NCBI GenBank assembly: GCA_027037535.1
Contig: JALVZQ010000007.1
Location: forward strand, 299,542-363,541
DNA length: 64,000 nucleotides
Reading direction: 5' to 3'
Source: Acidilobaceae archaeon
GTDB lineage: Archaea > Thermoproteota > Thermoprotei_A > Sulfolobales > Acidilobaceae
The position numbers and the translations under genes are program-made. The notes below the pieces were generated by a model, which made no database searches, was not told the DNA's origin, and saw only the letters and a program-made list of their open reading frames with translations. Within the stretch, counting starts at the first letter, position 1; each line of letters opens with the position of its first letter. Below are positions 1-64,000 of the stretch, piece by piece.

Positions 1-195
1 ATGAACTGGACCTCAAAGCCCGCTATAGTATCTATTGGATCGTTAACAACTAAGAGACTGGAGAAACATGGTATAAAGCCCCTCTGTACAGCCAATATAT
101 ACACGTTGGAAGGACTCGCAATCTGCCTCGAATCCCTCGAGTCAGAGAAAACGGGTAAACGGCCCAGGCCTGGAGGAGAAAGATATGGAGGCTGA
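1..195 (+). CDS. hemD: Uroporphyrinogen-III synthase, C-terminal fragment (cut by window edge)
   Basis: The frame is already open at base 1, so the gene begins left of the window and the ATG at base 1 is probably an internal Met. The 64 visible residues carry a HemD-like tail: VSIGSLTTKRLEKHGI (strand, Gly, Thr pattern of the second lobe) followed by TLEGLAICLESL. The family cyclises hydroxymethylbilane to uroporphyrinogen III in the cytoplasm for heme/siroheme synthesis. Its stop (193-195) lies inside the next gene, an 11-base overlap, so the two are probably cotranscribed. The call rests on a short tail, so another two-lobed enzyme is possible. Confidence 0.6.
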   Translation: MNWTSKPAIVSIGSLTTKRLEKHGIKPLCTANIYTLEGLAICLESLESEKTGKRPRPGGERYGG

Positions 196-1144
196 AATAA
201 GAAAACTCCAGAAATTGGGATCAGGAAGCATAGTAGTTACACTCCCCAAACACTGGGCACAAAGGCTAGGTCTCGAACCAGGAAAAAACGTTATGCTCAT
301 CAACGAGGATGACGCTATTAGAATTTTACCACTCGAAAAATCGGAGATAAGTGAATGCATCCTCGATTTAAAGAATACGAATCCTCATCTTGCCCTCGGA
401 GTCCCTATTTGCACGTATCTATCCGGTTTAAAGAAGGTCACGGTAAAGCTACCGCCAGGAGGAGAAGACCTAGTTCTCCCCCTAGTTGAGCGAGCAATGA
501 ACTTTGTAGGCCTCCAAGTATATCACCAGTCACGGGGAGAAGTCAGGATAGAGGTCCTACTAGACCATGACAAAATAGATCATATAAAACTAATACGGAA
601 CATGGGATCCGTCCTCCAAGCCCTAACAAAACAAATAGCAGAAGCCCTAGAAACAGGTAAAACGAGCATGGAAAAAGCCAAAATATACAGACGTGAGCTC
701 CTACGAGAACTCTACATGGCGATAAGATACGTATTATCAACCCACAAACAAGCCCAAAACATAATAACAAAAGAGCTAACAGCCCTCACAGCCAGCTACC
801 TAGGCCTAGTAGTTGACCTACTCTACGAGACACTCGAAACAATAACCAATACAAGCCTACCAATAACAGAAAACGATAAGCAAAGAATAGCCCAGATATA
901 TCATGCATTATCAGACACCAGCCTACTCTTCATACTAACCATAGCCAATCCAACACAATCAAAAGTAACAAAACTAACCCAAAGCATCCACCAGATAAAA
1001 AACACGATCCAACAAATGATAGATACCTTAGAAAGCCCAATGGGAGGACTACTAGCCGGAAGACTACAAGATGTAATAAGAGTACTAACTTTAACAGTTT
1101 ACATACTTACATGTAGGGCTCTATTTGAGAAAAATCGTTTATAA
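185..1144 (+). CDS. AbrB-PhoU fusion, phosphate-uptake regulator family
   Basis: 319 aa. Residues about 8-50 are a SpoVT/AbrB swapped-hairpin DNA-binding domain (GSGSIVVTLPKHWAQRLGL then a GxxV turn). Residues about 120-319 are all-helical and PhoU-like. This two-part architecture is common in archaea and is usually annotated as a PhoU-type phosphate regulator. A GGAGG site about 10 bases before ATG 185 supports the start. It overlaps hemD by 11 bases; no phosphate transporter (pstSCAB) is visible nearby, so the link to phosphate is family knowledge only. The 3' half is unusually rich in ATA, CTA and ACA codons. Confidence 0.8.
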   Translation: MEAEIRKLQKLGSGSIVVTLPKHWAQRLGLEPGKNVMLINEDDAIRILPLEKSEISECILDLKNTNPHLALGVPICTYLSGLKKVTVKLPPGGEDLVLPLVERAMNFVGLQVYHQSRGEVRIEVLLDHDKIDHIKLIRNMGSVLQALTKQIAEALETGKTSMEKAKIYRRELLRELYMAIRYVLSTHKQAQNIITKELTALTASYLGLVVDLLYETLETITNTSLPITENDKQRIAQIYHALSDTSLLFILTIANPTQSKVTKLTQSIHQIKNTIQQMIDTLESPMGGLLAGRLQDVIRVLTLTVYILTCRALFEKNRL

Positions 1145-1177
1145 TATTTAATTATACACAATGATATTAGGGATATA

Positions 1178-2011
1178 TTGCTTACACCAAAAGATGAGGA
1201 CGATAAGATGATACGTATAAAAACAATTTTAGATTCATATAAAATAGTCGGTCCAAAACTCTTATTAAAAGAAGCAATAAGAAGGATTTTTGGAATAAGA
1301 TACTCTTATAATGGAATAGTTGTTAATGATTTGAGAACATTCCGTATAATAAAAAATGCAATGAAGAATGGATATGTCATAACTTCTATCGATGGAAATT
1401 GTGTATTGATTACTGACTATGGTAAACTAGTAGTTCCCAAACAAAAATGCAGTTTATTTTCTATATCTGCAGTCGAGAATTTCAGCAGGCTATATGGAAG
1501 ATTAAATGCAAAATCCAGAATAGTATTAGATGTTGGAGGATACATAGGTGATACGGCGTTATATTTCTTGAATAACGGTGCAAGATTAGTTATAGTATAC
1601 GAACCCGTAAAAGATTTGTTTAAATTATTATTAAACAACATAGAATTGAATAATGTTTCAGAAAGAGTTGTCGCTATAAATGCGGGAGTTTGGATAAAGG
1701 ACGGCACTATCGTTTTACCGGCTGAAGAATCATACATTAAAACAGTATCATGGCAAAGTGTTATAAAAAACGTTTCTCAGTATGGGAATAATATAGTTGC
1801 AAAAATTGATTGTGAAGGATGTGAGTATGGACTTATAGGAGTTTCTTGTAAGGATCTGATGATATTAGACGAATATATTATAGAGATACACGGAAAAAGT
1901 GGTCCATTGGTTATGAAATTTACGGACTGCGGTTTTGAAGCTGAAAAAGTTGAAACTATAAACGCATGTACTTCTATATGGTATTTTAAAAGTAATGTTA
2001 CTAGGTCGTAA
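1178..2011 (+). CDS. FkbM-family SAM-dependent methyltransferase
   Basis: 277 aa from TTG 1178; ATG 1208 is an equally good start and removes ten residues. The SAM-binding motif I is VLDVGGYIGDTALYF (residues about 110-124), followed by the acidic strand IVYEP and the later motif AKIDCEGCEYGL, the FkbM signature (K-[IV]-D-x-E-G). Family members O-methylate sugars and other small molecules, often of the cell surface. The gene is clearly more AT-rich than the flanking genes and uses different codons, which suggests transfer. It stands alone: the next gene is convergent. Substrate cannot be inferred. Confidence 0.85.
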   Translation: MLTPKDEDDKMIRIKTILDSYKIVGPKLLLKEAIRRIFGIRYSYNGIVVNDLRTFRIIKNAMKNGYVITSIDGNCVLITDYGKLVVPKQKCSLFSISAVENFSRLYGRLNAKSRIVLDVGGYIGDTALYFLNNGARLVIVYEPVKDLFKLLLNNIELNNVSERVVAINAGVWIKDGTIVLPAEESYIKTVSWQSVIKNVSQYGNNIVAKIDCEGCEYGLIGVSCKDLMILDEYIIEIHGKSGPLVMKFTDCGFEAEKVETINACTSIWYFKSNVTRS

Positions 2012-2118
2012 ATTTTTAATCATAATCTAAGACGCTATCCTGTAAAATTGGTGCATAACTATGATATCGCGCTAATTATAATAAAAATATAAAACAATAA
2101 TATAGTATATAGTAGTTT

Positions 2119-2883
2119 TTAGTCATACATTATGTCGATACCTATCTTTTCTAGTGTGCTAAGCCATTTGAGAAACATTGATACTGTTGGTCCCTGAAAT
2201 ATCGCACCGTGCTGGGGGGCCAGTACTTCTATATTAAGATCCTTGACTCGTGATAGCCAGTAATCTAGTGCTTTTTTACAGCATAGATAGCGTTTGTGGA
2301 ATCCTTCTATATATGCTAAGTGTTTGTCGAAGTTATCTACGAATAAGTACCATTCGTCTTTCGGAAAGACAGCAGCTCCAATATCTCCGCTGAACAGGAC
2401 TCTAAGATTATGATCATATAGGGTGAAATTACCGGGTGAGTGTAAGAAGTGGGCAGGTACGGCTTCCAGATTTACTCCACCAATTTCTATAATATTTCCA
2501 TTGTCAGGTATTTCTATAATATTAAGATCTGCTATTGCTCCTAGATGTGGGAGGAATCTTGTCCAGAGTGCTGAGATGTAAATATTAGCGTTTGGGAAGA
2601 AATCTAGTAAAAGATTTATTGATCCTACTACGTCAGGATCTTGATGACTATAAAATATTGCTTTTACTTTTGATGGATCGAGATACTTGCTTACGGCCTC
2701 GAGTACTTTTTGGAAAACGAAATATCCGCCAGGATCTAAAAGAATACCTTCACCATTATGAACTATAAGATATTGATTAGTTAGGATGCCTTTCTCAGCA
2801 TCGGCTTCGTCCAGGCCAAGCCATATAAATTTATGATTTTCGTTGCCAACAACCACAAGAGGTCTATGAAGTTTACGAACCAT
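2119..2883 (-). CDS. Diiron-type metallo-beta-lactamase fold protein (ODP / flavodiiron-like domain)
   Basis: 254 aa. Metal motif FYSHQDPDVVGS at residues 77-88 gives H80-x-D82-x-D84, the variant seen in oxygen-binding diiron (ODP) and flavodiiron lactamase domains rather than the hydrolytic HxHxDH. Later ligands are AHFLHSPGNF (about 138-148), FSGD, and APQHG. No flavodoxin domain follows, so it is not a complete flavodiiron NO/O2 reductase. Family knowledge suggests O2 or NO binding or reduction, or sensing. The start ATG overlaps the stop of the upstream gene by one base (TAATG), so it is translationally coupled to the unknown 250-aa protein. Confidence 0.82.
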   Translation of the reverse strand: MVRKLHRPLVVVGNENHKFIWLGLDEADAEKGILTNQYLIVHNGEGILLDPGGYFVFQKVLEAVSKYLDPSKVKAIFYSHQDPDVVGSINLLLDFFPNANIYISALWTRFLPHLGAIADLNIIEIPDNGNIIEIGGVNLEAVPAHFLHSPGNFTLYDHNLRVLFSGDIGAAVFPKDEWYLFVDNFDKHLAYIEGFHKRYLCCKKALDYWLSRVKDLNIEVLAPQHGAIFQGPTVSMFLKWLSTLEKIGIDIMYD

Positions 2884-3635
2884 TACTCTATCGCCTCCGG
2901 ACTATGTAAGAATGAACCATATATTTTGACCCTATATAAACCTTCGATCTTATTGAGCGCAGTAGGATCTTCTAGTAATTCATCTCCCGAAATAATAGCA
3001 TAGGTTCCGGCTAGTTGACCATTAATAAATAGTAGTCTGAAGCTTCCGTTACCACTACCTGAAACGTAAACTACCTTATACTTATTAAAAATTCCTTGGC
3101 TATGGAGGTCTTCAATAAACTTATTAAACTCTCCTTTAATTATGCTTACATCCATAGTCTTAACTAGCATTGACTTCATTAGAAGCTTTGAAATCCAAGA
3201 AATATCTGCTAGTTTCCGTGAAAAATCTCTAGCGGTAGTTTGCTTTAGATTTCTGGCATTAACTGAATGATTTACAGCATGTTCTAAGATAGAATAGGCT
3301 AGGTTCCTTAACTTAGGCCATACTATACGTTTTCGCGGACCAGTATAGTCAGCGAACAATAGTATCTTGTTAGTATAGATCTTATACAATAATTTAATCG
3401 TGCTAGCATCGCCTTTAAGTGTAATTACAATCTCGTTATCGGTGCTATGCTCGATTGATATTTCATAAGTATCTTCGAATTTAAAAAAGAATCTTTTGAA
3501 CATCAATCGTAATTTATCATTAAATAATCCTACAACATATGGAATACTTGGAAGTAGATTGTTCTTTTCTTTGAGGTATGTTATAAGATTTTCTTTATCA
3601 AATTCTTTCTGGAGTTCGCCTATTTTCTTAATCAA
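2883..3635 (-). CDS. Conserved-looking protein of unknown function, coupled to the ODP-like gene
   Basis: 250 aa, soluble, basic, no signal peptide or clear membrane segment. I do not recognise the family. The N-terminal half is a beta-rich region (IVITLKGDASTIKLLYKIYTN), the middle is helical (residues about 120-185), and the C-terminal part contains VVYVSGSGNGSFRLLFINGQLAGTYAI-type strands, a heterodimer- or effector-like module. It is the first gene of a two-gene unit with the diiron lactamase protein, so a partner, sensor or output domain for that protein is a reasonable guess. Upstream is a long AT-rich gap. Confidence 0.7.
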   Translation of the reverse strand: MIKKIGELQKEFDKENLITYLKEKNNLLPSIPYVVGLFNDKLRLMFKRFFFKFEDTYEISIEHSTDNEIVITLKGDASTIKLLYKIYTNKILLFADYTGPRKRIVWPKLRNLAYSILEHAVNHSVNARNLKQTTARDFSRKLADISWISKLLMKSMLVKTMDVSIIKGEFNKFIEDLHSQGIFNKYKVVYVSGSGNGSFRLLFINGQLAGTYAIISGDELLEDPTALNKIEGLYRVKIYGSFLHSPEAIE

Positions 3636-4168
3636 ATAGTTCTCCCTCTTTCTTCTTTTGTTTTAGATACCCAACTATATTTCTTGTGAGTATGTTCATT
3701 ATATAATTTGGTTTTAGAAAATAAGTATAGTCATCTAGAACTAATCATTTGAAATATTTATTATAACAATATTATTTTATGTTGCTTTGGTTCTAATAGG
3801 ATATTGTAAGAATTTCGTCATGTTTAATATTTATTATTTATATATACATGATTTGTTACCAGTATTACATTATTTAAATAAAAATAATCATTGTAACTAT
3901 AAAATTATGTATAGAACATGCTTTTAGTACTATAGAATTAATAGATCTTTACAATTATGTTTAGTATCCAGATAACTTGAGCAAGAGCAGGACTACATAA
4001 TATTATATAATATATTATTATAATTGGAAACAAATAGAGAGCCTACGTTTATAGGTAATTTGGATTTCTATAAAAACATTAAAATATTTTTAACTGTCTT
4101 GTTAGCATCTTTTATATTTCGTTATGATCTAATACACCTACTTGGCGTCTAGATTGCTGTGTTCATCG
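3636..4168. other. AT-rich intergenic stretch, no gene seen
   Basis: About 530 bases, very AT-rich, with many TTATAA-like runs and no convincing reading frame on either strand. It contains the promoter of the leftward 250-aa gene near its left end. A short plus-strand frame at 4142-4348 has no coding character and overlaps the membrane gene on the other strand. Confidence 0.6.
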
Positions 4169-4555
4169 TTAACCCTTATGGCCATGGTTATTATCTTGGT
4201 AGTAGGCCCTGATAAATCCTCTCATATTACCGATCGTCCCCGTATAATCATCTATGCTGGTATGGACAGACCACAAGATAGCGATTGGGAAGAGCATAGA
4301 GAGAAAGAGGTAGAGGGAAGCATCCAACCATTCAACAGGTTCAGGTAATATTCCTATTGCTAAATATACCCCACCAAAAATAGTAACGATAATAGCTATC
4401 TTAGCCTGTCTGTTTTTCTCATAGATTACACTATCACAGTCATAACTCACGTATATACAGTAACTTTCGAGATCTTTCACAGGTTTAATAGTCCTTAAGT
4501 AAGATACTATACTTCGGCACTCTTTGTGCAAATCCGCGAGCTTGCCGAGTTGCAT
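4169..4555 (-). CDS. Small membrane protein, probably N-terminally disrupted
   Basis: 128 aa from ATG 4555, with two predicted membrane helices (about residues 52-70 and 79-97) separated by a short acidic loop. No family recognised. The same frame continues upstream of the ATG without a start codon and encodes a further hydrophobic helix (ALALIIFYFGSVGVPILVYVI), ending at a stop around 4628-4630. In the next frame a TTG at 4647 opens a short peptide (MSNNVLTVLKR) that stops at 4612. This looks like an original start followed by a frameshift, so the annotated product may lack its first helix. An authentic short form from ATG 4555 remains possible. Confidence 0.5.
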   Translation of the reverse strand: MQLGKLADLHKECRSIVSYLRTIKPVKDLESYCIYVSYDCDSVIYEKNRQAKIAIIVTIFGGVYLAIGILPEPVEWLDASLYLFLSMLFPIAILWSVHTSIDDYTGTIGNMRGFIRAYYQDNNHGHKG

Positions 4556-4894
4556 TATTACATATACAAGAATAGGGACGCCGACGGATCCGAAATAAAA
4601 GATGATAAGAGCTAGCGCTTCAGTACGGTTAAGACGTTATTGCTCAAATCCGATCCTTTTTCTCTTAATCCGAAATCCTAAACTACAATGAAGAGTATAT
4701 TATAAATATCTATAAATATTATTTTAATCGGTGAGCTTCGAAGCGTCCTAATCGGGTAATCAAGAATCTGCAAAATAAACAAGAAGAGGTGGACGAGGTA
4801 ATATATTTTATGGTTGTTTTTGTTTGGAATTTCCACGCTCTACTATATGTAATGTTATGCGGGGTGAGCCTCTAAAACGACAAATGTTCCAACG

Positions 4895-5150
4895 TTGGAA
4901 AAGGGACAGGAGTTGGGAGTAAACTACTATCTGAGAGAGAAGAATGGCAGAGTATACCTCTACATGGTTATATGTAAGAATAACAGATGCAGGCAGGAGA
5001 ACATAGCAAACGTTGAAGCACTCCATACAATAGCAAAATGGTTCAAATACCGGTGACTACACCTAGACAAACGCACAGCCGAAAAAATACTAGAACAAGT
5101 CCTAAACCGCAACTGCCCACCATGCAAGGAAATGAAGAGTAGGAGCCCCG
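4895..5150 (+). pseudogene. Decayed Cys-rich small gene interrupted by an in-frame TGA
   Basis: From TTG 4895 the frame reads a Cys-containing peptide (NYYLREKNGRVYLYMVICK... ending AKWFKYR) to TGA at 5054-5056, then continues in the same frame as LHLDKRTAEKILEQVLNRNCPPCKEMK. Cys pairs (C-x5-C before the stop, CPPC after) look like a split zinc site. The TGA could replace TGG (Trp). The frame then runs on into the 3' end of the opposite-strand tRNA-Arg, so the real C-terminus is not visible. Position directly at the tRNA 3' end hints at a remnant of an integrated element. No family recognised. Confidence 0.4.
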
Positions 5151-5162
5151 CATCTGTTTGTG

Positions 5163-5240
5163 TGGCGGGCCCGGGGGGATTTGAACCCCCGACCACTGGC
5201 TTAGGAGGCCAGCGCTCTGTCCTGGCTGAGCTACGGGCCC
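5163..5240 (-). tRNA. tRNA-Arg(CCT)
   Basis: Full cloverleaf on the minus strand: acceptor GGGCCCG/CGGGCCC, D-arm GCTCAGCCAGGACAGAGC, anticodon stem CTGGC/GCCAG with loop CTCCTAA (anticodon CCT, complement at 5203-5205, reads AGG), T-arm GGGGG-TTCAAAT-CCCCC, discriminator G and an encoded 3' CCA (5163-5165). No intron. It reads AGG, a codon heavily used in this window. Confidence 0.96.
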
Positions 5241-5469
5241 TTCTATCGGTGCCCGTTGTTGTTTCCTTCTTATTGGTTTTTGTTGTGCAGGTTTTAAAGG
5301 TTATTTTTGATTCTTGTTTTATTGTTGGCTAACGTATTGTCGTGATAATATTAACATAGAATTATTCTATTATAATGTTGGACATTAAAGTGATCTGTAA
5401 TTTTTTGTAATACCACGGGCAGTATTTTTATAGGGGTAATGGATGTGTTTGTAATCAGGGTGTAAACCT

Positions 5470-6843
5470 TTGGCAGAGAATAGTATTCTCGAGAGGCTGT
5501 TTCACATCTCCAAGCGTGGATCAAGCATACGTAAAGAAGTAATTGCTGGCCTTACGACGTTTATGACAATGGCGTATATCTTGTTCGTGAACCCGGCTAT
5601 TCTTGGAGCCGCTGGAATGCCAAAGGACGGGGTAGTTGCAGCCACTGCCTTGTCAGCAGCGATAGCAACTATAATAATGGGTCTCCTCGCTAATGCTCCA
5701 TATGCCCTCGCACCAGGTATGGGTCTAAACGCCTACTTCGCATTCACTGTAGTACCCTTCACGGCGGCGGTTCTTGCAACGAAGGGTATAGATGGAGTAG
5801 AACCTTGGCAGATCGCGCTTGGAGCAGTCCTCGTTGAAGGAATCGTGTTCATAATACTATCGCTGACACAGGTCAGAAGCGCAGTAGCAAACGCCATACC
5901 TATGAACTTAAAATATAGTATAGCAGCCGGAATTGGACTTTTCTTGACTCTTATTGGATTCGCCGATGCAGGAATCATTAGACCCTCAAGTTTTGCTATC
6001 GAGTTTAACACCCAGGCGTTTACAGAGCCCGCTCCACTCCTTGCAATACTCTTTACATTACTTGCAGGTGCATTAATGGCCCTGAGGGTCCCCGGAGCAC
6101 TACTCATTTCGATAATCACGGCAATGCTCGTTGGATGGATAGGAAACGTAAGCAATCCCCCAGAAGCAATCTTAAGCACACCGTCGTTCTCGGCAGCCTT
6201 TAAAGCAGATATATCCGGACTATTAGACCTAGGTATAGCGGCTGCGGTAGCAATAGTATTCACGTTCTTCATAGTAGACTTCTTCGACACCCTTGGAACA
6301 GTAACAGGATTGTCCGCTATGGCAGGACTGATGAAGAAGAACGGGGAAATAGAGAACCTAGATAAAATGCTGTTATCCGACGCTATAGGAACAACGGTAG
6401 GAGCCGTACTAGGGACCAGCACTGTCACCACATATATTGAGAGTGCTGCGGGAGTAGAGGAAGGAGGTAGAACCGGTCTAACCGCTATTGTCGTAGGTAT
6501 ACTATTCCTCCTAGGACTTGTATTCACACCAGTATTCACGGCTACACCAGCCTACGCAACGGCGCCAGCACTAATAATAGTAGGACTACTCATGGCCTCG
6601 ACAATAAATAAGATCGAGCTAAAAGACCCTACAGAGTCGCTTCCAGCATTTTTAACAATAGCAGGGATACCATTCACGTTCAGCATAGCGGACGGTATGG
6701 CTCTAGGATTCATAAGCTATGTATTCCTGAAAATAGCGACTGGCAGATGGAGAGAGCTCAACCCAATACTAGTAATAGTAGCACTAATATTCCTAGTATA
6801 CTTCGTGAGCCTTCCACGAATACATGCAAGCATAACAGGCTAA
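5470..6843 (+). CDS. NCS2-family (AzgA-like) purine/nucleobase permease
   Basis: 457 aa from TTG 5470, preceded by a GGTG site. Strong AzgA-branch NCS2 features: GSSIRKEVIAGLTTFMTMAYILFVNP near the N-terminus, the ALAPGMGLNAYFAF motif (about residues 78-91), and FFIVDFFDTLGTVTGL plus TSTVTTYIESAAGVEEGGRTGL in the second half, the substrate-site motifs of hypoxanthine/guanine/adenine permeases. About 12-14 membrane helices. It imports a purine base with proton or sodium co-transport. It stands alone with no purine-salvage neighbour. Confidence 0.9.
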   Translation: MAENSILERLFHISKRGSSIRKEVIAGLTTFMTMAYILFVNPAILGAAGMPKDGVVAATALSAAIATIIMGLLANAPYALAPGMGLNAYFAFTVVPFTAAVLATKGIDGVEPWQIALGAVLVEGIVFIILSLTQVRSAVANAIPMNLKYSIAAGIGLFLTLIGFADAGIIRPSSFAIEFNTQAFTEPAPLLAILFTLLAGALMALRVPGALLISIITAMLVGWIGNVSNPPEAILSTPSFSAAFKADISGLLDLGIAAAVAIVFTFFIVDFFDTLGTVTGLSAMAGLMKKNGEIENLDKMLLSDAIGTTVGAVLGTSTVTTYIESAAGVEEGGRTGLTAIVVGILFLLGLVFTPVFTATPAYATAPALIIVGLLMASTINKIELKDPTESLPAFLTIAGIPFTFSIADGMALGFISYVFLKIATGRWRELNPILVIVALIFLVYFVSLPRIHASITG

Positions 6844-6950
6844 TCTCATTAGACTGTTTAATTCGTCTTTTTCCCTTTCCCATATACAATAATAATCTTA
6901 ACAGTACTGTGCTCGTCTCAGCGATTCGCTGAATATATTGTGTGAGGATA

Positions 6951-8189
6951 TTATGCTTCTATAGCTCTCTCTAACAATTTTCTATAGGTCAATACTCCGA
7001 TCGCGAGAACTACTATTGTGGCTATGATCGATGGAACAGCATCATATAGGGCCTCACCGGGAGATACGCCGTATATGAGTATTTTCCGGACATCCTCCAT
7101 TAGTCTGGATAATGGCCAGACATCTGCGAATCCCCGTATCCACTCAGGAAGTATCTCCTTCGGAACTACTAGTCCACCCGCGAACATGACAGGCCACGCG
7201 ATAGCGTTCGCCAGTATACCGGCTCCCTCAGGGGTCCGCGCAAGTGGAGCAATTAGTAATCCTACAGCTATAGAGAAGAGGGTTCCAATGAATAGTAGTA
7301 GTGAGATCACAGCCACAGATGCGGGGCTAAGGCCTTGGTATCTTGCTCCAACTATAAGACTTACAGCGAATACAGTTATTGAGGCTAAAGCGACAGCTAC
7401 CATGCCTGATATTATGTCGGAGGCCAGTATTTCTGTCCCGGATATTGGGTTTGACAACAATACTCTTAGAGAGCCTTCTCTCTTCCTCTCAATAACGCTA
7501 GATACTCCTGTGAAGAGTCCGACGAACAGGCTCTCCACGCCTATCATAGCAATCGCATAGAAGGCCTTTATTCCCGCGCTCGTCGCTATAAGGGGTGGAG
7601 TGTACGTGTTCTCTGTGATTTTAAGAGGGTTCTCTATTAAGCGTAGCCATTTTGTCGTATAGTTATAGTATTCGGGTGGTATGGAGATGTTTCCTTCCTC
7701 CATGTACTCTATGCTGGTATTGATATATTGTGATCTGATCTGGTCTGCGAAGCCGTTTAGGAACCCTTCCAAGTAGCCTGAGGCTATTCGGCCGTCATTT
7801 GTATCAACGGTGTAGAGTATTACCTGTCCTTGGAATCCACTTAGTAGATTACTTGTGAAGTTGGAAGGTATGTATAGTCCAGCGCTAACCTTCCCTTTAG
7901 AAACCGCGGCCTCAAGATCACTGGTCGTCTTATACATTTTCACGTTGAAGAGGCCGCTTTCATTCATTGCATCAACAAGTATGCAGCCCATACAGGTGTT
8001 ATTCACAGGGTTATCGGTATTACACACTCCTATTGTAACGGGGTTTGCCTGGGGATTGCCCCAGATGGCAACCATTAATCCATACCATAGGAGGGGGAAA
8101 AGTATTACCCAGAACAATATCTCCTTGTATCTAAAGAGTCCTCTGAGGAACACGTAGGTCTCGCTCAGAACCCTCCATATCACGGCCAA
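6951..8189 (-). CDS. ABC-2 type transporter permease
   Basis: 412 aa. N-terminal membrane helix (about 25-43), then a large extracytoplasmic loop (about 50-205) with the Cys-rich stretch CNTDNPVNNTCMGC and several N-glycosylation sequons, then five more helices. The GVSSVIERKREGSLRVLLSNPISGTEIL segment and the PEGAGILANAIAWPVMFAGGLVVPKEILP segment are typical of the ABC-2/YhgE family of drug, lipid or polysaccharide exporters. Its start lies one base after the stop of the ATPase gene (8191-9141), forming a two-gene exporter operon. Confidence 0.88.
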   Translation of the reverse strand: MAVIWRVLSETYVFLRGLFRYKEILFWVILFPLLWYGLMVAIWGNPQANPVTIGVCNTDNPVNNTCMGCILVDAMNESGLFNVKMYKTTSDLEAAVSKGKVSAGLYIPSNFTSNLLSGFQGQVILYTVDTNDGRIASGYLEGFLNGFADQIRSQYINTSIEYMEEGNISIPPEYYNYTTKWLRLIENPLKITENTYTPPLIATSAGIKAFYAIAMIGVESLFVGLFTGVSSVIERKREGSLRVLLSNPISGTEILASDIISGMVAVALASITVFAVSLIVGARYQGLSPASVAVISLLLFIGTLFSIAVGLLIAPLARTPEGAGILANAIAWPVMFAGGLVVPKEILPEWIRGFADVWPLSRLMEDVRKILIYGVSPGEALYDAVPSIIATIVVLAIGVLTYRKLLERAIEA

Positions 8190-8190
8190 T

Positions 8191-9141
8191 TTAAGTCACC
8201 TCTGAAACGCTAGCTGTACCATGTAGGAGCTCGCCTGTGACTTCGAGGAAAACTTGTTCTAGTCCTGGACGGATAACTTCAATACTCTCAAGAACAAGTC
8301 CTTGCTGGAGCAATGTTTCTACGATTTTAGGAAGCTCAGAGCTAGGATCATCAACTATAATAGTGAGTTCTCTATCCTGTCGGTAATATTTCCATTTCAG
8401 CATGAGATTCTTTACAGGAGAAGACACCAGTTTAACTCTAATCGAGGACTTTCTCGCGTATCGTGTTATGAGAGCTCTGGGAGATCCCTCTGCCGCTATC
8501 CTACCCCTATGGAATATGTAGACATAGTCTGAGTGTCTTTCCGCTTCCTCGGCTATGTGGGTCGATAACAGTATGGTTTTATCACGTGAGAGTTCTCTCA
8601 AGAGCCTCCATAGTCTTTCACGGGCCGCGGGATCCAGGCCGCTTGTAGGTTCGTCTAAAACAAGTATTCTTGGGTTCCCAACTAGGGCAGCCGCGATTGC
8701 TAGTCTCCGCCTTTGCCCTCCACTGAGCTTGTCTACTCTGTACTTAGCATATTCAGATAATTCTACTTGGTCTAATACCTCTAGGGCTCTATTCTTTGCT
8801 TTTCCCGGGGAGAGCCCTCTAATCAGGCCGAACCATAGAAGGTTTTCTAGCGCCGATAGTTTTCCTCGAAACGGCATGTCCTGGGAAGCGTATCCAAGGC
8901 ACATGCGTGCTAGAACTGCTTGTCTCCTGTCGCCCCATAGATCATATCCGCAGATCCTTATTTGGCCACTTGACGGTCGTAGAGATCCTGTGAGCATGTT
9001 TAGCGTTGTTGTTTTGCCACTTCCATTCGGTCCCATGAGCGTTGTTATGCTTCCTTCTTCCACCCTGAGAGATATATTGTCCACAGCTAGGTATCCGTTA
9101 GGATATCTTTTAGACAAGTTATATGCTTCTATAATGGCCAA
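8191..9141 (-). CDS. ABC transporter ATP-binding protein (ABC-2/DrrA type)
   Basis: 316 aa, cytoplasmic. Walker A GPNGSGKTT (about residues 38-46), Q-loop YASQDM, signature LSGGQRRR (about 139-146), Walker B ILVLDEPTSGLDP and H-loop STHIAEE are all intact. The C-terminal about 80 residues (from RKSSIRVKL to GLEQVFLEVTGE) match the regulatory tail of DrrA-like exporters. First gene of the pair with the ABC-2 permease. Substrate unknown. Confidence 0.92.
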   Translation of the reverse strand: MAIIEAYNLSKRYPNGYLAVDNISLRVEEGSITTLMGPNGSGKTTTLNMLTGSLRPSSGQIRICGYDLWGDRRQAVLARMCLGYASQDMPFRGKLSALENLLWFGLIRGLSPGKAKNRALEVLDQVELSEYAKYRVDKLSGGQRRRLAIAAALVGNPRILVLDEPTSGLDPAARERLWRLLRELSRDKTILLSTHIAEEAERHSDYVYIFHRGRIAAEGSPRALITRYARKSSIRVKLVSSPVKNLMLKWKYYRQDRELTIIVDDPSSELPKIVETLLQQGLVLESIEVIRPGLEQVFLEVTGELLHGTASVSEVT

Positions 9142-9309
9142 TGGACTAGCACCAAGAAAATATGTAGTGTGTTTTTCTAGTATATGTTTTATCTGGTACT
9201 ATAATATGATGGGATAGATTGTAAATATCGGCGTAGAAGGACGCCAAGTTATTGAGATAGGTTAAGGAGAAGATAAAGGTCTTATTTTAGAATATTAAGA
9301 TGTGTGGGG

Positions 9310-9723
9310 CTAGGAGCTTCTTACTCTCATAATCTTGGGACGGCCCATGATAATCCAGTATTCTACTGTGACTCCAGGCTGTAGCTTCGAGACGAGTTGC
9401 TCGTCGTCTGTTGGCTTCTCTACTTCGAAGGTGTCATAGGTCTCCATATCCATTATCTGCACTACATCGCCCATATCTGCGAGTATCTGTCCTAGCCTCT
9501 TCTCAATTATGGGTACCTGTACTCGTGTATCGACGGGTGCTACAAGCGTCTTCTTCTGGCCTGTGAAGACACTTATCGCTACTACGTGCGCTTTCGCGCT
9601 TCCGTGTTTACCGGTTTTTGCACGGGTTATTTCGACGATTCTACAGGGCTCCCCGTCGATTACTATGTAGCTTCCTTTCTTTAGGTCTCCTAGGGTTGCA
9701 TAGTTTACGCTCACTATATTCAC
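9310..9723 (-). CDS. eif5A: Translation factor aIF5A
   Basis: 137 aa, normal family length. The hypusination loop TGKHGSAK is present with the modifiable lysine at residue 39. The N-terminal SH3-like barrel is followed by the OB-fold domain (from [20 protein letters not shown]). aIF5A promotes peptide-bond formation at stalled ribosomes. Start is GTG 9723 (GTG AAT ATA GTG), after a GGGTG site. Single-gene unit on the minus strand with its own promoter; the upstream exported-protein gene is divergent. Confidence 0.96.
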
Positions 9724-9751
9724 CCGCTTAGGATAAGGGGTTTACGCCGGG

Positions 9752-9759
9752 TTATAAAA
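9752..9759 (-). promoter_or_regulatory. TATA box for aIF5A
   Basis: On the minus strand TTTTATAA sits about 30 bases upstream of GTG 9723, placing the transcription start roughly at or just before the start codon with a very short leader. It lies between two divergent genes. Confidence 0.5.
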
Positions 9760-9785
9760 CCTAATATACTGTATATTGCAATTCA

Positions 9786-10361
9786 TTGATACAGGACTCG
9801 TACTACTGGGGACAACCAATGGCCTGGAAACTCGAAAAAATACTAGTATATGCATCTATAGGCTTCGTCCTACTTGCCCTCGTGATAATACTTGGTTATG
9901 GCCTGTCACAGGGCCCAGGTTATCCATGGCTTGCTAATGGTTCATATGCAGAATATGCAGCGAACGTGTCTTTCCAAGGGCTAAATTTGACATACAAAAT
10001 CAGGCTAGAAATGGTAAATAGTAGCGAGGATTATGCAAGACTACTATTAGTCTTCTCACGGACAATCCCTGGATCCGGTGAAATAACCACGGGAACTGTA
10101 AACGTTTACTTCTACTATTCGAACGAGACATTCGTATTGGATGATCTAGCACCTACATCATATAATACCACGACAATTACTGTAAATAATAAAGAATACA
10201 ATTGTATAGTTTACACATACAAGGACAATTCTGGACTACTGTATCTCTATGTTGATCAAGAAACTTATTTCCCTGTAAGATGGGTCTTTAAAAATGCAAT
10301 AGGCGGATATATTGATCTAGTATATAATCTTACTGAAACGAATATTGAAGGCCTCGGATAG
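9786..10361 (+). CDS. Membrane-anchored extracytoplasmic protein, unknown function
   Basis: 191 aa from TTG 9786; ATG 9819 (MAWKLEKILVY) is an alternative start that keeps the membrane anchor. One helix at about residues 17-38 (VYASIGFVLLALVIILGYGL) then an outside domain of beta strands rich in Asn-x-Ser/Thr sequons (NLTYKIRLEMVNSSEDYARLL, and others). No catalytic motif and no recognised family. The fold of alternating strands resembles small archaeal surface domains; it could be a sensor or wall protein. Divergent from aIF5A. Confidence 0.7.
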   Translation: MIQDSYYWGQPMAWKLEKILVYASIGFVLLALVIILGYGLSQGPGYPWLANGSYAEYAANVSFQGLNLTYKIRLEMVNSSEDYARLLLVFSRTIPGSGEITTGTVNVYFYYSNETFVLDDLAPTSYNTTTITVNNKEYNCIVYTYKDNSGLLYLYVDQETYFPVRWVFKNAIGGYIDLVYNLTETNIEGLG

Positions 10362-10400
10362 CCGTGTTAACCGGGGAGTAAACATTGTTCCCGGACATCG

Positions 10401-11360
10401 TCAACTATGATTCCTTAGCGTCGAAAAATATCTTCTAACCATGGGCCCGGCCGGCGATTTTCTCAGCCTCCTAGTTATACGGCAGAAACTACATTCTCCC
10501 CCTAGACTCAATAATCCACAATGCCTGCAGGATCGAGCTTCAACGATCTTCGGATAGTTTGAGCCCTTTCTCGCTAGCATTTTTACGTATTGTATTTTGA
10601 TGCTTGGAAACTTTTCTTCTAGCTTGTTAAGGAACTCCTTAATTGTGAAGTCAAGCGAATCAAGCCTAGCGTGAGGACACTCCTCATGGTAATAGGGAAG
10701 TTCTCGAAGCAGAGAATAGAGGAACGATTCCTTCTCGTACACAGTATAAAGTGGTTTTATTTTGCGAACTGCAAGATTATCAATAGACTCAGAGACAGGA
10801 ACAAGTTTTCCGATGTTCTCCAAGTTCTGGAATAGGAACTCCTTAAGTGCATAGGAACCGATATCATCCGCGTTGTGCCCGGTCGCAACACTATCAGCTC
10901 CCAGCTCTATACCTGCGGCATTCATAACGTATCGCTTAACAATGCCGCAGACACTGCAAGCTCTCCTTCTCAGTCTCAGAGCCATTTCTGGTATACTGTA
11001 TCCGAGCATTTCTTTTACATCGAAAATTACAAGTTCCAGACCTAGTCTGTGGGCTAACCGGACAGAGGCCTCCCTACTCTTCCTACTATACTCGGATATG
11101 CCTAGATCAATATGAAGAAGGATCAGTTCAAAACCTATCCGATCCCTTAAACGGTCAAGTACACCGGCTAAGGTAGCGCTATCCTTTCCACCGCTAATAG
11201 CGGCGATTACTCTATCTCTCTTCCCAATCATTTTATACTCTTTTATCGATCGTTCAATTTTTCTCTCGACAAACTCGATGAAGTGCTCGGCACAAAACCT
11301 CCTCCTCGCATATCGCAGATCAACGACAGCTGGTTTTCCACATATACTGCATTTAGCCAC
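10401..11360 (-). CDS. ttuA: TtuA/Ncs6-family tRNA 2-thiolation enzyme
   Basis: 319 aa. Order: N-terminal zinc site (C4, C7, C23, H26), PP-loop SGGKDS at residues 56-61 for tRNA adenylation, the CSVCGIVKRY motif (cluster cysteines) and ATGHNADD, the third cysteine in YHEECPHA, and a C-terminal zinc site CRHCGLLSLGGECSFC. This is the TtuA/TIGR00269 layout: an Fe-S dependent enzyme that makes 2-thiouridine in tRNA using a ubiquitin-like sulfur donor. It overlaps by eight bases the gene for a small Gly-Gly protein, the expected donor. Confidence 0.9.
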   Translation of the reverse strand: MAKCSICGKPAVVDLRYARRRFCAEHFIEFVERKIERSIKEYKMIGKRDRVIAAISGGKDSATLAGVLDRLRDRIGFELILLHIDLGISEYSRKSREASVRLAHRLGLELVIFDVKEMLGYSIPEMALRLRRRACSVCGIVKRYVMNAAGIELGADSVATGHNADDIGSYALKEFLFQNLENIGKLVPVSESIDNLAVRKIKPLYTVYEKESFLYSLLRELPYYHEECPHARLDSLDFTIKEFLNKLEEKFPSIKIQYVKMLARKGSNYPKIVEARSCRHCGLLSLGGECSFCRITRRLRKSPAGPMVRRYFSTLRNHS

Positions 11361-11547
11361 CGCTTAGCACCCTAACAAGTACAACCTCCTCATCATCCTT
11401 TACCCTCCGGGATTCCACTACAGGCTTACCGTTAACAAGCGCAACATATGCTTCCCTACTATATCCAAGCTCCCTGAAGATATCCTCTACTCTCTCAGCC
11501 TCTACGTCCAGTATCTTTCCTTCCGGCAGTACACGTACCTTTACCAT
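11353..11547 (-). CDS. Ubiquitin-like sulfur-carrier (TtuB/ThiS/MoaD fold)
   Basis: 64 aa, beta-grasp pattern (VKVRVLPEGKILDVEAERV ... GYSREAYVALVNGKPV ... DDEEVVLVRVLSGG) ending exactly in Gly-Gly, the thiocarboxylation site after activation by an E1-like enzyme. Such proteins donate sulfur to TtuA and can also be conjugated to lysines as archaeal protein modifiers. The gene lies two bases after the ASCH-like gene and overlaps ttuA, so it is most likely the TtuB-type partner. No E1-like gene is in the window. Confidence 0.87.
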   Translation of the reverse strand: MVKVRVLPEGKILDVEAERVEDIFRELGYSREAYVALVNGKPVVESRRVKDDEEVVLVRVLSGG

Positions 11548-11549
11548 AA

Positions 11550-11870
11550 CTAGACACCGGGCTCAACCATCTCAACCAATAGTATCTTCCCGGGAAGACT
11601 ACCGTCGTGTTTAGAATTCTCAGCCTCAAGCCAGTCCTGCAATCCATTGTACGGTGTGAATTCAACTAATCTCTTGAGCTCCTCCACAGAGGGTTTTTCC
11701 ACTAGATCTTTTACTACTGCATATATCCATTTTGCCTGCTCCTCGTTCCATATCATGAGCCTCGTTCCAGGCTCTAACCCTATCCAGGAATAAAACGCCA
11801 GCTTCCCCTTATCAGCCAGCAGTCTTATTTGCTCCTCATTCAACCCCCTATATATTATTGGTTGAGGCAA
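11550..11870 (-). CDS. Small protein, possibly ASCH/PUA-like RNA-binding domain
   Basis: 106 aa, soluble. The order of segments (AFYSWIGLEPGTRLMIWNEEQAKWIYAVVKDL, then GLQDWLEAENSKHDGSLPGKILLVEMVEP) resembles ASCH domains: a strand pair, a helix and a GKILLVEM-type strand near the end. The match is weak and from memory of the fold. It is the first gene of the operon with the ubiquitin-like carrier and ttuA, so a role in tRNA handling or thiolation fits. Otherwise unrecognised. Confidence 0.65.
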   Translation of the reverse strand: MPQPIIYRGLNEEQIRLLADKGKLAFYSWIGLEPGTRLMIWNEEQAKWIYAVVKDLVEKPSVEELKRLVEFTPYNGLQDWLEAENSKHDGSLPGKILLVEMVEPGV

Positions 11871-12051
11871 CTGTCCTCACTCTCCTAGAATAAACTATAC
11901 TACACGATGTATAATCTTTATGCAAGTATTCCTCATAACATTGCCCATGATAAGGGATAATTTAAAGCCTCCTCTACTTCAACAACGGAGTAGGAGACTG
12001 GGAGTCCGGCAAATGAGATACGTAACAAGATTAGAGAGGGGTAAATGAATA

Positions 12052-13029
12052 GTGCCTGTGGTCATAGCCTATAGGTTGCTGAGGGTAATAAGGAGGCTTG
12101 CTGTATCTAAGATAAAATTTCTCCTCTTATTCTTCATGGTAGCATGGCTTACGAGCGCCGGGTTGTTCTATTGGAGCGAGCACATTCTAGCGGGAAGGAG
12201 TGATGTAGACTGGGCGACAAGCCTATACTGGGCACTTATAACAATGGCTACTGTAGGATATGGAGACATAGTTCCTTCTCGAGGAATAGGATGGGCGGTG
12301 GCAGCGATTGCTGCCGTCTTCGGTATAAGCGTGTATACACTCTTTATTTCGACAATTGCAGATAGATTCTTGGAGGCTACGGTGAAGGCAAGCATGGGTC
12401 TAGGAAGACTAGTGGGCAAGGATATAGTTGTCATCGGAGAGGGACCAATATGCGAAGAAGCAATCAATGAACTAATTGCTAATAGGGATAAAGATTCCAT
12501 TGGCTGGATTATGAACAGTCAGCCACGTGTACCTCCCAAGATAGACTTTGTTGTAGGTGACCTAGACGAAGATACATTGGAGAGAGGAGGAGTCAAGGAC
12601 GCTATAAAAGTAATAATATGCTATGAGGACGACAGTAAAGCTATCCATGCTACTGCGCTAGTTAAAAGAGTTAACCCCAACGCAAAGGTAGTCGTATTGG
12701 CCAAGAACGAGCAGACAGTAAAAATCCTCGAGATGCTTGGAGCAGATATTATAATAACAATGAGTATTCTGGGAAGACTCCTCGCCAGCGGTGGATTCGA
12801 ACCAATGGTTGTCAGATTCATATCGGATGCAACAACTGCTCGGGAAGGTGTAGATATTGCACAAGAAGAACTATCGAGGGAGACGCTTGTGAAAGATCTA
12901 GAGACACGTGGTAGAAGAGTTGTAGCTGTGATGAGGGGCAAAGACATACTTGTTCCGAAGGAGGAAGATAAGCTTAAGCCTGGGGACGTAGTCATATATG
13001 TGAGAGAGCAGGAGAAGAATTCAAGATAG
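12052..13029 (+). CDS. MthK-like potassium channel with RCK domain
   Basis: 325 aa from GTG 12052. Two-helix pore: TM1 at about residues 21-40, pore helix WATSLYWALITMA, selectivity filter TVGYGD at 67-72, TM2 at about 80-104. Then RCK/TrkA-N domain (KDIVVIGEGPICEEA, VVGDLDEDTLERGGV, ICYEDDSKAIHATALVKRVNPNAKVVVLA) and a C-terminal TrkA-C domain (about 250-325). Such channels conduct K+ and are gated by Ca2+ or nucleotides bound to the RCK ring. The first nucleotide-binding glycine motif is slightly altered (GEGPIC). A second, voltage-sensor K+ channel lies at 57 kb. Confidence 0.94.
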   Translation: MPVVIAYRLLRVIRRLAVSKIKFLLLFFMVAWLTSAGLFYWSEHILAGRSDVDWATSLYWALITMATVGYGDIVPSRGIGWAVAAIAAVFGISVYTLFISTIADRFLEATVKASMGLGRLVGKDIVVIGEGPICEEAINELIANRDKDSIGWIMNSQPRVPPKIDFVVGDLDEDTLERGGVKDAIKVIICYEDDSKAIHATALVKRVNPNAKVVVLAKNEQTVKILEMLGADIIITMSILGRLLASGGFEPMVVRFISDATTAREGVDIAQEELSRETLVKDLETRGRRVVAVMRGKDILVPKEEDKLKPGDVVIYVREQEKNSR

Positions 13030-13155
13030 GAATAGCATAATTATTTATTTGCTTATATCGTTTAGAAGTGTGCATAATTTTTATATTTAATTTTTGGATT
13101 ACATTTAGTAATGATGGAAATATAATGAAATATGCATCTAGTGGTGAATTGAAAA

Positions 13156-13740
13156 ATGGTGCTTCGTTATAAAACAAGTAAAACAGTTAAATCGTTAAAG
13201 GAGACATGCCTCAAATGTATAGCAGATCCAACCGGTCTGCTTTCAGCAAGCAAATATACGAAAGAAGTAAAGAAACTTGGAGACGACATGTATCTAGTAG
13301 TCTTCGAATGGAGAAAGTTTGGTATGAAGAAGAGATTCGAGGTCGTAATTAAGGTAGAAAAAGATAAAGACACAATTGAATACAAAAGTGTTGAAGGAAC
13401 AAAATATCCTTTTGATATGAAGTTCACGTTGAAACCTAAAGATAATGACCTTTTAGAAATAACAATAGACGCTGAGATGAGAGCAGGACTAATGGCGGAT
13501 CTTTTCGGGAAAAAAGACTATGCAGAATTTATCGAGGAATTAGTTGATACAGGACTAGTCAACCTTGTTTCAAAAATGTCGGTGGGTCATGGAAAAGGTA
13601 GTGAAGCAGCAAATTGTACAAAATGCTTACTATATGATCCAATAAAGAAGTATTGCTATTATATGAGAAGAGAAGTTAAAGATCCTGCTAAACCTATATG
13701 TGGTGGTAAAAGCTTTATATCGGAAAAGTTGTCTTCCTAA
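13156..13740 (+). CDS. START/SRPBCC-like protein with Cys-rich tail, unknown function
   Basis: 194 aa. Residues about 15-140 alternate long strands (YLVVFEWRKFGMKKRFEVVIKVEKDKDTIEY and following) and end with a helix, like the lipid/ligand-binding START fold and DUF3211-type crenarchaeal proteins. The last 40 residues hold CTKCLLYDPIKKYCYYM and PAKPICGG, four cysteines that could bind Zn or Fe-S. I do not recognise a named family. The gene is moderately AT-rich and isolated. The following gap carries a strong hairpin. Confidence 0.7.
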   Translation: MVLRYKTSKTVKSLKETCLKCIADPTGLLSASKYTKEVKKLGDDMYLVVFEWRKFGMKKRFEVVIKVEKDKDTIEYKSVEGTKYPFDMKFTLKPKDNDLLEITIDAEMRAGLMADLFGKKDYAEFIEELVDTGLVNLVSKMSVGHGKGSEAANCTKCLLYDPIKKYCYYMRREVKDPAKPICGGKSFISEKLSS

Positions 13741-14192
13741 CTATCTAGCATCACGCTCGTTTTATCACCTAGTTAAAAATGCATATCCTTTAAAGCAATC
13801 ATTACCATATATGATATTTGGCTATGAGGAGACCGCCAGTGTATGAAGGATGATAAGAGAATCCTTCAGCGGTCCGAGCCGTCCATTATTTCTTAGTATT
13901 ATTCTGAATTATCTGATTAAAAATTGACCGGAGACCGCTATGAGCTTTGTGAAAGTATTATTGTAAAACTCTAGCTTATTCGTGATTCTTATGAAATGAA
14001 GTAAATTAAGCTCGGTACTCTGTGGGAGGAAACACTGTATGATGAGGATCCCGGTATAGGTAAAGGATGTTGGATGCTTGGGCCTTATAGGATGATTAGC
14101 TATATTAATTATTAGCGATGGAACTGCATACAGTAGTGTTTTATTGATGTTAGTAAAATAACTGATTATTTATAAAATTTTGTTAATTATTT
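13741..14192. other. Hairpin-rich intergenic region without a gene
   Basis: About 450 bases between the 3' ends of two convergent genes. No supported reading frame. It contains the strong hairpin at 13831-13874, a second copy of GGAGACCGC at 13930-13938 (first copy 13828-13836), and a GTATGATGAGGATCCCGG stretch near 14036. A box C-like sequence there lacks a convincing D box. Confidence 0.5.
13831..13874. ncRNA. Candidate structured RNA (two-stem hairpin)
   Basis: Outer stem GACCGC (13831-13836) with GCGGTC (13869-13874), inner stem GAAGGAT (13845-13851) with ATCCTTC (13861-13867), nine-base apical loop, and a strongly asymmetric internal loop (8 versus 1 nt). A second GAGACCGC at 13931-13938 could pair with the same GCGGTC, giving an alternative fold. 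It could be a small RNA, part of the 13156 gene's 3' UTR, or a terminator. Strand is undetermined. Confidence 0.4.
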
Positions 14193-14894
14193 TTAGTCTT
14201 CTATTTTGACCATTAGCGTGTCAGTTTTCTTAGCTGGTGGGGCTGATACTTTTTCCTGTACAGGCTTCTTTACGGGTACTCCTGCGCTTGTAGCTGCCTC
14301 TATTGTTTTTTCTAGTTTGTCTAAGACCTTCTTGGCGTCTTCTTTCTCATCCGCTAAACTATTCTTTAGCTTACGTAGATGGTTCATGCCCCTGGTGTAG
14401 TTTCTCTCGCTCACTTCTCCTGCAAAGTATGTCATTTGTAGAAGGGCTATTGCACTAGCTACGTGGAGACTCTCGTCGTCTATCTCGCTGATTCTCTCTC
14501 TTATTTCCTTCTTGGACTCCTCGGCCTTTATCTTGAGCTTCTTTATCTCGTCGTCTAGTTTCCTCCTAAGCTTGTCAACTACGTCTGCGGGGAGCTCGTT
14601 GCCTGATATGCTCTCTAGTGCCTTTCTTCTCCTGTAGGCTCTGTCTAGTGCCTCTATTAGCTGGACAGCCTTGTGTTTCCATACAGGTATAGCTATTACT
14701 TTACCGTCCTTCACTTTGATCCTGTCTCCTTTGATCCTCTCTATTCCCCTATCGGTTATCTTCACCTCTACGTACTCTACGAAGCCGTCGACGTTGCTGC
14801 TAAAGCTTACTAGTACTCCTATTACTCTACCATATTCATCAAAGACGTCTCCACCCACGTTGGGCGCTATCTCTTCTAGTCTAGGAGCCAACAC
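14193..14894 (-). CDS. cdvA: CdvA, membrane-binding cell-division scaffold
   Basis: 233 aa. N-terminal PRC-barrel-like domain (about residues 8-75: GGDVFDEYGRVIGVLVSFSSNVDGFVEYVEVK), a long charged coiled coil (about 78-200), and a Pro/Lys-rich tail (about 203-233, VPVKKPVQEKVSAPPAKK) that in Sulfolobus CdvA carries the ESCRT-III-recruiting segment. CdvA polymerises on the membrane at mid-cell and recruits ESCRT-III. Start is GTG 14894 (GTG TTG GCT CCT). Divergently arranged with a CdvB-family gene; no cdvC/Vps4 gene is in the window. Confidence 0.92.
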   Translation of the reverse strand: MLAPRLEEIAPNVGGDVFDEYGRVIGVLVSFSSNVDGFVEYVEVKITDRGIERIKGDRIKVKDGKVIAIPVWKHKAVQLIEALDRAYRRRKALESISGNELPADVVDKLRRKLDDEIKKLKIKAEESKKEIRERISEIDDESLHVASAIALLQMTYFAGEVSERNYTRGMNHLRKLKNSLADEKEDAKKVLDKLEKTIEAATSAGVPVKKPVQEKVSAPPAKKTDTLMVKIED

Positions 14895-14931
14895 TTAACA
14901 CCCATTAATGGTATTATCCGCGTATTCTACA

Positions 14932-14940
14932 GTATATAAT
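14932..14940 (-). promoter_or_regulatory. TATA box for cdvA in the divergent cdvA/cdvB region
   Basis: The minus strand reads ATTATATAC about 40 bases upstream of GTG 14894, well placed for a short-leader transcript. A second TATA-like element (GATTATACT, about 14952-14960) faces the CdvB-family gene. The two promoters share a 122-base gap, so co-regulation over the cell cycle is plausible. Confidence 0.45.
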
Positions 14941-15016
14941 GGATAAACCTCGATTATACTAAGGATTCCACCATTACTTCAAACCGCAACAAATACTATG
15001 GACTGGTGATATCTGG

Positions 15017-15694
15017 ATGACCAGTTATCTAGACTGGGCAAAGGGATGGAAGAACACTCCTAAGAGAAACACCATTGGCAAAAAGGTTAAGGAGCTTGTA
15101 AACCCGCCTGGACCCGTTCGACAGCAGATTATAAACGCGATATACAAGATAGCGAACCAGATAAACAAGCTAGACTACAGTCTAAACAAGCTACAGACAT
15201 ATGACCGCCAGCTATTCGAGAAGACAGTAAACAGCCTAGTAGAAGGAGACAAGACTAGAGCAGCAATGTTCGCAGGAGAGCTAGCAGAGATAAGGAAAAT
15301 GGCCAAGATAATCCTAACAGTTAGATACGCTCTCGAGAAGGTCAAGATAAGGCTAGAGACAGCCCTAATAGTAGGCGACATGCACGCAAACCTAGCACCA
15401 GCAGTAGTTGCACTTAAACAAGTGGCAGGATACCTGAAGGGCATGATGCCAGACGTATTCGCAGAGCTAATGGAGGTAGACGAGACACTACAGCTCAGCA
15501 TGATGCAGACAGTAGCCGCGGTACCAGACATGATGAGCACAGCGGTAGTAAACGAGGAAGCCCAGAAGATACTAAGAGACGCGAGCATCGTAGCAGAGCA
15601 GAGGATAAAGCAGCAGTTCCCAGAGATACCCAGCCTAGAGGGCGGTATCCCTACTGGAGCACAGCCAGGAGCCACTATTGAAGAGGCAAAATAA
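15017..15694 (+). CDS. cdvB: CdvB-family ESCRT-III / Snf7 protein
   Basis: 225 aa, basic N-terminus and acidic C-terminus like Snf7 proteins. N-terminal amphipathic segment with WKNTPKRNTIGKKVKELVNPPGPVRQQI, then a helical ESCRT-III core (about 35-190). The tail contains QQFPEIPSLEGG, which resembles the Pro-rich MIM2 Vps4-binding motif. No C-terminal winged helix as in full-length CdvB, so it may be a CdvB1/B2-type paralogue. Ribosome site GGTGAT at 15005 supports ATG 15017. It forms the membrane-constricting filaments with CdvA. Confidence 0.9.
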   Translation: MTSYLDWAKGWKNTPKRNTIGKKVKELVNPPGPVRQQIINAIYKIANQINKLDYSLNKLQTYDRQLFEKTVNSLVEGDKTRAAMFAGELAEIRKMAKIILTVRYALEKVKIRLETALIVGDMHANLAPAVVALKQVAGYLKGMMPDVFAELMEVDETLQLSMMQTVAAVPDMMSTAVVNEEAQKILRDASIVAEQRIKQQFPEIPSLEGGIPTGAQPGATIEEAK

Positions 15695-15737
15695 CGCTTA
15701 GGGAGTAGCCCTCTCTAACGCCCTCGGTCCACAGCAG

Positions 15738-15765
15738 GGGGATCCCCATATCAAGGGGGATCCCC
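15738..15765. terminator. Perfect GC hairpin between convergent genes
   Basis: GGGGATCCCC (15738-15747) is repeated at 15756-15765 after an eight-base loop; because the unit is itself palindromic the two arms pair perfectly (10 bp). It lies 45 bases after the CdvB-family stop and 50 bases before the end of the leftward ABC ATPase gene. A bidirectional terminator or mRNA 3' stabiliser is likely; a protein-binding direct repeat is the alternative. Confidence 0.55.
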
Positions 15766-15813
15766 TATTGATTCTCTTTCCCGACAACCTGTGAAAACAC
15801 AATACATAGTCTC

Positions 15814-16740
15814 CTAGTGTGCCTCTACTCCTGCTCCAAGCTTTGCAAGCTCTGATCGCAGAGCGTTCATAAGATGTCTTATCTCATAGTACCTATCTGC
15901 TAGCTCTTCTATGCTGACTTCACCACTCTTGAATCTCTCAACTAGAATTTCTAGTTCCCTCTGTAGTCCGGAGAGTCTGTCTTTTAGATAGTCAGCGATA
16001 ATCCTCTCGGCATGAATCTCGCCCAGTGCTCCTTCCTCGACTCTATAACTTATTTTTGTAGGCTCATATTCTCCTTTGATGATTCCGTCTTCTAACAGGA
16101 TTACTCTATTAGCCATTCTAGCTACTCTGGGATCGTGAGTTGTCATAAGGATTGTTTTTCCATGCTCCTTGCTCTCTCTCAATAATAACTGTACTACTTT
16201 CTCACCGGTAGATATATCGAGCTCTCCGGTCGGCTCATCTGCTATTATTATTTCAGGGTCGTTTGCTAGTGCAATAGCAATTGCAAGTCTTTGTTGCTCT
16301 CCTCCGCTTAGTTCCTCGGGAAATCTATTTTCTTTTCCTCCCAGACCTACTGACTCTAGAAGCTTCCTTGCCCTGGCTACATTTCTTTTACCTCGTAAAC
16401 TCATGGGGAGTAAGACATTCTCTAGTGCTGTGAGTGTAGGGACTAGGTTGAACTGTTGGAAGACGTAGCCTATTTTCTCTAGTCTGTAGAGTCTTAGCTG
16501 GTTTTCATTGAACCTAGTGATGTCGTCTCCGGCTACTATTATCTTTCCTGCGGTTGGTTTATCGACTCCGGCGATTAGGTTTAATAGCGTTGTTTTTCCG
16601 CTCCCGCTAGGGCCCATTACTGCGACGACTTCCCCCTTATACACGTTCATCGAGACTCCTTTGAGGGCGGTGACTTTTTCTCCTTTAGATTCGTAGACCT
16701 TTATAACGTCTCTTACACTAATATGTATGTTTCCAGCCAT
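15814..16740 (-). CDS. ABC transporter ATP-binding protein (MacB/LolD type) with coiled-coil tail
   Basis: 308 aa. Walker A GPSGSGKTT (about 42-50), signature LSGGEQQR (about 145-152), Walker B IIIADEPTGELD, H-loop TTHDPR: the MacB/LolD/FtsE group. Residues about 235-308 form an added helical, coiled-coil tail (ERIIADYLKDRLSGLQRELEILVERF...), longer than in typical LolD. It starts one base after the stop of the giant FtsX-type permease gene, its certain partner. The pair likely uses mechanotransmission at the membrane rather than classical substrate transport. Confidence 0.93.
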   Translation of the reverse strand: MAGNIHISVRDVIKVYESKGEKVTALKGVSMNVYKGEVVAVMGPSGSGKTTLLNLIAGVDKPTAGKIIVAGDDITRFNENQLRLYRLEKIGYVFQQFNLVPTLTALENVLLPMSLRGKRNVARARKLLESVGLGGKENRFPEELSGGEQQRLAIAIALANDPEIIIADEPTGELDISTGEKVVQLLLRESKEHGKTILMTTHDPRVARMANRVILLEDGIIKGEYEPTKISYRVEEGALGEIHAERIIADYLKDRLSGLQRELEILVERFKSGEVSIEELADRYYEIRHLMNALRSELAKLGAGVEAH

Positions 16741-16741
16741 A

Positions 16742-19700
16742 CTAGAACACCTCCTCCTTCAGGTAACGAGCAAGATCCCTTACAGTGGCCACCCTGTACG
16801 CAAGGATGGCGGGAAGAACCAGGATAAATAAGACAACGCCCAATATCAAGAAGATCTGCCAATCGAACAAGTAAGGGTACAGGTGGGGCATGTTGAAGTC
16901 CGGATCAGTCCAGGAATCAATGAAGGCGATTCCGAGTGCTGAATCCATTGAGACAAGGAATATAAGCGCGGTTATCAGTGATGAGACTAGTAGGGCTATT
17001 AGTGATGGTAGGAAACTGATATAGACATATGAGATCAGGGTTCTTTTATCAGCTCCTCTGACCCTTAGTATGGCTACGTGTCCTTTTATGTAATCAAAGG
17101 TTCTGGTCATTACCGCCGGATAAATTGCTATCAATGCGGCGACTCCAACCAAGCCGACGGCTATTAGAATATTTGATGCGGAGAGTATTCCTGAAACAGC
17201 CAAGGGATTACCAGTGTTGTATTCTGATATCCATGGATAGAACACTTTTATCATTGCAGCCTCCGAGAATAGTGTTCCGAGTATTATGCTGAGGGAGATT
17301 ACTGAGGAACGCATAGGGCTTTTTAGTAGGTCTCGTATTCGATAGCTGCTATATGTGGCTAGTACTCCTGATGGAGAACGGGCAAATATCTTTGAGACCA
17401 GTTTATCTATGGCGTTAAATAGACGGTTTTCCTCAGATAGATACTTTGTAGAGTAGTATACTACTATAAGCGGGACAAAAGGAGCAATCATTATTCCCCC
17501 GAATAATATCATTCCCAGGACTGCTACGCCTGCTCCACCAAATCTTGAAGCAAGCTGGTCGAATAAGTCTTCTACATTAGGACGTGTAGTTCCCAGTATT
17601 AATGACACCACTGTGAATAAAAGTATCATTAGTGATCCTGCAACTTTACGTCTGCTCATAGTGGCTTTCTCTATTGATTCGACAGGTCTGATAGCTTCTA
17701 GGGGAGATAAGTTCTCTACTTGTTTTAGACTATTTCTAGTGGCTGCATAAGTTACTAGAGGGACTAGAAGAATTGTTGGAAGGAGGATTAGGAATGATTT
17801 GTACTGGGACTCTATATACGTTGTGAGAGCCACGGGAAGTCCCATTATATTAATGCTAATTATGCTCGATATAGCTATTCCTAATATGGCAATTCCAACG
17901 CCTATTATGATTAGGAGAATCTTTAGCCTAGAAAGGTATTTCCTGAGGTATGCTCCTCTACTCAAGCTCACAGCTAGCCATCTTCGAGACGTAGCTATTA
18001 TGAGAGATAGAGCCTCGCCGGATGTTGTGTAGCCGATTAGAAGAACTATTGGTATTAGGCTGACTAGGCTCATCGCCCCTATGGGATCCCAGCTCTGCGT
18101 CCTAAGATTAATCAAGTTATAGATTCGGTCACTGCTTAAAGAGAATAATATACCATATACATTTATTCCAGACGCCATCAATGCGTAGTATTTAAGTTCT
18201 GAGGTTGCTCCATAGTAGGGTCCTGTAACTGGATATGTCTGGGTGTATGTATATCTGTTTTCTCCAGTTATAATCCTTTGGTACAGTGATTTGAAGGGTT
18301 CTACCGAAGTATTAGTTTCATTAAGTTTATTATAAATATATGATTTAAATTCGTAGATCTTATCTATAAGAGATAAATAAAAGGCGTTAGTATTGTTAAG
18401 AATAATATCTAGCGGGTTGGAATATATGTATGTGGCATCGTATTCAACTAATATATTCATTTTTATATACTTTGAAGGAAGAACACCTTCAAAGTATATA
18501 GTATTGTATAATAAGGTTAGATTATCTACCGGGAAACCAGTTAAGTTGTGTGCTTCGTCTATTATCTGCTTAATAATAGATGTGTTGTTAATGTCAACAT
18601 ACCCGTTCTGGAATAAGACGTATGGATTTATTCCTATGATAGGCGTCTTATCGAACTTGTCGAGAACGTATAAGGACAGGTTTCTCATATCAGAGTTGAC
18701 TATTGAATTACCATAGTAATAAGTAAGACTCGTTACTAAAGCCTCGAAAAACGAATTTAATGCTAGCATTTGATCACTTGAGATACTTTTGAGAAACTCG
18801 GGTAACAGTGAGAGCGGGACATATATGGTTCCCGTATTGTATTTAGACATGTATCCATATGAATAATAGTCGGAATATGGGCTCTTCACGGTTTTATTGA
18901 GTATGAATGCGTTGAAGGCGTTTTTACCTATTATTAATTTACTATCATTATAGAGGCCCAGTATTTGTAGAGTTAATCTGGTATCGTTTGATATAAAAAC
19001 CATGTTTTGCCATCCAGGTATATCTATGCTTGGATTTAGTCCAAGATGCCATAGATCCGTCAAGTTGTTGAACACGACAATATCCAACTGATATGTAAAC
19101 GTACCCATGACGATTGTCTTGTTTTCTTCTAAATTAATAAGGCTGACTCCGACACCTATATCGTAGGCATTTCCATAGTATCCGTCATTATTATTTATAA
19201 ATTGTGGCTGTCCCGTATTCTTCTTTGCAAGATCATTTAGTTTATCGATAACGCTTTGTGCAACGCTTCTCGTAGCTTGGTCGAGAATATTGTTTTCGTT
19301 TCCAGCACCAACCATGTTGCTTAGGTCAACGATAGTATAATCATATAAGGTTACTTCTCCGAGAGTGAATAGGAATAAGGGATTGCTAGAGTTTAAGTAT
19401 ATTGGATTGTCTTTCTCTTGATCCAACCATGGCTTGTAGACAATATTGTATATGGCTTCGTATATTCGAATCATATCTTTAAGCGTTATATCTGTTCCCG
19501 GCGTATTGTTCGTCAGAATTATGTAGAGAGCCTTCAAAGAGGTATAATCCAGGGACACTTCTGTGCTTAGAACAGCGTTTGGTCTTAGAAGCTCTCCGTA
19601 TGTCTTAGCTCTACTTTCTCCATAACCCTGAGCTAGTGTAATTGACAAAGGAATACTTATTGAGAATATAATTAATGATATTATAAGTACAGCCATGTAG

Positions 19701-19792
19701 GTCTTCAATCTGAAGATACTTTTAATTAGCATACTATAAGGCCTCCTTATCATGTAACGATTACTCATATAAGAGAAATTGCGATATGACAT
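16742..19792 (-). CDS. Large FtsX-domain ABC permease (MacB-like)
   Basis: 1016 aa. One N-terminal helix (about 31-54), a very large outside domain (about 55-575) rich in Tyr, Asn and N-glycosylation sequons, then a multi-helix FtsX core (about 585-700), and a second FtsX-type unit (about 780-1010) ending with a hydrophobic C-terminal helix. Conserved cues include GYTTSGEALSLIIATSRRW, the NLSPLEAIRPVE element after the first core (typical of FtsX/LolC permeases), and MTRTFDYIKGHVAILRVRGADKRTL. First gene of the operon with the MacB-type ATPase. The outside domain is unusually big and AT-rich compared with the membrane part; its ligand is unknown. Confidence 0.9.
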   Translation of the reverse strand: MSYRNFSYMSNRYMIRRPYSMLIKSIFRLKTYMAVLIISLIIFSISIPLSITLAQGYGESRAKTYGELLRPNAVLSTEVSLDYTSLKALYIILTNNTPGTDITLKDMIRIYEAIYNIVYKPWLDQEKDNPIYLNSSNPLFLFTLGEVTLYDYTIVDLSNMVGAGNENNILDQATRSVAQSVIDKLNDLAKKNTGQPQFINNNDGYYGNAYDIGVGVSLINLEENKTIVMGTFTYQLDIVVFNNLTDLWHLGLNPSIDIPGWQNMVFISNDTRLTLQILGLYNDSKLIIGKNAFNAFILNKTVKSPYSDYYSYGYMSKYNTGTIYVPLSLLPEFLKSISSDQMLALNSFFEALVTSLTYYYGNSIVNSDMRNLSLYVLDKFDKTPIIGINPYVLFQNGYVDINNTSIIKQIIDEAHNLTGFPVDNLTLLYNTIYFEGVLPSKYIKMNILVEYDATYIYSNPLDIILNNTNAFYLSLIDKIYEFKSYIYNKLNETNTSVEPFKSLYQRIITGENRYTYTQTYPVTGPYYGATSELKYYALMASGINVYGILFSLSSDRIYNLINLRTQSWDPIGAMSLVSLIPIVLLIGYTTSGEALSLIIATSRRWLAVSLSRGAYLRKYLSRLKILLIIIGVGIAILGIAISSIISINIMGLPVALTTYIESQYKSFLILLPTILLVPLVTYAATRNSLKQVENLSPLEAIRPVESIEKATMSRRKVAGSLMILLFTVVSLILGTTRPNVEDLFDQLASRFGGAGVAVLGMILFGGIMIAPFVPLIVVYYSTKYLSEENRLFNAIDKLVSKIFARSPSGVLATYSSYRIRDLLKSPMRSSVISLSIILGTLFSEAAMIKVFYPWISEYNTGNPLAVSGILSASNILIAVGLVGVAALIAIYPAVMTRTFDYIKGHVAILRVRGADKRTLISYVYISFLPSLIALLVSSLITALIFLVSMDSALGIAFIDSWTDPDFNMPHLYPYLFDWQIFLILGVVLFILVLPAILAYRVATVRDLARYLKEEVF

Positions 19793-19933
19793 ACATAAGT
19801 GTTACACTTTTAATATAGAAAAACTTCTTTATACCTAATATTCCTTGCATCACAGAAATGTAAATACATTCTACAACCTTAACCTCTATACCGTATCAAG
19901 TACCTAATATATAATTTCACAACACAGACTATC

Positions 19934-20035
19934 GTGAAGACATGGGGGACGCTTCGAAAGGGCTATGATGAATGGGTGAGCTACCAGACTAAGTGGTATA
20001 TGGTGCTGAAAGAGGATGGCCCTGAGCCTACGTAA
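19934..20035 (+). CDS. Possible 33-aa small protein or leader peptide
   Basis: GTG 19934 to TAA 20033-20035 encodes 33 residues (MKTWGTLRKGYDEWVS...), aromatic- and charge-rich and not membrane-like. The stop lies 11 bases before ATG 20047 of the ClC gene, so it could be a translated leader or small partner of the channel. Codon use looks coding-like, but so short a frame could be chance. Confidence 0.3.
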   Translation: MKTWGTLRKGYDEWVSYQTKWYMVLKEDGPEPT

Positions 20036-20046
20036 TAAGAGATAAA

Positions 20047-21948
20047 ATGTGTCTCTGGGAGATAACATTGAGGCCTAAAAACAGGCTAGAGAAAAAATTC
20101 TATGATATAGCCGAAACACTCGCATACGCTGAAAAGTGGCTAATATTAGGTGCAATAATAGGAGTAGTCTCAGGTCTCTTCATATTAGGATTCTTCTACG
20201 GTCTACACTATATGGTGCAGCTAAGTGCATCGTTCATAGGAGTACAAGAACAAATCCCGCCACTCGAAGCAGATTTATCTGCAGCAAGCGTTAGGGGAAC
20301 ATTTGATCCAGTAAAATTCTACATACTAATAATCCTAGGTGTAGCAGTGAGCGGAGTCCTAGTCTACAAAATAGCTCCTGAAGCAGAGGGTCATGGTACG
20401 GATGCAGCTGTAGCAGCATTTCATAGAAGAGCAGCATTGATTCCTATCAAGGTACCATTAGTAAAGGCCGTGGCCAGCGCCCTCGCCATCGGTACAGGGA
20501 GTAGCGGAGGTGTAGAAGGGCCAAGTGTACAGATGGGTGCGGGCCTAGGAAGTGCTGTAGCAAGACTATTCAGGCTAACGCTGCATGATAGGAGAATAGC
20601 TCTAACAGCGGGCATCGCGGCCGCACTATCAGCAATGTTCAGGGCCCCAATCGGTAGCGCGTTCTTCGCGGTCGAAGTACTCTACAAGAGAGACCTCGAG
20701 GTCCAGGCATTCATGCCGAGCATCGTAGCCAGCATAGTATCCTTCGCGGTGACAGCACCATTTTTCCAATACTCGACGCTCCTCCCAAAAATCCCGATAA
20801 GCAACGAAGTACTATATACGCCGAAAACAATCCTACTAATACTAGGGCTAGGAGTTTTCACAGCACCATTCAGCCTATTGTATGTGAAATCCTTCAAGAC
20901 AGCTAAAAACTTCTTCGATAAACTCGTAGAGGAACACGGGCTATCAATCTACCTCAAACCAGTACTAGGAGCAATACTAGCAGGACTCCTCATAGTCATA
21001 TGGCCGCTTGCAGCCGGCAGCGGTCGAGGAGTCCTCGCCATGACCCTCAACGGAGAAATAATCAACTATATACCGTTCAGGGACACTCTTCCACTCTGGA
21101 TCGCCCTATTATTAGCAGCCGTCGTCAAAATCATAGCCACTAGCCTAAGCATTGGAAGCGGTGCAAGCGGAGGAGTATACGCTCCAGCCCTACTAAGCGG
21201 TGCTCTTGCAGGCCTAGCATATTATGAGATTGTCCAGCCACAGGGCCTAGCCCCGCACCTCTTCGCATATATCGGCATGGCGACCTTCTTCGGTGCCGCG
21301 GCGAAGGTGCCACTTGCCACCAGCATAATGGTTGGAGAAATGGGCGGTGACTATCTCTTAATAGCACCTACACTCATAGCCAGCTATATCGCGAGAGAAC
21401 TCGTAGGAGAAGATAGCATCTATGAGAGCCAAATACCGAGAAGACTCCACGAAGAGGCTGTTACTGCCGAGGGAATGTTAGCTCTACTCAAGAGTAGCGG
21501 AAAGAAGCCAGAGGTGAGAGTTGCAGAGATAATTGACAGATCATATGGAAGCCTCCCAATAGATTCAAAGCTAGAGGATGTTCTAGAGCTCATGGTCCAC
21601 GAAAAAGGCAAGATTATACCTATAGTAGACGACATGGGTAGAGTAGAGGGAGTACTCGATCCCGAGGACTTAGAGGATATAATAGAGGATCTAGGAGGAG
21701 ACCTCTCAGTCCCTGTAAAAGCAGTCAAGCTCCGAGTACCTCCGATAATAGGCATGGACGCAACGATTGAGGACGCACTCGAGAAGATGGTAGAGCATGC
21801 AACCGACTACGTGATTGTTGTTGACGCCGACGGTAGATACGTGGGTGTAGTAACATTAGATGATGTAAGCGCCGCAATAGCCTATCTGTTGGCCAGCGTT
21901 ATTTGTCAAAAGAGGAAGATGTGTAGGCAAAAGCAAAAGAAGAAGTAA
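20047..21948 (+). CDS. ClC chloride channel/antiporter with two CBS domains
   Basis: 633 aa. ClC core to about residue 460: GTGSSGGVEGPSVQMG at residues 149-164 contains the Cl- binding Ser loop and the gating glutamate E157, and IGSGASGGVYAP (about 369-380) is the second pore motif. The C-terminal 150 residues contain two CBS domains (VAEIIDRSYGSLPIDSKLEDVLELM... and ...LRVPPIIGMDATIEDALEKMVEHATDYVIVV) that bind adenine nucleotides and gate transport. It exchanges or conducts Cl- across the membrane, for pH or volume control. ATG 20047 lies shortly after a small reading frame; small membrane genes follow. Confidence 0.95.
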   Translation: MCLWEITLRPKNRLEKKFYDIAETLAYAEKWLILGAIIGVVSGLFILGFFYGLHYMVQLSASFIGVQEQIPPLEADLSAASVRGTFDPVKFYILIILGVAVSGVLVYKIAPEAEGHGTDAAVAAFHRRAALIPIKVPLVKAVASALAIGTGSSGGVEGPSVQMGAGLGSAVARLFRLTLHDRRIALTAGIAAALSAMFRAPIGSAFFAVEVLYKRDLEVQAFMPSIVASIVSFAVTAPFFQYSTLLPKIPISNEVLYTPKTILLILGLGVFTAPFSLLYVKSFKTAKNFFDKLVEEHGLSIYLKPVLGAILAGLLIVIWPLAAGSGRGVLAMTLNGEIINYIPFRDTLPLWIALLLAAVVKIIATSLSIGSGASGGVYAPALLSGALAGLAYYEIVQPQGLAPHLFAYIGMATFFGAAAKVPLATSIMVGEMGGDYLLIAPTLIASYIARELVGEDSIYESQIPRRLHEEAVTAEGMLALLKSSGKKPEVRVAEIIDRSYGSLPIDSKLEDVLELMVHEKGKIIPIVDDMGRVEGVLDPEDLEDIIEDLGGDLSVPVKAVKLRVPPIIGMDATIEDALEKMVEHATDYVIVVDADGRYVGVVTLDDVSAAIAYLLASVICQKRKMCRQKQKKK

Positions 21949-21977
21949 CTTGGAGAAGAACTGAGTGGTGGAAGTAT

Positions 21978-22313
21978 ATGATATTAGTCAAAATAGAGAT
22001 GCTATTTATCGCATTACTAATTGTCGGTTATCTAGGAATAAACTTTACAGCAGATCTTCCAAGATTCCTTATAGGCGAGAATATATTCTACGTAGTACTA
22101 TATACTATATCGTTGGTCGCCATATACAAACAGTTTGACTGGGCACAAGCTTATACTATCCTCGTAGCCGGGTTCAACGCAGGTCGAGTGAGTAGAAGTA
22201 TAATATCTCCTAGAGGAGAGATAGGTGAACTCGCGGTCCAGCATATTCCATTACTATCACTCATAATCATAGTAGCACTCCTTGCTTTCTACTTAGAGAT
22301 TAAAGTCCGTTAG
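21978..22313 (+). CDS. Small membrane protein, unknown function
   Basis: 111 aa with three to four hydrophobic helices (about 5-22, 38-52, 56-72, 88-107) and a short basic loop (GRVSRSIISPRGEIGE). It begins 30 bases after the ClC stop with a ribosome-site-like GGTGG, so it is probably cotranscribed. I do not recognise the family. Confidence 0.7.
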   Translation: MILVKIEMLFIALLIVGYLGINFTADLPRFLIGENIFYVVLYTISLVAIYKQFDWAQAYTILVAGFNAGRVSRSIISPRGEIGELAVQHIPLLSLIIIVALLAFYLEIKVR

Positions 22314-22331
22314 TACAGGCAGGGACACGAT

Positions 22332-22973
22332 ATGTTGGGAAGAAAATGTCTTAGACAGTTTTCCCCGGGCTTTTCCCTGTCGGTCAAGCCTCCAGTAGTA
22401 AAGATAAATGAGTTTAAAGGTTTATACCCAGTTGAGACCTGGAGAGACGTTAGGGGTAGACCACACTATGGAATTAACCTTGGTAGCTTGCCGTTCCGTG
22501 AAGATGATCCAGGCAAACTAGCCTCACTAGTGCTTTGTTGCGCAGTGGACACGACCTATATTAGAATGCTAGGAAACCTGTTAGGGATAATGACTGTTTT
22601 GTCAACGTTCCTCTCGTGGAATAACTCGTATGAGTTCGAGCCAGGACTATGGTTCGGCCTGGTATTATTACTTATTGCATTATTTACAGGACTCATAGTT
22701 GTAAGAAACATACTTGCTAGGAAGAGAAGCCTCGAATGCCTTACAGAATGGGGAAAACGCTTGGGCACTGCTCCTATAATATATCATCCATACCGGGATG
22801 TTCTTAGAACTATATTATCGAGTGCCAAGTCATGTAACTTTCCAAAATGTAGAATGATCATAAACACTAATTTAGGAAAATACGAAATCACTCATAGTAT
22901 TGTCCCGGGAGGATGGATAACTGCCCGGCCTCTTGGAAAAGATACGGGTCCCGGGAGTACGCCGGGAAGATAA
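22332..22973 (+). CDS. Membrane protein with two helices, unknown function
   Basis: 213 aa. A soluble N-terminal part (residues 1-70) is followed by a helical hairpin (about 83-97 and 104-126) and a cytoplasmic C-terminal part containing three Cys (ECLTEW, SCNFPKCRMI). No family recognised. It starts 19 bases after the preceding membrane gene, and its 3' end overlaps a 47-aa gene in another frame. The three small membrane genes after ClC look like one operon. Confidence 0.65.
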   Translation: MLGRKCLRQFSPGFSLSVKPPVVKINEFKGLYPVETWRDVRGRPHYGINLGSLPFREDDPGKLASLVLCCAVDTTYIRMLGNLLGIMTVLSTFLSWNNSYEFEPGLWFGLVLLLIALFTGLIVVRNILARKRSLECLTEWGKRLGTAPIIYHPYRDVLRTILSSAKSCNFPKCRMIINTNLGKYEITHSIVPGGWITARPLGKDTGPGSTPGR

Positions 22974-23056
22974 TTGCACTTGTAATAGTCGTGTACAGTA
23001 TGGTCTTCATATTAATAGTGTCAATCTATACTATTAAAAGTATTGAGGAGTGCTAA
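22913..23056 (+). CDS. 47-aa single-pass membrane peptide
   Basis: ATG 22913 (after GGGAGG) to TAA 23054-23056. The peptide has a polar N-terminus (MDNCPASWKRYGSREYAGK), a clear hydrophobic helix at about residues 19-41 and an acidic end (IEEC). It overlaps the last 61 bases of the upstream gene and ends 13 bases before the hydrolase start, with the strong ribosome site, hydrophobic pattern and gene packing all arguing that it is real. Function unknown. Confidence 0.6.
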   Translation: MDNCPASWKRYGSREYAGKIIALVIVVYSMVFILIVSIYTIKSIEEC

Positions 23057-23068
23057 GGGTGGGACTAC

Positions 23069-23965
23069 TTGGAAGTCATAAAGGAAGAGGTATTCTTCCC
23101 ATGTAGCGGAGTCTATTGCCATGGATTAATCTATCGTCCAAAAGAAGGAAAAGACAAGCTACCAGTCATCGTCATGGCCATGGGCTTTGGCATGATCAAA
23201 GAAATTCACAGCGACGACTATGGGCCTATATTCGCTGAGAAGGGATTCGCCGTATTGGCATTCGACTACAGGAGATTTGGGAAGAGTCAAGGAGAGCCTC
23301 GCCAAGCCCTTTATCCAGAGGATCAGGTCTCGGACTATAGATGTGCAATAGCCTACATGAGGAGCCAGCCTTATGCTGACCCAGAGAAGATATGTGTATG
23401 GGGTACAAGCTTCAGCGGCGGACACGTAATAACACTACTAGCGTTTCCAAGCCCGGGAGTAAAATGCGGTATAGCCCAGGTGCCAAACGTCTACAGCTAC
23501 TATGCAGCTATGAAGTTCTTCGGAAGCCTCGACCCAGTATTAATGCTAGCAGAACAAGGAAGGAGCGAGTGCTGTAAGGGAGAACCAACGTATATCCCAA
23601 TCGTATCCAGAGATGGACTCGGAATATTGGCCACTGAAGAAGCAATAAACTACTATCTTGAGAAAGCATCGAAATTCCCAGAATTCGAAAACAAGATAAC
23701 ACTTGACAGCATAGACCGCATACTGGCTTATAATCCAGGATATTATACGGAGCTTGTCTCCAAGCCATTATTAGCAATTATCGCGAAGAAAGACAAGACT
23801 ACTCCACCCGAAGTTGCACTAGAGGCCCTCAAAAAGGCCAAGAGCGCGAAAGTAGACATACTCGAGTATGATGTCGGGCACTTCGACATCTATGAGCCTC
23901 CGCTCCTACAAGAAATAGCTAGAAAAGAAGCAGAATGGGCGCTAAAAACATTGGAAGAGGGATGA
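23069..23965 (+). CDS. Alpha/beta hydrolase (dienelactone hydrolase / S15-like)
   Basis: 298 aa from TTG 23069. Core strands PVIVMAMGFGM and FAVLAFDYRRFGKSQG, nucleophile elbow WGTSFSGGH with Ser at 114, acid in IIAKKDKTTPPE and His in DVGHFDIYEPP (about 275). Length and motifs match COG1073/DLH-like esterases or acyl-peptidases. Cytoplasmic. The next gene begins four bases after its stop, so it forms an operon with an MBL-fold hydrolase; together they could open and cleave a lactone or ester, but the substrate is unknown. Confidence 0.88.
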   Translation: MEVIKEEVFFPCSGVYCHGLIYRPKEGKDKLPVIVMAMGFGMIKEIHSDDYGPIFAEKGFAVLAFDYRRFGKSQGEPRQALYPEDQVSDYRCAIAYMRSQPYADPEKICVWGTSFSGGHVITLLAFPSPGVKCGIAQVPNVYSYYAAMKFFGSLDPVLMLAEQGRSECCKGEPTYIPIVSRDGLGILATEEAINYYLEKASKFPEFENKITLDSIDRILAYNPGYYTELVSKPLLAIIAKKDKTTPPEVALEALKKAKSAKVDILEYDVGHFDIYEPPLLQEIARKEAEWALKTLEEG

Positions 23966-23969
23966 TCCC

Positions 23970-24848
23970 TTGAGCTGGTACAAGCTGACTGAAATAAATG
24001 AAGGAATATACGCAGTTATAGATAAGGATGGCGGATGGTTCCTATCGAACAGTGGGCTAATCGATCTAGGAGACAAGACCGTAATAATAGACACACAATA
24101 TAATGAGGACAGGGCTACTGAGTTAAAACACCTAATCCAAAAGCTGAACCTACCAAGCAAAACAATCATAATCCACACACATCACCACGGCGACCACGTA
24201 TGGGGAGCAGGAGTATTCTCGCCTGAACATATACTCATGCATCCAATTGCGGATCAAATAGCGAGGAGCCTAGAAGATGCTGGAATACGAGAACTATATA
24301 AACAGGTATTCCCACACTTAGACTTCTCCAAGAGCAAGTATACTCCTCCGACAATACTCGTTGACGAAGAAATAATAATTAGAGGAGAAACAAGACACGT
24401 AGTACTAAAACCCTTTGGGCCAGCGCACACACCGGGCGATCTAATAGTCGAAGTAGACGACGTAGTCTTCACGGGAGACATATTGTTCAATAAGGTAACT
24501 CCCCTAGCTATAGATGGAACAGTTCAAGGATGGATCAAGCGCCTAGAACAACTACCAAGAGTTCAACAATACGTACCAGGACACGGGGAAATCGGCGGAC
24601 CAGAGATTATAGAAGTACTAAAGGAGTACCTCGCTATGATTTATGAAGAAACAAGGAAAGCCTATGAGAAAGGCATCGACGACCCAATAAAGATAGGAGA
24701 ATCCATAGACCTAGGCCCCTACAAGTCCTGGAAGCATCCAGAAAGGGTATACTTCAACGTGGAAAGAGCACTAATGGACCTCAAAGACATACCGCCGGGA
24801 GCACCAACTCCGAGATTGCTCGAGCTAGCGAGCCGTCTGCAACTCTAG
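23970..24848 (+). CDS. Metallo-beta-lactamase fold hydrolase
   Basis: 292 aa from TTG 23970. Metal motif THHHGDHVWGAG gives H71-x-H73-x-D75-H76; later ligands are GPAHTPGD (H about 153), FTGDILF (D about 173) and PGHGE (H about 206). A C-terminal helical extension follows. This is a glyoxalase-II-like or lactonase-like enzyme rather than an RNase J type. Coupled to the preceding alpha/beta hydrolase. Confidence 0.9.
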   Translation: MSWYKLTEINEGIYAVIDKDGGWFLSNSGLIDLGDKTVIIDTQYNEDRATELKHLIQKLNLPSKTIIIHTHHHGDHVWGAGVFSPEHILMHPIADQIARSLEDAGIRELYKQVFPHLDFSKSKYTPPTILVDEEIIIRGETRHVVLKPFGPAHTPGDLIVEVDDVVFTGDILFNKVTPLAIDGTVQGWIKRLEQLPRVQQYVPGHGEIGGPEIIEVLKEYLAMIYEETRKAYEKGIDDPIKIGESIDLGPYKSWKHPERVYFNVERALMDLKDIPPGAPTPRLLELASRLQL

Positions 24849-24912
24849 ACTCCGTGATATCCGGGTATTAATCATTCATATACTCGAGTTTTACTCTGTC
24901 TCCCCCTGTATC

Positions 24913-24947
24913 ATCTATCCGCAGCAACATATTATTTGGGGATAGAT
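24913..24947 (+). promoter_or_regulatory. Inverted repeat covering the start region of the winged-helix regulator
   Basis: ATCTATCC (24913-24920) and GGATAGAT (24940-24947) are perfect 8-bp complements, the right arm ending one base before TTG 24949 and containing the ribosome-site-like GGGGAT. It could be the regulator's own operator, or an RNA hairpin hiding its ribosome site. Confidence 0.45.
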
Positions 24948-24948
24948 A

Positions 24949-25497
24949 TTGGGCCTAGCCAAAATTATATTTGGATTCGATAAGTCAGACATAGAGAACC
25001 TCAAAAAGAAACTTGACGATTATGAGTCCAGGATTTCTTCGCTAAAAGAAGAGATATACGAGTACAAGAAATATACTGAGACTAGCATAATCAAGATTAC
25101 CGACAAAGCACTCCTTCTAGAGGCCAAAATCAAAGAGCTAGAAGAAACAATACAATCATACGATGCAAAGTATAGAGATACAATACGCGAAATAAGAAAC
25201 ATGGCCGAAGAGATTAAACAAGAACTAGAAAAGCTAGAGCATAAACCGGCTCATCAGCTCGGTGAGAGCGATTCAGAAGATGTTGCCGATATAATCCTAT
25301 CATATATCGAGAAAGGAGTTACAACACCCTCTGCCCTGATAGAGGTAACCGGTATAGCCAAGAACAAGGTATACGAGACTCTCAAAGAACTCGTGGAAGC
25401 AGGAGTACTCGAGAAGAAGAGAGACGGGAGATATGTACATTACATAATTGCGTCAAACCCTGTACAGATAAAGCAAAAGGCCGAAGCAGAAGTATAA
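24949..25497 (+). CDS. Coiled-coil winged-helix transcription regulator (TrmB-like HTH)
   Basis: 182 aa from TTG 24949. Residues about 10-100 form a long coiled coil (DIENLKKKLDDYESRISSLKEEI...), and about 108-170 form a winged helix: DVADIILSYIEKGVTTPSALIEVTGIAKNKVYETLKELVEAGVLEKKRDGRYVHYII. The HTH resembles TrmB/MarR-type archaeal regulators but there is no sugar-binding domain. Probably dimerises through the coil. The inverted repeat over its start suggests self-regulation. Confidence 0.82.
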   Translation: MGLAKIIFGFDKSDIENLKKKLDDYESRISSLKEEIYEYKKYTETSIIKITDKALLLEAKIKELEETIQSYDAKYRDTIREIRNMAEEIKQELEKLEHKPAHQLGESDSEDVADIILSYIEKGVTTPSALIEVTGIAKNKVYETLKELVEAGVLEKKRDGRYVHYIIASNPVQIKQKAEAEV

Positions 25498-25644
25498 GGC
25501 TCTATGATCCACATAAAGAAGCTTTTTCCCAGTCTCCAAATATTCTCGGCATTAAATATAGAATCAAGGAGTATTACTCTGATGATACCGTCCCATGCAT
25601 CATCTATCAGTATCCTAATAATATAATATCCTGGGTGCAATGGT

Positions 25645-25947
25645 TTGAGCCAAGTATCATTTAAGGTAGTTGAAGTAGACAAGTACGGATATCGTGTAGC
25701 CCCTTCTAGTGGAGCACCTTGGGACAAGGAACTAGCCGAGGCCATAGTAATGGTGGCGAAAGCCGGTTATCTTCTAAGCAAAGCCCTCGGTAAACCGGCC
25801 GGGACTATAAAGATCGATTGGCATGATTCTCTAGCGGTAATAAAATTACAAGACGGACGTGTCCAATCAATAATCGTTGAAGAGAGCTCAGGCAACAATA
25901 TAGAATCAATAGGCTTTGAACACGGACGAGCAGTCACAGGCGTCTAG
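25645..25947 (+). CDS. Small soluble protein, unknown function
   Basis: 100 aa from TTG 25645. Order: strand (VSFKVVEVDKYGYRV), helix (KELAEAIVMVAKAGYLLSKAL), strand pairs (GTIKIDWHDSLAVIKLQDGRVQSIIVEE). This is a Roadblock/profilin-like or DUF-type alpha-beta pattern, not clearly assignable. It overlaps by four bases, tail to tail, the metallopeptidase gene on the other strand. Confidence 0.6.
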   Translation: MSQVSFKVVEVDKYGYRVAPSSGAPWDKELAEAIVMVAKAGYLLSKALGKPAGTIKIDWHDSLAVIKLQDGRVQSIIVEESSGNNIESIGFEHGRAVTGV

Positions 25948-26210
25948 CAGGTTTCTTCCAGTAATCTTATAATTTCGTTATATACTGGTTTTTTCTTCCT
26001 TAATTGTCTGACAAGTTGTCGAACCCTCTTATTATTGACTAGTTTTCCGTGGGGTCTTAGGGCCCCGCTCGCGGTATAGGGTATGTGGAGGAGTTCGTGG
26101 ATGATTACTTCTAGACGCTTTTCGGGTGGGAGTCTTGTATATTTTTCCTCGAGTACTTCTATTATGTATCCTGGATTTATACCGAGAACCAGTATCCATG
26201 GCCTAGGCAA
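25944..26210 (-). CDS. Small zinc metallopeptidase-like protein, start uncertain
   Basis: 88 aa from TTG 26210. The zinc motif is VIIHELLHIPYTASGALRPHG (about residues 36-56): HExxH plus a downstream His, as in a widespread archaeal putative metallopeptidase family. The open frame continues upstream to 26369 and encodes family-like sequence (ITPERVHCIKSLGSRSSAIARIYG just before the TTG) with Cys pairs (CPRLC), but contains no ATG, GTG or TTG. So the true protein is probably about 50 residues longer, starting at a rare codon or after a frameshift near the end of the upstream FAD gene. Last gene of the leftward redox operon. Confidence 0.7.
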   Translation of the reverse strand: MPRPWILVLGINPGYIIEVLEEKYTRLPPEKRLEVIIHELLHIPYTASGALRPHGKLVNNKRVRQLVRQLRKKKPVYNEIIRLLEETC

Positions 26211-26355
26211 ACCATAGATCCTAGCAATAGCACTGCTCCTGGAGCCTAGGCTCTTAATACAGTGGACTCTCTCAGGCGTAATATGCGGAAATAAGCCAGT
26301 AGATAGGATTCTCTCTATTACACTGCAGAGCCGAGGGCAGAACTCGTATCTTATC

Positions 26356-27420
26356 CTAGTCGTTCCTAATCACCCACTCATATACTAGTCTTGCCAGGAG
26401 TGGCGCCGTGCTGAAACCAGGACTATCAATCCCTTGGAACACGATGGCTCTCCGAGTATATTGAACGTCGAAATCGTCTTTTTCCAAGTTCTTGACTCTT
26501 GTTCCCGCGAATCCGCCCTTGATTACAGGCTCTTCTCTTAATATCCACGTATAATTGTTAGCCGTATTCTCGAGGTCCTCGTCGCTGAAGCTTGTGTCAT
26601 ATGGATTGTCCGTCTCTTGGAAACTGGGCCCCATGAGAACACGGCCATCAGGCCAAGGTATAATCGCTCCACCTTTAGTCTTGCCAGTTCTACTGGGCTG
26701 GCGAAGTCCAGCGATAATCGCCTCACATGATAGATCCGTCCAAACCATTACACCCTTGAAGTATCCTGTCTTTATTTTTCGCAACCCGAGATCCTGGGCC
26801 AAGTAACCTGAGCCCGGTCCCGCCGCTACAATGGCATATCCATAATCTAATCCTCCCGCCGCTACTGGGTATACGGTTATATGGCTTGTTTTTTCCTCAA
26901 CCCTTCTAACAGGAGAATTATAATAAATCTCGACTCCAAGATCCCCAAGTTTGTCAACTAGGCTAGCGATGATGTCTGAAGGATTAACTGTCCTATAGTT
27001 CCAGACTGTAACGGCTCCTTGTATCTGGTCACTTATAGCTGGACAGTCTTCTCTTAGCTGAGATCTATCTGTTAGGCTTACCTTGTATCCAAGCATCTTA
27101 AGAGCAACCGCTATGGATACCGCAATCATCTTTTCCCAGGAGCCTCTATACACTAGGTGTGTTCTTGTCTCGAGTATAGGGAAGTCTAGCTCCCGTGATA
27201 ACTCATCGTATAGCTTGTATGCGTTCTTGGTGAGTCTACTCTTCCATTTCCATGGAGGTGGCTGCAGAACGTGGATAACCCCTGCATTATGGGTGCTGGC
27301 TCCCTCTCCTGCCTTGTCATAGGACTCGTATACTGTGACTGTGTAACCTTTCTTGGCCAAGGTATATGCGGTCACAAGCCCTACTATGCCTGCTCCGATG
27401 ATAGCCGTCTTTTTTGACAA
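26356..27420 (-). CDS. DAO-family FAD-dependent oxidoreductase (GlpA/L2HGDH-like)
   Basis: 354 aa. N-terminal Rossmann FAD motif GAGIVGLVTAYTLAKKGYTVTVYE (GxGxxG, residues 8-31), then STHNAGVIH, the conserved His-containing element of glycerol-3-phosphate and 2-hydroxyglutarate dehydrogenases, a substrate domain, and the C-terminal GIDSPGFSTAPLLARLV FAD motif. It resembles L-2-hydroxyglutarate or glycerol-3-phosphate dehydrogenase. Third gene after an Fe-S protein and a GlcD-like oxidase, which can pass electrons to the membrane; glycerol-3-phosphate, lactate or glycolate are candidate substrates. Confidence 0.87.
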   Translation of the reverse strand: MSKKTAIIGAGIVGLVTAYTLAKKGYTVTVYESYDKAGEGASTHNAGVIHVLQPPPWKWKSRLTKNAYKLYDELSRELDFPILETRTHLVYRGSWEKMIAVSIAVALKMLGYKVSLTDRSQLREDCPAISDQIQGAVTVWNYRTVNPSDIIASLVDKLGDLGVEIYYNSPVRRVEEKTSHITVYPVAAGGLDYGYAIVAAGPGSGYLAQDLGLRKIKTGYFKGVMVWTDLSCEAIIAGLRQPSRTGKTKGGAIIPWPDGRVLMGPSFQETDNPYDTSFSDEDLENTANNYTWILREEPVIKGGFAGTRVKNLEKDDFDVQYTRRAIVFQGIDSPGFSTAPLLARLVYEWVIRND

Positions 27421-27469
27421 TCTAAGAACCCCTCACTAACTATAATTCGTTGTGTGTTACAATATCTAG

Positions 27470-28849
27470 TTACTTGATTGACTCATCACGGTATACTCCG
27501 TCTGGATCCAATAGTTTTTTCAGATCCTTTAGAAGTCTCAGAGTATTATCATCGTATTCCAGCCGTAGCCATTTTAGCCTATGTACTCCTATGCCATGGT
27601 GATGGCTTATTGTCCCCCGGTGCCTGGATGATGTTTCTTCAATTATATCCCATGCTTTATTGTATACCGATGCTAGCTTGCCTAGCTCGAATACGATAGT
27701 ATAGTATATTGCCGCTCCCGAAAGATAGAAGTGACTAGCGTGGGCACTCGCATATATTATTCCTTCTTGTTCCATCAGTTTTTCGATTGTTTCCTTGTAT
27801 GCAGTATAGGCTGTGCTCCAGGGTAATGCGACTTCGATTGTGTCAAAGGCGAGACCCATCTCTGCAAGATCACGTATTTTAGGTATAACATTGAATCTTT
27901 CCTCTAACCAGCGTAGTGCCGGTTCACTATCGCCTAGGCCTCTACCCAGTGTATTCTCCATAACACTTATACGTGCATCGACTTCATTACATGGCCCCTC
28001 TATAACGCCTATGATGAGGCTCCCTGACTCGCCTAGCATGGACTGAGATTCCAGCTCGTCATAGACTCTTAAGAGTTCGGGAGGAGTTCCTTGCTGGACT
28101 AGCTTCATTGCGCTATGGAGAGCTTCTTTGAAAGAGTTGTATCTTAGCGAGAAGGGAACACTGCACTCTGGTATCTTTCTCGCCTGGAGATAGGCTCTTG
28201 TAATGATTCCAAGATGTCCCTCGCTACCGATGTAGAGGTGTTTTAGGGACCATAGCACACTTCTTCTAGGTACAGGCGGAATCCTGACTAGTCCATAATT
28301 GTAAGTTGCCACGTGTAGGCCCAGTACAATGTCCTCGATGCCGCCATAGCCTGTACTGTACTGGCCTATGCTCTTAGTCGCTATTAATCCTCCTATCAAG
28401 GCCGTTGGATATGACTGTGGAAAATGCCTTAGCGTATATCCTTGAGAGTTAAGCCATTCTTCAAGGTCTATGAGTGGTACGCCGGCCTCTGCGTATACTA
28501 TCATAGAGTCCTTATCATGCCATCCATAATCGTCGAGTGGGGAAACATCTAGGATAACACTATCTCTTAAAGGTAGAGCTCCCCCGAGCACGCCTGTACC
28601 GCCTGCATATGGAACCACCGGGATTCCATGTCTTCGGGCTAGTTCCAGTATTTGGACTACCTCCTCTTCGTTTGTTGGAAGAACAGCGACTTTAGGCGGT
28701 TCGGGATCCCATTTCCCGGTGTACTCCATGGCTACCGCGAGTGGCCAATAGTCACGCTCGTATCCGATTAGGAGCCAAGGATCTGTGACGATCTTATCCT
28801 CGCCCAGTAGGGCTTTAACATCTTCGAGGAAATCTCTTAGGAGAGTCAT
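27470..28849 (-). CDS. FAD-linked oxidase, GlcD / alkyl-DHAP synthase-like (VAO family)
   Basis: 459 aa. PCMH-type FAD domain with VPYAGGTGVLGGALPL (about 76-91), LDVSPLD, the AEAGVPLIDLEEWL motif, and IGGLIATKSIGQYSTGYGGIEDIVLGL; C-terminal substrate domain ends with the HHHGIGVHRLKWL element (about 416-428), typical of alkyldihydroxyacetonephosphate synthase and D-lactate/glycolate dehydrogenases. It oxidises a 2-hydroxy acid or related substrate. Starts six bases after the stop of the Fe-S gene, its likely electron acceptor. Confidence 0.9.
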   Translation of the reverse strand: MTLLRDFLEDVKALLGEDKIVTDPWLLIGYERDYWPLAVAMEYTGKWDPEPPKVAVLPTNEEEVVQILELARRHGIPVVPYAGGTGVLGGALPLRDSVILDVSPLDDYGWHDKDSMIVYAEAGVPLIDLEEWLNSQGYTLRHFPQSYPTALIGGLIATKSIGQYSTGYGGIEDIVLGLHVATYNYGLVRIPPVPRRSVLWSLKHLYIGSEGHLGIITRAYLQARKIPECSVPFSLRYNSFKEALHSAMKLVQQGTPPELLRVYDELESQSMLGESGSLIIGVIEGPCNEVDARISVMENTLGRGLGDSEPALRWLEERFNVIPKIRDLAEMGLAFDTIEVALPWSTAYTAYKETIEKLMEQEGIIYASAHASHFYLSGAAIYYTIVFELGKLASVYNKAWDIIEETSSRHRGTISHHHGIGVHRLKWLRLEYDDNTLRLLKDLKKLLDPDGVYRDESIK

Positions 28850-28855
28850 AGTTCT

Positions 28856-29710
28856 TCACCTGTAGGATAGAGGAGACACTATGGGGGCGTCGAGGAGCGA
28901 TCCGAGTACTTTGGCTGTAAAGGAGTCTGGAGAAAGATAGAATAATCCCTTCCGTCTTTCTTTTATTTTCTTTAGGAGTCTCCGCGTATAAACCTCGTAT
29001 CCAGCAAGATAGAGGTCGGGGATACCACAGGTATCCATTGTAGTGGAGGGAGTGCCATATACGTTCACGGCTTCCTCATAGGAGGCCTGTCCATTTTCAC
29101 CACATGGTAATAGAAGGGTATATGCGGGAGGCTTCTTAGGAGGCCTAATATCATAGTCGAGTAATAGTTTGAGCCCGCTAGGGGCCTCGGGACACAGACG
29201 ATAGTCCTCGCAATAGATCTTGTACTTCTCTTTAAAATCCTTTGGCAAGCCTACTGCGCCATAGAGGGCTCTCTGTTCCCTTGCCTCATACGAGTCCAAG
29301 TATAGTACCCCGACTCCTTGCTCTCTTAGCTCATCAATTATCCATTGTGCGGGCATAGTAGAAGAAACAATAAGGATCTTCTCGTCTCCCTCCAGCAACG
29401 TGATGGGCTCCGGTACACTCTCCGGCACCTTGTAAATGATGCGTTTGAGCCCCTGGATCGCGGAGGGTAGAGGGTTTTTCACGGGACACGCATCGAGGCA
29501 TAGTCCACATTCTACGCAGAGTCTTAATCCTTGGGCTAGGTCTATTCTGTTCTCTCTGATGATACGCGTACCAAGTCTTCCTAGAACGTTTGGTGCCGCT
29601 GTTCTAAGATGAGTTTTTCTATATACTGGGCACTTATTGTTACATATTCCTGGGCATAGGAGACAGGTCTCGAATACCTTGAGGAGGTCTTGATCCAAGC
29701 TCATTGCCAC
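28856..29710 (-). CDS. Two-[4Fe-4S] protein, GlcF/GlpC/HdrD-like
   Basis: 284 aa. Two cluster motifs: C16-x2-C19-x3-C23-x3-C27-P (CLLCPGICNNKCP, an unusual spacing) and C65-x2-C68-x2-C71-x3-C75-P (standard). The C-terminal part has one CCG-like module (LLPCGENGQASYEEAVN ... DTCGIPDLYL), so it is shorter than typical GlcF (two CCG modules). It likely carries electrons from the adjacent GlcD-like oxidase and DAO-type dehydrogenase to a quinone or other carrier. First gene of the operon. Confidence 0.85.
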   Translation of the reverse strand: MAMSLDQDLLKVFETCLLCPGICNNKCPVYRKTHLRTAAPNVLGRLGTRIIRENRIDLAQGLRLCVECGLCLDACPVKNPLPSAIQGLKRIIYKVPESVPEPITLLEGDEKILIVSSTMPAQWIIDELREQGVGVLYLDSYEAREQRALYGAVGLPKDFKEKYKIYCEDYRLCPEAPSGLKLLLDYDIRPPKKPPAYTLLLPCGENGQASYEEAVNVYGTPSTTMDTCGIPDLYLAGYEVYTRRLLKKIKERRKGLFYLSPDSFTAKVLGSLLDAPIVSPLSYR

Positions 29711-29799
29711 CGATAGTATTATCTGTAGTGGATATAGGATTTAAGATGATATCTTTCCCGTAGCTCTAGGATATTTATTAGCATATCCATATAAGCTAA

Positions 29800-30093
29800 T
29801 TATGACAATAGTCCTCCCGCGGCAGGAGGTATGAGTACTATAACGTCTCCGTCCTTCAGCCTGGTTGAAAGATTGTTCAGAAACTCTATGTTTCTTCCGT
29901 TTACGAGTACTTGTACGTCCTCGCCGATGAACTCATAGTTTTCGCCTAGATGCTCTTTGAGAACCGGATGCATGCTTGTTAGGATATTGAGGGCTTCTCT
30001 TACAGTGCATGGATCACTACAATCGATTTCTTCCTCGAATCTTCCCACCGCATCGTAGAGTGTTGCAAGATACCTTACTCTGATCCCTGGCAT
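29800..30093 (-). CDS. MoaD-family ubiquitin-like protein with C-terminal extension
   Basis: 97 aa, close to normal MoaD size. Beta-grasp pattern: GIRVRYLATLYDAVGRFEEEID, a helix (VREALNILTSMHPVLKEHL), VQVLVNGRNIEFLNNLSTRLKDGDVIVLIPPAAGG. Unlike a standard MoaD it does not end in Gly-Gly but continues as GG-LLS before the stop, so thiocarboxylation would need trimming. Role if processed: sulfur transfer for molybdopterin synthesis, tRNA thiolation or protein conjugation. No moaE or moeB neighbour. Confidence 0.85.
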   Translation of the reverse strand: MPGIRVRYLATLYDAVGRFEEEIDCSDPCTVREALNILTSMHPVLKEHLGENYEFIGEDVQVLVNGRNIEFLNNLSTRLKDGDVIVLIPPAAGGLLS

Positions 30094-30173
30094 TATCTAT
30101 GCCACCTTTCCCATTATAGTATATTGTGTGTCGTCTCCAATATAGTAAAACCATATATTTTATGGCGAGACGA

Positions 30174-30232
30174 GGGGTCTGCCAAGGCTGAACTCTTCAC
30201 CCTTCATCAGATTGCCTGGGCTCGTCATCCCC
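30174..30232 (-). ncRNA. Candidate C/D box sRNA (2'-O-methylation guide)
   Basis: The minus strand reads, in order: GGGG, box C ATGACGA, 11-nt guide GCCCAGGCAAT, box D' CTGA, TGAAGG, box C' GTGAAGA, 12-nt guide GTTCAGCCTTGG, box D CAGA, CCCC. GGGG and CCCC form a closing stem. Box order and spacing fit archaeal C/D guides; C, C' and D each deviate by one base. From memory, the D guide is complementary over ten bases to CAAGGCUGAA of archaeal 16S rRNA near E. coli position 900. Gene-free gap. Confidence 0.6.
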
Positions 30233-30344
30233 CACCTATAACTATACGTTAAAGTCTAGATACATAGATTATCCTGTACGCATTTCACTATATTATCGGA
30301 TCAAGTAAGATAACACCTGGTAAGGCAATAGGAGGTGTATGTGG

Positions 30345-30683
30345 ATGAGCGGAGAGAAAATAGACTATAAGGATTTCGCAAAAGTCGATCTCAGAGTAGG
30401 AAAAGTGATCGAGGCAGAGCCGGTCCCCAACAGTAGGAAGCTTATAAGACTAGTCGTCGATCTAGGAGACGAAAAAAGACAGATACTTGCAGGACTAGCG
30501 AAATGGTATAAGCCTGAGGACTTCCTAGGAAAATACGTTATCGTGGTAGCCAACCTTAAGCCAAAGAAAATGGCCGGCCTGATGAGCGAGGGAATGATAC
30601 TAGCGGCTCCGTGCAGTGACGAGTCTAAGCCCGTGTTGTTGACTGTAGCTGAGCCTGTTGAGCCTGGTAGCAAGGTATGCTAA
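30345..30683 (+). CDS. Stand-alone methionyl-tRNA synthetase beta / tRNA-binding OB-fold protein
   Basis: 112 aa from ATG 30345; GGAGGTG at 30331 is seven bases upstream and favours this start over ATG 30339. OB-fold tRNA-binding domain: FAKVDLRVGKVIEAEPVPNSRKLIRLVVDLGDEKRQILAGLA, then the LKPKKMAGLMSEGMILAA motif. It matches MetG C-terminal (beta) domains and free-standing archaeal MetRS-beta proteins that help dock tRNA. The MetRS catalytic gene is not in the window. Convergent with the EamA gene. Confidence 0.93.
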   Translation: MSGEKIDYKDFAKVDLRVGKVIEAEPVPNSRKLIRLVVDLGDEKRQILAGLAKWYKPEDFLGKYVIVVANLKPKKMAGLMSEGMILAAPCSDESKPVLLTVAEPVEPGSKVC

Positions 30684-30697
30684 TATAAGGAAATATG

Positions 30698-31582
30698 TTA
30701 TTTTTCTTCTAAAACGACGAGGCCTATACCGGTTATAACAATGGCCATAAGCAGTATTGATAATGGATCGATTTTCTCACCTAAGAGTAGCCAGGCAAGA
30801 ATTGCTGCTCCTACTGGTTCGCCTAGTATTGGTATCGTTGCGGCTAGTAGGCTCATCTTTTCCAGCACGTAGTTTATCACGGTATGTCCTCCTAGCATGG
30901 GGAGCAGTGCTAATAGTGCTAGATACGTGTATGTTATAGGGCTGTATCCTAGTAGTCTTAGATTCATGCATTCAACAATGAATATCGAGAATATACTGGC
31001 GGCGGAGTAGACTATGAGCGTGTATTGAAAGGTAGTGTATCGTTGTCTCATGCCTTTTCCTATGGTAAAGTATAGTGCTACGCATATCATTCCTAGAGCA
31101 GAAAGAATAATGCCGAGAACAGGGTCTCCTCCTGGGGGAACGATCCCTCCCTGGACTGTGTGGAATGAGAGGAGCGCGATCCCCGCCATCGCGATCCCTG
31201 CTCCGAGAAGCTGTGTTTTCCTATATGTTTCCTTGAAAAGCATCATTCCTATGATGGCCATAAGTGCTGGATAACTGTCAACTATTGTAACGCTTACTGC
31301 CACGCTCAGGTGGCTGAGACTCATCATCCATAGACCAAAGTGGAGGCTGAGGAATATTCCGCTCAAGGACATTATTAGCAGATCGTTTACTTTATGTAGC
31401 TGGAACCCTTTATGGTCTCCCGAAATGAGGAATAGTATGAGGGTTAAGAAGGAGGCTATTATGAGCCTCCATGTTGCAGCTACGTAGCCGTGTACTCCGG
31501 CTAGACGGACTAGTATGCTTGCTGTGCTTATGTTCATTACAGCAAGTACAAGTAGTAGGTATAGTTTGGCGTTGCTCTTCAT
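30698..31582 (-). CDS. EamA/DMT-superfamily transporter
   Basis: 294 aa, ten membrane helices arranged as two EamA repeats, the second starting near residue 150 (LGIILSALGMICVALYFTIGKGM). The LLLGEKIDPLSILLMAIVITGIGLVVLEE ending is typical. These export amino acids, metabolites or drugs. Single gene; a second EamA gene lies at 48 kb. Confidence 0.9.
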   Translation of the reverse strand: MKSNAKLYLLLVLAVMNISTASILVRLAGVHGYVAATWRLIIASFLTLILFLISGDHKGFQLHKVNDLLIMSLSGIFLSLHFGLWMMSLSHLSVAVSVTIVDSYPALMAIIGMMLFKETYRKTQLLGAGIAMAGIALLSFHTVQGGIVPPGGDPVLGIILSALGMICVALYFTIGKGMRQRYTTFQYTLIVYSAASIFSIFIVECMNLRLLGYSPITYTYLALLALLPMLGGHTVINYVLEKMSLLAATIPILGEPVGAAILAWLLLGEKIDPLSILLMAIVITGIGLVVLEEK

Positions 31583-31731
31583 GTATTCTTCATCCGCGTA
31601 TCATGGTTGTTATTTGTACGGAATTTTAAGCATGTAATCAATAATTATTCTCTTAATTTTAGACAGATTAGGAGTTCGAACAAAGAGACATATCGTCTTG
31701 AGTATACCTATATTGTTTGGTGGAAGGGTAA

Positions 31732-32358
31732 ATGGTTGAAGAAGTCCTACATGGTTTTAAGGGGATCGAATGCAAAGCGATAGCTCATATTGAAGAGAAC
31801 TTTTCCAAGCCTGTAATATTATTCTTACACGGATATAGTTTCACAGGTGAGACATGGTCTAAGACAGGAGTGTTCGACGCGTTAACTAGTAGGAGGTACT
31901 CTTTTATCGCACCTGATATGCCTTATGGGCGTAGAACAAGATGTACCAAGCATACTCGTAGCCTGGATATTAATCTTGGTCTTCTAAATTCTCTTGTATC
32001 ATCATATGTTGGTCGGAGACAGCTTGTGGTAGTTGGTGCTAGTCTAGGTGGCAGACTTGCCATATACTATTCGGCTAAGAACGAGCTGGTAAGAGGATTG
32101 CTCCTTCTGAGCCCCTATATTGAGAAGGATAAGACAGCGCTAACTATAGCATCTTCGATTACCGCGGTCTCAAAAATTATCCTGGGTGAGAAGGACATAG
32201 TGTCAAGGAAGACTATCGAGAAGCTGGCGAGCAGAATAGGGGCCAGCATAGTAGTATACGAGGGAGCAGGTCATGCTATGTACTTGGATTCACCTGATCG
32301 TTTTGTTCGGGATCTCCTTGAATTCATCGAGTACGTGGAGGGGATGCACAAGGAGTGA
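31732..32358 (+). CDS. Alpha/beta hydrolase
   Basis: 208 aa. Core motifs: VILFLHGYSFTGETWSKTG (oxyanion HG), VVVGASLGGRLAIYYSA with nucleophile S104 in GASLGG, acid in ILGEKDIVS and His in YEGAGHAMYLDSPDRF (about 185). A compact esterase/thioesterase-like member, cytoplasmic. Ribosome site GGTGG precedes. Followed by the SLC13 transporter promoter, so it forms its own unit. Confidence 0.88.
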   Translation: MVEEVLHGFKGIECKAIAHIEENFSKPVILFLHGYSFTGETWSKTGVFDALTSRRYSFIAPDMPYGRRTRCTKHTRSLDINLGLLNSLVSSYVGRRQLVVVGASLGGRLAIYYSAKNELVRGLLLLSPYIEKDKTALTIASSITAVSKIILGEKDIVSRKTIEKLASRIGASIVVYEGAGHAMYLDSPDRFVRDLLEFIEYVEGMHKE

Positions 32359-32378
32359 TAGGCTTCGTTGGATAACGG

Positions 32379-32421
32379 TTTAAATAGAGTTATTAAAGTG
32401 AACAAATATATGATATTTGTT
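32379..32421 (+). promoter_or_regulatory. TATA element and perfect palindromic operator before the SLC13/TrmB operon
   Basis: A TATA-like TTTAAATA (32379-32386) is followed at the expected start-site position by AACAAATAT-ATG-ATATTTGTT (32401-32421), a perfect 9-bp inverted repeat with a three-base spacer. A repressor bound here would block initiation. The TrmB-family protein encoded by the second gene of this operon is the obvious candidate ligand-responsive repressor. The leader to ATG 32479 is about 70 bases. Confidence 0.6.
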
Positions 32422-32478
32422 ATAACCCATGCTTAAATTCTAGTCCGTGATCCTAGTATCGCCCTGGGAGCCGTAATA

Positions 32479-33774
32479 ATGGTCTCAGAGACACTTATCG
32501 CATCAATAGTGTTCCTAGCGGTCATAGCACTAATAATATCAAGGAAGATAGACGAAGTATCCGCCTCTATATTTGGCACAGTCCTGCTAGTAATACTGCT
32601 CGCTTCTTATACTGTAGAAGAGGCATTCTCCTACATTGATTGGGATATACTTGGAATACTTCTTGGCATGTGGATGATAACCGGCTACATGATAAAAGGA
32701 GGACTAGCCGACGCAGTGGTTAGCCGCCTAATAAAGATAACCGACGATTACCGTAAACTAATCGTCCTACTAGCAATAACGGCCGGATTCCTCAGCATAT
32801 TAGTCGACAATGTACTTGTAATCCTACTCTTCGGAAGCATAACTCTCGAAATAGCAAGAAAAGCCAAAGCAAACCCAATACTTGCAGTCCTACTAGTCGG
32901 GTTCAGCGCGAACTTCATGGGAACAGCCCTACTAATGGGAGACCTACCGCCACAGCTACTGCACAAAATAGCAGGAGCAGAATTCATCGACTTCATAGTA
33001 TGGCAAGGAAAACTAAGTAGCTTCCCACTACTAACAATCACATTCCTCATAGTCACATACTTGTACTACAGGATGTTCCTTGTGAAAGAGCCAAACGTCG
33101 AAATCCACGAAGAATACGGCTCCAATAAGACCAACAAATTACTACTAGTTACCAGCATACTATTTTTCATAGCCACAGTCATAGGCATGGCCCTGAGACC
33201 AATGCTAGGAGTCCCACTAGGATTCATCACGATATCCGGTGCAAGCGCCCTAGCACTAACAATAGAAATACTCAAGGCAACAGGAAGGGACCTACCGGGC
33301 TTCGAGGAAATAGTAGCAGACGTAGAATGGAGAGCACTCCTATTCTACGCAAGCCTCTTCACACTAGTAGGAGCCCTCGAAGTAAGCGGAGTACTAGAAA
33401 GAATAGCAGAGTCCCTAGTACCATACCTAACCGGAAGCCCCTTAGAGGCGTATACCGTATCATATTGGATGGTAGCTGCATTATCTACCTTCGTAGAACA
33501 CGACGCCCTCCTAATGACGTTCCTATTCCTAATAAAAGAAGCGGCTATAACTGCAGGCTTCGACCCAGGACACCTCTACTGGGGAATGGCATGGAGCGCT
33601 ACCCTGGCAAGTAACATGACAACCGCGGCAGCACCCGCTCTCTATGTAGCCGTTGTACTCTTAGAGAAGGAAGGATACAAAGTAACGGGGAAAACATTCC
33701 TAAAATATAGTATACCCTATATACTCCTATCACTAATAATCCACTACATAGTAACCGTAACGCTATGGCTTTAA
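32479..33774 (+). CDS. SLC13/ArsB-NhaD-superfamily ion transporter
   Basis: 431 aa, about 11-12 membrane helices in two halves. Motifs: DWDILGILLGMWMITGYM, the re-entrant hairpin SILVDNVLVILLFGSI, and NFMGTALLMGDLPPQLL in the first half, plus STFVEHDALLMTF and LASNMTTAAAPALYV in the second. It belongs to the ArsB/NhaD/CitMHS/DASS group; sodium-coupled organic-anion, arsenite or Na+/H+ transport are all possible. The asymmetric SxVDN repeat suggests DASS- or ArsB-like. Cotranscribed with the TrmB regulator, with which it overlaps by ten bases. Confidence 0.88.
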   Translation: MVSETLIASIVFLAVIALIISRKIDEVSASIFGTVLLVILLASYTVEEAFSYIDWDILGILLGMWMITGYMIKGGLADAVVSRLIKITDDYRKLIVLLAITAGFLSILVDNVLVILLFGSITLEIARKAKANPILAVLLVGFSANFMGTALLMGDLPPQLLHKIAGAEFIDFIVWQGKLSSFPLLTITFLIVTYLYYRMFLVKEPNVEIHEEYGSNKTNKLLLVTSILFFIATVIGMALRPMLGVPLGFITISGASALALTIEILKATGRDLPGFEEIVADVEWRALLFYASLFTLVGALEVSGVLERIAESLVPYLTGSPLEAYTVSYWMVAALSTFVEHDALLMTFLFLIKEAAITAGFDPGHLYWGMAWSATLASNMTTAAAPALYVAVVLLEKEGYKVTGKTFLKYSIPYILLSLIIHYIVTVTLWL

Positions 33775-34583
33775 CCAATAATATCGCGGAACTTGACCAA
33801 GGGGTCTACCAGGCCTTGATACGCGAAAACCATATGATAAATAAGATAAAAGCCCTACTAGGCCTAAACACGTATGAAGCAAAAGCATACCTAGCAATAC
33901 TCAAGCTAGGCAGCGCATCTCCTCTAAGGATATCAACAGTATCTGGAGTACCACGAGGAAGAATTTATGACGTATTGAAAAGCCTAGAGCTAAAGGGTCT
34001 AGTATACAGGTCGGGGGAAGACTACCATGCTGTTCGACCCAAAGAAGCGCTCTCACAAATAGCATACCAGGTCATCCTAGAAGCCAACACGAGACACACG
34101 GAGATAATGGAGCTCGCAAATAGCCTCGAAAACACGTATGGGTCCAGGCAACATTCAGGAGACCAAGTAAGAATAATACACGGCCTCGTTGAGAGCCTAT
34201 CGCTAGCCCTAACATTGTTAAAAACATGTAAAAACAACGTCATATTTAGTGTGAGTAAAGCTATCGAAAAAATAGTAGATGTAGGCGACTACATAGACCT
34301 CCTAATAGAAGCACTACCCCAGGATACCCTAATAGTGGTGTCAAGCGATAAGCACCCTCCCAGAGAATACGTTGAGAAACTACTCTCAAAGAACATAAGA
34401 CTATACTCTAGCCCAATAGCTTTCCTAGACATGATGATAGCATGCGACAACGTTCTCATAGGACTCCCTAGCTCAACACATACAGCGGTAACAATATACG
34501 TGAAGCACAAGGATTTCGCCGAGAGCCTAACTAAAAGGATCCTAGAACACATAGAGACTAAAGAGGATACCAGAGAATCCTAA
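33765..34583 (+). CDS. TrmB-family transcription regulator
   Basis: 272 aa. The winged helix at about residues 26-90 (LGLNTYEAKAYLAILKLGSASPLRISTVSGVPRGRIYDVLKSLELKGLVYR) is classic TrmB. Then a coiled helix and a C-terminal ligand-binding-like domain (about 115-270). ATG 33765 overlaps the transporter; ATG 33834 (MINKIKALLGLN) is an alternative. TrmB proteins repress sugar or transport genes and respond to small ligands; here it most likely controls its own operon through the palindrome at 32401. Confidence 0.9.
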   Translation: MALTNNIAELDQGVYQALIRENHMINKIKALLGLNTYEAKAYLAILKLGSASPLRISTVSGVPRGRIYDVLKSLELKGLVYRSGEDYHAVRPKEALSQIAYQVILEANTRHTEIMELANSLENTYGSRQHSGDQVRIIHGLVESLSLALTLLKTCKNNVIFSVSKAIEKIVDVGDYIDLLIEALPQDTLIVVSSDKHPPREYVEKLLSKNIRLYSSPIAFLDMMIACDNVLIGLPSSTHTAVTIYVKHKDFAESLTKRILEHIETKEDTRES

Positions 34584-34636
34584 TATACCCCCACATATTC
34601 TCTATAATGAATGGCCCAGCCACACATATGGCGGGA

Positions 34637-34754
34637 GCGGCCGTCGTCTAGCCTGGACTAGGACGCCGGCCTTCCAAGCCCCGCACTAGGGACAGTAGGA
34701 ACTGCGCGGGGGAGACGCCGGCGATCCCGGGTTCAAATCCCGGCGGCCGCACCA
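34637..34754 (+). tRNA. tRNA-Gly(TCC) with a 39-nt intron
   Basis: Acceptor GCGGCCG (34637-34643) pairs with CGGCCGC (34744-34750), then discriminator A and encoded CCA. D-arm GTCTAGCCTGGACTAGGAC; anticodon stem CCGGC/GCCGG; anticodon TCC at 34673-34675; T-arm CCGGG-TTCAAAT-CCCGG. A 39-base intron interrupts the anticodon loop at the standard 37/38 position, 34677-34715 (a one-base shift is not excluded), with CCCCGC/GCGGGG pairing able to form the bulge-helix-bulge recognised by the archaeal splicing endonuclease. Confidence 0.95.
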
Positions 34755-34791
34755 CGACCTATCAAATACTCCTATAAAACCAAAATGATGA

Positions 34792-35298
34792 GTGGCCATC
34801 GCCTGCTGGGGTAAATGGATATTGAGAACTAAAGTGCTCGACTTGATAGTTGTCCTCTTAGGCTTCGCGACTATGATCGCGATACTGGGAGTAACCAGCG
34901 GTATATTCTCGGGAAAAAGACCTGTAGGAAAGGTACAAGACGTAGAGTCTAATGGTACAATTCTTATAATAGGCAACTATACTTTCAACGCGTACATTGC
35001 TGATACAGTAGAAGAACGGGAGTGCGGATACTATTGCTATACAGATTATGAAGCTATAGTATTCTTGTGGAATTCAACTCCCAGTACAGTAACCTTCACG
35101 ATGAAAGGAATAGACTATCCAATATTATTAGTCCTTGTAAGAAACTGTACAGTATACGATGTTATCGAGATGATGCCAGGAAACCTCTATAAAATCAATA
35201 ATGTAGAGCCGACCGACTTATTCATTGAAGTAAGGAAACAGGTAAACATAATGAAAGGAGACCCAGTAATCCTAGACAATATATGTAATCGGTCTTAG
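34792..35298 (+). CDS. Membrane-anchored DUF192 protein
   Basis: 168 aa. One N-terminal helix (about 15-36) then an outside domain in the DUF192 order: EERECGYYCYTDYEAIVFLWNSTPSTVTFTMKGIDYPILLVLV, where the usual Met-rich strand is TFTMKGIDYPI, followed by VIEMMPGNLYKI and PTDLFIEV. DUF192 members are small extracellular beta proteins of unknown function. The Cys pair ECGYYC is unusual in position. ATG 34792 follows tRNA-Gly by 37 bases; the stop overlaps the convergent MATE gene by four bases. Confidence 0.75.
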   Translation: MAIACWGKWILRTKVLDLIVVLLGFATMIAILGVTSGIFSGKRPVGKVQDVESNGTILIIGNYTFNAYIADTVEERECGYYCYTDYEAIVFLWNSTPSTVTFTMKGIDYPILLVLVRNCTVYDVIEMMPGNLYKINNVEPTDLFIEVRKQVNIMKGDPVILDNICNRS

Positions 35299-36632
35299 AC
35301 GAGTTTTCGAGCTAGCTTACCAAAATATCTCTTATACACCCATAATAGTATCAGTGATCTCCCAGTAACGTCTATACCCATTGCCAACCAGGCACCCACA
35401 GCACACAGTCCCTCAGGCATAAACCTGGGCAATACACCGGCCGGGATTATCCTCAATAGGTATAATGCGGATAGATTAATTATTGTAGGTATTGTAGTGT
35501 TGCCCGCGCCCCGAATACTCATAGCAATACTCATTACGACTCCTAGGGGAGGCTCTGTTACTCCAGCTATTATCAAGTAATACATCGCGAGCCTCGCAAC
35601 ATTAGCAGACCCCGTAAAAACATATGGGAGTCTATTACTCAACAGGAGTATCACTATCATGCTAATAGCTCCCGCGACAAGATTCAACTTAGCTACTTCA
35701 ACACCTATATGTTTAGCTTTATCGGGATTTCCTGCACCAATTGCTTGGCCGACAAGTGCAGCACCGCTCTCAGCTATACTAAATAATGGCAGAAAAGCCA
35801 GACTCTCTATACGCACACCTATTGTATGTGCGGCCAGTGCGTCTTCTCCACATCTAGCAACAGCTCCTATATACGCGAGGTTTCCTCCAACGAATACGAG
35901 ACGTTCGATAAGCGTCGGGAACCCAATCTTGGTCGCCTTCCAAGCAAGATGCCTCGGCGGCCTTGGCACTGGTTTCATACCGGCGTGACTTGGTAGATAT
36001 AGATAGAGCCCAATAGCGTAAACCATATTCGCTATACTACTGGCATAGCCAGCACCACTAATTCCGAGGCGTGGAAAGCCGTAGAGGCCGAATATCAGTA
36101 TGGGGTCAAGTACACCGTTAGCAATCGTAAAGATAATTGTCGAGTATAATACTGGTCTTGTTCTACCTACCCCACGATACACGGCTCCAAAAACGAGCCC
36201 TATATAAGCGAAGGGCATCCCATAAAGTCTTGCCCTGTAATAGTCTATTGCTAGGGACTTTGCTGTTAACCCGACTTTCTCGCCCGCAATAATATCTACA
36301 AGATAGGGAGCAGTCTTCCACAACAAGGTAATAACGGGAATTGCGAGTATGAAGTTCGCGGTCAAAATCTCCCCAACAGACTGCTCCGCTGTGGTCTTCT
36401 TAGATGCTCCAACAGCCTGGCTAACCAGGACAAGAGCACCAGTATAATAAAGGGCACCTATCGAGAAAGTGAGCCATCCAAGGTATCCTCCTACTCCTGC
36501 GGCAGCGAGAGCATCATCACCCAGCCGGCTAATGAAATATGTATCAATGATCCACAGTATACTGTCAGCGCCTTCAGCTAGCATTAGCGGCAGTGCAATT
36601 ACTAATGCCTTTCTCCACACTTCTTTATCCAA
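35295..36632 (-). CDS. MATE-family multidrug/cation efflux transporter
   Basis: 445 aa, 12 membrane helices in two MATE repeats. Characteristic stretches: LPLMLAEGADSILWIIDTYFISRLGDDALAAAGVGG at the N-terminus and GARQAIGA-like SGAALVGQAIGAGNPDKAKHIG in the second half. Such antiporters expel cationic drugs or metabolites using Na+ or H+. Single-gene unit; a TATA-rich gap of 240 bases lies upstream with no gene. Confidence 0.92.
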   Translation of the reverse strand: MDKEVWRKALVIALPLMLAEGADSILWIIDTYFISRLGDDALAAAGVGGYLGWLTFSIGALYYTGALVLVSQAVGASKKTTAEQSVGEILTANFILAIPVITLLWKTAPYLVDIIAGEKVGLTAKSLAIDYYRARLYGMPFAYIGLVFGAVYRGVGRTRPVLYSTIIFTIANGVLDPILIFGLYGFPRLGISGAGYASSIANMVYAIGLYLYLPSHAGMKPVPRPPRHLAWKATKIGFPTLIERLVFVGGNLAYIGAVARCGEDALAAHTIGVRIESLAFLPLFSIAESGAALVGQAIGAGNPDKAKHIGVEVAKLNLVAGAISMIVILLLSNRLPYVFTGSANVARLAMYYLIIAGVTEPPLGVVMSIAMSIRGAGNTTIPTIINLSALYLLRIIPAGVLPRFMPEGLCAVGAWLAMGIDVTGRSLILLWVYKRYFGKLARKLV

Positions 36633-36874
36633 GGTGGAGGCACCTCACTGGTTCTGCTGAGGCATTATACTCGTATCGTTATGGTTTGTTTATTCGATCG
36701 GCTCAATACCTTCGAATGTATTGGTATAAGAAATAATTATAAGACTATCATACTACTCGGAGTAAAAGAACCAGGATCTGGGTCTAAGATATAAGAAGAA
36801 TATAACATGGAACAGCTAGATCATTCTACCATAGCCGATGTAGGCAGGTGAGAGAAAACAATATGTCTGAGGTA

Positions 36875-37354
36875 TTAGCCTCCGGGAGATCCATGCCAAG
36901 GACTATCCTTCCACACTAGCTCCCATACGTCTTCTTCCTTTAGGGCCTCCTTCTCAGCGATGTTCTTCTCTATATCAACAAGTAATGCATGATGCTTGGC
37001 CTCATCTTCATGTATAGCCATCAATAGGAGCTTAAGCCTCGGATCACTCGTCTTATCTGCAAGCTCTTTAGTTAACCTGACCATTTCAGCCTCCATCTCG
37101 ATATGCTTCCTAATACCTTTCTTCAACAACTCAAGCTCCTCATCGGATAAGAAGGGGGACTTGCCCTCAATAGTATTAACGATAGCCTCATATAGTAGAC
37201 TGTGCTTAAACGAGTCTCTAGCAATACCCTCGATAATCGCACGTAAAACTGGATGACTTATACTATGTGCTAGGTTTTCGAGCTCGGTCGCGTATTTCTC
37301 TTCTTCTACAATCATCTTTTTAGCTATATTCATTATTTCTTTGGTAGAACTCAT
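36875..37354 (-). CDS. Ferritin-like diiron protein with conserved C-terminal motif
   Basis: 159 aa from ATG 37354; GGTGAT is seven bases upstream, and the in-frame GTG at 37363 is less likely. Four-helix bundle with carboxylate/His pairs: EEEKYATELENLAH, IARDSFKHSLLYEAI, EMEAEMVRLTKEL and IHEDEAKHHALLVDI. The tail VWELVWKDSPWHGSPGG is conserved in crenarchaeal ferritin-like proteins. No rubredoxin domain. Likely stores or oxidises iron or protects against peroxide. Isolated gene. Confidence 0.8.
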   Translation of the reverse strand: MSSTKEIMNIAKKMIVEEEKYATELENLAHSISHPVLRAIIEGIARDSFKHSLLYEAIVNTIEGKSPFLSDEELELLKKGIRKHIEMEAEMVRLTKELADKTSDPRLKLLLMAIHEDEAKHHALLVDIEKNIAEKEALKEEDVWELVWKDSPWHGSPGG

Positions 37355-37512
37355 GCTTATCACCTAGTATTTCTTTATGGTAACACGATATTTATAGAAA
37401 CTTGAATTAATAGTTAATATGCTTTTGGATGTACCTAATGGGCAATTATATAAGTTGATAAGCAAACATTATTAATTATGTAATTATAGAGTTATCATGC
37501 AATGGTATAAAG

Positions 37513-38997
37513 GTGCTATTAATGGATGCAATAGCAGTGCTTGGATTGGATGCGTTACCATATAGGTATTTAAAAATATATGCTGAAAAAGGGATCGCGC
37601 CCAATATTTTCAAATTACAAAATATCCACGCCTCTTATAGGATAAGAGCAATACCTCCTATTACTCCAGCTAGCTGGCCCTCTATTATGAGTGGTGTAAA
37701 TCCGGGAAAACACGGTATTTTTAGCTTTAGTGGATTTGATAAGAAAACGAAAAAAGTATTTTATTATAATGCAAGCCATCTCATGCATCCTCGTATAACA
37801 GAAATGATAGCTTATGAAGGCGGAACAGTCTTATCAGTAAATCCTATAATGGACTATCCAATATTCCCGCATAAGAATTTAACAATTGTATCCAACATGT
37901 TTTTTACACCAAAACCATTATCTTATCCTAAAAATCTCATCGATAAGTATTTTTCTACAGAAGTTCCTTTACCGAAAAATAAAACACAATATATTAAATA
38001 TCTTGACGGCTTAGAAGCTTTGCTAGAAGATTACTTGCAAAATCCTCCAAAGCTAATATGGATAAATCTTAACTTTCCAGATGCATTATACCATGCTATT
38101 CCAGAAACATTGAATAATCCTGAAAAGGTATCGCAGATTTGGAGAAGAATAGATAAAATATATCTAATGTTAAAGGAAATAATAGGTAATGTTATAATAG
38201 TTTCGGATCATGGCTTTTCGAGACATGAAATTAGGATTAGTATTAATGACATTTTAATTAAACATAACTTGGCCGCTTCAAAATCAGCAAGGGAGGAGTA
38301 TCTTACTCATAAGGATCCTAACGAGTTTAGAATAGTAAAAATAAATCCAAGAGTAATGAGGTTCCTGATGAAAACAGGGTTAAAAGATCGATTTATTTCA
38401 CCTGTTGTTAGAAGAGTAGTTAAACCACTTTACGAGAAATTGACAAAGAAAAAGCTTATGTTTGGATCAAGCTACTATATCGATGTACATAATAGTGATG
38501 TTATTTACCCTACGCTAAATTCCTTCGGAGTATACGTCTTAAATAGTGATAAGTTAGAGCAAGCTTTGTCGGTTCTAAAGCAATACGAGGGACTAAGTAT
38601 AGTAGAGTATAAAGGAAAGATATTCAATGGAAGATACTTGGATCGAATACCAGATATAGTTATTATCCCTGATTATGATAAAGGATATGTTCTTGGCCCT
38701 CCTGATATAGTTGGATCAGTTTATAATAAGACTATTACGTATGATCATGATTTATGGGGTAGTATGATTTTGGATTTAAGTGATACGGATTCTATTAATT
38801 TAGAATATTTGAACTCGCTCGATTATCTTGAAAACATGATGGTAGGACCAATCGTTCAGTGTATGTTGGGTTATCCATTAAGTATTGATGTAGATAGTAA
38901 GAGTTTAATAGAGAAGTCTTGTAACAGGGATCTTAGTTACAAGAACTATAGAGGAAAGTTTCTAGTTTCAAAGAAGTTAGCAGTGCGTAAAACATAG
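37513..38997 (+). CDS. Type I phosphodiesterase / alkaline-phosphatase superfamily enzyme
   Basis: 494 aa from GTG 37513 (ATG 37522 is an alternative). Alkaline-phosphatase fold cues: AVLGLDALPYRYL (metal D13), ITPASWPSIMSGVNPGKHGIF with nucleophile T51, NFPDALYHA, and IIVSDHGFSRHEIRISINDIL (metal Asp-His). Likely hydrolyses phosphodiesters or nucleotide-sugar/lipid phosphates; the subcellular site is probably cytoplasmic since no signal peptide is seen. Distinctly AT-rich with an A-ending codon bias, like the FkbM gene, suggesting acquisition. Stands alone. Confidence 0.87.
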   Translation: MLLMDAIAVLGLDALPYRYLKIYAEKGIAPNIFKLQNIHASYRIRAIPPITPASWPSIMSGVNPGKHGIFSFSGFDKKTKKVFYYNASHLMHPRITEMIAYEGGTVLSVNPIMDYPIFPHKNLTIVSNMFFTPKPLSYPKNLIDKYFSTEVPLPKNKTQYIKYLDGLEALLEDYLQNPPKLIWINLNFPDALYHAIPETLNNPEKVSQIWRRIDKIYLMLKEIIGNVIIVSDHGFSRHEIRISINDILIKHNLAASKSAREEYLTHKDPNEFRIVKINPRVMRFLMKTGLKDRFISPVVRRVVKPLYEKLTKKKLMFGSSYYIDVHNSDVIYPTLNSFGVYVLNSDKLEQALSVLKQYEGLSIVEYKGKIFNGRYLDRIPDIVIIPDYDKGYVLGPPDIVGSVYNKTITYDHDLWGSMILDLSDTDSINLEYLNSLDYLENMMVGPIVQCMLGYPLSIDVDSKSLIEKSCNRDLSYKNYRGKFLVSKKLAVRKT

Positions 38998-39103
38998 TAA
39001 TATATCTATGCGATACGAAATATTTCTTAGTAGATGAGATACTAAATTAAGCGTGTTATGAGACGAATTATTATATGGTAGGGGTATTAGGAGGTGACGC
39101 TAT

Positions 39104-39499
39104 ATGTCGTCGGCGTCCAGCATAATTGCTAAAATAAGGAGGGGCCTAGATAAGATTAAGGAGAAGTTTGAAAAAGGAGATCGTAATGGCATGGTTCTCA
39201 CAATACTCGCATTAGAGAGAGCTTTAAAGAATAAGGATAAGGTTTCTATAAAAGATGTTGTATTCGAGGCCAGGAATATTATTAAGAAGCGTGAGATAAA
39301 TGTTAGCTGGGGAGTGAGTTATAGTGAATATAATGAGGAGCTCGCTAGAAAGCTTGTGAGAGAATTGGTCGAGTTGGGTCTTGTAGAGGAGCTAGAAGGC
39401 GGATACTATAGGTTTAGATATATAGAAGATCTAGATCCTAGAGCGGAGATATATGCCAGGTTTGGCCACTTATTGCTATATGGAGGGCCAGCTAGATAA
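39104..39499 (+). CDS. Small winged-helix-like protein, unknown function
   Basis: 131 aa with a strong ribosome site (GGAGGTGA, 39090-39097) before ATG 39104. N-terminal helices (RRGLDKIKEKFEKGDRNGMVLTILALERAL), a middle helix-turn-helix (VSIKDVVFEARNIIKKREINVSWGV), and ELARKLVRELVELGLVEELEGGYYRFRYI, a recognition helix plus wing. It resembles a DNA-binding helper or an MCM-partner-like protein, but I cannot name a family. Convergent with the NifX-like gene. Confidence 0.72.
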   Translation: MSSASSIIAKIRRGLDKIKEKFEKGDRNGMVLTILALERALKNKDKVSIKDVVFEARNIIKKREINVSWGVSYSEYNEELARKLVRELVELGLVEELEGGYYRFRYIEDLDPRAEIYARFGHLLLYGGPAR

Positions 39500-39517
39500 G
39501 AAATGATTGTAGATTTG

Positions 39518-39898
39518 CTATATTTTTATGCTTGGCCCGTAAACTTGTTTCAGTGCTTCTTCGATCCTCGTACCAGGCCTAACTTTTACTACTTTTATGC
39601 CATGATTCTCCATGTATTCTTCTCCGCCTGGACCTAGGAAGGTTGTAACTATAATTTGGCAGTACTTGTTGAGTAAATGGATTTTTTCCCGTTTCTCTTC
39701 GTTTCCATGGTGATGGCCGTGCTCTTCTTCGTCCTTGTAGATGTTTTCTATTATTTTGATTAGTACTGGTCTCCCTTTATTATCTAGTACGTAGTGGAAG
39801 TAGTATTTTGCATCTCCGAAGTGTCCGATTTTTACTTTGATGCCATCATCGGTTGCTATGCTTATACAAGGGTTTTCCTTAATCATTGTTCTCCCCAT
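39518..39898 (-). CDS. NifX/NifB-like Fe-Mo cofactor domain protein
   Basis: 126 aa from ATG 39898; ATG 39940 upstream adds 14 unrelated residues and sits too close to the TATA, while ATG 39886 begins with CISIATDDG, the canonical start. Fold markers: ISIATDDGIKVKIGHFGDAKYYFHYVLD, and GPGGEEYMENHGIKVVKVRPGTRIEEALKQV. A His-rich loop (EEEHGHHHGNEEKRE, about residues 60-74) is inserted and could bind Ni, Cu or Fe. Without nif genes nearby it probably handles a metal cluster, not nitrogenase. Confidence 0.85.
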   Translation of the reverse strand: MGRTMIKENPCISIATDDGIKVKIGHFGDAKYYFHYVLDNKGRPVLIKIIENIYKDEEEHGHHHGNEEKREKIHLLNKYCQIIVTTFLGPGGEEYMENHGIKVVKVRPGTRIEEALKQVYGPSIKI

Positions 39899-40001
39899 GT
39901 TATTTTGGTGCGTTTTAGTTGGTGAAAAAGAAGACAGCATGGATTGTTATGTACTATAAGAATCGTTGAGAATAAAATATATAGGTTTAGCTTGTACTTG
40001 T

Positions 40002-41171
40002 TTAGTCGTGTATTTCTTCGGGTCCTGATAGTTCTTCTGTATGCTTGATTACAGGCTTGTATCCTAGCTTGTATGGCTTGAATTTGCCGTGGAGTTTCTT
40101 GAGGACCTGTGGTAGGGTTGTGTATTCCATTTCTTCTGGTCCTAGTCGGTGTGGCATGAATGGTCCGTGTCTCCTCATATAGTCTGTTATTATTTGTGCT
40201 AGTCTCCGTGTCTCGTCGAAAGCTGGGTCGTCGAATAGGTCTACTGGGCCTATTAGTTCTCCTTTGTGGATCTGGAATCCTAATGCTATTACTCTAGGCG
40301 GGCCGTCGAACCTAGTCATCTTAGCGTCTTTGAGGCCTACAGGCATTAGTGGTCCGTGATGGCTTCCCCTCATCCATCCTGCTACTAGGTGGGGGAAGGC
40401 GAACGCCTCTAGTACTTCTCCCACCGCTGGGAACCCACTCTGTGCACGGACTACCATAACGGGGTCGTCTTTTCCAACGTATTTACCTGCGATTAGGTTC
40501 AGTCTCTCGCTGCTAACTACTGCGCCGACTTCGTGGTCGGTCTTCCTGTATACGTGTTTGATAACGTATCTTCCCGGGGTCCCGATGAGCGCTAGGAGAT
40601 CGTAGAGTTCTTCCGGCGTTGAGAGCTCTACTACTTTTCCTTCGAATACGTCTAATACCTGGAATATGAATCCATCATGCATTCTTGGATCTATAACTAG
40701 TCCTGCCGTGTTGAATGGGTCGGCGAAGATTTTGTAGAGTGGTAGGTTGAATGCTCCTGGCTCGGTCTTATCGGCCATAAATACTATTACTGGCTCAGAG
40801 GGTCTTTCCACGAATTCCATCTCTGCTACTCCTGGACCCATTCCCCTCACGTTACCGCTGAATGCGTCACTAAGTAGGTCTTGGCCTGCGGCATATAGGC
40901 CGAGGTCCTTTGCTACTTTTGTCGCTTCTTTGAATGCTGTCCATGCGAGCTCGTGTATCTCGGGACTATCTACTCCTTTATAGTGTGTCATTATGAGTTG
41001 CAGATCGTCTCCTACATGTGTAACGTAGAAACTCTTTATTACTCCTTTCTTTTTGGCTTCTGCGAGGACGCGGCTAGCGGCTAGCATTGTGTCGGGATGT
41101 ACTTTGTGATGTCCAGCTATGCTTCCAATATCTGCTTTTATAACACTAATTGTGACTTTTTCTCCGGACAT
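40002..41171 (-). CDS. fbp: Bifunctional fructose-1,6-bisphosphate aldolase/phosphatase
   Basis: 389 aa, full length for the archaeal type V enzyme. N-terminal metal/substrate loops TISVIKADIGSIAGHHKVHPD and THVGDDLQLIMTH; Schiff-base region GKYVGKDDPVM with Y231 and K234, matching the catalytic Tyr-Val-Gly-Lys arrangement known from crystal structures; GFPAVGEVLEAFAFPHLVAGWMRGSHHGP in the C-terminal half. Condenses DHAP and GAP and dephosphorylates FBP: the one-way gate of gluconeogenesis. Start ATG 41171 follows a GGTGA site. Single gene. Confidence 0.96.
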   Translation of the reverse strand: MSGEKVTISVIKADIGSIAGHHKVHPDTMLAASRVLAEAKKKGVIKSFYVTHVGDDLQLIMTHYKGVDSPEIHELAWTAFKEATKVAKDLGLYAAGQDLLSDAFSGNVRGMGPGVAEMEFVERPSEPVIVFMADKTEPGAFNLPLYKIFADPFNTAGLVIDPRMHDGFIFQVLDVFEGKVVELSTPEELYDLLALIGTPGRYVIKHVYRKTDHEVGAVVSSERLNLIAGKYVGKDDPVMVVRAQSGFPAVGEVLEAFAFPHLVAGWMRGSHHGPLMPVGLKDAKMTRFDGPPRVIALGFQIHKGELIGPVDLFDDPAFDETRRLAQIITDYMRRHGPFMPHRLGPEEMEYTTLPQVLKKLHGKFKPYKLGYKPVIKHTEELSGPEEIHD

Positions 41172-41476
41172 ATCTCATCACCGTGCAACCGTATCTTTCA
41201 ATATATTATAGAGTGCTGTTATTTATTAAATGCCTATACTGATTAGTTCTGAGACTAATTCTATTCTTTAGAGGTATTCTTTTGGATAGGCTTATTCATT
41301 ATATAGTTTTAGTTATACGACGGTTCTCGTACATACAATAAATAAGTATATTGAGTTTTAATAGTTCTATTAACTTTTTTCATTACATAAAGTTCATCGT
41401 TGTTTAGAAGATACGAGTATAAAATCTATATATTATTGAGAGATTCTATTAAGAAGCACTTGCTATAGGTGAAGGG
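41172..41476. other. AT-rich intergenic region (305 bases)
   Basis: Divergent region between the FBP aldolase/phosphatase gene and the exported propeller-like gene. It is very AT-rich with several TATA-like runs (for example near 41300-41345) that could serve either gene. No reading frame is supported. Confidence 0.55.
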
Positions 41477-42952
41477 GTGGTGAAGGAAAAAGTGGTACGT
41501 GCGTCTTTAGTGATAATAATTATAAATATAATGTTTATTATTAATCCAATTATATCTATAGCCGAAATCATGGATCCAAGCTTCATGGGTAATATAATTA
41601 TAGGCGACTCGGATGATAATCTATGGTCGGCATCAGCATTATCCAAAGGGGTATACCTTGTAGTGACTTCACAGTCATTCGGAGCATCAAGCTATGGCAA
41701 ATATAGTGGTAGTCTCTGGACGATACGGTTAGATTACAGAGGAGAAATTGTTTGGAGCAGGATATATGATATTGGGATACCTGCACAGTATTATGACTCT
41801 GCTTCACTAGCTGATGATAGCCTCATTGTTGTGGGAACCTCTTATAATTATAAAATAGGGTATATTGTTAAGATAAATTCTAGTGGTAGAGTCGATTGGT
41901 TCTATAGAGTAGTTCCTGCGACAAGGTACTATTACGAGTTTTTGACTGGAGTAGCGGCCGGACCAGACGGAAATTTTGTAGTTATCGGATCATACTTTAA
42001 TATGACAACTTATAGATTTGATCATCAAATTATAAAGATGAATCCCAATGGTACAATCCTTTGGTATAGAGATATACCATTATCTAGTTACGATATATTA
42101 TTCGGAGTCGATATATTTAATAATACGGTTGTCGCTGTATCATACTCCTATAATGGTCCATCTACAATTTACGTCATAAACTATTCTACTGGCGATCTAT
42201 TAAAGGTAAGAAATTATGGAGATTCAAACCTTAAACTCTATGATGTAACAGCAAATCCAAGCGGAATATATGCTGTAGGATACCTTCGAATTGGTTCATC
42301 CTATGATGGGATTATACTAAAAAGCGATTGGAATCTAACACTAAAAAAAGCAATATTAATAAACAACACGCTTAGTGGTAATTCAATAGAATGGCTTATG
42401 ACTATAACTACGAATAACTCATATCTATTCGTAGGAGGTTATCTAAACATAACTACGTATAATGTATCACTCGTTGCCTCATTCGATCAAGATCTTAACC
42501 TTTTATGGTTGACAACTTTCGGACAAGAAGATAAAGACGGATATACATATGATATAATTCCAAACTACGCGACAAATATTCTAGTAACAGGGTCGCTTCA
42601 AGAAGCAAGTACGGGTTACGACCCATACATACTTCAACTTAGGAATGGAGTATTTCCACAGAACTGTAATCTTAGAGTTATACGGTTAAACGTAAATACA
42701 ACAAATATAACAATAACTAGTTCTAGCGTCGCTCTCTCAGCTTATAATGGGGCACTTGACCTTACTAGTCAAACATACACAGTTATCAACACTTCAGGAG
42801 TATCTATCTTTAGCCTATGTGGCGGAAGAGTTGGAGGTAGGTTGATTGGTATATATGTTGGCGATAAAGTTTCACAGATCCGATATCTAAGTCCCCTTAT
42901 TATGCTAACAGTAGCATTTTTAATAAAAATAAAGAGTATGAAGTCCAGCTAA
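41477..42952 (+). CDS. Exported surface protein with beta-propeller-like repeats
   Basis: 491 aa from GTG 41477. Signal segment at about residues 8-30 (ASLVIIIINIMFIINPIISIA), then five to six repeats of a strand pattern ending in WxxR/D-IG or Y-DITAN-type turns with the unit VVGTSYNYKIGYIVKINSSGRVDWFYR, VVIGSYFNMTTYRFDHQIIKMNPNGTILWYRD, and so on, like the PQQ/SBBP-type propellers of archaeal surface proteins. C-terminal membrane anchor (about 472-488). Many N-glycosylation sequons. AT-rich. Function probably surface binding or catalysis; no active site is seen. Confidence 0.75.
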   Translation: MVKEKVVRASLVIIIINIMFIINPIISIAEIMDPSFMGNIIIGDSDDNLWSASALSKGVYLVVTSQSFGASSYGKYSGSLWTIRLDYRGEIVWSRIYDIGIPAQYYDSASLADDSLIVVGTSYNYKIGYIVKINSSGRVDWFYRVVPATRYYYEFLTGVAAGPDGNFVVIGSYFNMTTYRFDHQIIKMNPNGTILWYRDIPLSSYDILFGVDIFNNTVVAVSYSYNGPSTIYVINYSTGDLLKVRNYGDSNLKLYDVTANPSGIYAVGYLRIGSSYDGIILKSDWNLTLKKAILINNTLSGNSIEWLMTITTNNSYLFVGGYLNITTYNVSLVASFDQDLNLLWLTTFGQEDKDGYTYDIIPNYATNILVTGSLQEASTGYDPYILQLRNGVFPQNCNLRVIRLNVNTTNITITSSSVALSAYNGALDLTSQTYTVINTSGVSIFSLCGGRVGGRLIGIYVGDKVSQIRYLSPLIMLTVAFLIKIKSMKSS

Positions 42953-44083
42953 ACTCACATTGTTTTTATATTATCGTGAATACGGTAAATTAATCTCTTT
43001 GTTCCACATTCAGTCGTAAGCGTGTACAGTCATATAATATTGCTAGCTGCCTAGTAAAACTGATAACACATTGCTTCCGACATATATGAATGGGTGTTCA
43101 CTGTAAAACGACATCCTTTATTTAACCTATACTGCATGGGGGCTCTGTGTCCTCAGAGCCGACCGATAGTTTTCAGGAGGGGTATCAATCTTGTACTCGG
43201 GATTTTTCACTCAAGGTATTAATTTCTACAAAGAAGCCAACAATGAACAGAGAAGGAGTTTCTCGCAGACATCTTCGGTAGACAATACTGTACTATTTTA
43301 TCTTTATTCATTACTGTAATATAGTGACTAACAGTCATTACCCCTGGGTTTTTGATCTTTGTAAAGCATAGAGCAGTTATCCTCGGCTGCTTCTATATTC
43401 TCTTGATAACGTTTAGAAGTCTCTGCTTAATTTTGTAATTCAGACGAGCAAAAAGCTCACCTAATAAAAGTACAGTAAGACTCAAAATAGGTCCACGATT
43501 AATCGTAGCTCTTAAATTTATCCGAAGCTAAGCTCATTTATTTTCCCTTGTCCCAGAATACCGCAGGATTAAGTCCGACTAGGTCGAGGACCTCCCGGAC
43601 TATTCTCCTTATCTCGGCTTCTGGGTAATTCTAGTCTTCAAGCCAAATGCTATATTTTTATAAATGTCTGGATGGAGAAGAGTGCGAGGTCATTGGATAT
43701 TAACCAGATATTTCTATTTTCTAGAGGCAACCTTATCATGTCTGCATAATTAAAATGGATGTTCCCACTTAGAAGCTTTTGCTGTCAGCAAAAACTCTGA
43801 GGAGTTTGTTTTTGACATATCCGCTGAGGCTGGAGGAGTTTGGTTTTTATTTTTCTAATACAAAGGCTTAGATCGTCGAGGGCTAGCTATACTTTCATGC
43901 TTCTTAGTAAGATCGATCTTTGTCTATATCTCCTTGCAACTCTCTGATTGTTATTATTGGCATCTAGAGAAATTATTAGGTCCTTGTTAAGTGACTATAA
44001 GTATTCTCTAATGATAAGACAACTGTATATTGTAAAAATAACTACTAGTCTATGTACAAGTAAATTAGTGGGGTAATTCTAGA
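42953..44083. other. 1.1-kb region without an intact gene, with coding debris
   Basis: No open frame of normal coding quality. It contains decayed coding stretches: minus-strand 43538-43654 (listed separately) and a plus-strand frame near 43760-43850 reading LEAFAVSKNSEEFVFDISAE then a stop. A perfect 7-bp hairpin GGCTCTG/CAGAGCC lies at 43141-43160. The region looks like a former gene locus degraded by mutation. Confidence 0.5.
43538..43654 (-). pseudogene. Decayed C-terminal gene fragment
   Basis: The minus strand, ending with TAA at 43538-43540, reads NYPEAEIRRIVREVLDLVGL then NPAVFWDKGK, preceded by an in-frame TAG (43631-43633) and by SIWLED in the same frame. The amphipathic, protein-like sequence with an internal stop and no start is typical of a dead gene tail. 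Family not identified. Confidence 0.4.
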
Positions 44084-45433
44084 TTGGAGACTAGGATATA
44101 TTCTCCTACAGCCATACTAGGATACGGCTTTCCCAAGGAAAGCCTAGAAAGGGCCCTCCAAGAAGAACCAGATATTATTGCTGTGGACGCAGGATCCACT
44201 GATCCCGGACCTTATTATCTAGGAGAAGGAATACCATTCGTAACAGACTCCATGCTCTACAGAGACCTCACGCTACTAATAGAAGCATCGTACAAGCACA
44301 AGATACCCTTGGCAATTGGTACATCTGGCGGATCAGGGGCAAGGTCTCATGTCGACAAAACTCTCTCAATAATAAAAGATATACTTAAGGAGAAAAGTTA
44401 CAGGGCCAGGATAGCTGTAGTATATAGTGACGTCGATAAAAAGAAACTTATGAAGCTTCTTACAGAAAGAAAACACCGACCTCTCGGCAAAAACAATCCT
44501 TTGGGAGAGTTAACAGAGGATAAGATAAGAGAATCCACTCGAATAGTAGCCCAGCTAGGCATTGAACCTATAATGAAAGCCTTGGACGAGGAGCCAGATA
44601 TTATTGTAGCGGGCAGAGTCGTAGATGTAGCGGTATTCGCCGCACTCTCGTGGATAAGAAACCAACACAAGGGTTTAGCAGTTCACCTAGGGAAGGTCCT
44701 AGAGTGTGGAGCCATAGCAGCTGAGCCCGGAAGCGGTAGTGACGGCATGATGGGGATACTTAGAAACAATGAATTCGAGGTTTACTCAGTTAATCCTTCT
44801 AGGAGAGCCACCGTGTTGAGCGTCGCAGAACACGCACTATATGAGAGGACCGATCCCTTCAGGGAATATGTGCCGGGAGGATACGCAGACCTCTCACAGG
44901 CAACATACGAAGACGCTGGCTACGGGCATGTTGTCGTAAAGGGAACGGGCTGGGTCGATTTAGGTGAGAGATACGTAAAGCTAGAAGGTGCACGGCTAGC
45001 AGGCCACAGATATGTTGTTGTCGCCGGAGTACGTGATCCCTTATTCATATCGAGAAGAGAAGAGCTTGTAGATAAAGCCATTGAAGCTGTCAAGGAACGA
45101 ATACACGGAGAATACAACATATATGTTCACTTCTACGGGGCTAACGCAGTTATGGGTGACAGAGAGCCGAATCCAGTACCAGGCCATGAGCTTGGTATAA
45201 TCATCGAAGTGGTCTCAAGGGACCAAGAGCTGTCAAAGACGATAGCAGGCTCAGTGAGAAGCACGCTTCTCCACCTGGGATGGCCAGGACGCATAACGAC
45301 GGCGGGGAACCTGGCTTTACCCTTCAGTCCCAGCGACTTATATGCTGGAAAGACATACGAGTGGAGCATATGGCACCTGATAGAGGAACGGGATCCTCTA
45401 GAATTCTCATCCCTTAGGGTTCTAGAGGTGTAG
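44084..45433 (+). CDS. AtuA-family (DUF1446) protein
   Basis: 449 aa from TTG 44084. DUF1446/AtuA landmarks: ILGYGFPKESLERALQEEPDIIAVDAGSTDPGPYYLG, TSGGSGARSHVD, DIIVAGRVVDVAVFAALSW and the later FYGANAVMGDREPNP. AtuA proteins belong to operons that degrade acyclic terpenes or branched acids, but their reaction is not established. The next genes, DUF4387 (3 bases on) and MmgE/PrpD (15 bases on), are the usual partners, so the three form one catabolic unit. Confidence 0.9.
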   Translation: METRIYSPTAILGYGFPKESLERALQEEPDIIAVDAGSTDPGPYYLGEGIPFVTDSMLYRDLTLLIEASYKHKIPLAIGTSGGSGARSHVDKTLSIIKDILKEKSYRARIAVVYSDVDKKKLMKLLTERKHRPLGKNNPLGELTEDKIRESTRIVAQLGIEPIMKALDEEPDIIVAGRVVDVAVFAALSWIRNQHKGLAVHLGKVLECGAIAAEPGSGSDGMMGILRNNEFEVYSVNPSRRATVLSVAEHALYERTDPFREYVPGGYADLSQATYEDAGYGHVVVKGTGWVDLGERYVKLEGARLAGHRYVVVAGVRDPLFISRREELVDKAIEAVKERIHGEYNIYVHFYGANAVMGDREPNPVPGHELGIIIEVVSRDQELSKTIAGSVRSTLLHLGWPGRITTAGNLALPFSPSDLYAGKTYEWSIWHLIEERDPLEFSSLRVLEV

Positions 45434-45436
45434 GAT

Positions 45437-45751
45437 ATGGCTAGGCTCATTGATGCGGCGAGTATTATTAGGAGTAAAAACGCTGGACCATTCACCATAA
45501 CTATAGATATACTCTTTAGAGAGAAAGAATGCGCTGTTAAAGCCTATAGTTATCTAACACCTGAGAGGATAGCATCTTTATACAAGGAGGATCCCTCAAG
45601 GATAGAAGTAATCCTTTATGAGCCGGCTAACGCGGTCAAAATCAATATTCCGCGCAAGGTACCGGCCGGCCACCCCGGCGATACCGACGTTTACGGTGCA
45701 CAACAACACGCTCCTCTACTAGAGCTCGAGATACCTTTCGGCTGTAAATAA
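45437..45751 (+). CDS. DUF4387 protein, partner of AtuA
   Basis: 104 aa, the usual length. Motifs IRSKNAGPFTITIDILFREKE, LTPERIASLYKEDPSRIEVILYEPANAVKINIPRKVPAG and DTDVYGAQQHAPLLELEIPF match the family closely. In most genomes it lies directly beside or is fused to AtuA, and is thought to be a small subunit. Exactly that arrangement is seen here. Confidence 0.9.
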   Translation: MARLIDAASIIRSKNAGPFTITIDILFREKECAVKAYSYLTPERIASLYKEDPSRIEVILYEPANAVKINIPRKVPAGHPGDTDVYGAQQHAPLLELEIPFGCK

Positions 45752-45766
45752 CATAGAGGGCGAGTA

Positions 45767-47077
45767 ATGTTGAGAGAGGAGGTAGTAGCGGTCATCGTGG
45801 ATAAAATAATCGAGGCATACAATGAACACGGCAGACAAGAATTAGAAGCCGCTAGGACTGCTTTAATAGATACCTATGCAGTAATGGCCTCGGCGCCCAG
45901 AGTATACACGAAGGCTTCACAATACGCTATGAGCCTTGGGGAAACAGGTACGAGGGAAGGCATACGAGTACCTGGACTAGGCCATATGTCTACTCCTAGA
46001 GGAGCAGCCGCGGCAATGGCCTTCCTATCGCACAGCATAGAGTATGATGACTGGCTAGCGGAAGCCTTAATTCACGTGGGTAGTGTATCCATACCAATAA
46101 TACTAGCATATGGTAGAGAAAGACAGATGAGCGAGATTCTAAAGACCATCATAGCATCATATGAAGCAGCACTATACCTGGGGAGCTACTATGGTAGGAG
46201 CCATTATACATATTGGCACTCGACCTCGAGCACAGGAGCACTAGTAGCGGCAACCGCCTACATACTTGTAAGACACGGGCCGCAGAGAAGAATACTCGAG
46301 TCGGCAATAGATGTTGCATCCGCATACATGGGAGGACTGTGGACGGTAAACAACTCTCAAGCACTATATAAGCCCCTATCTCCGGCAAACGCGGTACTAA
46401 CAGGCCTATTAGCAGGAACCGCTGCTGAAACAGAACCTGCAAGGATACCGGGAGCACTACACGAGTCCTGCAGACTTCTGCGGGGAGAGTGCACATTGAA
46501 AATGTTTGATAAGAGAGGAATACTCCTTAACGGCTACAAGCTCTACCCAACATGCAGGCACAGCCACACTACAATAGAAGCAGTAAAAAGATTACTAGAA
46601 AAAACAAAGGTCTATCTCGACGGGATCAAGGAAATACAAGTAAGGGTATTCAAAGAAGCCATAAACGTGGCGGGAAAACAGTATCCTGTATCCGTTGAGG
46701 AAGCCAGGTTCAGTATACCACACCTAGTTACAACTATGCTTTTGTATAGATCAGTAGACTTCGAAACAATTAGCAAGTCACTTAACGATCCCAGAATAAA
46801 ATCGCTTAGAAGAAAAGTAGTCCTAGTAGAAGACGAAGACTATACCTCTAGGTATCCAGAAGAACAACCATCAACTGTCACAATAAAGACAGGAAACAAA
46901 CAGTATAGCGAGACAGTGCTTCATCCAAAGGGAGATCCACGACGAGGAGACAACAAAGAAGAGGTACTTAGCAAAGCAAGGAGCCTCAAAAAGTACATGC
47001 CACCTATAGACCAAGCAATACTAGATAAGCTAATAGACGCCGAACCAGACACGGTCTTAGCCGAGATCCTCGAATAA
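45767..47077 (+). CDS. MmgE/PrpD-family dehydratase-like protein
   Basis: 436 aa. Characteristic early motif ARTALIDTYAVMASAPRVYTKA, GAAAAMAFLSHSIEYDDWL (substrate-binding Asp pair), IIASYEAALYLG, HSTSSTGALVAATAYILV, and NGYKLYPTCRHSHTTIEAVKRL. The family includes 2-methylcitrate dehydratase, cis-aconitate decarboxylase and iminodisuccinate epimerase, so the exact reaction is open. Third gene of the AtuA operon: a hydration/dehydration or isomerisation step of a branched or dicarboxylic acid is a fair inference. Confidence 0.92.
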   Translation: MLREEVVAVIVDKIIEAYNEHGRQELEAARTALIDTYAVMASAPRVYTKASQYAMSLGETGTREGIRVPGLGHMSTPRGAAAAMAFLSHSIEYDDWLAEALIHVGSVSIPIILAYGRERQMSEILKTIIASYEAALYLGSYYGRSHYTYWHSTSSTGALVAATAYILVRHGPQRRILESAIDVASAYMGGLWTVNNSQALYKPLSPANAVLTGLLAGTAAETEPARIPGALHESCRLLRGECTLKMFDKRGILLNGYKLYPTCRHSHTTIEAVKRLLEKTKVYLDGIKEIQVRVFKEAINVAGKQYPVSVEEARFSIPHLVTTMLLYRSVDFETISKSLNDPRIKSLRRKVVLVEDEDYTSRYPEEQPSTVTIKTGNKQYSETVLHPKGDPRRGDNKEEVLSKARSLKKYMPPIDQAILDKLIDAEPDTVLAEILE

Positions 47078-47172
47078 TCACTACAATAAAAATATCGGGT
47101 AAAACCAAGATACATGACTAGAAAGCAAGCTATGCATACCCTTACACAAATATATGCAAGGGTGCCGATGAT

Positions 47173-47889
47173 ATGAGCGATGTAAAGCCACCAACATATG
47201 GAAAAGACGCATTAGAAAAACTAGAACAGTTCCCCAAGAAAATACTCAAATTCATAATAGTAACCAGCATACTAGTCGCGATAGCAATATACTATGCCTA
47301 TTACGTGACTGGAGAAAAAACAATTCTCATGGCATTTTTCATAGTCCTAGCAATGCTCCCAGTAGATATAGCAATAATCTACGGACTATCATCCTCATAC
47401 TATAAAAAGACGAGACAGTTCCTCACGGATCTGATAAAGCTACTAGAGCCAGAGGCATACGGAATCCTAAGACACTCAGGCTACACTCTTATATCTGCCA
47501 AGCGGAAAACAGGTGAGATCGTCAACATTCTTATACCAGATAATACAAGACTCTACGTAATTATAGTAAAGGAGTTTATGCCAAGAAAAGAGAAAAATGC
47601 TAAATCGTTAATAGAATTAACAAGTCTGAGCCTATATCTATCGAAAAAGATAGGTTTAGTCAAAAAACTGCTCAAAGTAAACAAGCCAACACTAAAATGT
47701 ACTATGTTAGAAAATGAGGTGAAAGGAGAAATAAGGGTTCTAGACCCATATAGACCTATTATAGGGTACGGTGATGGTGAGGCGATTATAGTCTTGTTGC
47801 AGTGTCCGAGGGGATTAAGTAGCCTCTCTCGTGAGGTGGAGAAGCTAGTAAAGCTTCATCTACAGGATTACAGCGAAGGATTTTTCTAA
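47173..47889 (+). CDS. Two-helix membrane protein with cytoplasmic domain, unknown function
   Basis: 238 aa. Two membrane helices (about residues 28-46 and 52-70), then a long cytoplasmic alpha/beta domain with KLLEPEAYGILRHSGYTLISAKRKTGEIVNILIPDNTRLYVIIVKEF and, near the end, GYGDGEAIIVLLQCPRG. I do not recognise the family. Single gene, with a ribosome-like GGGTGCCGATG start. Confidence 0.68.
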   Translation: MSDVKPPTYGKDALEKLEQFPKKILKFIIVTSILVAIAIYYAYYVTGEKTILMAFFIVLAMLPVDIAIIYGLSSSYYKKTRQFLTDLIKLLEPEAYGILRHSGYTLISAKRKTGEIVNILIPDNTRLYVIIVKEFMPRKEKNAKSLIELTSLSLYLSKKIGLVKKLLKVNKPTLKCTMLENEVKGEIRVLDPYRPIIGYGDGEAIIVLLQCPRGLSSLSREVEKLVKLHLQDYSEGFF

Positions 47890-48003
47890 GGAAGTAGTAT
47901 TGTTTCTCGACTTATTGTTCTTAAATTATTTGTAGCACCGGGTATCTCGATAGATTATTTATCTAGGAGTTATATCTATCGTAGAGATAATAGGTTCCTG
48001 GGA

Positions 48004-48894
48004 GTGACGGCGCCAGAGACAACGGGATATCTAGCAGCATTCATGTCAGGATTACTATTCGCGGGAAGCGACGTACTCGTAAGAAAAGCGGTAACAAGAC
48101 TAACACCGAGAGCAATGCTTGCAATAAGCCTCCTAGTGGGAACACCTCTCCTAGCAATATTCGCTATATTATCGGGAGATCCTCTTCCTCCAGCCAAGGC
48201 CGTGCTAGCATATGTTCTAGCAGGAATGTTCAATTTCGTCGCCGGAAGACTATTATTTTACCTGGCGGTATCGGCGCTGGGAGCAGCTACTGCAAGCGTA
48301 CTTACAAGCCCCACTATACTAGTCTCAGCGTTCCTAGCAGCGGTACTCTTGGGAGAGCCTCTATCGCTACTTCTAGTGGCAGGACTATCATTAACAACCC
48401 TAGGGGTATTCCTAGCCAGCTTCAGGCCGAGCGGAGTAGAGCTCCAAGGAGTCAACCATAAGCTAGGCCTCCTATCAGGGATCGCTTCGGTATTCATGTT
48501 CGCCTCCTCAGCAATCCTAGTAAGATATGCTGGTGTTCAAGGAGCGAGTCCCCTATGGGGTACAACGATCTCATATGCTTCAGCACTACCAATAGTGCTC
48601 ACATACACTTGGAGAGACCTATCAAGATCCATGAGATACAAGAACACTCTAGGAACAGCCCTAAAAGCAGCGATCTCTGCCGCAGCCATAGTCGCGCTCG
48701 CACAAATGTCAAGATACATAGCGTTAACAGACCTACCGGTTGCCAGAGCAGTAATACTAATCAGCCTCTTCCCGATTCATACAATATACCTTAGCCGAAT
48801 AGCAGGAGAAGCACTAATGGAGGAAGTCAGAATAAACCATGTAGTGGGCGGAGTCCTAGGAGTCCTGGGAATAATCGTGGCATATACTGCCTAG
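48004..48894 (+). CDS. EamA/DMT-superfamily transporter
   Basis: 296 aa from GTG 48004, ten membrane helices, two EamA repeats with the second beginning near GLLSGIASVFMFASSAILVRYAGVQGASPL. Likely metabolite or drug exporter. Its stop overlaps by four bases the convergent TusA-like gene. Confidence 0.9.
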   Translation: MTAPETTGYLAAFMSGLLFAGSDVLVRKAVTRLTPRAMLAISLLVGTPLLAIFAILSGDPLPPAKAVLAYVLAGMFNFVAGRLLFYLAVSALGAATASVLTSPTILVSAFLAAVLLGEPLSLLLVAGLSLTTLGVFLASFRPSGVELQGVNHKLGLLSGIASVFMFASSAILVRYAGVQGASPLWGTTISYASALPIVLTYTWRDLSRSMRYKNTLGTALKAAISAAAIVALAQMSRYIALTDLPVARAVILISLFPIHTIYLSRIAGEALMEEVRINHVVGGVLGVLGIIVAYTA

Positions 48895-49133
48895 GGCTTC
48901 TCCGCGACAACCGTATAGGTTAGCCCATCATAGGACTCGCTCCTCATCACTAGTCCTGAGCCCTTGAGTATCGATACTAGCTTATTGTATGGATAATAGG
49001 TCTCCTCACCTACAATCTCGACTACATCGCCACTCTTCATACTAAGCAGAATATTTGAGAGTCTTACTCGAGGATTCTCGGTACAAGTAGATGCTGCCGT
49101 AGCTGTGAGCTCTACTCTATATCCCTTACCCAT
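48891..49133 (-). CDS. TusA/SirA-like small protein
   Basis: 80 aa. Pattern: ELTATAASTCTENPRVRLSNILLSMKSGDVVEIVGEETYYPYNKLVSILKGSGLVMRSESYDGLTYTVVAEKP, i.e. Cys17 before a helix, Gly-Asp strand, helix, Gly, strand. In TusA this Cys (CPxP) carries the persulfide; here the motif is CTENP, so the usual first Pro is missing. Possible sulfur relay, though a DsrE-like or simple fold relative is possible. Single gene. Confidence 0.65.
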   Translation of the reverse strand: MGKGYRVELTATAASTCTENPRVRLSNILLSMKSGDVVEIVGEETYYPYNKLVSILKGSGLVMRSESYDGLTYTVVAEKP

Positions 49134-49268
49134 TGTGATAATCCCTCCTTAGACCAAGACTACGGGTTCTGCCCCATTATACGTGTATTTATTTACGTAG
49201 ACGGAGAACAGGATCCTATGTTTCTAAGTACATATCCCGGCAAGCCCCCATTTATAGGAACATACAAC

Positions 49269-50030
49269 TTAGGGAAAGCTAGATTGTTTCCGACTACGGG
49301 ATCCGCGTATTATACTAAGGTTGGCGGCAACTACTATGAGTGCTGAGGATAATATCATAACGATACCTGGCACTAGGAATCTTGCAGCTATCAATGATAT
49401 CCCGAGTGGAAGAAGATTAGTTCCTATCGAATAATATATCGATATTTTCCGGTACATGCCTGGCCTGCTTTCTATGTAAGCAAAGCTCTCGGGTCGAAAT
49501 AGTGCTAGCAAAGTTATGATAGCGGGTAACGGCTCAGTCAATAGTACCAGGGCATAAACTGCGGTCTTGTCAAATGTTGAGAGGGGAATTAATAATGATA
49601 TTGTGGCGAGGAGCTGGAGAATGAACATGACAATTATGAATGTCCGAGTAATAGGTGAGAGGGGAGTAATTATCTCGAGCTTGGTTGTGTCCTCCCCGTC
49701 TATTTCCTCGTCTATAACGTAACGTTCTGCTAGAACTACAGGGGCTAGTATAGATGCCATTGTAGAGCCTGCTATGCCGACCACGAATGCTATGAGGCCG
49801 GTATCTAGCCCGATTAGGAGTGATGAGGTCGCCGAGATAAAGCCCGTTATGAGGAGGCCGATACCTAGTATGAACATGCTCATCTCATAAAGTTTCTTGG
49901 AGGAATACACATGTGCGGGTACCAGGTCTTTTCGAAGCACAGGATACTTCTTCGTCCAAAGTATCAATGCTCCTAAAACTGAAATATAGGCTCCTAGTAG
50001 TGCCAATACTAGTTCTCCTGTTCCAGCCAT
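49269..50030 (-). CDS. Multi-helix membrane protein, PadR-operon member
   Basis: 253 aa from ATG 50030, with a GGGAGG site seven bases upstream, so this start is preferred over an in-frame codon at 50051. Six to seven membrane helices (for example about 8-28, 48-66, 71-95, 128-155, 160-180, 200-245). No family motif recognised. It lies three bases after the PadR stop, and the order CPBP protease, PadR, membrane protein is one operon. Confidence 0.75.
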   Translation of the reverse strand: MAGTGELVLALLGAYISVLGALILWTKKYPVLRKDLVPAHVYSSKKLYEMSMFILGIGLLITGFISATSSLLIGLDTGLIAFVVGIAGSTMASILAPVVLAERYVIDEEIDGEDTTKLEIITPLSPITRTFIIVMFILQLLATISLLIPLSTFDKTAVYALVLLTEPLPAIITLLALFRPESFAYIESRPGMYRKISIYYSIGTNLLPLGISLIAARFLVPGIVMILSSALIVVAANLSIIRGSRSRKQSSFP

Positions 50031-50032
50031 GT

Positions 50033-50365
50033 TCAATCTCCCTCCCTGCAAATAGTCTCTCCCAGTAAGCGCTTGGCCTCTCTAAGAATTTCCCTGTGGG
50101 CCACTCGTCCATCCTCGGTTATTGTATAATACCTGCGTAGCTTGCCAGAAGGGCCACGAGCCCAATGTCCTTTGATGAGGCCCTGTTTCTCCAACCGCTT
50201 CAAGACAGTATACACGGTGCTCTCAGCGGGAGCCTCGCCCAGTTTCTCGCCTAGCTTAATCCTTATCCAGTACCCGTGGAGCGGGCCATTCTCCACAAGC
50301 AGGTCTAGTACTATTAGTGACATGAGGCCTTTCCTCAGCTCGTCCAGTGTCTTCCTCTTAATCAT
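50033..50365 (-). CDS. PadR-family transcription regulator
   Basis: 110 aa, typical small PadR. N-terminal winged helix: GLMSLIVLDLLVENGPLHGYWIRIKLGEKLGEAPAESTVYTVLKRLEKQGLIKGHWARGPSGKLRRYYTITEDG. PadR proteins repress transporter and stress genes and respond to small molecules. It overlaps the upstream CPBP gene (8 bases) and abuts the downstream membrane protein gene. Confidence 0.93.
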   Translation of the reverse strand: MIKRKTLDELRKGLMSLIVLDLLVENGPLHGYWIRIKLGEKLGEAPAESTVYTVLKRLEKQGLIKGHWARGPSGKLRRYYTITEDGRVAHREILREAKRLLGETICREGD

Positions 50366-51242
50366 CTTTTTTCCCTGTCAATTGTTTTAGGATTATCACG
50401 AGTATACTTGCTGATGCCGCTACAGATAATCCAGCTGGGGGAGTAATTAGTGCTGATCCTGATATGAGGAGGGAGTATAGTCCTGCCACAGCGTTGATTG
50501 TTCCATGTGCTGCGGCGCTGACTAGAGTAGATCCGGTCTTGACTCGTAGCCATACAAGTAGCTGGGTGAACGATATTGTTGTGAGTGTGAAAACTATCAG
50601 GGCTACTAGGCCCTTTGCTGGAACTATGCAGGATTCTATCCCTGGTAGGCTATAATTGTATCCTGCTATTATTAAAGGAGCGTGCCAGAGTCCCCATATT
50701 ATACCGATGACTATTGCTGAGTTTGCTATTCCTATCCTGGGAGAAAGCATGTTTAGTAGCAGTCCTCTCCATCCTGCTTCTTCTCCTCCTACAGCTACAA
50801 TCATGTTTACAGTGGATCCTGCAAGTATTCCTAGAATTAACAGGACTAGTATTAACGATGCCTTAGTAATCGTGGAAGTCATTTGTGCTAGGAAGCCGCA
50901 GGATGATGGTTTCGAGCCAAACAATATAGAAAACACTAGTGCCATGGTATATAGGGTAATAGCACTAGATCCGGCCAGGAGGAGGTTTCGTATATTAGGA
51001 TTTATGAGGCCGAGTTGGGTTCTCCACTCTGAGAGCCGGTTATTCAGGTATAGGACTGTTAGTGATGCTATTAGTGGTAGCATCATACGTACTATGGCTC
51101 CTATCAGGAAAAAGACTTGGTTTAGTGGGTTCGTTGAATGTAGTAGTGGTAAGAGCAATGTGTAGTCAAGTATGTAGGCTGGAATGAAGGCTATTGCAAG
51201 GTATATTGTTATATCTCGTGTCTCTTTGTGCTGGCCTTTCAT
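50358..51242 (-). CDS. CPBP-family intramembrane metalloprotease
   Basis: 294 aa, about eight membrane helices. Catalytic motifs: GGEEAGWRGLLLNML (EExxxR, about residue 152), GIIWGLWHAPLIIAGYNY (the HxxxB segment) and AAHGTINAVAG (His-x3-Asn/Asp). CPBP/Rce1-type proteases process prenylated, bacteriocin or envelope substrates; some are immunity proteins. First gene of the PadR operon. Start ATG 51242 follows GAGGTATAATC (site GAGG). Confidence 0.9.
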   Translation of the reverse strand: MKGQHKETRDITIYLAIAFIPAYILDYTLLLPLLHSTNPLNQVFFLIGAIVRMMLPLIASLTVLYLNNRLSEWRTQLGLINPNIRNLLLAGSSAITLYTMALVFSILFGSKPSSCGFLAQMTSTITKASLILVLLILGILAGSTVNMIVAVGGEEAGWRGLLLNMLSPRIGIANSAIVIGIIWGLWHAPLIIAGYNYSLPGIESCIVPAKGLVALIVFTLTTISFTQLLVWLRVKTGSTLVSAAAHGTINAVAGLYSLLISGSALITPPAGLSVAASASILVIILKQLTGKKDD

Positions 51243-51346
51243 GATTATACCTCAAATTTTGAAGTATAGCTCATGTATTAGATAATATCAAAGATGACAT
51301 TTATATTTCTTCGCCTCTAACTAAATATTAATGAGAGGGAGCACCT

Positions 51347-51925
51347 GTGACAGCATCCGCTACAATAAGCGGAGCAACTCTACTCAAAGCAGAACTCCAA
51401 AGTCCACTCATGCTAGGAGTATTCCTCATCATAATAGCAATTGGAGCACTCGCATACCTCTATTACTCGCGGAGAAATCCATACGATCCCAAAAAACGAC
51501 TCTCAATAATACTAATAATCCTCACAATAATCCTCATAATAGCAATAAACATAATAATTATAAGGCCAGGAACATTCTACGGGGCAACACTAGACGGAGA
51601 AAACCTCACAATAACATTCTACGGAACCGAAACCATAACAATCAACATATGCCAGGCAAACATAACGCTAATCCCAACAAATAAAGCACTAGACATGCTC
51701 AAAATAAGAACCAATGGACTAGCAGACCCCACAACTGGAATCTACATGGGATACTACAAGCTAGAAGACGGAAGAAACGCCCAACTAATCATATGGACAA
51801 AAGACTCTAACCAAACACTAATCGTAGAATACGATGACCAGGTCGCAATGATAGGAGTAAGAAACGTCACACAACTATACCATACAGTACAAGACCTAGA
51901 AACACAAGTATGCATTACAAAATAA
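51347..51925 (+). CDS. Membrane protein with extracytoplasmic domain, unknown function
   Basis: 192 aa from GTG 51347. Two helices (about 20-39 and 51-71) form a hairpin, then a beta-rich outside domain (about 75-192) with NNITLIPTNKAL-type strands, ITINICQANITL, and a Cys near each end (CQAN, CITK) that may pair. Resembles bacterial PH-like domains of membrane proteins by strand order only. Strong A/ATA codon bias. Divergent from the CPBP operon. Confidence 0.65.
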   Translation: MTASATISGATLLKAELQSPLMLGVFLIIIAIGALAYLYYSRRNPYDPKKRLSIILIILTIILIIAINIIIIRPGTFYGATLDGENLTITFYGTETITINICQANITLIPTNKALDMLKIRTNGLADPTTGIYMGYYKLEDGRNAQLIIWTKDSNQTLIVEYDDQVAMIGVRNVTQLYHTVQDLETQVCITK

Positions 51926-51997
51926 TCCACAAGTCTCAACCAAGAAAACAGAATAGGAAACCTACCAACTCCACTATACAATGCTATGCACAGCTAA

Positions 51998-54082
51998 TCA
52001 CTCAACGACCCTACTCGCCAATATACGGCCAACCTCCTCCAACTTTCTTCTAATCTCACTAATAGAAAGCCCGGTTATCCTCGAAACATCGACAGGTCCC
52101 CTTCCCTGGACGAGACTAGCAGAGATAAGCAGCAGTGTTTCATCATCGAAGTCCAGTCGACCCGTGAGAACCCTACATACAAGGATCTTATACAATATGT
52201 CTTCTACCTGCTCGTATCCAACGTCGCCCTCTAGGAATTTTCCAAGCCGATACTTTTCATACTCGTCAAGTCCTACTTCGGAGAAGCTACACGGCGTACC
52301 GACCTTGAGGAGTTCTCGTATCGTCTCGGCATAGACATCCCTGTACAATGATCGAGCCGAGTAGAGTAATCTCCGTCGGAACAAGCAGTTCAACAAGACA
52401 ACTAGGTCGTCTGAAGCTTTCCCAATAGACTTGATGACTGCTATGTTCTTCTCTCCTGTAACCTTATTGAACCTTGGACTCATATAGAACGGTAGGTACT
52501 CATTAGCAGTCCAGAAACCGAGGATATCGTTTCGTCCGAACATGACTGATACAAGGCTAATGCCTCGTTGTCCTAATTCATCTTCTAATCTCCTTAGGAA
52601 CAGGCTTCCGATTCCTCTCCGTTGAATCCTAGGATGCACTGCTATCCTTGAAATCCTAGCTATACGTATCCCTTGATAGAATCTAGAAGGAAGGATTCTC
52701 TCGAGTATATCTACAGTCATTGAGGGACCTCCGTTTTCTTCTATGTTTTCGCTTATTATCTCGGCGACACCTAGAAGATCATTGTCAAGCCATGCAGTGT
52801 ATATAGCCCGATACGGGTCCTCTAGGATGAGGAGTAGGTGATCTGGCTGATTCCTATAATGAGCAATTAGGAGAAGCGAGTAGATGCGTCTAAGCAACTC
52901 AGTATCATTTATGAGGACATTCCCTGAGATTTCTACTATACGCAGATTATCTATCTGTCTAGTTTCTTCGATCTCGATCACAGATTCTGGGATCTTAAGC
53001 ATAAAGGTGTCATATAGCCACTCCTCAAGTGGATCTCCAGCCAGGTATCTCACGGGAGTCCTCATTTCATAGGTTCGTATGGGGCTTGGTAGAATCTTCT
53101 CTAGGAGTCTTGCTAGTACCGTTCCAGATCCCTCATATCCATGGATTGTTGTTGAAAGGATTATCTTGTTGGATCTCCACGCTAGTCGTCTTAGCCTGGC
53201 TATACCGATCGAGGCAGCTTCATCTACAATTAGGAGTTCTGCTTCGACCGGAGTACCGGGGGCATGGAAGCTTATCTTTAGTCCAGATATCTTTAGATTT
53301 GTATTGTTCTCCTTTATTTTTAGACCAAGACTTTGTGCTCCTATTTTTATAGCTCGTTTTATTATTTCTATTCCATCTCTGCTGGGACTAACAACAGATA
53401 CTTTTGCAGTCATCCCATTATACGCTAGCAATACAAGTATTAAGCCTAAGGTATAGCTCTTACCACGTCCACGATCACCCTTGAGCATGAAGCTTCTTAA
53501 CCGTTTATCCGTGAGGAACCGGTATATCCTGCAGAGTGCTTCTCCCTGGTCACTAGTCTTTAAATGTCTTCTTATCTCGCGTGGAAGCCTGCATGGCGGC
53601 TTATTTCGAGGGGTGGTTTCTGGCTGGTTGGATGGTAGCCTTATTTTCTGCGAGAATATTTCCCCGTTATTTATCCAGATGTGGAGCTGAGACATCGGAA
53701 TCATTTTCTTAAGATATTGCTTGTAGAGTCCTCTTCCTAGACCTGGTTCCCAGCTTTCCCAGTCTGGACCCGCTATAATGAGTGCTCCTCCTCGTCTAAC
53801 AGTCTCGCCAACTGCTGCCACTATATTGGGTCTTAGCAGTCCCCGCGTAGCTATTATAGAATAAGAGTATTCTCCGCCCAGTATATTCGTGTAGCGTGCT
53901 GGTGATAGTTCTCGTCGACACCTTCCTATTCTTAGAGGTTTCTCAGCGAGCAGAAGACAGTCCCGGTTCAATAAGTCCACAAGCGTTTCCAGGGCTTCGC
54001 GGGGTTCCTCATCTGTTACTATGATGAGTCCTCTATAGCCTGAGGTTTTTGATACTGTCAGGAGGTTTTCTATTTTCTCCAT
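51998..54082 (-). CDS. tmcA: tRNA(Met)/RNA cytidine N4-acetyltransferase TmcA
   Basis: 694 aa. Order: TmcA N-terminal domain (about 1-195), helicase-like ATPase (Walker A GDRGRGKS at 202-209, Walker B LLIVDEAASIGIARL about 281), GNAT acetyltransferase domain (ISRIAVHPRIQRRGIGSLFLRRLE, about 495-520), and a tail. It uses ATP and acetyl-CoA to make N4-acetylcytidine; archaeal hyperthermophile homologues modify many RNA sites at high temperature, not only tRNA(Met). Single gene on the minus strand. Confidence 0.95.
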   Translation of the reverse strand: MEKIENLLTVSKTSGYRGLIIVTDEEPREALETLVDLLNRDCLLLAEKPLRIGRCRRELSPARYTNILGGEYSYSIIATRGLLRPNIVAAVGETVRRGGALIIAGPDWESWEPGLGRGLYKQYLKKMIPMSQLHIWINNGEIFSQKIRLPSNQPETTPRNKPPCRLPREIRRHLKTSDQGEALCRIYRFLTDKRLRSFMLKGDRGRGKSYTLGLILVLLAYNGMTAKVSVVSPSRDGIEIIKRAIKIGAQSLGLKIKENNTNLKISGLKISFHAPGTPVEAELLIVDEAASIGIARLRRLAWRSNKIILSTTIHGYEGSGTVLARLLEKILPSPIRTYEMRTPVRYLAGDPLEEWLYDTFMLKIPESVIEIEETRQIDNLRIVEISGNVLINDTELLRRIYSLLLIAHYRNQPDHLLLILEDPYRAIYTAWLDNDLLGVAEIISENIEENGGPSMTVDILERILPSRFYQGIRIARISRIAVHPRIQRRGIGSLFLRRLEDELGQRGISLVSVMFGRNDILGFWTANEYLPFYMSPRFNKVTGEKNIAVIKSIGKASDDLVVLLNCLFRRRLLYSARSLYRDVYAETIRELLKVGTPCSFSEVGLDEYEKYRLGKFLEGDVGYEQVEDILYKILVCRVLTGRLDFDDETLLLISASLVQGRGPVDVSRITGLSISEIRRKLEEVGRILASRVVE

Positions 54083-54223
54083 CGTATCTATCCTCTCTCA
54101 TTTTCCTGCTTAGTAGGTGGCTTGGCTTTGGCTATTGTTGCTTGTTGTTCATAGGGGTTTATGATAATATGAGACGAAGGAGGACTGTACGATGCTTATA
54201 GTGAAAAGAAAATGGTGAAGGGT

Positions 54224-55834
54224 TTAGAGTGGGAGGGCTCCTTGCATTGTTATTATTTCCTCGAGCACTGTTGTGCCGGGATCTGGCAATGGTTTTCTGG
54301 CGAGGAGGCTTTTCTGTACTAGGCTGGCTACGTGATGATACACAGGTTTTGTTAGTTTCTCAGCCATGTTCTCTAGTAATAGTATGGTGTATGCGTGGCC
54401 TAGATCCTCAAGCAAGTATTTCGCGTTGAACTCTACTTGCTCGGGCGTCATCTCTGCCATTGTTGTTAAGGTCTCCTTAATGTGGTTCAAGGCGGACTGA
54501 GAGGTCTCCTTACTATATGATTCTTTAGCTAGCTCTGTTGTCTCTCTTAGGAGCGGCTCGTGGGCCCTCTTACGGTGTATGGCTTCTAGCATATCTAGTG
54601 CCTGTATGTTGCTCGTCCCCTCCCATATCGGTGTTATGAGTGCTTCTCTGTGCCATCTCTCAATCATGTACTCTGACAGGAAGCCCAGTCCTCCGAAGAG
54701 CTCCATTGCTAGCATTGTCACACGGGCTGCATTCATTGCTGTAAGGTTCTTCGCTATATGGGTTACTAGCCTTGCATAGTGATAGTCCTGATTATATGGA
54801 GGACGCTGATCCGTGGATTTCTCGAAGAGGTCGACTGCCTTATGGGTTATCACTAGAGATTCCAATGTAAGGAGCTCCATCTCGAGCAAGTCTCGTTGTA
54901 CTAGGCGGTGATCTATTATACGTTTTCCAAATGCCTTACGATGCAATGCGTAATGGTATGCTTCGAGATAGGCCTTCCTGCTTATTCCAACGGCGCCAGC
55001 ACTGTTAGAGAGCCTTGACACCATGAGGTCTTCAAGCGTGTAATAGATCCCCTTATCAGCGTCTCCCACAAGGTAGGCCTCAGAGTTTACTAGCTCCACC
55101 TCGCCCGTTGGTACAGCTACAGTACCACTCTTATCCTTGAGCCTCCTCACATAATAGTTCAGGGACCCATCCGTTCTAAGGCGGGGAACCACGAATAATG
55201 ACAATCCCTTCGCGCCAGGCCTAGATCCAGGGATCCTAGCTGTTACAAGCGCTATATCCGCGATTCCTGCACCACTTGCAAAATACTTGTACCCGGTCAG
55301 CCACCATTTTCCATTCCTATACTCAGCTACTGTAGTATTGGCTCCTAGATCGCTTCCACCCTGTATCTCGGTGAACCAGGTAGCACCGAGCATCAACGGC
55401 CTCTCTATTCCGGCCAGATTCTTATAATAGCCACGGATCTCCTCTGGAGCATACTTCCATAATGCATACGCGGTCTGTATTGTTATCGTGAATATACAAG
55501 CCAGACCGGGATCACCTACAAGATTTATTCCAGCATAGTGTTCGTGCCAGCTACCGTCACTGAACGGGGCTTTATTCAATCCATAGACAAGCATTAGATC
55601 TTCTACAACACGTCTTTCCATTGGGTCAAGCCATACAATATCGGCTCGGTCACCGCGGAGATCCCACATTATGAGCTCTGGTCTGCCACGGCGGTCGACG
55701 TGATAAGCTAGTTCGTATACGACCTTACCAATGTATTCTCCTAGAGGTTCGAGGCCGGTGGCTTTCCCCAAATAGTATTTTAGAGTATCTTGTAGTGGCT
55801 TGTCAATAGAGAAATGGTTCAAATCGGAAATCAT
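54224..55834 (-). CDS. Acyl-CoA dehydrogenase, AidB-like
   Basis: 536 aa from ATG 55834. The in-frame upstream ATG 55951 adds 39 hydrophobic residues that look non-native. AidB-type N-terminal helical domain, then ACAD core: LGATWFTEIQGGSDLGANTTVAEYRNGKWWLTGYKYFASGAGIADIALVTAR, then TLEDLMVSRLSNSAGAVGISRKAYLEAYHYALHRKAFGKRIIDHRLVQRDLLEMELLT and the FAD/base end ELFGGLGFLSEYMIERWHREALITPIWEGTSNIQALDMLEA. Oxidises a fatty or branched acyl-CoA, or has an AidB-like role. No ETF or thiolase genes are nearby, so the electron carrier is unknown. Confidence 0.93.
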   Translation of the reverse strand: MISDLNHFSIDKPLQDTLKYYLGKATGLEPLGEYIGKVVYELAYHVDRRGRPELIMWDLRGDRADIVWLDPMERRVVEDLMLVYGLNKAPFSDGSWHEHYAGINLVGDPGLACIFTITIQTAYALWKYAPEEIRGYYKNLAGIERPLMLGATWFTEIQGGSDLGANTTVAEYRNGKWWLTGYKYFASGAGIADIALVTARIPGSRPGAKGLSLFVVPRLRTDGSLNYYVRRLKDKSGTVAVPTGEVELVNSEAYLVGDADKGIYYTLEDLMVSRLSNSAGAVGISRKAYLEAYHYALHRKAFGKRIIDHRLVQRDLLEMELLTLESLVITHKAVDLFEKSTDQRPPYNQDYHYARLVTHIAKNLTAMNAARVTMLAMELFGGLGFLSEYMIERWHREALITPIWEGTSNIQALDMLEAIHRKRAHEPLLRETTELAKESYSKETSQSALNHIKETLTTMAEMTPEQVEFNAKYLLEDLGHAYTILLLENMAEKLTKPVYHHVASLVQKSLLARKPLPDPGTTVLEEIITMQGALPL

Positions 55835-55951
55835 GGATATTTTTTCTGGTCCGGCGAGCGGCACTAGAAACCACCATGTAATTTGATTACATGCTTGGAT
55901 TATTAAAACAAAATACAAGTCATTTATCGGGAGATAAAACTGGTTTGTCAT

Positions 55952-56244
55952 CGAGCTGCGGCGGCTGTATTCACTCTTGGTATTTAGAATAGTGCCTTAA
56001 TCTAGTCATTGTATTGTAAGGAGTAATCGTTCTCGCTTATTTCTATACTAGGTTACCTAAGAAGATAATTCCCTGGGAAGCTCACCCAAATTCACGCATG
56101 CACCGTCTACTTTGACACTATTCGATTCAGCCGTTGAATAGCCCAAGCTAGCAACTGTAAGTGCTGCGCAGAGACTCTCATACTGGAGAGAATTATAAAA
56201 GCGGCGTACTTATTCTCTATGATTTAGAACCCATCAATTATCGT
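55952..56244. other. Intergenic region with a coding remnant
   Basis: Between the acyl-CoA dehydrogenase and the C_GCAxxG_C_C gene. Its only structured content is the minus-strand coding-like remnant at 56057-56209, listed separately. Together with 55835-55951 this gives about 410 bases without an intact gene. Confidence 0.5.
56057..56209 (-). pseudogene. Start-less coding remnant
   Basis: Minus-strand frame ending TAG at 56057-56059, open back to a stop at 56210-56212, reads RRFYNSLQYESLCAALTVAS then LGYSTAESNSVKVDGACVNLGELP. It looks protein-like but has no start codon, so it is probably a fragment of a lost gene, possibly a mobile-element protein. Family not identified. Confidence 0.35.
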
Positions 56245-56766
56245 TTAGTGAGATATATTTCTTAAACTCAGATCCTTTCCGTATTTTTCGCTGAGAACAC
56301 GTAGAGCGATCTCTGTACCTTTCCTAACAAGGGCGCGGCATCTGAGTTGCTGTTCATGGCTTACTAGGTCGAATCTCGGGTTTAGGTCGCCGCAATTAGG
56401 ACTTCCAAACAACTCGACGAACTTCCCGTATACTATGGAGGCTAGCTCGTGGATCTCCTTGTTGGCCTCGATGAATTCCATGCCTCCCTCCATTTGGGGA
56501 GGACTGCCTCGGAGCATTTGTATCTTCCTCGTATACGCGCCTACAGTATTAACAGCTGCCCATAATGCACCACATATATGTCTGTTACCACTTATACCTC
56601 CTGCAAAACCTATAGCTGCTCCTTCAATCTCTGGAGTTAGCTCTAGCCCCAGCGATTCGTAGAGAGCCACTAAAGGGCTTAGAGCACAGTTCCATGTTTT
56701 AGATAGGAGATCTGATGCCCTCTTCTTTGTGCTATCTACTAGCTTCTCAAAGTCTTCTGGATTCAT
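56245..56766 (-). CDS. C_GCAxxG_C_C-family redox protein
   Basis: 173 aa. The family's Cys pattern is present: C27 (WNCALSPLVALYESLG), C65 in GFAGGISGNRHICGALWAAV, C125 (FGSPNCGDLNPRF) and C143 (QQLRCRALVRKG). Such proteins are thought to be thiol redox or metal-binding proteins, often encoded near electron-transfer or corrinoid genes, but no such neighbour is seen here. Cytoplasmic. Single gene after a GAGGGATT ribosome site. Confidence 0.9.
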   Translation of the reverse strand: MNPEDFEKLVDSTKKRASDLLSKTWNCALSPLVALYESLGLELTPEIEGAAIGFAGGISGNRHICGALWAAVNTVGAYTRKIQMLRGSPPQMEGGMEFIEANKEIHELASIVYGKFVELFGSPNCGDLNPRFDLVSHEQQLRCRALVRKGTEIALRVLSEKYGKDLSLRNISH

Positions 56767-57063
56767 AGTTAATCCCTCTCTTCTTTAATTATCCTATTTG
56801 CTTATGGACTTTTAGGAAACGACCCTAGTATATTGCTATAATTGGATTTTTCGAACTTAAAATCATAGAATGGTTCAGTCGCCTAGACTGGAAATGCTCC
56901 TACTGGGCTTATCCGTGCTATGGTGTAGACGTATACACTACACTGTCTACTTTTAACGTTATATTCTCTTGTAATGGCGAGGAGTGAACTGAACCCATTA
57001 TTTGATATGAAAGACATAAGTTACTGTACTAATAGAAACGATAAACACTATGTATCCACGCTA

Positions 57064-58023
57064 TTATTTATTTAATGTTCTTGCTCTAATAGTCTCTATA
57101 AGACGGAGCATTTCCCTGTATTCTGTTTCATCGAGCTCTGTGATTCTTGAAATAAGATATCTTAGCTTCATATAGTCTGATTGGAGCGCTGTTTCCCGCA
57201 TTATAGATTGGTACCTTGAAAGAACCCTCATTATGCTTGTGCTAGTGAGGCTGATGAAGCCTCCAAGCACCGCGATCCCGAAGAGCATGAGGACGACTCC
57301 AATCATTTTTCCAAGAGACGTCACTGGGACAAGATCTCCGTAACCTACTGTAGTGACTGTTGCCAGGCTCCACCAGAAAGCGTCGCCAAGAGTCTTGATC
57401 TGGGCCTCTGGACTACGGGCCTCAGCCATGAATGCCAGGACGCTTGTGAAGGATAGGCCTACGAGAAACACGATAAGGAGCTGTAGGATTCTTGCCTCTC
57501 TTATTATATCAACGACCATATGTAGATAAATGTTCCTCTTTCCTAGTACCTTGTACACTCTATAAACTCTGACTAACCTAAGTAGTCTCAGGAATGCTGC
57601 AAGCAATGGAATGTTAACCATTGCGGTCAGATAAGCAGGTGTCAGCGCTAGCAGCTCGTACCAGTATCTATTAAGGAAAACTTTCTTCTCCGGGGACATT
57701 GATAAGCGGTATGCGAATTCAAGGCCGAGGACTATACAGATGAGGAGATCCACTCTGTAAATGCTCTCTGCCTGAATACTTTCAGCGGGAAAAGTATAGT
57801 CTGCTATGAGAATGACTACGCTCAAAACTATTAGGCTGACCATTACTGTTTCCTGGAAGATGGTATCTCCTAATAGTTCGCGGCGCAGTTCCTCAGCCAT
57901 CTTCCTGCTAAATTCCCATGATTCCATAACCTTTTCACGGGCAACATTCTGCATAGGCCTGCTTCTGCCAGCTATCCTATGTAAGAGTTCCTTTATTTTC
58001 TCGACAAGAGAAAGTCCCGCCAA
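57064..58023 (-). CDS. KvAP-like voltage-gated potassium channel
   Basis: 319 aa. Six-helix Kv layout: S1 about 60-78, S2 about 91-107, S3 about 122-138, S4 with R146, R149, R152, R155 and K158 every third residue (FLRLLRLVRVYRVYK), S5 about 178-199, pore with TVGYGD at 225-230, S6 about 240-262, then a soluble C-terminal coil. Strongly resembles the archaeal KvAP channel. Opens on depolarisation to let K+ pass. Second K+ channel of the window; the RCK type is at 12 kb. Divergent from the signalling cluster. Confidence 0.95.
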   Translation of the reverse strand: MAGLSLVEKIKELLHRIAGRSRPMQNVAREKVMESWEFSRKMAEELRRELLGDTIFQETVMVSLIVLSVVILIADYTFPAESIQAESIYRVDLLICIVLGLEFAYRLSMSPEKKVFLNRYWYELLALTPAYLTAMVNIPLLAAFLRLLRLVRVYRVYKVLGKRNIYLHMVVDIIREARILQLLIVFLVGLSFTSVLAFMAEARSPEAQIKTLGDAFWWSLATVTTVGYGDLVPVTSLGKMIGVVLMLFGIAVLGGFISLTSTSIMRVLSRYQSIMRETALQSDYMKLRYLISRITELDETEYREMLRLIETIRARTLNK

Positions 58024-58273
58024 TTTTTCCTCGCCTCCACACGAGTGTTAGATTTATCGCTGGCGTTATCCTGGTTGAACATACCTAGCAGGGCTGGGTC
58101 TTTAACGTGGGCTTTGAGTCCTGGTTTCAAAACCACAGTATAATACCGTGACTAGCGATGAGACTTAGAACCAGAGCCCCTCAGGCTAGTAGGCCCATAA
58201 CTATCAGAATGCCTGGGCCTCGTGGAGGAATCATCTACATCTATGGATTCGGGGTTAGGGTGGGTGCACCTAA

Positions 58274-60232
58274 TTGGAGACTAGGAGTACATATCAAGAA
58301 TGTGTCGAAGGGCTAGTAAGCGATGCACGGAGGATATTTGAAAGCGAGGACCTCATAAGCCTAGAAAGCATGCCAGACTTCATCCTTTTAGACGATGCCA
58401 AGCGAGTTATGGATATAATGATACAATTCCGTAGACAATGTTTTCGAACCCTTAGCAAAGAAGAATTCGACGAGATCTCAAGTATTATTAACGGAGCCCT
58501 GCTCAAAATCGCAGCAGCTTTAAAAGAGAAGAACCTGGACAGCCCTGTAGCCCGCCAGATAATACAAATGTTCACTGAAGACGAGGTAAACCTCGTCCTA
58601 GAATTCGAAAAGTTCAACAAACTCGACCCAGAAATAACTCCTCCTGATAGGCTCGCGGACCTCCTAGTATCACGTACAGGCGAGATATATGATCTAGTAG
58701 CAGAAGCCGTGAGAAAACAGTACATCGATTTCTCATCGCTAATAAAAACCTGGACGACGCAAGGAAAGATCCGTGCTATGGTCAGCAAGGCCCTGCAGGC
58801 ACGGTACGAGAGGAGATTCAAGAATATTGTCGAAGCCGTGAAGAGGCTCCTCGACCAACAACCTGCATGGCTATTAAGGCTTTTCACAGACTACGAGCAG
58901 GCACTGCTGGAGAGTGCCGAGCTACGTGAGAGAATCGAGCTCGAGGTCCGAGACAAGATAATCAGAGACCTAGGGATTCCTGAACTAGAAAAGCAACTCG
59001 AAATTGTACAAGAAGAGAGAGAAAGACTTCTAGCCCGGGTAGAGGAGCTTAGCGCTGCGCTTGCCGCGAGGGAAGTAGAACGCGAGAAGCTCGAGCTTGA
59101 ACTCGACTATGTTAAACGAGATAAAGAAAGCCTATCGATCCAGGTCGATAACTTAAGAGAGAAGCTAGAAAGTATAGAGTCACAGCTTGAGAAGGCAAGG
59201 CTAGAGCTGGAAGAAAAACAGAGACAACTGGAACAGTTATCGAAAGAGTATGGAGAGGACAAAGCCGCAAAAGAAGCCCTAGAGGCAGAAGCGGAGAGGC
59301 TTAAGGCACGTATCAGTGAACTAGAGGATCTCCTAGAACAGTATGTGGCTGCTAGAGCGAGCCTAGAAATGGAGAAGATGCAGCTTGAATCTAAACTAGA
59401 AGAACTAGATACAGCTCTAAGAGGGGATTCCGAGGAGAGACCGGCGACAGTGGAGGAAGCCATAACATACGAGAGTATATTCATAGAAAGATTCAATTAC
59501 CACATGAATAGATTCCCATTAGTCCTATACGATCCCCTTAACCGAAAAGAGATACGGGTCAAGAAATGGGGACGCGCTAGTAAAGAAGATGGAATGCTCT
59601 ATCCCGAGAGCAAAGGACCATTAGGGAGATACTCGAAATACATACTCTATGAGGGCCTCATACGGAAAAAGAGGCATCTAGTCATCGAGGCATTAAGCTA
59701 TGTGAGGCCAGGTAAATATGAAGAGTCAGGCTATGACACTATGCCAATGCAGCTCAGTGAGGCCTTTAAACTTGTAACAAACAGGGCGAGCGAAGCAAGA
59801 GCCAACAACTACTACCATGTACTCCTGATAATGAGCCCTACCGGATATGCATCGAAGCTTAAAGAATACGTTTCAGGCACAGAGTTCCACAAGATGTTCC
59901 TTAGCAGTAACCTCACTCTAATACTATTTGACCCTGTTACAGGAGACGTCTACCATCATCCAGCTGATCCTATCGTAGAGAAGTTCGCCAGTGTATTAAA
60001 GCCGTTAACGCCTAGAGAAGAGCTCGAGAAGGCAATAATCAAGATAAAGGAGCTTAAAATAGAAGCATTAGCAAACTCTCCAGCAATGCCCCACTTCCTC
60101 CTGAGAGAAATAGCGGAGAAGACAGGGCTTCCTCTAAGAACCATAAGGGCCGCAGCAGAGAGGCTCCAGCGGGAGGGCTACGGCGTTGTAAAGGTGCACA
60201 AAGGCGACCTGGTATTTGTCTATAGGCAATAG
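58274..60232 (+). CDS. Coiled-coil protein with C-terminal winged helix, signalling-cluster gene 1
   Basis: 652 aa from TTG 58274. Helical N-terminal region (1-220), a long continuous coiled coil (about 225-395, EREKLELELDYVKRDKESLSIQ...), a mixed alpha/beta domain (about 405-575: IFIERFNYHMNRFPLVLYDPLNRKEIRVKKWG, RHLVIEALSYVRPG, HVLLIMSPTGYASKLKEYVSGTEFHKMF) and a winged helix (about 595-652, ALANSPAMPHFLLREIAEKTGLPLRTIRAAAERLQREGYGVVKV). No named family. Start of a five-gene same-strand block with FHA and kinase genes; a scaffold or DNA-linked output is possible. Confidence 0.8.
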   Translation: METRSTYQECVEGLVSDARRIFESEDLISLESMPDFILLDDAKRVMDIMIQFRRQCFRTLSKEEFDEISSIINGALLKIAAALKEKNLDSPVARQIIQMFTEDEVNLVLEFEKFNKLDPEITPPDRLADLLVSRTGEIYDLVAEAVRKQYIDFSSLIKTWTTQGKIRAMVSKALQARYERRFKNIVEAVKRLLDQQPAWLLRLFTDYEQALLESAELRERIELEVRDKIIRDLGIPELEKQLEIVQEERERLLARVEELSAALAAREVEREKLELELDYVKRDKESLSIQVDNLREKLESIESQLEKARLELEEKQRQLEQLSKEYGEDKAAKEALEAEAERLKARISELEDLLEQYVAARASLEMEKMQLESKLEELDTALRGDSEERPATVEEAITYESIFIERFNYHMNRFPLVLYDPLNRKEIRVKKWGRASKEDGMLYPESKGPLGRYSKYILYEGLIRKKRHLVIEALSYVRPGKYEESGYDTMPMQLSEAFKLVTNRASEARANNYYHVLLIMSPTGYASKLKEYVSGTEFHKMFLSSNLTLILFDPVTGDVYHHPADPIVEKFASVLKPLTPREELEKAIIKIKELKIEALANSPAMPHFLLREIAEKTGLPLRTIRAAAERLQREGYGVVKVHKGDLVFVYRQ

Positions 60233-60249
60233 GACTAGGGTGAATATCG

Positions 60250-60840
60250 ATGAGCCTGGACGATATAGATGTTAGGGGACTTGAGAAAGACGCTGGAGAT
60301 ATAGGAGAGATACTCGTGGAGACAGGGAGAAGACTAGTATCGGTTGTCGTCGGTATGCAGGCTGGTCCTGTTGCAGGAGCAGCAGTAGGAGCAGCACTAG
60401 CTGCAGCGTATCTAATATACAGGCGTAAAAAGAGGCTAGCGAGTAAAGGATTGACTGTGGAGGAAGCTAATATAATAGACCTCAGGATAAAGATTGATAA
60501 TCTCTATCAGAGACGCGAGGAACTAGAACAAGCAATATCAGCCGCAAAGAGGCCTTCTCAGAGAAGAATGCTAATGGACGCATTGCGGAATACAGATAGT
60601 ATGATTCGAGACCTCGAGGATATACTTGAGCTCTACAATACTCTTCTAGAGGCAAGACGAAGAATCGAGACCCTACTAGGCCAGAAAGCTGCTAAGGAAG
60701 TAGACAAAATCCTACAAAGGGTCGAAAAAGGAGAAGAGCCAGGAGAGCAAGTCTACAAGCTTCTCCAAAAAGTCGAGGAGAGAATCGATAAGACAGAGAC
60801 CGGCATCGCAAACCTTAAGCTCATACTTGGAGGTCCATAG
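60250..60840 (+). CDS. One-pass membrane coiled-coil protein, signalling-cluster gene 2
   Basis: 196 aa, ATG 60250, 17 bases after the preceding gene. One membrane helix (about residues 37-57, AGPVAGAAVGAALAAAYLIY, Gly/Ala-rich), followed by RRKKR and a long helical, coiled-coil part (about 70-196). No enzyme motif. Part of the FHA/kinase block; the helix and coil suggest a membrane partner of the soluble coiled-coil proteins. Confidence 0.75.
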   Translation: MSLDDIDVRGLEKDAGDIGEILVETGRRLVSVVVGMQAGPVAGAAVGAALAAAYLIYRRKKRLASKGLTVEEANIIDLRIKIDNLYQRREELEQAISAAKRPSQRRMLMDALRNTDSMIRDLEDILELYNTLLEARRRIETLLGQKAAKEVDKILQRVEKGEEPGEQVYKLLQKVEERIDKTETGIANLKLILGGP

Positions 60841-60921
60841 CCATGAGGCCCCATAGCGTAGTCAATAAGGGAAGGGGCGGAGTTTTCCGAAGAGATCTTA
60901 AGAATTGTTTCCCTTTGTCTG

Positions 60922-60943
60922 CAGGCCCTAAGGAAAGGGCCTG
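60922..60943 (+). promoter_or_regulatory. 8-bp hairpin between two cluster genes
   Basis: CAGGCCCT (60922-60929) and AGGGCCTG (60936-60943) with loop AAGGAA. It sits 80 bases after one stop and 40 before the next start, in the only wide gap (144 bases) of the block. It may end or process the upstream transcript; a small RNA is also possible. Confidence 0.4.
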
Positions 60944-60984
60944 GAGTACCCAGAAAATAATGTAGATAGAGGGGTGTGTAAGGA

Positions 60985-61506
60985 ATGGTGTTTGGATTCC
61001 TTAGAGGAAAGGGACGTGACTGGATCGATAAAGTAAAGATAGACGAGCTTGAAAAAGAGCGGATCAGGATAGAGGCAAGAGCTAACATGGTTCTACGACA
61101 GATTGAAAAGCTAGAAGCCGAAAAAGAGCGGCTCTACGAGTATGGTAAGAATGTCAGCGAAGGAGAGCAGATAATGCTTGCGGAGAAGATTAAGAATATT
61201 GAAGACGAGATAGCCGCCAAACAGCAAGAGTATAGCGACCTATTACGACAACGCCAAGCTCTCGTCAACCTGATAAGGCTGAAGAACTTCGAGGCACAAC
61301 TTAAGAGGAAAGGTATATGGGAGAAACTCAAGAAGGCAGATCCTGAGAAGCTACTTGATGTCTTAGCCGAGGTAAAGTTCGAGAAAGAGGCATTTGATAA
61401 GAGTGTAGAGGCTGTAGTCGCCGCCCTTGGCCCTGAGATCGGCGGGTACGCAGTGGATACTAGGACAAAGTCTATTATCAAAAAGATGAAGAAAGACGAA
61501 GAGTAA
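60985..61506 (+). CDS. Soluble coiled-coil protein, signalling-cluster gene 3
   Basis: 173 aa. Almost entirely charged helix: coiled coil at about residues 16-100 (KVKIDELEKERIRIEARANMVLRQIEKLEAEKERLYEYGK...) and a C-terminal helical part to residue 173. No recognised family. The short ESCRT-like helical architecture and neighbours (FHA, membrane coiled coil) suggest a scaffold or polymerising partner. GGTGTG ribosome-like site before ATG 60985. Confidence 0.72.
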   Translation: MVFGFLRGKGRDWIDKVKIDELEKERIRIEARANMVLRQIEKLEAEKERLYEYGKNVSEGEQIMLAEKIKNIEDEIAAKQQEYSDLLRQRQALVNLIRLKNFEAQLKRKGIWEKLKKADPEKLLDVLAEVKFEKEAFDKSVEAVVAALGPEIGGYAVDTRTKSIIKKMKKDEE

Positions 61507-61563
61507 ATTTAGCATCTAAGCGTTTTTCCCAAGTGCTATTATCAATTATAGGTGTAGGGACCC

Positions 61564-62484
61564 TTGAACATCCAAGCCCAGAGTCCAGGACAATACGTAC
61601 TAATTTGGACGACAGATACAGGAGTTAAACTAAGCCAGCCAATAACGTCAACCACGTGGATAGGAAGACCTGGAGGATTCAACATACCGGTCGAAGACCC
61701 ATACATGGTAATACTAGTACAAGGAAACAAGAACCATGTAAAAACAGGGATCCACGACCCCACGGTATCCAGAAAACACTCAGTACTGGAGCCTACGCTT
61801 GAAGGCATAAGAGTAATAGACACTGGATCGTCAGGAAAAGGCAGCACTAATGGAACCTACATAAACGAGGAAAGGATACCACCGGGAAGACAAGCAATAG
61901 CACAGCCGGGAGACACGATAAGAGTAGGTCTCTATACAGTTTTCAAAGTTGGATTAAAGGAGAAAACCAGGACAATAGAGCTCGCACGTCCAGGAGACCT
62001 TGTCACTGTAGACTCGAAACAAATAGACAAGCTACCAGAGGATCTCCTGAGGACCAGTATTCGCCTAGACAAGTCTAGATACTTGGTCTATATACCTAGA
62101 AACGTGGAATATACAAGGACGAGCTTCGACTCAACCAGCGATATACGTGTTAGGATAAAGCCAGAGGAGACTACGGAATTACAATATCAGAAAAGGATCC
62201 TCCAGAACATAATTATATATCTGAAAGATGTACAGTTGGATCTTAACAAAGATCCGCCAAGAGGACAGCAAGCTGCAACAAAGCTATACGCGCTCCTCAA
62301 AGTAAACGAGTATAGGATGATACTTTACGAAGTGCTAGGTAGAGAGAGTATCGATGATATCACTACTCTCTGCGACCTAGTGTTAAAAGGGCGTGCTGGA
62401 GAGTCACAGATTAAACGTCTAATAATAGAAGTTGACGCTCTTGCAAGAGCCATAGATCTTAAGATAAGAGCCTTGTCCGGTTAG
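61564..62484 (+). CDS. FHA-domain protein, signalling-cluster gene 4
   Basis: 306 aa from TTG 61564. FHA domain at about residues 25-128: G34-R35, S69-R70-K71-H72 and the S94-T95-N96-G97 turn are the conserved phosphothreonine-contact residues. The C-terminal half (about 140-306) is helical and not recognised. FHA domains read phosphothreonine made by Ser/Thr kinases; the kinase gene begins 11 bases after its stop, the strongest functional link in the window. Confidence 0.93.
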   Translation: MNIQAQSPGQYVLIWTTDTGVKLSQPITSTTWIGRPGGFNIPVEDPYMVILVQGNKNHVKTGIHDPTVSRKHSVLEPTLEGIRVIDTGSSGKGSTNGTYINEERIPPGRQAIAQPGDTIRVGLYTVFKVGLKEKTRTIELARPGDLVTVDSKQIDKLPEDLLRTSIRLDKSRYLVYIPRNVEYTRTSFDSTSDIRVRIKPEETTELQYQKRILQNIIIYLKDVQLDLNKDPPRGQQAATKLYALLKVNEYRMILYEVLGRESIDDITTLCDLVLKGRAGESQIKRLIIEVDALARAIDLKIRALSG

Positions 62485-62495
62485 GGTGATAGGTT

Positions 62496-64000
62496 ATGAA
62501 AGCTGGGGAAGTATTTTCATTATTATTGTTATTTATCATGATAAGTAGCATGCTTATAGCAAATGCTAATCTCAGCACTGAAGTATCTGTTAAATTCAAT
62601 GAAGTCGTAGATGAAACAAATCTAGGCGTAAGCTGGCAGTATGCGGAGGAATCTATAGCTCAAACATATTATGATGGCGAAAACATTTATATGGTCTCAC
62701 TTTTGCTTTACTCGAGTACATATACTGGCACTCTAGAGTTGTATATTGACAGCAACTATATGCTTAAAGGATTCTACTATGAATACTCGTCGGGGAACTA
62801 TATCCTAGTATACTTTACGCCCCCAGTACCTCTTAAACTCTCATCGATAGAATACGCATCCGGCGAGCAAATAACACAGACAACAACGATCGATATATAC
62901 GATGAAACAGGATTAATCTACAGTGACACCGTTCCATTACAGGTCACCTACAAGGGTCCCACATCATACTACGGATACAATTCATATCAAATAATAGTCG
63001 AATCATTCTACAATGGATCATGGAACACCGAGATAGAACTATACTATACACCGGACTACCAGGCAATAATAGGACTATACATACCGGGAATAATAAAAAT
63101 AAGTTCTCCACAAATAACACAGCCCCCAATGCAAGAAGAACAACCCATGAACACTGGAAACAGTGAAGAGATAAACTTCAGTGAAAACACTACCACGACC
63201 GAAGAAGAATCTTCACCGCTAGATTTACTGCTCGGACTACTAACATTAATACTCATAATAGGAGCCCCCGCATACTATATAGGCCGCAGAAGACGAGGAA
63301 AACACGATCTTATCAAGAAACCGATCCAGCCACTACACCGCCAAGAAAAGATACCGCAAGAAAACTACGGTAAAGAAAGTGTAACGGTTAGTAAACCAGC
63401 AATAGGTAAAGTCGCAGAGATATCTCTAGTAAAGCCACGTGTCAAGATAGAGCCTGGTCAACGGGCAGAGATCACAGTAAGATATAATTGTCCTGAGGGA
63501 TGTAGAATCACTGCACAGCGCCCTGCGGGCGTAGAATGGATACTGGTCAATCCTCCATATGTGGAAGCTCGAGGAGAAGGCAATGTAACATTTACATTAG
63601 AAGCACTACACAATGCATCGATAGGCAGCTATCCAGTCCACTTCAAGGTAGAGCCGGGTGATTCACTAGCAACAGCCTCTGTAGAAATCACACAGCCTAC
63701 TGGAGCTACTGGGCAAGCAGAAGAAATACTGCATATTTCATCCACATATATACCTGGCTATAAGATAATCCGCCCATTAGGAAGCGGTGGATTTAGCACC
63801 GTTTTCTTAGCTGAGAAAGATCAAGGAGGACTAGTAGCCATCAAAATACCAAAAATTGAGCTTGGAGCAACAATTTCAGGAAGCCTCTCGGAACAGTTTA
63901 GGAGGGAGGCGGAGACTTGGAGTAGGCTGGATCATGTAAATATTGTTAAGGTGTTGGATTATGGGATAAAGCCATTACCATATATAGTAATGGAGTATAT
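62496..64000 (+). CDS. Receptor-like Ser/Thr protein kinase, N-terminal part (cut by window edge)
   Basis: 501 residues visible, from ATG 62496; it has no stop before base 64000. Signal peptide (about 1-24), an outside domain with Asn glycosylation sequons (about 25-240), membrane helix at about 243-262 (LLLGLLTLILIIGAPAYYIG) followed by RRRRGK, a beta-rich cytoplasmic segment (about 300-410), and a kinase domain starting near 420: Gly-rich loop GSGGFSTVF (429-437), ATP lysine K450 in AIKIPK, alpha-C glutamate E471 and hinge IVMEYI. The catalytic loop and activation segment lie beyond the window. Adjacent FHA gene suggests it phosphorylates Thr recognised by that FHA. Confidence 0.92.
   Translation, partial: MKAGEVFSLLLLFIMISSMLIANANLSTEVSVKFNEVVDETNLGVSWQYAEESIAQTYYDGENIYMVSLLLYSSTYTGTLELYIDSNYMLKGFYYEYSSGNYILVYFTPPVPLKLSSIEYASGEQITQTTTIDIYDETGLIYSDTVPLQVTYKGPTSYYGYNSYQIIVESFYNGSWNTEIELYYTPDYQAIIGLYIPGIIKISSPQITQPPMQEEQPMNTGNSEEINFSENTTTTEEESSPLDLLLGLLTLILIIGAPAYYIGRRRRGKHDLIKKPIQPLHRQEKIPQENYGKESVTVSKPAIGKVAEISLVKPRVKIEPGQRAEITVRYNCPEGCRITAQRPAGVEWILVNPPYVEARGEGNVTFTLEALHNASIGSYPVHFKVEPGDSLATASVEITQPTGATGQAEEILHISSTYIPGYKIIRPLGSGGFSTVFLAEKDQGGLVAIKIPKIELGATISGSLSEQFRREAETWSRLDHVNIVKVLDYGIKPLPYIVMEY

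Follow-up and report, generated by a model that had tools for sequence, protein, structure and literature searches.

Five genes at the end of the window, the whole 64,000-nucleotide stretch of archaeal DNA analysed here, are read by us, at about even confidence, as a paralogous branch of the 'Main'-type ESCRT loci with no Vps4 found alongside, likely forming a membrane-anchored scaffold that would be switched by a kinase and an FHA protein. The open reading frame (ORF) list of the window places all five ORFs of this block (58274-64000) on the + strand; they are given here with the divergent neighbour of the block.

58274..60232, + strand, CC1, 652 aa
60250..60840, + strand, TMCC, 196 aa
60985..61506, + strand, CC3, 173 aa
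61564..62484, + strand, FHA protein, 306 aa
62496..64000, + strand, receptor kinase, 501 aa, open at the contig end
57064..58023, - strand, ion-channel gene, divergent neighbour, membership in the system uncertain

Conservation of the block

The ORF list confirms the same-strand gene order of the initial annotation, including the gap of 11 bases between the FHA and kinase genes. The final base of the window is also the final base of its contig, which stops inside the kinase, so that the C-lobe of this protein falls outside the assembly. We call the kind of locus seen in the window type B. Its five-gene order was complete, on one strand, in four genomes (the window's genome, G000, and G004, G069 and G092), and the arrangement is thus more than chance; the earlier suggestion of a module of receptor kinase, FHA protein and coiled-coil proteins is borne out by this conservation. 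Contig ends break the block of G096, where the first four genes are visible, and that of G003, where the block begins on one contig and its genes 3-5 lie on a different one. The ion-channel gene adjoins the block in all four type B genomes of family f1, and in G092 it lies outside the block.

CC1 and the 'Main' ESCRT loci

The AF2 model of CC1 predicts a helical domain (residues 1-232), a coiled coil (235-383), an alpha/beta domain (393-571) and a winged helix (wH, 581-652), the last also hinted at by the Pfam family HTH_24 (E 0.0043, under the cut-off). This architecture agrees with that of arCOG09748, which Makarova et al. (2024; PMC10936438) describe as helical, coiled coil and globular with a C-terminal wH; the two were matched by the published description, not by arCOG number. 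The system had been put forward as possibly undescribed, and its coiled-coil proteins as having no recognised partners. Neither view is supported as worded, since CC1 has the published arCOG09748 architecture and since the CC1 and CC3 families stand with a kinase and Vps4 on a Thermococcus plasmid. In that locus, L102 of Thermococcus peptonophilus, Vps4 and PP2C are accompanied by homologues of three block proteins: CC1, CC3 and the kinase. Its matches are given in bits, E-values there being computed for 23 proteins: a gene of ~175 aa scored 121, CC1 129 (model positions 178-593 of 651), two CC3 copies 125 and 93, the kinase domain 265 and Vps4 358, followed by PP2C. No counterparts of TMCC or the FHA protein were found in L102, and its gene set agrees with the 'Main' ESCRT set as published in PMC10936438. 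In the haloarchaeal plasmid Vps4 loci L103 and L104, the Vps4 profile was the only one to match, and neither CC1 nor FHA gave a clear hit.

In a first sample of 229 genomes, 52 matched CC1, and we kept 18 of them (best E 8e-39 or lower). The 34 left out had best E-values between 1.8e-9 and 8.5e-4, and among the matches listed nearly all of theirs covered the coiled coil alone and a few the wH alone. A second sample, of 398 genomes, gave 32 with matches; outside the class, matches reaching beyond the coiled coil were found in G449, G525, G369 and G359. In G449 (L135) CC1 is accompanied by an FHA-profile match and a Vps4-type AAA, and on the stretches examined the other three genomes had no CC3 or FHA match. 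We rejected CC1 as an SMC-like or Rad50-like protein, the NCBIfam matches lying mainly on the coiled coil and far below their cut-offs; Pfam hints to SPAM, GAT, WWC1 and similar families were likewise under cut-off, on coiled-coil or helical stretches.

A second, Vps4-carrying locus

Each of the five families is also represented in another kind of locus, type A, together with a Vps4-family ATPase and the ~175 aa gene. Vps4 serves ESCRT, a machinery that shapes membranes, as its motor. Type A was found in 10 genomes, with the CC1 relative placed after the ~175 aa gene. The Vps4-family AAA is present in eight of the 10 (in G081 and G002 the contig stops short of it), each time with CC3 immediately upstream; L061 and L102 both have a Vps4_C match above the cut-off. 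The ~175 aa family, matched once in each of the 10 type A genomes and not in type B loci, is arguably arCOG08177-like, to judge by its position and the Thermococcus match; PDB searches with it gave no Cas2 match. In type B, no Vps4-profile match was found on the stretches examined of L015, L068 and L021, and the window's own stretch ends inside the kinase. The window's genome also has a type A locus (L018, on contig C5), and both types are carried by G000 and G092. In the CC1 tree, type B forms one side of a branch (100/99) and the type A locus L061, which has a long branch, is grouped with the type B/C side (93/94); on these sequences the type B block appears as a separate clade, sister to type A.

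The division genes stand apart from both. In the Vps4 tree, which has 19 rows, a branch supported at 100/98 separates the CdvC rows from those of type A, Thermococcus and the haloarchaea. Against the CdvC model, the CdvC rows of G000 and G004 scored 528 and 525 bits, type A 196 and Thermococcus 198. The window itself contains CdvA-like and CdvB1/B2-like genes at 14193-15694, and the CdvA/CdvB/CdvC orthologues sit outside the block (window 14193-15694 and C5:151864), assignments for which NCBIfam models were the best match, yet below their cut-offs. A CdvB-type gene was present in 118 of the 118 genomes sampled from the class.

The occurrence of both types in G000 and G092, and of CdvC in G000 and G004, would suit an ordinary 'Main'-type ESCRT system spread over two loci, in which type B would still use the type A Vps4 or CdvC in trans and the lack of Vps4 in cis would carry little weight. 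However, the search of 12 genomes that found a single type A Vps4 in G000 (on C5) found none in G004; this genome, 99% complete, carries type B and CdvC without it. The CC3 proteins also argue against such an arrangement: a C-terminal tail, the part that in ESCRT-III proteins binds MIT domains (PMC9477494, in the part drawn on here), is present in 9/9 type A and 2/2 Thermococcus copies and absent in 6/6 type B. We consider this two-locus arrangement unlikely.

Small coiled-coil proteins

TMCC has a single predicted membrane segment (residues ~29-56) followed by a hairpin-like helical coiled coil. By a simple hydropathy scan the segment is found in 11 of 14 members, with none in the remaining three. 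TMCC is weakly related (hhalign) to CC3, a predicted soluble helical hairpin. CC3 resembles ESCRT-III solely in its gene position and shape, and we do not claim it as a proven ESCRT-III protein, as none of the sequence tests supports this: none of the 14 members matched Snf7 at E 0.1, hhalign against the CdvB profile gave 1.1-1.7% (reversed controls 0.4-0.8%), and the PDB profile search retrieved coiled coils only. The fold matches of CC3 fall inside the noise for helical hairpins, and Thermococcus CC3b matched Snf7 along its length at E 0.64. As a positive control, the window's CdvB-type protein retrieved CdvB2 and Vps24 from the PDB.

FHA protein and receptor kinase

The FHA domain is over the Pfam cut-off (E 9.1e-11), with the residues GR, SRKH and NGT intact in the window protein and a helical C-terminal part. 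It is the only FHA domain (Pfam) in the window's genome, where four kinase matches are over the family cut-off, all at the type A and type B loci; with one FHA domain and four kinases at just these two loci, the idea is testable with few parts. The receptor kinase has a hydrophobic N-terminus, a predicted outside domain, a transmembrane segment at residues ~244-262 and an inside linker, with the N-lobe starting at 422; for an Ig-like linker the sole hint is fn3_5 (E 0.018, under the Pfam cut-off). The Pkinase match, on a cut piece (residues 422-501, covering positions 1-79 of the 263 in the profile), scored 30.1 bits, short of the 31.7 needed, and the same site scored 35.0, over the cut-off, in the whole-genome search. 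The glycine loop and VAIK are present, the C-lobe lying beyond the contig end. The catalytic motifs expected of this kinase are borne out in its relatives, HRD and DFG being present in the four examined: the kinases of G004, G069 and G092 have GSGGFS, VA[IL]K, HRDIKPEN, DFG and APEQ, and that of G003, inside which the contig ends, has all of these without APEQ.

Canonical kinases would also be expected in type A, an expectation that we dropped. By simple patterns, HRD and DFG occurred together in none of six type A kinases (L017, three in L018, L057, L058), yet all three L061 kinases have HRD and DWG; given these mixed motifs, we claim no general rule. Of the six FHA copies in type A, four keep these residues intact, and the two in L017 and L018 have degenerate ones. 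According to the initial annotation, the coiled-coil genes should not occur without FHA and kinase genes. The linkage is common, not universal, since no FHA-profile match was found in L061 and L063 (~20 kb each, with kinases), in L056 (~20 kb, its sole kinase match atypical) or in L054 (12 kb, also without a kinase match). The PP2C family PF13672 was matched in none of six genomes, and a Pfam scan at E 1 found no vWA family in the five proteins.

PADLOC matches the kinase to mad6 and PD-T4-6 and the type A ATPase to IetA, as might be expected of an anti-phage or conflict module with the kinase as trigger. We find this highly improbable: the matches are to kinase and AAA domains, widely shared among such families, and there was no PADLOC match for TMCC, CC3, the FHA protein or the ~175 aa protein, and for CC1 only in its coiled-coil region.

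The winged helix had been read as a possible DNA-binding output. In a fold search it matches many DNA-binding winged helices, and the search cannot separate these from wH domains of the CdvB/Vps22 type. We disfavour the DNA-binding output because PMC10936438, in the part we rely on, likens the C-terminal wH of arCOG09748 to those of CdvB and Vps22. The same evidence bears on a purely regulatory phospho-relay, in which kinase, FHA adaptor and coiled-coil scaffold would act on gene expression through the wH and the ESCRT ancestry would carry no functional weight. Kinase and FHA domain are canonical in type B, where no Vps4 was found, and the fold matches of the wH agree with such a role. Besides the published comparison, however, relatives of the wH protein sit in loci with Vps4 in eight genomes and in Thermococcus, and TMCC has a predicted membrane segment; such a relay therefore seems to us rather improbable.

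Proposed mechanism and significance

Under the ESCRT-branch reading that we favour, an outside stimulus would activate the receptor kinase, and the threonines that it would phosphorylate, on CC1, TMCC or CC3 or on a cargo protein, would be bound by the FHA protein. Such binding may recruit CC1 and drive TMCC/CC3 assembly at the membrane. Sorting, budding or repair would be a more likely role than division, since CdvA-, CdvB1/B2- and CdvC-like genes exist separately in the genome. As no Vps4 was found in type B, the block lacks an ESCRT cycle in cis; disassembly might draw in trans on the type A Vps4 or on CdvC, or on neither. Tentatively, and with well less than even confidence, type B may be a Vps4-independent ESCRT-type machine of TACK archaea, in which loss of the ATPase went along with loss of the polymer tail, and on/off control passed to a receptor kinase and FHA reader.

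The scenario of PMC10936438, as far as we draw on it, has the TACK ancestor keeping ESCRT for division and losing most sorting parts, and its main text presents ESCRT of Thermoproteota/TACK as reduced to the CdvABC division genes. Here, genomes of one Thermoproteota class have a 'Main'-type locus with relatives of Vps4, kinase and FHA protein, and some of them have in addition a paralogous locus that yielded no Vps4. If the mechanism is true, type B would be a small archaeal case of a kinase-controlled membrane scaffold, and it would bear on how eukaryotic ESCRT came under kinase control.

Comparison with known systems

The 'Main' ESCRT loci, as set out in the part of PMC10936438 used here, share with type B the arCOG09748 architecture with C-terminal wH, a membrane kinase and small helical genes. 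Many of them have a membrane-associated Ser/Thr kinase and a PP2C-type phosphatase, and they include arCOG08177, described as Cas2-like plus TBP-like. In contrast to these loci, type B lacks Vps4, the ~175 aa (arCOG08177-like) gene and PP2C on the stretches examined, adds an FHA protein and a one-pass coiled-coil protein, and sits in Thermoproteota. The Halo_FHA ESCRT loci (arCOG13166), described in the same source as having FHA fused to a CdvA-like C-terminal domain, also have an FHA protein adjoining ESCRT-type genes and kinases; unlike type B, they have Vps4 and ESCRT-III. The CdvABC division system is similar in its ESCRT ancestry and differs in having separate genes and a separate ATPase clade. 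Finally, the ArnA/ArnB FHA-vWA pair of Sulfolobales, as presented in the part of PMC10470591 consulted, resembles the block in its archaeal FHA protein, with phosphorylated partners such as the block would also have, whereas the block has no vWA protein and its FHA gene is flanked by those for coiled-coil proteins and for a receptor kinase.

The block and its genes

The five-gene block at 58274-64000 shares ancestry with ESCRT-type loci that carry a Vps4-family AAA ATPase. The window is the final 64 kb of its contig (C7 of the window's own genome, G000), and the block consists of five open reading frames on the same strand, from 58274 to the contig end:

Genes of the block, in order
CC1, first gene, 652 aa, coiled coil
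TMCC, second gene, 196 aa, membrane coiled coil with a hydrophobic segment
CC3, third gene, 173 aa, coiled coil
61564-62484, fourth gene, FHA protein, 306 aa (Pfam FHA, E 9.1e-11; residues GR, SRKH and NGT intact)
Receptor kinase, fifth gene, truncated by the contig end after the N-lobe (Pfam kinase profile positions 1-79 of 263)

In the kinase, a hydrophobic N-terminus and a predicted transmembrane segment (244-262) accompany the motifs GSGGFS and VAIKI. Searched with Pfam, the whole genome contains no FHA domain other than that of the block, and four kinases over the cut-off (the one in the block and three on contig C5), with two more matches below it. A database entry with the same sequence as the FHA protein at 61564-62484 (P0001) comes from a contig given as up to 647,942 bases, and this region may therefore be available in a longer assembly.

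The AlphaFold2 model of CC1 (29 sequences, pLDDT 84) is helical up to residue 232; a coiled coil follows at 235-383, then an alpha/beta domain at 393-571 and lastly a winged helix at 581-652. As modelled, this is the architecture published for arCOG09748, described as an N-terminal helical domain, a coiled coil, a globular domain and a C-terminal winged helix resembling those of CdvB and Vps22 (PMC10936438). Many winged helices match that of CC1 by fold, and the match fits DNA binding and protein binding alike.

Distribution of the block and its relatives

The FHA protein had a match in five of 40 relatives' genomes, G000 included, and a protein search with it returned nine proteins, the window's own among them. 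The labelled relatives are metagenome genomes: Desulfurococcales archaeon (three), Acidilobaceae archaeon and Thermosphaera sp. CC1 had a strong match in 18 of the 229 genomes of the class of Thermoproteota sampled; 34 genomes with weaker matches were left out of the comparison.

The window's kind of block (type B) was found in six genomes: G000, G003, G004, G069, G092 and G096. The five-gene order is complete and on a single strand in G000, G004, G069 and G092. G096 has CC1, TMCC, CC3 and FHA before its contig ends, and G003 is split over two contigs, one with the start of CC1 and the other with CC3, FHA and the kinase. The kinases of G003, G004, G069 and G092 have both HRD and DFG. A divergent ion-channel gene lies upstream of the block in all four type B genomes of family f1 (G000, G003, G004, G069); it is absent upstream in G092, and G096 has 583 bases of upstream sequence.

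In a second kind of locus (type A), a gene of ~175 aa precedes the CC1 relative in ten genomes (G000, G002, G011, G016, G063, G081, G092, G094, G143, G201); G000 and G092 carry both types. TMCC is present in nine of the ten (all but G201), CC3 in nine (the G081 contig stops before its position) and Vps4 in eight (the contigs of G081 and G002 stop short of it), always immediately preceded by CC3. The G016 locus spans two contigs, L059 and L016. Within the stretches examined, six of the eight Vps4-bearing genomes have an FHA-profile gene; the G092 contig stops shortly past Vps4, and the G201 locus has no FHA-profile gene within about 20 kb. Simple motif patterns mark the L017, L018, L057 and L058 kinases as atypical and find HRD and DWG in those of L061; FHA residues are degenerate in L017 and L018. 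Pfam Vps4_C passes its cut-off in L061 and falls short of it in L018, the type A locus of G000. The L018 Vps4 (10527-11753) has a profile match that starts upstream of the frame's first ATG, GTG or TTG. In L063, a 945 aa kinase (10476-13313) immediately follows CC1; by eye its N-terminal residues resemble the start of CC3, and it is perhaps a CC3 fusion.

In the type C loci L055 (4887-10838) and L056 (7788-15580), CC1 is accompanied by a neighbour of ~380 aa and by a P-loop protein with weak resemblance to GTPases, plus an FHA gene in L055 and a WD40-repeat protein in L056. The Thermosphaera sp. locus is of this type.

Link to Vps4-bearing loci

The CC1 tree (36 rows) placed the 12 type B rows on one side of a branch (100/99), with type C (L054-L056) adjoining them (100/98). 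Nine of the ten type A rows formed one group with nine unclassified proteins (100/100), and the tenth, L061, sat on a long branch on the B/C side (93/94).

The Main clade of archaeal ESCRT loci comprises Vps4, ESCRT-III, arCOG09748 and arCOG08177, often with a membrane kinase and a phosphatase, and the Halo_FHA clade has an FHA protein (Makarova et al. 2024, PMC10936438). Searching plasmids with the type A Vps4 to test this link led to a Thermococcus peptonophilus plasmid locus (L102), where four genes of 172, 607, 198 and 201 aa are followed by those for a Ser/Thr kinase, Vps4 and PP2C and by a further gene of 188 aa. Against the Thermoproteota family profiles, its first six genes scored 121, 129, 125, 93, 265 and 358 bits, in gene order. 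The CC1 match spans model positions 178-593 of 651 and so takes in the alpha/beta domain as well as the coiled coil, and the kinase match is to the kinase domain. TMCC and FHA had no counterpart among the L102 proteins by profile comparison; the 188 aa gene is Snf7-like below cut-off (E 4.2e-4). The Main-type gene set lies at L102 4584-12487, showing that such loci can lie off the chromosome.

In G449, a genome from outside the class, one locus (L135 5576-10341) combines CC1 with an AAA of Vps4 type and a match to the FHA profile, so their association may predate the class. The Vps4 tree (19 rows) separated the eight type A proteins, G449, Thermococcus and two haloarchaeal proteins from the rows of the division ATPase CdvC (100/98). 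On the NCBIfam CdvC model, whose cut-off is 650, the G000 and G004 CdvC rows reached 528 and 525 bits, versus 196 for L018 and 198 for Thermococcus. In the window, CdvA-like (-) and CdvB1/B2-like (+) genes lie divergently at 14193-15694, with no CdvC adjoining; the CdvC-type ATPase of G000 is at C5:151864.

Absence of Vps4 and of the CC3 tail

We looked for Vps4 beside the type B block and found none in the stretches covered, and therefore do not assign the block to the Main ESCRT loci. Across 12 genomes, the type A Vps4 profile matched G000, G011, G016 and G092 at >720 bits; the other eight scored at most 233 bits, among them G004 (99% complete), the type C genomes G025, G114 and G151, and also G002, whose type A contig stops short of Vps4.

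Nine type A CC3 proteins (197-210 aa) and both Thermococcus copies have a tail past a segment around VDxxTKEIL. The five aligned type B copies (139-176 aa) end at or before this segment, as does that of G003, so the tail is missing in six of six. Since type B is one clade, the loss may be a single event. The C-terminal tail of ESCRT-III binds MIT-domain proteins (PMC9477494). The absence of both tail and Vps4 from type B is compatible with a Vps4-free mode, short of showing one.

Proposed function and comparison with known systems

The block is likely a phospho-gated membrane scaffold. It would sense a signal, the coiled-coil proteins or cargo would be phosphorylated, the FHA protein would be recruited, and assembly would take place at the membrane.

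In the literature searched, arCOG09748 and arCOG08177 are named only in the PMC10936438 study and its preprint. Among the papers listed on ESCRT with FHA in Desulfurococcales, on ESCRT with FHA and phosphorylation (since 2022) and on Vps4/ESCRT-III paralogs in Desulfurococcales (20 of 194, with passages of PMC5840170), none describes such loci in Desulfurococcales; the supplementary tables of PMC10936438 could still list them. In the view suggested by Makarova et al. (PMC10936438), Main and FHA-type systems deal with phosphorylated cargo; the block would be one version of this. It descends beside the Main ESCRT kind and probably works like part of it.
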